Origin: an uncultured Bacteroidota bacterium
GTDB lineage: Bacteria; Bacteroidota; Bacteroidia; Chitinophagales; Chitinophagaceae
DNA length: 12,464 nt
Assembly: GCA_946479615.1 (NCBI GenBank)
Contig: CAMLGR010000137.1
Span: 1 to 12,464, forward strand
Direction of reading: 5' to 3'
This document shows positions 1 through 12,464 of the stretch, one piece after another. How positions within the stretch are numbered: position 1 is the stretch's first letter; each line of letters opens with the position of its first letter. The notes under the pieces were generated by a model that did not search any database, was not told the DNA's origin, and saw only the letters and a list, made by a program, of their open reading frames with translations. A program made the translations under genes and the position numbers.

Positions 1-540
1 TATGTACCGGATGATGAAAAGAAAGCGATATTATCCTACGTACTGGAAAACAAAACCGGTCAACAAAAAGAATTTACAGGAGCTAAAGAACCGGCAGATA
101 CATTCCGGAATCTTCCTTATAATATGGTGGGTTATTATAAATTCCTCAGTCCTGAAGGGTATCCTGCGATTGGCCCACCCTGGGGAACCTTAACGGCGAT
201 TAATCTTAACACCGGCGAACATATCTGGAAAACACCATTGGGAGAATATCCTGAATTAAAAGCAAAGGGCATTCCAGCTACCGGCACAGAAAATTATGGA
301 AGTTCGGTGGTAACAGCAGGTGGCATTTTATTTATTGCTGCTGCCAGTGATGGCAAGCTAAGAGCTTTCAATAAACGAACAGGTAAATTATTATGGGAAT
401 ATGATCTGCCTGCACCCGGGTTTGCCACCCCATCTGTGTACCAGGTAAACGGGAAGCAATACCTTGTCATTGCCTGCGGCGGCGGGAAATTAGGAACGAG
501 GTCGGGAGATTCGTTTGTAGCGTTTACAGTAGAGAATTAA
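1..540 (+). CDS. PQQ-dependent (quinoprotein) dehydrogenase, C-terminal part
   Basis: The frame is open from the first base to the TAA at 538-540, so this is the last 179 residues of a gene that begins outside the window. The sequence is typical of the final blades of an eight-bladed PQQ beta-propeller: a PPWGTLTAINLNTGEHIWK stretch at residues 59-77, a GTENYGSS segment, then FNKRTGKLLWEYDLP and a closing GGGKLGTRSGD loop. The tryptophan-docking blade repeats (AINLNTGEHIWK, AFNKRTGKLLWE) are clear. The first ~20 residues (DDEKKAILSYVLE) look like the last helix of a cytochrome c domain, which in Bacteroidota members is often inserted in this protein. Such enzymes oxidise sugars or alcohols in the periplasm and pass electrons to the respiratory chain. 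The substrate cannot be told from this fragment. The stop codon is followed directly by a heptad repeat tract and a convergent gene. Confidence 0.9.
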   Translation, partial: YVPDDEKKAILSYVLENKTGQQKEFTGAKEPADTFRNLPYNMVGYYKFLSPEGYPAIGPPWGTLTAINLNTGEHIWKTPLGEYPELKAKGIPATGTENYGSSVVTAGGILFIAAASDGKLRAFNKRTGKLLWEYDLPAPGFATPSVYQVNGKQYLVIACGGGKLGTRSGDSFVAFTVEN

Positions 541-645
541 TTAAGAATTAAGAATGATGAATGATGAATACCGGAAAACTGATCATTCGTTATTGACTAT
601 TCATCATTCTTCATTCATAATTCATAATTCTTAATCACCATTCTC
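541..645. repeat. Heptad-phased inverted repeat, convergent junction (site A)
   Basis: The whole 105-nt gap between two stop codons can be cut into fifteen 7-nt units. Left units are of the types TTAAGAA (twice) and TGATGAA (twice). Right units are TCATTCT, TCATTCA, TAATTCA and TAATTCT. A perfect 12-bp stem pairs 559-570 (GAATGATGAATA) with 598-609, with a 27-nt loop, and looser pairing continues outward. It probably folds as a long hairpin in transcripts from either side and may act as a bidirectional terminator. No GC-rich stem followed by a T-run is present. Confidence 0.8.
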
Positions 646-2370
646 CTACAGTTTCATATCACCGATGATCGCCTTGATCTTCGCATCCAGTTCATCGTTC
701 ACTTTATCAAAGTTGGCGGCGCTATTTAATTTGGAATGAATGCTGAAATAGAATTTGATCTTGGGTTCAGTACCGCTTGGACGCGCCGATATGGTACTCC
801 CATCTGCCAGGATGAATTGCAAGACATTTGATTTGGGCAATTCTATCTTCCATTCCTTTCCTGTTTTCAGGTCCTTGCCTTTTTGCAGTTCATAATCCAG
901 CAATTGAGCAACATCCGATCCATTGATTGTTTTTGGCGGATTGCTGCGATAACTTTCCATCATCGCAGCAATTTGCTGCTGGCCATCCATTCCTTTTTTG
1001 GTAATGGAAATAAGATTTTCTTTATAGAATCCATACTGGATATACAGTTCCACCAATTTATCAAACAAGGTTTTGCCTTTCTGTTTTTCATAGGCAGCCA
1101 TTTCGCAAAGTAAGGCCACGGCGCTGACCGCATCTTTATCACGGATCTTATCCCCGATCATCAATCCAAAACTTTCTTCACCTCCTATTACATAGTTTTC
1201 TTTGCCTTCTTTTTCACGGATCATTTCAGCGATCCATTTAAATCCTGTCAGTACATTATAACAGGATACATTGTTGCCTTTCGCGATCTGGTTGATCATA
1301 CCCGTGGTTACAATGGTAGTAATCACCATATCGTTCGGTTGTGCCACGCCCTTTGTCTTTCTTGCTTCCATTACATAGTTAAAAGCAAGCACGGCAGTCT
1401 GGTTCCCATTCATCAACACCCATTCACCATGATTATTCTTAATACCGATCCCTACCCTGTCGGCATCCGGGTCGGTTCCCAGTAAGATGTCGGCATCGAG
1501 CTCCTTTGCATTTTTCAGGCCGATGCTCATGGTTTCCTTTTCTTCAGGGTTCGGATAACTGACCGTGGGAAAGTTACCATTGGGTTCGCTTTGTTCTTTT
1601 ACGATATGTACATTGGTAAATCCAAAACGCTTCAGTACTTCCGGCACCAGTGTAATACCCGTGCCATGAATCGGCGTGTACACGATCTTCAGGTCATGCT
1701 GTTTGGCAATGATATCGGGATATACGCTCAGGCTTTTCACCATCGCCATATAGGCTTCATCTATCTCTTTGCCAATGATCGTAATATTTTTTTCGCCGCC
1801 TGACCATTTTACATCATCCACGCTGGCGATCTTTTCCACCTCTTTGATCACGTTTTTATCGTGTGGCGGCACCAGTTGCCCGCCATCGTTCCAATAGGCT
1901 TTATAACCGTTGTATTCTTTCGGATTATGCGAAGCGGTACAAACCACTCCGCCCTGGCATTTCAGATGGCGGATAGCGAATGATAATTCAGGAGTAGGAC
2001 GAAGGCTTTCAAAAAGAAATACCTTAATGCCATTTGCGCCAAATACATTGGCGGTCGTCTCCGCAAAGAAACGGCTGTTATTGCGGCTATCATGTGCTAT
2101 TGCTACACGAACTTCCTGGTCCGGGAATGATTGTTTGAGATAATTGGCATAACCCTGTGTGGCCATTCCCACGGTATATTTATTCATGCGGTTAGTGCCT
2201 ACGCCCATGATTCCGCGAAGACCACCGGTACCAAACTCCAGGTTGCGGTAAAAAGCATCCGCCAGTTCATCCGGCTTTTCTTTCTGCAATCTCTTTATCT
2301 CATCTTTTGTAGCCTGGTCAAAACTTCCGTTAAGCCATGTATTTACTTTATCCTGAATCGCAGCATCCAT
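646..2370 (-). CDS. Phosphoglucomutase/phosphomannomutase (alpha-D-phosphohexomutase family)
   Basis: This 574-residue cytoplasmic enzyme interconverts hexose 1- and 6-phosphates through a bisphosphorylated intermediate, supplying glycolysis, glycogen and nucleotide-sugar synthesis. All four active-site elements of the family are present: the phosphoserine loop TASHNP with Ser147, the Mg-binding loop DPDADR (Asp300, 302, 304), the sugar-specificity loop GGEESFG (396-402) and the phosphate-binding loop RPSGTEPK (530-537). Length matches the bacterial PgcA/ManB-like phospho-sugar mutase group of about 570-600 residues. The ATG at 2370 is chosen because the N-terminus (helix, then LEFGTGGLRG at 44-53) begins as expected for the family. 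There is no strong Shine-Dalgarno sequence, as is usual in this phylum. It is transcribed alone, divergent from the DUF2279 gene and convergent with the PQQ dehydrogenase. Glucose versus mannose preference is not resolvable here. Confidence 0.96.
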   Translation of the reverse strand: MDAAIQDKVNTWLNGSFDQATKDEIKRLQKEKPDELADAFYRNLEFGTGGLRGIMGVGTNRMNKYTVGMATQGYANYLKQSFPDQEVRVAIAHDSRNNSRFFAETTANVFGANGIKVFLFESLRPTPELSFAIRHLKCQGGVVCTASHNPKEYNGYKAYWNDGGQLVPPHDKNVIKEVEKIASVDDVKWSGGEKNITIIGKEIDEAYMAMVKSLSVYPDIIAKQHDLKIVYTPIHGTGITLVPEVLKRFGFTNVHIVKEQSEPNGNFPTVSYPNPEEKETMSIGLKNAKELDADILLGTDPDADRVGIGIKNNHGEWVLMNGNQTAVLAFNYVMEARKTKGVAQPNDMVITTIVTTGMINQIAKGNNVSCYNVLTGFKWIAEMIREKEGKENYVIGGEESFGLMIGDKIRDKDAVSAVALLCEMAAYEKQKGKTLFDKLVELYIQYGFYKENLISITKKGMDGQQQIAAMMESYRSNPPKTINGSDVAQLLDYELQKGKDLKTGKEWKIELPKSNVLQFILADGSTISARPSGTEPKIKFYFSIHSKLNSAANFDKVNDELDAKIKAIIGDMKL

Positions 2371-2401
2371 AAAATCAAAATTTAACGTTAATTATGAGCC
2401 T

Positions 2402-2429
2402 GAAAGTTATTGAATTTTACCTTTTCAAA
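2402..2429 (-). promoter_or_regulatory. Candidate promoter of the phosphohexomutase gene
   Basis: On the minus strand a TTTG (2429-2426) is followed after 16 nt by TAACTTTC (2409-2402), close to the Bacteroidota TTTG/TAnnTTTG pattern. It would give a leader of about 25 nt before the ATG at 2370. The last base of the -7 box and the slightly short spacing are deviations. Confidence 0.3.
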
Positions 2430-2449
2430 CTGAAAAGAAGAGCAAAACG

Positions 2450-2457
2450 TATTTTTG
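2450..2457 (+). promoter_or_regulatory. Candidate -7 box of the DUF2279 gene
   Basis: TATTTTTG fits the Bacteroidota -7 consensus TAnnTTTG and lies 22 nt before the GTG at 2480. The only candidate -33 element is a weak TTTTC about 24 nt upstream. Confidence 0.3.
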
Positions 2458-2479
2458 TTACAAATAATCTTAGCTGCCA

Positions 2480-3646
2480 GTGTCCTTTTTTACAAAGCCT
2501 TCTACTTATTTATGGTGTCCAAAGATCTTTTTCGTACTGCTGATGCTATGTACAGGCGCTGATTCATTTGCCCAGGATTCAATTCCCCCCGGAATAAAGA
2601 CGTATATAACAAGCCATTCAAAAAGCCCTCCTGGTTACTATTATTCCAGCGAATACCTGGTACTGAAACAAAGTGAACTGGCTTCTTTCAGTCATAATTA
2701 TTTTACAGGTGATACGACGGTTTCCGAAGAAACAAAAGCTATTCAACAGCAGCAGCGCGAATTCCTCGACCGGCATAGCAAAGATTCGATTCTCCCAAAA
2801 AAGAATACCAGCCGCTTGTGGCTGATCGGTGGTTTGAATACGATCGGGTATGGCGGCACACTGATCATTCTCAATAATACCTGGTATAAAAATTATGCCC
2901 ATACTTCTTTCCAGACATTTGACGACCATAAAGAATGGTTGCAGGTGGATAAACTGGGTCATGCCTGGACTGCTTATAATACAGGGAAAGCCTCTGCCGC
3001 TATGTGGGAATGGGCAGGATTGCCGCATAAGAAAGCAGTGCTGGTTGGCGGGTTGAGTGGTTTTGCTTTTTTAACAGGCATTGAATTTCTCGACGCGCAT
3101 TCTGCCAAATGGGGCTGGAGCTGGAGTGATATTGGCGCTAATATAACAGGATCGGGGCTGTTTATGGGACAGGAGTTTCTATGGAACGAACAACGGATCC
3201 AGTATAAATTCTCCTTTCATAAGAATACCTATGGCGATCCGATGCTGGAAAAACGCGCAGATGACCTGTTTGGGAAAACCTGGTATGAAAGAATGCTGAA
3301 GGATTATAATGCACAGGCTTATTGGTTCAGCGTTAATATCAAATCATTTTTTCCTTCCGGTAACTGGCCGGCCTGGTTGAATATTGCTGTAGGATACGGC
3401 GCAGATGGTATGTACGGCGGATTTGAAAATAAATGGACAGACAACCTGGGCAATGATATAACGAGATATGATATCAACAGAACAAGACAGTTCTACCTCT
3501 CTCCTGATATTGATTTTACAAAGATCAAAACCAAAAGCAAATTCCTGAAAACCGCTTTCTCTTTTTTGAATTCTTTTAAATGCCCTGCGCCGGCTCTGAT
3601 GCTGAACCCGAAGGGGAAATGGAAGATGTATGCGGTGTATTTTTAA
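2480..3646 (+). CDS. Exported DUF2279 family protein
   Basis: A 388-residue protein with an N-terminal signal peptide: a hydrophobic core at residues 16-25 (IFFVLLMLCT) and a likely cleavage after DSFA (residue 31). The core holds the DUF2279 hallmarks: DKLGHAWTAYNTGK (157-170), a GGLSGFAFLTGIEFLDAHSAKWGWS-type block at 190-214 and DIGANITGSGLF (217-228). The C-terminal part (YLSPDIDFTKI near 339-349, then a PAPALML motif) is the usual Bacteroidota extension of the family. DKxGH-type proteins are distantly related to the YfiM lipoprotein group. The function is unknown and an envelope location is inferred from the signal peptide. The GTG start is chosen because it is the only in-frame start that gives a full signal peptide; the next in-frame ATG falls inside the hydrophobic segment. 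Its stop is followed at once by a heptad palindrome. Confidence 0.88.
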   Translation: MSFFTKPSTYLWCPKIFFVLLMLCTGADSFAQDSIPPGIKTYITSHSKSPPGYYYSSEYLVLKQSELASFSHNYFTGDTTVSEETKAIQQQQREFLDRHSKDSILPKKNTSRLWLIGGLNTIGYGGTLIILNNTWYKNYAHTSFQTFDDHKEWLQVDKLGHAWTAYNTGKASAAMWEWAGLPHKKAVLVGGLSGFAFLTGIEFLDAHSAKWGWSWSDIGANITGSGLFMGQEFLWNEQRIQYKFSFHKNTYGDPMLEKRADDLFGKTWYERMLKDYNAQAYWFSVNIKSFFPSGNWPAWLNIAVGYGADGMYGGFENKWTDNLGNDITRYDINRTRQFYLSPDIDFTKIKTKSKFLKTAFSFLNSFKCPAPALMLNPKGKWKMYAVYF

Positions 3647-3709
3647 TTCTAATTCATAATTCTTAATTCATAATTATGAATTAAGAATTATGAATTATGA
3701 ATTATGAAT
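3647..3709. repeat. Heptad tract forming a 48-bp perfect palindrome (site B)
   Basis: Nine consecutive 7-nt units run from the base after the stop codon. The left units are TTCTAAT, TCATAAT and TCTTAAT; the right units are TATGAAT and TAAGAAT. Positions 3650-3697 are a perfect 48-bp palindrome with 24-bp arms and its centre between 3673 and 3674. I checked every pair outward; the first mismatch is 3649/3698. It could extrude as a cruciform or fold into a loop-less RNA hairpin, and probably ends transcription from both convergent genes. Confidence 0.9.
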
Positions 3710-3720
3710 GGGAGTATAAT

Positions 3721-3741
3721 CTAACACCTAACATCTAAACC
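3721..3741. repeat. Second, unrelated heptad run (CTAACAC type) next to a stop codon
   Basis: Three units, CTAACAC, CTAACAT and CTAAACC, run up to the stop of the phosphoribosyltransferase gene. The stop itself (CTA at 3742-3744 on the plus strand, TAG on the coding strand) is in phase with the CTA that begins each unit. There is no inverted partner nearby. Confidence 0.55.
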
Positions 3742-4242
3742 CTATTTCATATACGCTCCTATCACATGCTCGTCATCCACTTCCACATAAATATGTTCCT
3801 GTAAAGTAGTAGCGATGGAAATGCCTACATAATCAGGACGCACAGGAAATGAATTATGACTGCGCTCGATCAGTACCAGGGTTTGAATTTTTTTGGGGTA
3901 AAATGCCAGGAAAGGTTTTAAAGCATATAACAATGTCTTACCGCTATTGGCAACATCATCGATAACGATCACTACTTTTTCGTTGAAATCGATTTCTTTA
4001 CTAAGCGTAATCTCGCCCGGCTTTTTTTTATCGAGGGAGATGCTGATCAGTTCGGTAGGAACGGGACTTATTTCCGCGATCAGTTTTTGAATATTTTTTG
4101 CCACGATGCTTCCGCTTTCACGGATACCGGCCAAAATGAGCAATTTTTCTTCGGAATTATTCTCGACAACCTGGAGAGCCATTCGTCGGAGTTTTTTCCC
4201 GGCCACAGACTGGTCGAGAATGTAATTTTTCGCAGCAGACAT
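3742..4242 (-). CDS. PyrR-like phosphoribosyltransferase
   Basis: A 166-residue type I phosphoribosyltransferase. The PRPP-binding loop VVIVIDDVANSGKTL (90-104) has the paired acidic residues Asp95-Asp96. An AGIRESGSIVA segment (38-48) corresponds to the pyrophosphate loop region, and IERSHNSFPVRPDYVG (125-140) matches the PyrR-type LIDRGHRELPIRxDYVG motif. PyrR proteins bind pyr mRNA or act as uracil phosphoribosyltransferases, but no pyrimidine gene is nearby, so the role here is uncertain. The ATG at 4242 is chosen because the family-like sequence starts there. The frame stays open to an upstream ATG at 4647, but that extension lies antisense inside the neighbouring Fe-S protein gene and has no family resemblance. 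The gene is divergent from 4313-5638 with a 70-nt gap. Confidence 0.85.
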   Translation of the reverse strand: MSAAKNYILDQSVAGKKLRRMALQVVENNSEEKLLILAGIRESGSIVAKNIQKLIAEISPVPTELISISLDKKKPGEITLSKEIDFNEKVVIVIDDVANSGKTLLYALKPFLAFYPKKIQTLVLIERSHNSFPVRPDYVGISIATTLQEHIYVEVDDEHVIGAYMK

Positions 4243-4251
4243 AATGAGGAT

Positions 4252-4281
4252 AAAATTTAATCTTTTAATGGCTTGAACAAA
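4252..4281 (-). promoter_or_regulatory. Candidate promoter of the phosphoribosyltransferase gene
   Basis: On the minus strand TTTG (4281-4278), an 18-nt spacer and TAAATTTT (4259-4252) approximate the Bacteroidota TTTG/TAnnTTTG promoter with only the last base off. The leader would be very short, ending at the ATG at 4242. Confidence 0.35.
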
Positions 4282-4312
4282 CCGTAAATTAGCAATTGTA
4301 TTCAAAACCTCT

Positions 4313-5638
4313 ATGCAAATAGCACAACAAATTTTATTTATTCTGATCGGCGGGCTTGCCATCGGCCTGTTTACCTTTAAAATAAAACAGATCGTTCGTA
4401 ATATCCGCCTCGGGCGGGACGAAGAAATAAGGGATAACCCCCAACTCCGCTGGAAAAATGTGCTGTTGCTGGCTTTCGGGCAAAAGAAAATGTTTCGCAA
4501 CCCCCTGGTGGCGGTCCTGCATTTTTTTGTGTATGCCGGGTTTATTATCATCAATATTGAAGTACTGGAAATTGTACTCGATGGCATTTTCGGCACCCAT
4601 CGTTTGTTTGCGGCACCGTTGGGTAGTTTGTACACATTCCTGATCAATTCCTTTGAGGTGCTGGCCCTGCTGGTGTTATTGGGCTGTGCTATCTTTTTTA
4701 TCCGCCGGAATGTTATCCGTTTGAAACGCTTTATCAGTAAAGATCTCGACGGATGGCCACGCAGCGATGCGAATTATATCCTGATCACCGAGATCGTGCT
4801 GATGACGCTGTTCCTGTTCCTGAATGCCAGCGATACCTTATTACAGGCAAGAGGGGTTGAACATTACTCTTCCCATCTTACCGGTAATTTTGTTTTTTCC
4901 CAATACCTGCATCCTGTATTAAATGGTGTCAGCAACAGCGGACTTGAAATGATCGAACGCGGCTGCTGGTGGCTGCATATCGCCGGTATTTTTGTTTTTT
5001 TAAATTACCTCCCTTATTCCAAGCATCTTCATATTATCCTGGCTTTTCCCAATGCCTATTATGCGCGGCTGAAGCCGATGGGTGAAATGGAAAATATGCT
5101 ATCTGTACAAAATGAGGTCCTGTATGCGATGCAACCCGAACTGGCCCCTGTGGCGGCAGCTACGGATGCACACAAAAAATTCGGGGCCAAAGATGTAACA
5201 GATCTTAGCTGGAAAAATGTACTGGATGCGTATAGCTGTACAGAATGCGGTCGTTGTACGGCTGCCTGCCCGGCGAATATTACCGGTAAATTATTATCTC
5301 CCCGCAAGATCATGATGGATACCCGTGACCGCGCAGAAGCGATCGGGAAGAATATCAATGCCAATAAAGAATTTAAAGAAGATGGCAAAACACTTTTGCA
5401 CGATTATATTTCGGTAGAAGAATTACGTGCCTGCACTACCTGCAATGCCTGTGTACAGGAATGCCCTGTCAGTATCAATCCGCTCGATATCATTTTACAG
5501 CTCCGCCGCTATCTTGTCATGGAAGAAAGCAATGCCCCGCAGGAATGGAATGGTATGTTCAGCAATGTAGAAAACAACTTTGCTCCCTGGAAGTTTTCGC
5601 CGGATGAGCGCGATAAATGGGCGGAAGAGATGAAATAA
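4313..5638 (+). CDS. Membrane-bound protein with NarI-like domain and two [4Fe-4S] motifs (HdrC/FadF-like)
   Basis: A 441-residue integral membrane electron-transfer protein. Hydrophobic segments lie at about 5-24, 65-86, 107-129, 155-171 and 219-242. His70, His222, His238 and His240 lie in or beside them and could bind heme b as in NarI-type domains. The C-terminal soluble part carries two ferredoxin motifs, CTECGRCTAACP (Cys309, 312, 315, 319) and CTTCNACVQECP (Cys374, 377, 380, 384), each followed by Pro. It therefore matches the membrane and ferredoxin half of FadF/EMO-type ETF:menaquinone oxidoreductases; the CCG half is encoded at 8348-9127. The inferred role is passing electrons from a soluble donor, possibly ETF from fatty-acid oxidation, to the quinone pool. 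The ATG at 4313 starts just before the first membrane segment. A weak -7-like TAAATTAG lies at 4285-4292. The donor partner is not visible in this window. Confidence 0.85.
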   Translation: MQIAQQILFILIGGLAIGLFTFKIKQIVRNIRLGRDEEIRDNPQLRWKNVLLLAFGQKKMFRNPLVAVLHFFVYAGFIIINIEVLEIVLDGIFGTHRLFAAPLGSLYTFLINSFEVLALLVLLGCAIFFIRRNVIRLKRFISKDLDGWPRSDANYILITEIVLMTLFLFLNASDTLLQARGVEHYSSHLTGNFVFSQYLHPVLNGVSNSGLEMIERGCWWLHIAGIFVFLNYLPYSKHLHIILAFPNAYYARLKPMGEMENMLSVQNEVLYAMQPELAPVAAATDAHKKFGAKDVTDLSWKNVLDAYSCTECGRCTAACPANITGKLLSPRKIMMDTRDRAEAIGKNINANKEFKEDGKTLLHDYISVEELRACTTCNACVQECPVSINPLDIILQLRRYLVMEESNAPQEWNGMFSNVENNFAPWKFSPDERDKWAEEMK

Positions 5639-5775
5639 GAAATGAAAAATAAGGAATAAGGAATGAGAAAATAAATGTAAAATGTAGAACCGCAAAATGT
5701 AAAATATAAAAGGGGTTTCCGATTAACAGACACCCCTTTCTCATTTCTAATTCCTTATTTCTTATTCCTTATTTT
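5636..5775. repeat. Twenty-unit heptad tract with nested inverted repeats (site C)
   Basis: From the TAA at 5636 to the base before the opposite stop at 5776, the 140 nt divide into twenty 7-nt units. On the left they are TAAGGAA, TGAGAAA and TAAAATG types. On the right they are TTATTCC, TTATTTC, TCATTTC and TAATTCC types. Perfect arms pair 5646-5660 with 5761-5775 (15 bp) and 5662-5670 with 5737-5745 (9 bp), enclosing a GC-richer hairpin. The tract includes the stop codon of the upstream gene and abuts the stop of the convergent DinB gene. Confidence 0.85.
5709..5739. terminator. Hairpin terminator inside heptad site C
   Basis: AAAGGGGT (5709-5716) pairs with ACCCCTTT (5732-5739) around a 15-nt loop. 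The stem is A-flanked on one side and T-flanked on the other, so it could serve both convergent genes, although the downstream T-run is interrupted by C. Confidence 0.55.
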
Positions 5776-6270
5776 CTATCTTTCATCCGCACTCGGTCCA
5801 TACATTCCCGGCACCGGCACGTCCAGCAAACGCAGATAGACCGATAACTGCCCGCGGTGATGATAAAGATGGCTGAAGGCCCAGCCACGCAGCGCCGCTT
5901 TTTTAGGTGTTTGAAACGCCACCTGCTCTCCTCTTTTTACTGTCCATAATTTCTCCAGGTCCGCATCGGATGCTTTTTCAAGCGCAGCAATACTATTATC
6001 AAGATTCGTTTGATAAATGCTTATCAGTTCTTCCTGTGAAGCCGCTGTACGCGGGTTGAAAGGATGCGCCAAAAAATCATACACATCATTGGCAAGCATC
6101 TCGGTGATCCAATGAGGAACTTCGGCGATATGTGTAGCCAACCTGCCTATTGACATTGATTTTGCATGCGGTTTCCAGTTTTTTTGATCCAGCGGTACTT
6201 TTTCAAGTATTTTTTTGGTAAGTGTCGCTTCGTGTTTCAGTTCAGCAATGAATGCTTCTTTAATGGCCAT
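5776..6270 (-). CDS. DinB/YfiT-family metal-dependent protein
   Basis: A 164-residue four-helix-bundle protein of the DinB superfamily. The metal-binding histidine triad is recognisable as His47 in GRLATHI and His134 and His138 in the C-terminal HLYHHRGQ helix (HxxxH). The PGMYGPS end near 154-160 is common in Bacteroidota members. Relatives include bacillithiol and mycothiol S-transferases, but many members have no known substrate and I cannot assign one. It starts with ATG 9 nt after the stop of the LysE-type transporter gene, so it is probably the last gene of a minus-strand operon with that gene and the ATP-grasp gene. Its TAG stop directly borders heptad site C. Confidence 0.88.
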   Translation of the reverse strand: MAIKEAFIAELKHEATLTKKILEKVPLDQKNWKPHAKSMSIGRLATHIAEVPHWITEMLANDVYDFLAHPFNPRTAASQEELISIYQTNLDNSIAALEKASDADLEKLWTVKRGEQVAFQTPKKAALRGWAFSHLYHHRGQLSVYLRLLDVPVPGMYGPSADER

Positions 6271-6279
6271 ACTTATTTT

Positions 6280-7011
6280 TTAAGTGGATGATGAATCTTT
6301 GGATTTATGTTTATCAAAACGATCTACCTGGTGACCGATACGATCCGCCAGTTCTTCGGGATGTTCTATCTGGTGAGCTGCGTCTTTTTTTTTGAATATA
6401 CGCCATAATTGTATGATCGCAGTAATGGCAAAAATGCCTCCTATCACCCAATTCAAAACGTGTTGGTTGTTACTGATCTTGCTGGCGATCAGCAATCCAC
6501 CGAAGATGAAGACACAGTTGCCGATAAAAGTGCCCAGGCCGATGCCAATGATATAGGTATTATAATGATCCTTTCGCGGAAGCAATACTTTTTTTGTAAA
6601 TAACACCGTGCTCCAGCCAAACCAGAAGGGAATCTGCACCGGGTTAACGGCACTCATCACCAAACCCAGTACAAATCTTGGCAGCGTACTGCTCAAAATG
6701 ATATTCTTTTGTACCGAAGGATGCATGGCTGCATAGAAACTGGAGATCGCAAGCGCCAGTACGATCCCGAGCGTGACCCATTCCAGCGCCCGGAAGATCT
6801 TTTCCTGTTTTCTCACCCAATCCATAGCCACCAGCGAAAGCCGTACATAAATGATCTCTGTTAATAAAGAACCTGCTGAAAATAACATCGCTGGAGTGAT
6901 CCCATCGCTGATGGATATTTGCATCGCAGCAATATTCAGGGTTCCCAATGGCAATGAACCAAGGAAACTAACGAGCATGCCGGTAAAAAAAATGCGGATC
7001 AATGGATGCAT
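6280..7011 (-). CDS. LysE/RhtB-type transporter
   Basis: A 243-residue membrane protein with about six hydrophobic segments (approximately 8-30, 38-60, 75-95, 108-128, 150-176 and 186-204) and a charged cytoplasmic tail rich in Lys, Asp and Ser. The N-terminal SLPLGTLN segment (19-26) and the mid-protein SAVNPVQIPFW (120-130) match the small-residue and Asn-Pro motifs of LysE exporters of amino acids and related solutes. The substrate is unknown. The ATG at 7011 is chosen because the family sequence begins there. An in-frame ATG at 7098 would add 29 residues, but it overlaps the end of the ATP-grasp gene and the extra residues are translated heptad repeat. It sits 70 nt after the ATP-grasp stop and 9 nt before the DinB start. 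Confidence 0.82.
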   Translation of the reverse strand: MHPLIRIFFTGMLVSFLGSLPLGTLNIAAMQISISDGITPAMLFSAGSLLTEIIYVRLSLVAMDWVRKQEKIFRALEWVTLGIVLALAISSFYAAMHPSVQKNIILSSTLPRFVLGLVMSAVNPVQIPFWFGWSTVLFTKKVLLPRKDHYNTYIIGIGLGTFIGNCVFIFGGLLIASKISNNQHVLNWVIGGIFAITAIIQLWRIFKKKDAAHQIEHPEELADRIGHQVDRFDKHKSKDSSST

Positions 7012-7042
7012 GAGTGCGAAAATAGTATGTTCCGGCGAAAGA

Positions 7043-7077
7043 GAGAGCAGTTGGCAATGGGCAGTTGGCAGTTGCAC
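7043..7077. repeat. Short heptad tract in a tandem gene gap (site D)
   Basis: Five units, GAGAGCA, GTTGGCA, ATGGGCA, GTTGGCA and GTTGCAC, lie in phase between the ATP-grasp stop and the LysE start. There is no inverted partner. On neither strand do the core units contain a stop triplet, which keeps the upstream reading frame open and invites a false N-terminal extension of the transporter. Confidence 0.75.
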
Positions 7078-7081
7078 ACTA

Positions 7082-8122
7082 TTAATCAAATCTTTCAAGC
7101 ATCTTAAAATGCCTGTGCGATTCCTGCAGGTATTTCCAGCCTTTGGTGAAGGACCAGTAAGGCGTTCCGTTCTGATGATTGTAGCGGCTGATACGGTATA
7201 ATGCTTTCCAGTGCTGAAGGATCACGCCATACGCCTGCCAGATACTCATGCCGCAATCGTAAATATGATTAGGCTCTGCCCCGCAACCATTGAATTCAAG
7301 AATGAGGAAGTTCTTTCCCTGTTTCAGGTCTTCGATCGAACTGGTCTTGATATCATAGCGGCCATAATAAAATTTATCCGTGTAATGACTAAGGTTATCG
7401 AATACTTTCAGCAGGTCGGTATCTATTTCCTTATGGAGATTGGTGAAATGAGCGCCGCGGTTGTGATTGCCGGCATAAGACAGGTAAAATATTTCACCCT
7501 CCGGTATCACCCTTGTAAAACGGTGACCATGCCGGTGCTCCATTTCTTCGAGACGGTGTTTGGCGCGCGGATGTATTTCGATCAGTTGTTTCAGTGTAGC
7601 AATGCCATCACCGGTCACGTGCAGCAATTCTTTATGAATAAACCCGCTGACAATGCCGGTTGGCTGGTCAGGATAGCGATAATAGAATACGCTCACTTCT
7701 ACCGGCAATTCAACAAGATCCTGTACAATATATTCTACGGGAATGCGCTCGTGGTATTTGATAAGCTGCTCTTCGCTGTCGATCTTCCGGAAGAGGATCC
7801 CTTTCATACCGATATCGGGTTTTACAATAAAGGGATAGGAAAATCCCGCCTGCTGTATTTTCTGTTTTACTTCATCATAAGGCCAGTCATGCATGATATA
7901 AATGGTACGTGGCACCAGTTGAGGAGGCAACTGATCATACATTTCCTTTTTGCCTTCTCCTTCAAAACCGCCGAATGTAATAGTTGGATTGGATGAACTG
8001 AAAAACCAGAAAGAACCGCTTCGCAGGCAATACCAGAACCATACAAAGCTGATGGGAAAATAGAGTACATAAAAATTCCACAGTTCCCAGTTCGTGAATT
8101 TTTGAAAAAATCGTTTAATCAT
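7082..8122 (-). CDS. Membrane-anchored ATP-grasp family ligase
   Basis: A 346-residue protein. Residues 16-42 (aromatic-rich, beginning LYFPISF at 20) form a likely membrane anchor, followed by SSSNPTITFGGF. The ATP-grasp fold is recognised from PFIVKPDIGMKG (97-108, nucleotide-binding Lys101), the hinge-like EYIVQDLVE (130-138), GRYDIK (254-259) and the metal-binding LEFNGCGAEP (275-284, Glu276 and Asn278). The overall pattern is closest to D-Ala-D-Ala ligase/RimK-like enzymes, which join a carboxylate to an amine through an acyl-phosphate. The substrate is unknown, and true D-Ala-D-Ala ligases have no such anchor. The ATG at 8122 is preferred over a TTG at 8134, which adds only MSAV and overlaps the candidate -7 box. 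It is the first gene of the probable ATP-grasp-LysE-DinB operon. Confidence 0.82.
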   Translation of the reverse strand: MIKRFFQKFTNWELWNFYVLYFPISFVWFWYCLRSGSFWFFSSSNPTITFGGFEGEGKKEMYDQLPPQLVPRTIYIMHDWPYDEVKQKIQQAGFSYPFIVKPDIGMKGILFRKIDSEEQLIKYHERIPVEYIVQDLVELPVEVSVFYYRYPDQPTGIVSGFIHKELLHVTGDGIATLKQLIEIHPRAKHRLEEMEHRHGHRFTRVIPEGEIFYLSYAGNHNRGAHFTNLHKEIDTDLLKVFDNLSHYTDKFYYGRYDIKTSSIEDLKQGKNFLILEFNGCGAEPNHIYDCGMSIWQAYGVILQHWKALYRISRYNHQNGTPYWSFTKGWKYLQESHRHFKMLERFD

Positions 8123-8131
8123 GACTGCTGA

Positions 8132-8139
8132 CAAAAGTA
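8132..8139 (-). promoter_or_regulatory. Candidate -7 box of the ATP-grasp operon
   Basis: TACTTTTG on the minus strand is an exact TAnnTTTG match ending 9 nt before the ATG at 8122. The leader would be very short, and no convincing -33 TTG is present. Confidence 0.4.
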
Positions 8140-8181
8140 ATGAAGGAATGTTTAAAATAGTAAGGTTTCTTCCATAGTGAG

Positions 8182-8303
8182 GCAGTCTTGCAGCCGGTAG
8201 TCCGCAACCGTCGTTCTGCTATTAGTTATTTTACTATCGTGCCGAACTCATAAATCTGCATGCTTGCTGTTTGACGACTGCGGACTGCCGGCTGCAAGAC
8301 TGC
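8182..8303. repeat. GC-rich heptad inverted repeat between divergent genes (site E)
   Basis: Two 32-nt arms, 8182-8213 and 8272-8303, are reverse complements at 28 of 32 positions and are separated by 58 nt. Each arm is built of 7-nt units such as GTCTTGC, AGTCCGC, ACTGCGG, ACTGCCG and GACTGCG. Unlike the other large tracts it is GC-rich and lies upstream of both flanking genes rather than at gene ends. Confidence 0.85.
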
Positions 8304-8323
8304 GAACTATAAATGATATTGAT

Positions 8324-8331
8324 TAGATTTG
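8324..8331 (+). promoter_or_regulatory. Candidate -7 box of the CCG-domain gene
   Basis: TAGATTTG is an exact TAnnTTTG match 16 nt before the ATG at 8348. The expected -33 position falls at the end of the right arm of the inverted repeat, where no TTG is seen. Confidence 0.4.
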
Positions 8332-8347
8332 GTGCAAATTTGAAACC

Positions 8348-9127
8348 ATGGTTCCTACCGTTGCTGAATTAGCCGCCAATGGTCAATCACCCGAAATACT
8401 TTTTTGGGTGGGTTGTGCCGGTAGTTTTGATCAGCGAGCACAAAAGATCACCAGGGCTTTTGCAACAATACTCACTAAAGTAGGCATCAACTATGCCATA
8501 CTGGGCAAGGAAGAAATGTGCACGGGCGACCCTGTTCGCCGCGCGGGAAATGAATTTATGTTCCAGATGATGGCCTACCAGAATATCCAGGTTTTAAATA
8601 ATTATGGTATTAAAAAAATAGTCACCGCCTGCCCGCATTGTTTTAATATCATAAAGAATGAATATCCCGCTTTGGGAGGTTCTTACGAAGTGATACATCA
8701 TACGGTATTATTGCAGCAACTGATCGATGAAGGAAAGATCAAAATGAAAGAAGGTGGTTATTTCAAAGGAAAACGGATCACTTATCATGATAGCTGCTAT
8801 CTCGGCCGTGCGAATAATATTTACGAAGCTCCGCGCCAGGTATTGGAAGTACTGGATGCCGAACTGGTGGAAATGAAACGCTGCCGGAGTAAAGGCTTAT
8901 GCTGTGGCGCCGGTGGTGCGCAGATGTTTAAAGAAGAAGAAAAAGGTACGACACGTGTAAATTTCGAACGGAGTGCAGAAGCGATTGAAACCGGATCCGA
9001 TTTTATTGCAGCCGCCTGCCCTTTTTGTAATACCATGCTGACGGATGGCGTAAAAAATGCAGAGAAAGAAGAGAGCGTTAAAGTAATGGATATCGCAGAA
9101 CTGGTGGCTTTGTCGATGGCTGATTGA
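8348..9127 (+). CDS. CCG-domain (Fe-S)-binding protein, HdrB/FadF-like
   Basis: A 259-residue soluble protein with two cysteine-rich (CCG, formerly DUF224) domains, as in HdrB, LutA and the C-terminal half of FadF/EMO proteins. The first uses Cys23, Cys58 (in EMCTGDPVRR, with Met where the second Cys of CC would be) and Cys95-Cys98 (CPHC). The second is complete: Cys150 (HDSC), Cys185-186 (CCGAGG) and Cys224-Cys227 (CPFC). Complete CCG sites hold non-cubane Fe-S clusters. It is the expected partner of the membrane protein at 4313-5638 in electron transfer to quinone. In related genomes, as I recall, the two genes are adjacent; here three opposite-strand genes lie between them. The ATG at 8348 matches the family N-terminus (VPTVAELAA). 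Confidence 0.9.
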   Translation: MVPTVAELAANGQSPEILFWVGCAGSFDQRAQKITRAFATILTKVGINYAILGKEEMCTGDPVRRAGNEFMFQMMAYQNIQVLNNYGIKKIVTACPHCFNIIKNEYPALGGSYEVIHHTVLLQQLIDEGKIKMKEGGYFKGKRITYHDSCYLGRANNIYEAPRQVLEVLDAELVEMKRCRSKGLCCGAGGAQMFKEEEKGTTRVNFERSAEAIETGSDFIAAACPFCNTMLTDGVKNAEKEESVKVMDIAELVALSMAD

Positions 9128-9134
9128 TTTTTTC

Positions 9135-9219
9135 TTACCGCATAGGATCATAGTACAGATAGGTTCACATAGGATTTTCTATGTGTGTATTTCTATGTTT
9201 CTATGTGCCTGTGTGGTAA
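9135..9219. repeat. Imperfect inverted repeat with about 8-nt units, convergent junction (site F)
   Basis: The gap holds repeated CATAGG/CATAGT words on the left and TTTCTATG words on the right. TTACC at 9135-9139 answers GGTAA at 9215-9219, and CACATAG at 9166-9172 pairs with CTATGTG at 9179-9185 around a 6-nt loop. The spacing is a mixture of 7 and 8 nt rather than strictly 7. It could form a terminator-like hairpin between the two convergent genes. Confidence 0.65.
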
Positions 9220-9223
9220 AATC

Positions 9224-9760
9224 TCAGGATTCAGAAAAGAACGGTACTATATTCCTTCGCAGGTTCAGCGAGTTCTGCACTTCGATCGCTTCTTTTAATT
9301 TTCCTTTCGGAATGGGTATCCTCAATTCATCAAAGGTCATACCGTTACCGGTTTCCCATTCGTAGGAGATCTCGAGCACATTGACCGTACTGTATTCCTT
9401 TACATCTACTTTACGAAGCAACTTTTCACGGCTGCGGAAAACAACCTGCTTTCCATTGGTGATCGCCATATAATCGGTGATATGCACTTCCGGTATTTTC
9501 TTGCTCTTCCAGCGGACCCTCCACATATTGAAATAGTATTTCGCCGCACCAAAAGCAATGGCAATGCTGCCGCTGATTGCAAAAGCAGGCAACCACCAAC
9601 CATGTCTTGCAAAGCGCAGGATCAATAATCCAAGCGCCCATACAAATAATAACTGGATGATAATGCCCGTTTCCCTTTTCTTACTTTCCACCAGCATAAA
9701 CTCTTCCCATTCAGAAACAGAGTAATACCAATGCACCAATGTTTCTTTCTCTTCCTCCAT
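9224..9760 (-). CDS. Small membrane protein of unknown function, two membrane helices
   Basis: A 178-residue protein with a short acidic N-terminus (MEEEKET), two adjacent hydrophobic segments at about 32-50 and 55-76, a basic stretch (WRVRWKSKK, 80-88) and a soluble C-terminal domain of about 90 residues rich in beta-strand-like sequence (HITDYMAITNGKQVVFRS, 93-110). This layout resembles YcxB/PH-like small membrane proteins, but I do not recognise a specific family and give no function. The ATG at 9760 is chosen because the upstream part of the open frame, to 9988, runs antisense through the conserved gene at 9797-10315. It is divergent from that gene with only 36 nt between the starts. Confidence 0.7.
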   Translation of the reverse strand: MEEEKETLVHWYYSVSEWEEFMLVESKKRETGIIIQLLFVWALGLLILRFARHGWWLPAFAISGSIAIAFGAAKYYFNMWRVRWKSKKIPEVHITDYMAITNGKQVVFRSREKLLRKVDVKEYSTVNVLEISYEWETGNGMTFDELRIPIPKGKLKEAIEVQNSLNLRRNIVPFFSES

Positions 9761-9796
9761 TATTATAAAGTCGGTTTTCCTGCGTAATTTAGCAGT

Positions 9797-10315
9797 ATGA
9801 ACCTTGAATACAAATACCTTCTTCACGGTAATTTCGCCGGCAGTTCCAGGGTGTGGATCTACCAGGCCAATCGTATTTTTTCCATGAGTGAAGCATTGGA
9901 TATAGAAGAGATGCTGACTGCATTTACTACACAATGGAAAAGTCATGGCACACCTGTAATGGGAAATGCTTACCTGTTTTTTGGACAATTCATTATACTG
10001 ATGGCGGATGAAACAGCAAGTGGCGTCAGCGGTTGCAGTACCGATAGTTCAGTAAGACTGATCAAAGAGATCGAACAACGTTTTAATGTGAATATGTTTG
10101 ACCGTACCAGCCTGGCTTTCGTGGTAAAAGACAAGGTGCAGTTATTACCGATCTCCCAATTGCAGTATGCTTTCAACAATCAATTTATTACTGACGATAC
10201 GTTATACTTCAATAACCTCGTGCAAACAAAAGACGAATTGGAAACGCAGTGGATTGTTCCGGTGAAAGATAGCTGGCTGGCGACGAGAATTGAAAAAACC
10301 ATTCATAATTCATAA
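9797..10315 (+). CDS. Conserved Bacteroidota protein of unknown function (often mislabelled ABC transporter ATPase)
   Basis: A 172-residue soluble protein. It resembles a widespread Bacteroidota family with an RVWIYQANR start (18-26), a central MADETASGVSGCSTDSSV block (69-86) containing Cys80, a RFNVNMFDRT segment (95-104) and a DDTLYFNNLVQTKDELE region (133-149). Public entries of this family are often named ABC transporter ATPase, but no Walker A, Walker B or ABC signature is present here, so that name is unsupported. The last residues IHNS and the TAA stop are encoded by heptad units ATTCATA, so the C-terminus has been formed by the repeat. In other Bacteroidota I recall this gene near the Fe-S pair, which fits its place here. 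The ATG at 9797 is the first in frame; a start nearer residue 18 is possible. Confidence 0.8.
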   Translation: MNLEYKYLLHGNFAGSSRVWIYQANRIFSMSEALDIEEMLTAFTTQWKSHGTPVMGNAYLFFGQFIILMADETASGVSGCSTDSSVRLIKEIEQRFNVNMFDRTSLAFVVKDKVQLLPISQLQYAFNNQFITDDTLYFNNLVQTKDELETQWIVPVKDSWLATRIEKTIHNS

Positions 10316-10432
10316 TTATGAATTTAAAATTATGAATGGATGACTATACCAGTAAGTTCGTGCTTCAACAAACTTCTGCAGCCCATTCATAATTTATAAC
10401 TCATAATTCTTAATTCCCAATTCTCAATTTCT
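10301..10432. repeat. Heptad inverted repeat overlapping two gene ends (site G)
   Basis: Left units are ATTCATA (twice) and ATTATGA (twice), with an 18-bp palindrome at 10307-10324. Right units, read on the minus strand, are AGAAATT, GAGAATT, GGGAATT, AAGAATT, ATAAATT and ATGAATG. An 11-bp stem pairs ATTATGAATGG (10329-10339) with 10383-10393. The tract includes the stop and last codons of the plus-strand gene and about seven codons, stop included, of the receptor gene. Confidence 0.85.
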
Positions 10433-12464
10433 TCGGAGCTTTTATAAAGTTATACGCCACACTCAGCCTGTAGTTCCTCGTGTGCGTCAGGCCATAGCTT
10501 TCCAGGTTGAAGTTGGGACCATACGTAAATACCTGGCGGCGCTGGTTCATGAATGGATCGATCGCATTTACAGTCAGTATCAGTCTTTTATTGAATAATT
10601 TTCTTTGTATCCCGATATTCATACTGCTGTTCCATTTGGCATATCCCTGCGGATTGGCGAACCGGTTGAAGGTAAACGAACCGGTAAAGTTCCATACCAG
10701 CAGCGGCGTAAATGTAGAGGTAACCGTAGAAGTAAATGAGCCGCCATCGCGGTAACGGTTCACTGTTTTATCAAAAACACTATAAGTGTTGTATGTATAA
10801 CTGGCGCTTGCATTCGCCTTCAGTTGTCTTGATATGGTGAGCCCACCCCAGGTACTGACTTCGTATTCTTTTCGCCCGCTGATATTTTCCCAGGTCAACT
10901 GTGTTTTCCCATCCGGCAAAAGCGTTCTTACCCGGCTATAGATATCACTGACGATATTGTAACCAAGACCAATGTTTACAAAATAAGAACGGCGGTTGGA
11001 GCCCAGTACTATATCAAAATTATCAGCAGTAGAGGCTTCCAGCTTTTCATTCCCAAAGCGCACAGTATACGGATCAGAAAAATCAATGGTTGGGTTCATC
11101 TCGTTAATACCGGGACGGCGGATGCTGCGACGGTAGGCGAAACGCAGGTTGTATTGATCGTTCCAGTTTTTATTCAGGCTGGCAAAAGGCAGCCAGGTGA
11201 TATATCTATTCCTGGCATCACGGTTTTCTTTAAATAATTCAAACCAGATATTGGTATTCTCTCCGGCCAGGCCCGCAGTGGCGCTGAAATCCGGTGTTAT
11301 CATTTGTTTGATGGCAATCCTTCCATTGATCACCGTTTGATGAAATTTAAAATCATTGCTCAGCAAATCAGAATGCACCATTACATTATCCGGTTTCTTT
11401 AAAGAACTGGCATCAACCACGATATCGCTGTTATCACGCAACACATACCCGCCTGCAGAAAAAAATGTTTTATTATTCCGTGAAGGCAGATCGTAACTGA
11501 CCCTTACATTATATCCATTCCCTTTATCGGTGGTCAGTTGTTGTTGCGTGGAATCGACGCCATTGGGCAAATGATCATCGGGATTGAAATATTGCTGGTA
11601 AAAATCACGGTCATTATCATTCCTGGAAAAATTCCCGGATGCCAGTATACGCAAGGTTTCACCCAATCTTTTACCGAGCAGTTTATACGACAGGCTCAGA
11701 TTGGTGTTGAATATATCGCCTTCACTCCCTATCGTTCTTTCACTCAGGCGGTAAATGTCCCCGAAGCGGTTGATATTCGTATATCCTGTCACCGTCTGGC
11801 TGCGCGGATCGTTCTGGTTGTATTGCAGCACCAGGTTCAGCGATTGTGTTTTGCTGATATCATAATCCATATTTATGCGCAGGTTGGGACGCATATTCTT
11901 ATTGAAATTGTTACTGGCAGTATTGAAAAGATTGGATGAATCGGTATAAATATTATTCCTGATAGAATATCCATTGCCGGTAAAACGACTGTATCCTACT
12001 CCCCCATTGATCGCCATGGCAAATCCCTGTTTACGATAATGGAAGCTTCCGTTTACACTGGCTTCACCTCTTGTACCCGCGGAAAGTGAAATACGTCCAC
12101 TCTTACCCACTTTTCCTTTTTTGGTGACAATATTGATGACGCCCCCTTGTTCATTGGCGTATTGGGGAGGTGGGTTGGTCAGGACCTCGATCTTTTCGAT
12201 AGAACTTCCGGGCAATGATTCCAGCAGATCCTGTAATTGCTGCTGGTTCATTTGAACAGGTTTATCATCGATGAGTATCAGCGGATCTTTTCCACGCACC
12301 GACACTTTTCCATCTGCGTCTTTTGAAATGAGCGGAATACTTTGCAACAGGTCGCTTACATTGCTTCCGGCACTTAAAGGCGATTCGGCTGCATTGAAAG
12401 TAATATTGCCGTCTTTTGATTGGATCAGGGGTTTTTCTGCATACACAATCACTTCCCCCAGGTC
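10410..12464 (-). CDS. TonB-dependent-receptor-type outer-membrane beta-barrel protein, 5'-truncated by the window edge
   Basis: The frame is open to the last base of the window, giving 684 residues. The first in-window residues DLGEVIVYAEKP are the usual LxEVxVxA junction between an N-terminal carboxypeptidase-regulatory-like domain and the plug, so the signal peptide and that domain lie outside. A plug follows: SDLLQSIPLISKDADGKVSV, a DPLILIDDKPV segment and the VLTNPPPQYANEQGGVINIV motif. The rest is a barrel of alternating aromatic strands, as in the Bacteroidota outer-membrane beta-barrel (OMP_b-brl_3) group. Such proteins are often paired with SusD or act alone in uptake; no SusD-like gene is visible and the ligand is unknown. 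The GTG at 12452 is not a credible start. The last residues LRIGN and the stop are encoded in heptad units. Confidence 0.9.
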   Translation of the reverse strand, partial: DLGEVIVYAEKPLIQSKDGNITFNAAESPLSAGSNVSDLLQSIPLISKDADGKVSVRGKDPLILIDDKPVQMNQQQLQDLLESLPGSSIEKIEVLTNPPPQYANEQGGVINIVTKKGKVGKSGRISLSAGTRGEASVNGSFHYRKQGFAMAINGGVGYSRFTGNGYSIRNNIYTDSSNLFNTASNNFNKNMRPNLRINMDYDISKTQSLNLVLQYNQNDPRSQTVTGYTNINRFGDIYRLSERTIGSEGDIFNTNLSLSYKLLGKRLGETLRILASGNFSRNDNDRDFYQQYFNPDDHLPNGVDSTQQQLTTDKGNGYNVRVSYDLPSRNNKTFFSAGGYVLRDNSDIVVDASSLKKPDNVMVHSDLLSNDFKFHQTVINGRIAIKQMITPDFSATAGLAGENTNIWFELFKENRDARNRYITWLPFASLNKNWNDQYNLRFAYRRSIRRPGINEMNPTIDFSDPYTVRFGNEKLEASTADNFDIVLGSNRRSYFVNIGLGYNIVSDIYSRVRTLLPDGKTQLTWENISGRKEYEVSTWGGLTISRQLKANASASYTYNTYSVFDKTVNRYRDGGSFTSTVTSTFTPLLVWNFTGSFTFNRFANPQGYAKWNSSMNIGIQRKLFNKRLILTVNAIDPFMNQRRQVFTYGPNFNLESYGLTHTRNYRLSVAYNFIKAPKKLRIGN

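Follow-up and report, generated by a model that had tools for sequence, protein, structure and literature searches.

Tandem arrays of 7- or 8-nt units occupy gene junctions of an uncultured Chitinophagaceae bacterium; the repeats are real and extend beyond the stretch of DNA in which they were noticed (12,464 nt, hereafter the window). In relatives they formed families dispersed within genomes and different between lineages, and at one junction some species had no element, whereas others had elements of differing modules. Judging from the sequences compared, there is about an even chance that the tracts are the arms of foldback/MITE-like elements that act as transcript-end signals. The elements were dispersed and interchanged with terminators; they would terminate transcripts, and would be moved by a mobilising enzyme.

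These candidate elements, here called module-armed elements, would be non-coding, intergenic and ~60-280 bp long, with two arms, left and right, that are built of tandem 7- or 8-nt modules and flank a core, in many cases a hairpin. They would form the 3' ends of transcripts reaching them from either side, the punctuated hairpin stopping the polymerase or capping the RNA. They may spread as non-autonomous foldback/MITE-like DNA through a putative enzyme, and their arms may lengthen by slippage of 7/8-nt units inside the arms. Degenerate heptamer arrays have already been published for Xanthomonas, Nostoc and some Bacteroidetes.

Repeat tracts in the window

Periodicity was measured as lag-7 self-match against 1000 dinucleotide shuffles per tract (features in Table 1). 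The initial annotation had reported 7-nt phasing at seven junctions (mixed 7/8 at 9135-9219), and several exceeded the shuffles: lag-7 z was +8.4 (541-645), +7.5 (3647-3741), +7.6 (5639-5775), +4.0 (7043-7081), +2.9 (8135-8347) and +1.5 (10316-10409; the wider 10301-10432 contains two lag-7 segments). In two divergent gaps where no tract had been reported, z was +0.8 and -0.2. The phasing did not hold at 9135-9219: lag-7 z was -1.5 for 9128-9223 (lag 8, +2.3; lag 10, +2.8), and the g9/g10 site is therefore not 7-phased. Its 8-nt segment lies at 9190-9215, and the RNA fold z of 9123-9228 was -6.9. The g8/g9 inverted repeat contained no lag-7 segment at threshold. Phase had also been said to persist over as many as 20 units; the longest continuous lag-7 segment was 60 nt (3650-3709). 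Nor did each locus have its own unit: GAATTAT/GAATTAA/GAATGAT-type modules were common to 541, 3647 and 10301, so that three of the five convergent sites have one vocabulary. The TAACTGA unit was absent from the arrays listed for the window.

Most sites were inverted repeats, as previously stated. Scored against 60 shuffles per site, these were strong at five of the seven (536-650, 3642-3741, 5634-5780, 8123-8347 and 10296-10432; 20.5-25, shuffle maxima 10-13.5), weak at 9123-9228 (9.0 vs. a shuffle maximum of 10.0) and absent at 7012-7081 (4.5 vs. a shuffle mean of 4.9). The 3650..3709 array scored 25.0 (shuffle maximum 13.5), and the two g1/g2 arms paired as ~6-bp helices separated by a single mismatch every 7 nt. 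All five convergent junctions bore an inverted or periodic tract, in agreement with the initial annotation, and the terminator scan found a U-run-type intrinsic terminator at only one of them (5634-5780).

Table 1. Repeat features of the window, by position
Position	Feature	Junction	Evidence
539..569	left 7-nt array arm	convergent g1/g2	lag-7 segment score 19
591..635	right array arm	convergent g1/g2	lag-7 segment, inverted-repeat and fold analysis
3650..3709	7-nt array, in itself a near-perfect inverted repeat	convergent g3/g4	lag-7 score 35.5
5634..5670	left 7-nt array arm, AATAAGG-type	convergent g5/g6	lag-7 and inverted-repeat scans
5709..5739	core hairpin between the arms, T-rich tail on minus strand, intrinsic-terminator-like	convergent g5/g6	terminator scan; fold hairpin
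5737..5773	right 7-nt array arm	convergent g5/g6	lag-7 and inverted-repeat scans
7047..7074	lone GCAGTTG-type 7-nt array, no inverted partner	co-directional g7/g8	
8181..8206	left arm of long inverted repeat, GACTGC-type words	divergent g8/g9	score 23.5 vs. shuffle maximum 10.0
8279..8303	right arm of long inverted repeat, partner of 8181..8206	divergent g8/g9	
9166..9215	hairpin and short 8-nt array (TTTCTATG), not 7-phased	convergent g9/g10	lag 7 z -1.5, lag 8 z +2.3
10301..10317	left 7-nt array arm (ATTCATA), overlaps g11 3' end	convergent g11/g12	
10385..10429	right 7-nt array arm, reaches into g12 3' end	convergent g11/g12	

Period and modules in relatives

The excess periodicity predicted outside the window was found, as were the 7- (or 8-) nt ruler and the inverted architecture. 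Over the window and 80 loci, 44 of 46 arrays of period 7 and 15 of 15 of period 8 were intergenic, with 8 intergenic arrays altogether at the other periods from 4 to 13; one shuffle per sequence yielded a single array over all periods. Intergenic tandem arrays of the Chitinophagaceae relatives nearly all had period 7 or 8 (and multiples), and one locus (L276) carried TAACTGA-type arrays.

Modules of eight of the nine profiled families combined 4-6 fixed with 1-3 near-random positions. The arrays had the traits of heptameric repeats (7-nt period, degeneracy at fixed positions, intergenic location), the 8-nt families and the uniform GAATTAC family deviating. No run of three G occurred in the nine consensuses (e.g. 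TAAGT, GAAGTA, GATTT, GAATTAC). The claim that period and architecture are the sole constants was not supported: units group into families by their fixed words, and in many cases an array has its core in common with other array gaps (T. ferruginea, N. vici) or is a dispersed copy (Chitinophaga). A role of the modules as all-frame stops was rejected: at 3' ends, stops in the inward direction came to 0.77 per 7 nt, compared with 0.66 once columns were shuffled, and reflect mostly composition.

The inward strand was C-poor (C 0.08, G 0.22 over 253 arrays), G exceeding C in 124/148 and 82/105 arrays. This bias and the module rule would suit binding of a protein (e.g. cold-shock or RRM) that covers 7-8 nt of nucleic acid, contacts the fixed word and uses the free positions as spacing, but the sampled genomes had several families with unlike words, which one protein would hardly recognise; such sites are very improbable.

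Architecture and folding of the arms

Short intergenic elements had the arrays as their two arms, and in the window, Niastella and Chitinophaga these arms were inverted. The arms of Terrimonas ferruginea were mostly of two different modules, TAAG-type and SAATNGT (pairs A/B in 30 gaps, A/A in 7 and B/B in 0). Compared with arms of other gaps, duplex energies of own arms were lower in N. vici (-29.6 in 9 gaps vs. -13.3) and C. qingshengii (-36.4 in 6 gaps vs. -15.8), while T. ferruginea own arms paired worse (-11.5 vs. -15.6, 38 gaps). No long hairpin is therefore expected in T. ferruginea, and a universal hairpin was ruled out for that species by its arm types and duplex energies. Whole-gap fold z of array and array-free gaps was -3.67 vs. 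-1.11 in N. vici and -9.23 (9 gaps) vs. -3.05 in C. qingshengii, and little lower with arrays in T. ferruginea (-1.94 vs. -1.45).

Hairpin correction, which the initial annotation had suggested together with slippage, agreed with one family but failed as a general rule. In three arm-coupling tests, for the GAATTAC family of genome G052 (23 rows from 21 different places, two copies counted twice) and two N. vici families, arms of the same copy resembled one another no more closely than arms taken from different copies did. In one Chitinophaga 8-mer family the own arm was the best match in 7 of 11, and mirrored birth or conversion therefore occurs there.

That family's mirrored arms, together with the sharp limitation to periods 7 and 8, a one-arm expansion (L235) and a triplicated block (L153), are what in-place slippage would give if the replication machinery set the 7-8-nt ruler (so attributed by Mrazek et al. 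2007, as quoted in passages of PMC4692102 and PMC4679880) and hairpin-templated correction kept the arms alike. The window's own family also fits slippage better, adjacent modules matching at 0.64 vs. 0.37 for modules of different arrays. In most families, however, adjacent modules were barely more alike at fixed columns than modules from different arrays, the differences being concentrated in those columns; with the null coupling tests and the heterologous arms of T. ferruginea, this makes slippage in place improbable as the origin of the tracts.

Dispersal of the elements

Spread is also required, against slippage in place, by shared cores and dispersed copies. A 124-bp element gave at least 52-100 matches in each of six close Chitinophaga genomes, a near-palindromic copy possibly matching on both strands, and none in N. 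vici or T. ferruginea; scoring covered no more than 40 candidate places per genome. Distinct locations numbered no fewer than 40 in G052, every one agreeing at 95 or more of the 124 bases, and at least 26 in G055; among the 29 fetched loci read, copies included divergent and co-directional gaps. With arrays masked, a core common with another gap was found in 35/74 array gaps of T. ferruginea vs. 4/104 array-free gaps, and in 11/45 vs. 3/69 in N. vici; none was common between sampled gaps in C. qingshengii (0/16) or the window (0/6). The Chitinophaga GAATTAC family had the several dispersed copies, inverted ends and non-coding sequence of MITE or foldback elements.

By-eye reading of flanks revealed no consistent target-site duplication, and a search covering PF01797 (Y1) found no cognate transposase: Y1 had one match each in G052, G010 and G007 and four in G001, and was absent from two element-rich genomes (G012 and G064), leaving RAYT mobilisation unsupported. 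Three weak eukaryotic-type Rfam matches (E 0.004-0.008), each far below the gathering score, were taken as chance.

Position at gene ends and interchange with terminators

Arrays were present in 30/76 convergent, 65/282 co-directional and 12/99 divergent gaps of three genomes, classes that carry some error because genes were longest-ORF calls throughout (miscalls in 3/16 orthologous-site loci). Neighbouring genes need no terminator in the divergent gaps. The convergent enrichment anticipated by the initial annotation was found in two of the three genomes, the exception being C. qingshengii (3/23 vs. 3/25).

Comparison of orthologous junctions revealed different modules at the same junction between species (labels by eye), as had been foreseen. 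Of the gaps at one junction compared across 30 Chitinophaga, 19 did not exceed 30 nt (in one, L180, the gene called next lies on the opposite strand), 10 held 82-276-nt elements (L160 by eye) and 1 was of neither kind. A pair of orthologous gene-end sites, of which one is convergent and the other co-directional, was compared in 8 Chitinophaga species, and all 16 places had exactly one signal: a canonical intrinsic terminator at 11 and an array element at 5, the latter all lacking a U-run after a GC-containing stem. Species also differed at orthologous convergent junctions 5 and 31, where some had terminators, others array elements, and G052 both. At these sites and junctions, elements occupied the terminator position at gene 3' ends. 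Over Chitinophaga convergent gaps, a terminator was found in 2/15 array gaps vs. 47/86 others (p=0.004), counts that are not independent because orthologues were pooled.

Exclusivity was not seen in convergent gaps of T. ferruginea (terminator in 9/17 array gaps, 4/11 others) or N. vici (4/10 and 7/12), and was not clear in co-directional gaps of Chitinophaga (3/27 vs. 44/247). Some Chitinophaga array gaps contained a stem and U-run terminator, and canonical terminators at times directly preceded an array.

Intact terminators adjoining arrays, dispersed copies with common cores, their occurrence in divergent and co-directional gaps and the unpaired arms of T. ferruginea would all be explained if the elements were neutral or selfish MITE/foldback-like DNA surviving best at gene ends, with enrichment and interchange reflecting promoter-free sites and the arms having no transcriptional role. 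This is a realistic possibility, though not a probable one: it sits poorly with the one-for-one swap with terminators at 16/16 places of two sites, and with fixed words kept beside near-random positions of the same modules, which suggests constraint. If the elements do mark transcript ends, their alternation with ordinary stop signals at equivalent places points to an uncommon and rapidly changing means of ending genes.

Comparison with known repeats

Eukaryotic foldback transposable elements have long inverted arms of short tandem subrepeats and are larger than the present elements; the arm plan is similar, a likeness of architecture that does not imply kinship. REP palindromes are linked to the RAYT (Y1) transposase; here two element-rich genomes had no Y1 gene. 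REP/RAYT palindromes of bacteria (PMC3733652) are likewise dispersed and intergenic but 20-40 bp long. The BrickBuilt MITE of Porphyromonas gingivalis (Klein et al. 2015, PMC4596501, in excerpt) is likewise a dispersed, intergenic, MITE-like Bacteroidota element with tandem units, but has a 23-nt unit in the middle and small inverted-repeat ends, whereas here the 7/8-nt units are the arms.

Excerpts of Rehm et al. 2015 (PMC4692102) describe the GGGAATC and GGGGA(T/C)T heptamers of Xanthomonas and Nostoc as degenerate (GGGANTN, positions 1-4 and 6 conserved), intergenic, often in inverted pairs (70 and 75 cases) and commoner at convergent (16%) than divergent (7-8%) gene pairs. The present arrays share degeneracy, intergenic location, inverted pairing and convergent preference. 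Those heptamers were studied as G-quadruplex formers, while the present modules lack a G-run of three, occur as several families per genome, have a length of either 7 or 8 nt and, at two sites, interchange with terminators.

The initial annotation knew of no named Bacteroidota equivalent, which was wrong in part: according to passages of MacGregor 2015 (PMC4679880), TAACTGA direct repeats occur in Beggiatoaceae, cyanobacteria and five Bacteroidetes. They too are intergenic heptamer arrays, but consist of a single heptamer and, in the Beggiatoaceae genome that is described, lie mostly upstream of start codons; two-armed elements and terminator interchange are not among the features reported in those passages.

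It is conceivable, though unlikely, that the present arrays represent a general class of gene-end element in bacteria: a signal for transcript ends that needs no U-run and works from either side, with a stem of short helices interrupted at every 7 or 8 nt. Its modules would change in sequence, whereas ruler, polarity and place would persist. The heptamers of Xanthomonas and Nostoc and the TAACTGA repeats would then belong to the same class and not be quadruplex or start-codon elements.

In Bacteroidota, both assembly and the annotation of gene ends may suffer from arrays of this kind. If the proposal is right, the scattered heptamer repeats of several phyla would have one architecture and one testable job, the question of why 7 nt would become testable through orthologous gene junctions, and repeat elements could take over from terminators between related species.

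Tandem arrays in the window

The initial annotation had described 7-nt tandem repeats at seven gene junctions of the window, most of them inverted repeats, with a tract at every convergent junction. The last point was confirmed (5 of 5 convergent junctions). The 7-nt phase was strong at three sites, moderate at one and weak at two, but was absent from the seventh; inverted repeats were strong at five sites, weak at one and lacking at one. Outside 536-650, the predicted window stems were less regular than the one in that fold. A terminator scan found a terminator-like core within one convergent tract and, at the threshold used, no terminator-like hairpin at the other four convergent sites.

Coordinates of tracts, genes and related features in the window and in loci from relatives
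Sequence	Position	Feature	Observation
Window	541-645	tract	strong lag-7 phase
Window	536-650	predicted fold	stem of 5-6 bp helices in a row, single mismatch each 7 nt
Window	3647-3741	tract	strong lag-7 phase
Window	3650-3709	predicted fold	unbroken pairing over 22 bp
Window	5639-5775	tract	strong lag-7 phase
Window	5634-5780	terminator scan	terminator-like core flanked by the two arms
Window	7043-7081	tract	moderate lag-7 phase
Window	8135-8347	tract	weak lag-7 phase
Window	9128-9223	tract	7-nt phase not found; leans to 8
Window	10316-10409	tract (g11/g12 junction)	weak lag-7 phase; array element without tRNA
Window	4313-5638	Fe-S/cysteine-rich protein gene	
Window	8348-9127	Fe-S/cysteine-rich protein gene	
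Window	9224-9760	frame	outside the protein scan
Window	9797-10315	frame	outside the protein scan
L001	17939-18787	Y1 (IS200-like) transposase-like frame, g11/g12 junction	matches PF01797
L005	17008-17802	Y1 (IS200-like) transposase-like frame, g11/g12 junction	judged by eye only
L276	near 3446 and 4166	heptamer arrays	TAACTGA-type
G007:C5	27601-27835	7-nt array	run of N inside

Ten window proteins were scanned: the end of a PQQ-type protein, a phosphoglucomutase, a DUF2279 protein, a phosphoribosyltransferase, an Fe-S protein, DinB, LysE, a protein without a Pfam match, a CCG-domain protein and a TonB-type receptor. The closest relatives of the window were Chitinophagaceae; for the DUF2279 protein, compared with 12 genomes, the top matches were G004, G001 and Terrimonas ferruginea (G007), with 68-71% identity. 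The two Fe-S/cysteine-rich protein genes, separated by three genes in the window, were neighbours in many relatives (e.g. loci L026, L033 and L036). A tRNA-Gly (ccc) was located between the orthologues of g11 and g12 in 4 of 6 relatives scanned (L001, L003, L005 and L007).

Distribution and period in relatives

The window and 80 relatives (1.44 Mb) were scanned for arrays at successive periods with a fixed threshold and shuffled controls. Forty-six arrays had period 7 (44 intergenic) and 15 had period 8 (all intergenic); the multiples 14 and 16 were intergenic in 23 of 26 and 5 of 5 cases, and all remaining periods between 4 and 13 together yielded 8 intergenic arrays (periods 4, 9 and 12). 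The shuffled sequences gave one array, all periods together. Intergenic arrays of periods 7 and 8 numbered 92 and 22 in T. ferruginea (359.5 kb), 23 and 9 in Niastella vici (200 kb), and 6 and 12 in Chitinophaga qingshengii (200 kb), with none at either period after shuffling. Occurrence was patchy: among 59 loci with a length of 15 kb or more, 23 had an array. Twenty genomes were sampled from 61 of the phylum, with 20 kb scanned in each; intergenic arrays of period 7 or 8 were found in six, all within the 14 with a phosphoglucomutase identity of at least 44%, and in none of the six distant genomes; shuffles gave two arrays at period 7 and none at period 8. L276 belongs to a low-GC genome of the phylum. 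The run of N within the G007:C5 array of T. ferruginea suggests that 7-nt arrays break assemblies.

Composition of the modules

Module profiles were built from arrays chosen without any motif condition. In T. ferruginea, five positions of the TAAGTNN family (49 arrays, 217 units) carried 1.44-1.96 bits and the other two 0.51 and 0.34, and SAATNGT (40 arrays, 235 units) had two variable positions (0.84 and 0.27). Variable positions numbered one in GAAGTAN and two each in GATTTNGN and RGTTNCC of N. vici, and three in the window family; they were present in 8 of 9 profiled families, the exception being GAATTAC of C. qingshengii (19 units). At these positions, adjacent modules matched at 0.34-0.55 vs. 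0.32-0.40 for different arrays in families outside the window, and at 0.64 vs. 0.37 in the window family. Read inward from either side, the modules contained little C (A 0.36, C 0.08, G 0.22, T 0.33; 253 arrays, 37 sequence sets), and G exceeded C in 124 of 148 arrays adjoining a gene 3' end and in 82 of 105 adjoining a 5' end.

Two-armed architecture

Each arm was scored against the reverse complement of the remainder of its own intergenic gap and against other gaps. Own-gap scores were higher in the window (20.9 vs. 7.2, 6 arms), N. vici (14.8 vs. 7.0, 46 arms), C. qingshengii (23.4 vs. 8.1, 19 arms) and other loci (15.2 vs. 6.2, 86 arms), but not in T. ferruginea (8.5 vs. 8.7, 123 arms). 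In the latter, gaps typed on both sides combined a TAAG-type with a SAATNGT-type arm in 30 cases, two TAAG-type arms in 7 and two SAATNGT-type arms in none (for 16 further gaps, a type was assigned to just one side); random pairing gave at least 30 mixed gaps in 2 of 100,000 permutations. The tracts are therefore elements with two ends, whose arms were alike in most of the loci seen and unlike in T. ferruginea.

The similarity of own arms did not exceed that between arms of different copies in GAATTAC of the Chitinophaga genome G052 (0.806 vs. 0.804; 8062 of 20000 permutations as high), nor in GAAGTNN (8 gaps, 0.639 vs. 0.677) or GATTT (7 gaps, 0.644 vs. 0.706) of N. vici. Pooling all 40 GAATTAC rows from several genomes gave 0.818 vs. 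0.799 (118 of 20000), with species differences mixed in. In the Chitinophaga blocks, the own arm matched best in 7 of 11 GATTT, 1 of 22 GAATTAC, 2 of 10 TTATTT and 2 of 6 other elements, three CAAAG elements being left out of these counts. Mismatches between arms were unevenly spread across phases (123 in 49 elements at period 7, 105 in 37 at period 8). From these comparisons and this unevenness, we read the arms of some families as mirrored at birth and later drifting at free positions, with the words kept. In locus L235, a single arm had expanded, AATTCGT units being far more numerous on one side.

Dispersal and turnover

For a 124-bp GAATTAC element of G052, the number of matches was 52-100 per genome in six close Chitinophaga, 77-119 (weaker) in G070, G064 and G037, and 7 in G040, while N. 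vici and T. ferruginea gave none. In these counts, up to 40 candidate places were scored per genome, and a near-palindromic copy can match both strands. Among the matches listed were at least 40 different places in G052, each with at least 95 of 124 bases covered. The loops were mostly common to the six close genomes and different in G064 (29 loci, two fetched twice). After masking of arrays, shared cores were found in 35 of 74 array gaps vs. 4 of 104 other gaps in T. ferruginea and 11 of 45 vs. 3 of 69 in N. vici, but in 0 of 16 vs. 2 of 70 in C. qingshengii, and in none of six array gaps in the window.

Orthologous junctions differed in content. By eye, the modules at the g7/g8 junction differed between the window, L003/L005, L007 and L008. 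One junction followed in 30 Chitinophaga was short in 19 (30 nt or less, stop codons often overlapping), filled in 10 and neither in one, and five module labels were assigned by eye to the filled junctions. On the gene tree, the minimum number of changes was two for filled/empty (weak forks left open) and six for the by-eye labels, and the GAATTAC element of L155 fell inside a group of GATTT elements. The L153 junction element carried a block of ~66 nt, built of 8-nt modules and present three times in tandem. At orthologous Chitinophaga junction 5, the arms of a CGCAAAGG-type palindrome in G039 and G048 seem, by eye, to differ by a single block that is duplicated in each arm.

Interchange with terminators

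The flanks of two G052 copies, picked for presence of the element irrespective of terminator status, were traced into seven sister species. The first site lay between convergent genes in all eight species; the second was co-directional, at one gene's 3' end and upstream of the gene that follows (5 of 8 gene calls were clear on this). A canonical hairpin with a T-run occupied 11 of the 16 places and an array element the other five (four arrays and four terminators at the convergent site, one and seven at the co-directional site); no place had both or neither. In a syntenic block spanning ~150 kb in six Chitinophaga and 40 kb in a seventh, some species carried just a terminator at convergent junctions 5 and 31 and others carried array elements; in G052, a terminator hairpin was flanked by array arms at both. 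Among Chitinophaga convergent gaps of 30 nt or more, pooled with orthologues that are not independent, a terminator was present in 2 of 15 array gaps vs. 47 of 86 others (p=0.004); in co-directional gaps of the block, the values were 3 of 27 vs. 44 of 247. This exclusion was not seen in T. ferruginea or N. vici.

Discussion

Searches of openly licensed papers found no description of these elements, and no paper on intergenic tandem and inverted repeats of Chitinophaga. The published repeats considered for comparison were the Xanthomonas/Nostoc heptamers, the TAACTGA repeats and the BrickBuilt MITE. In kind, the elements group with degenerate heptamer arrays and with MITE-like palindromes; for each single known family, membership either is incomplete or breaks down on one or more tested features. 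The tracts form a class of intergenic elements that is real, widespread and quick to evolve, and a putative role at gene ends, in termination, is the best-supported explanation for them.
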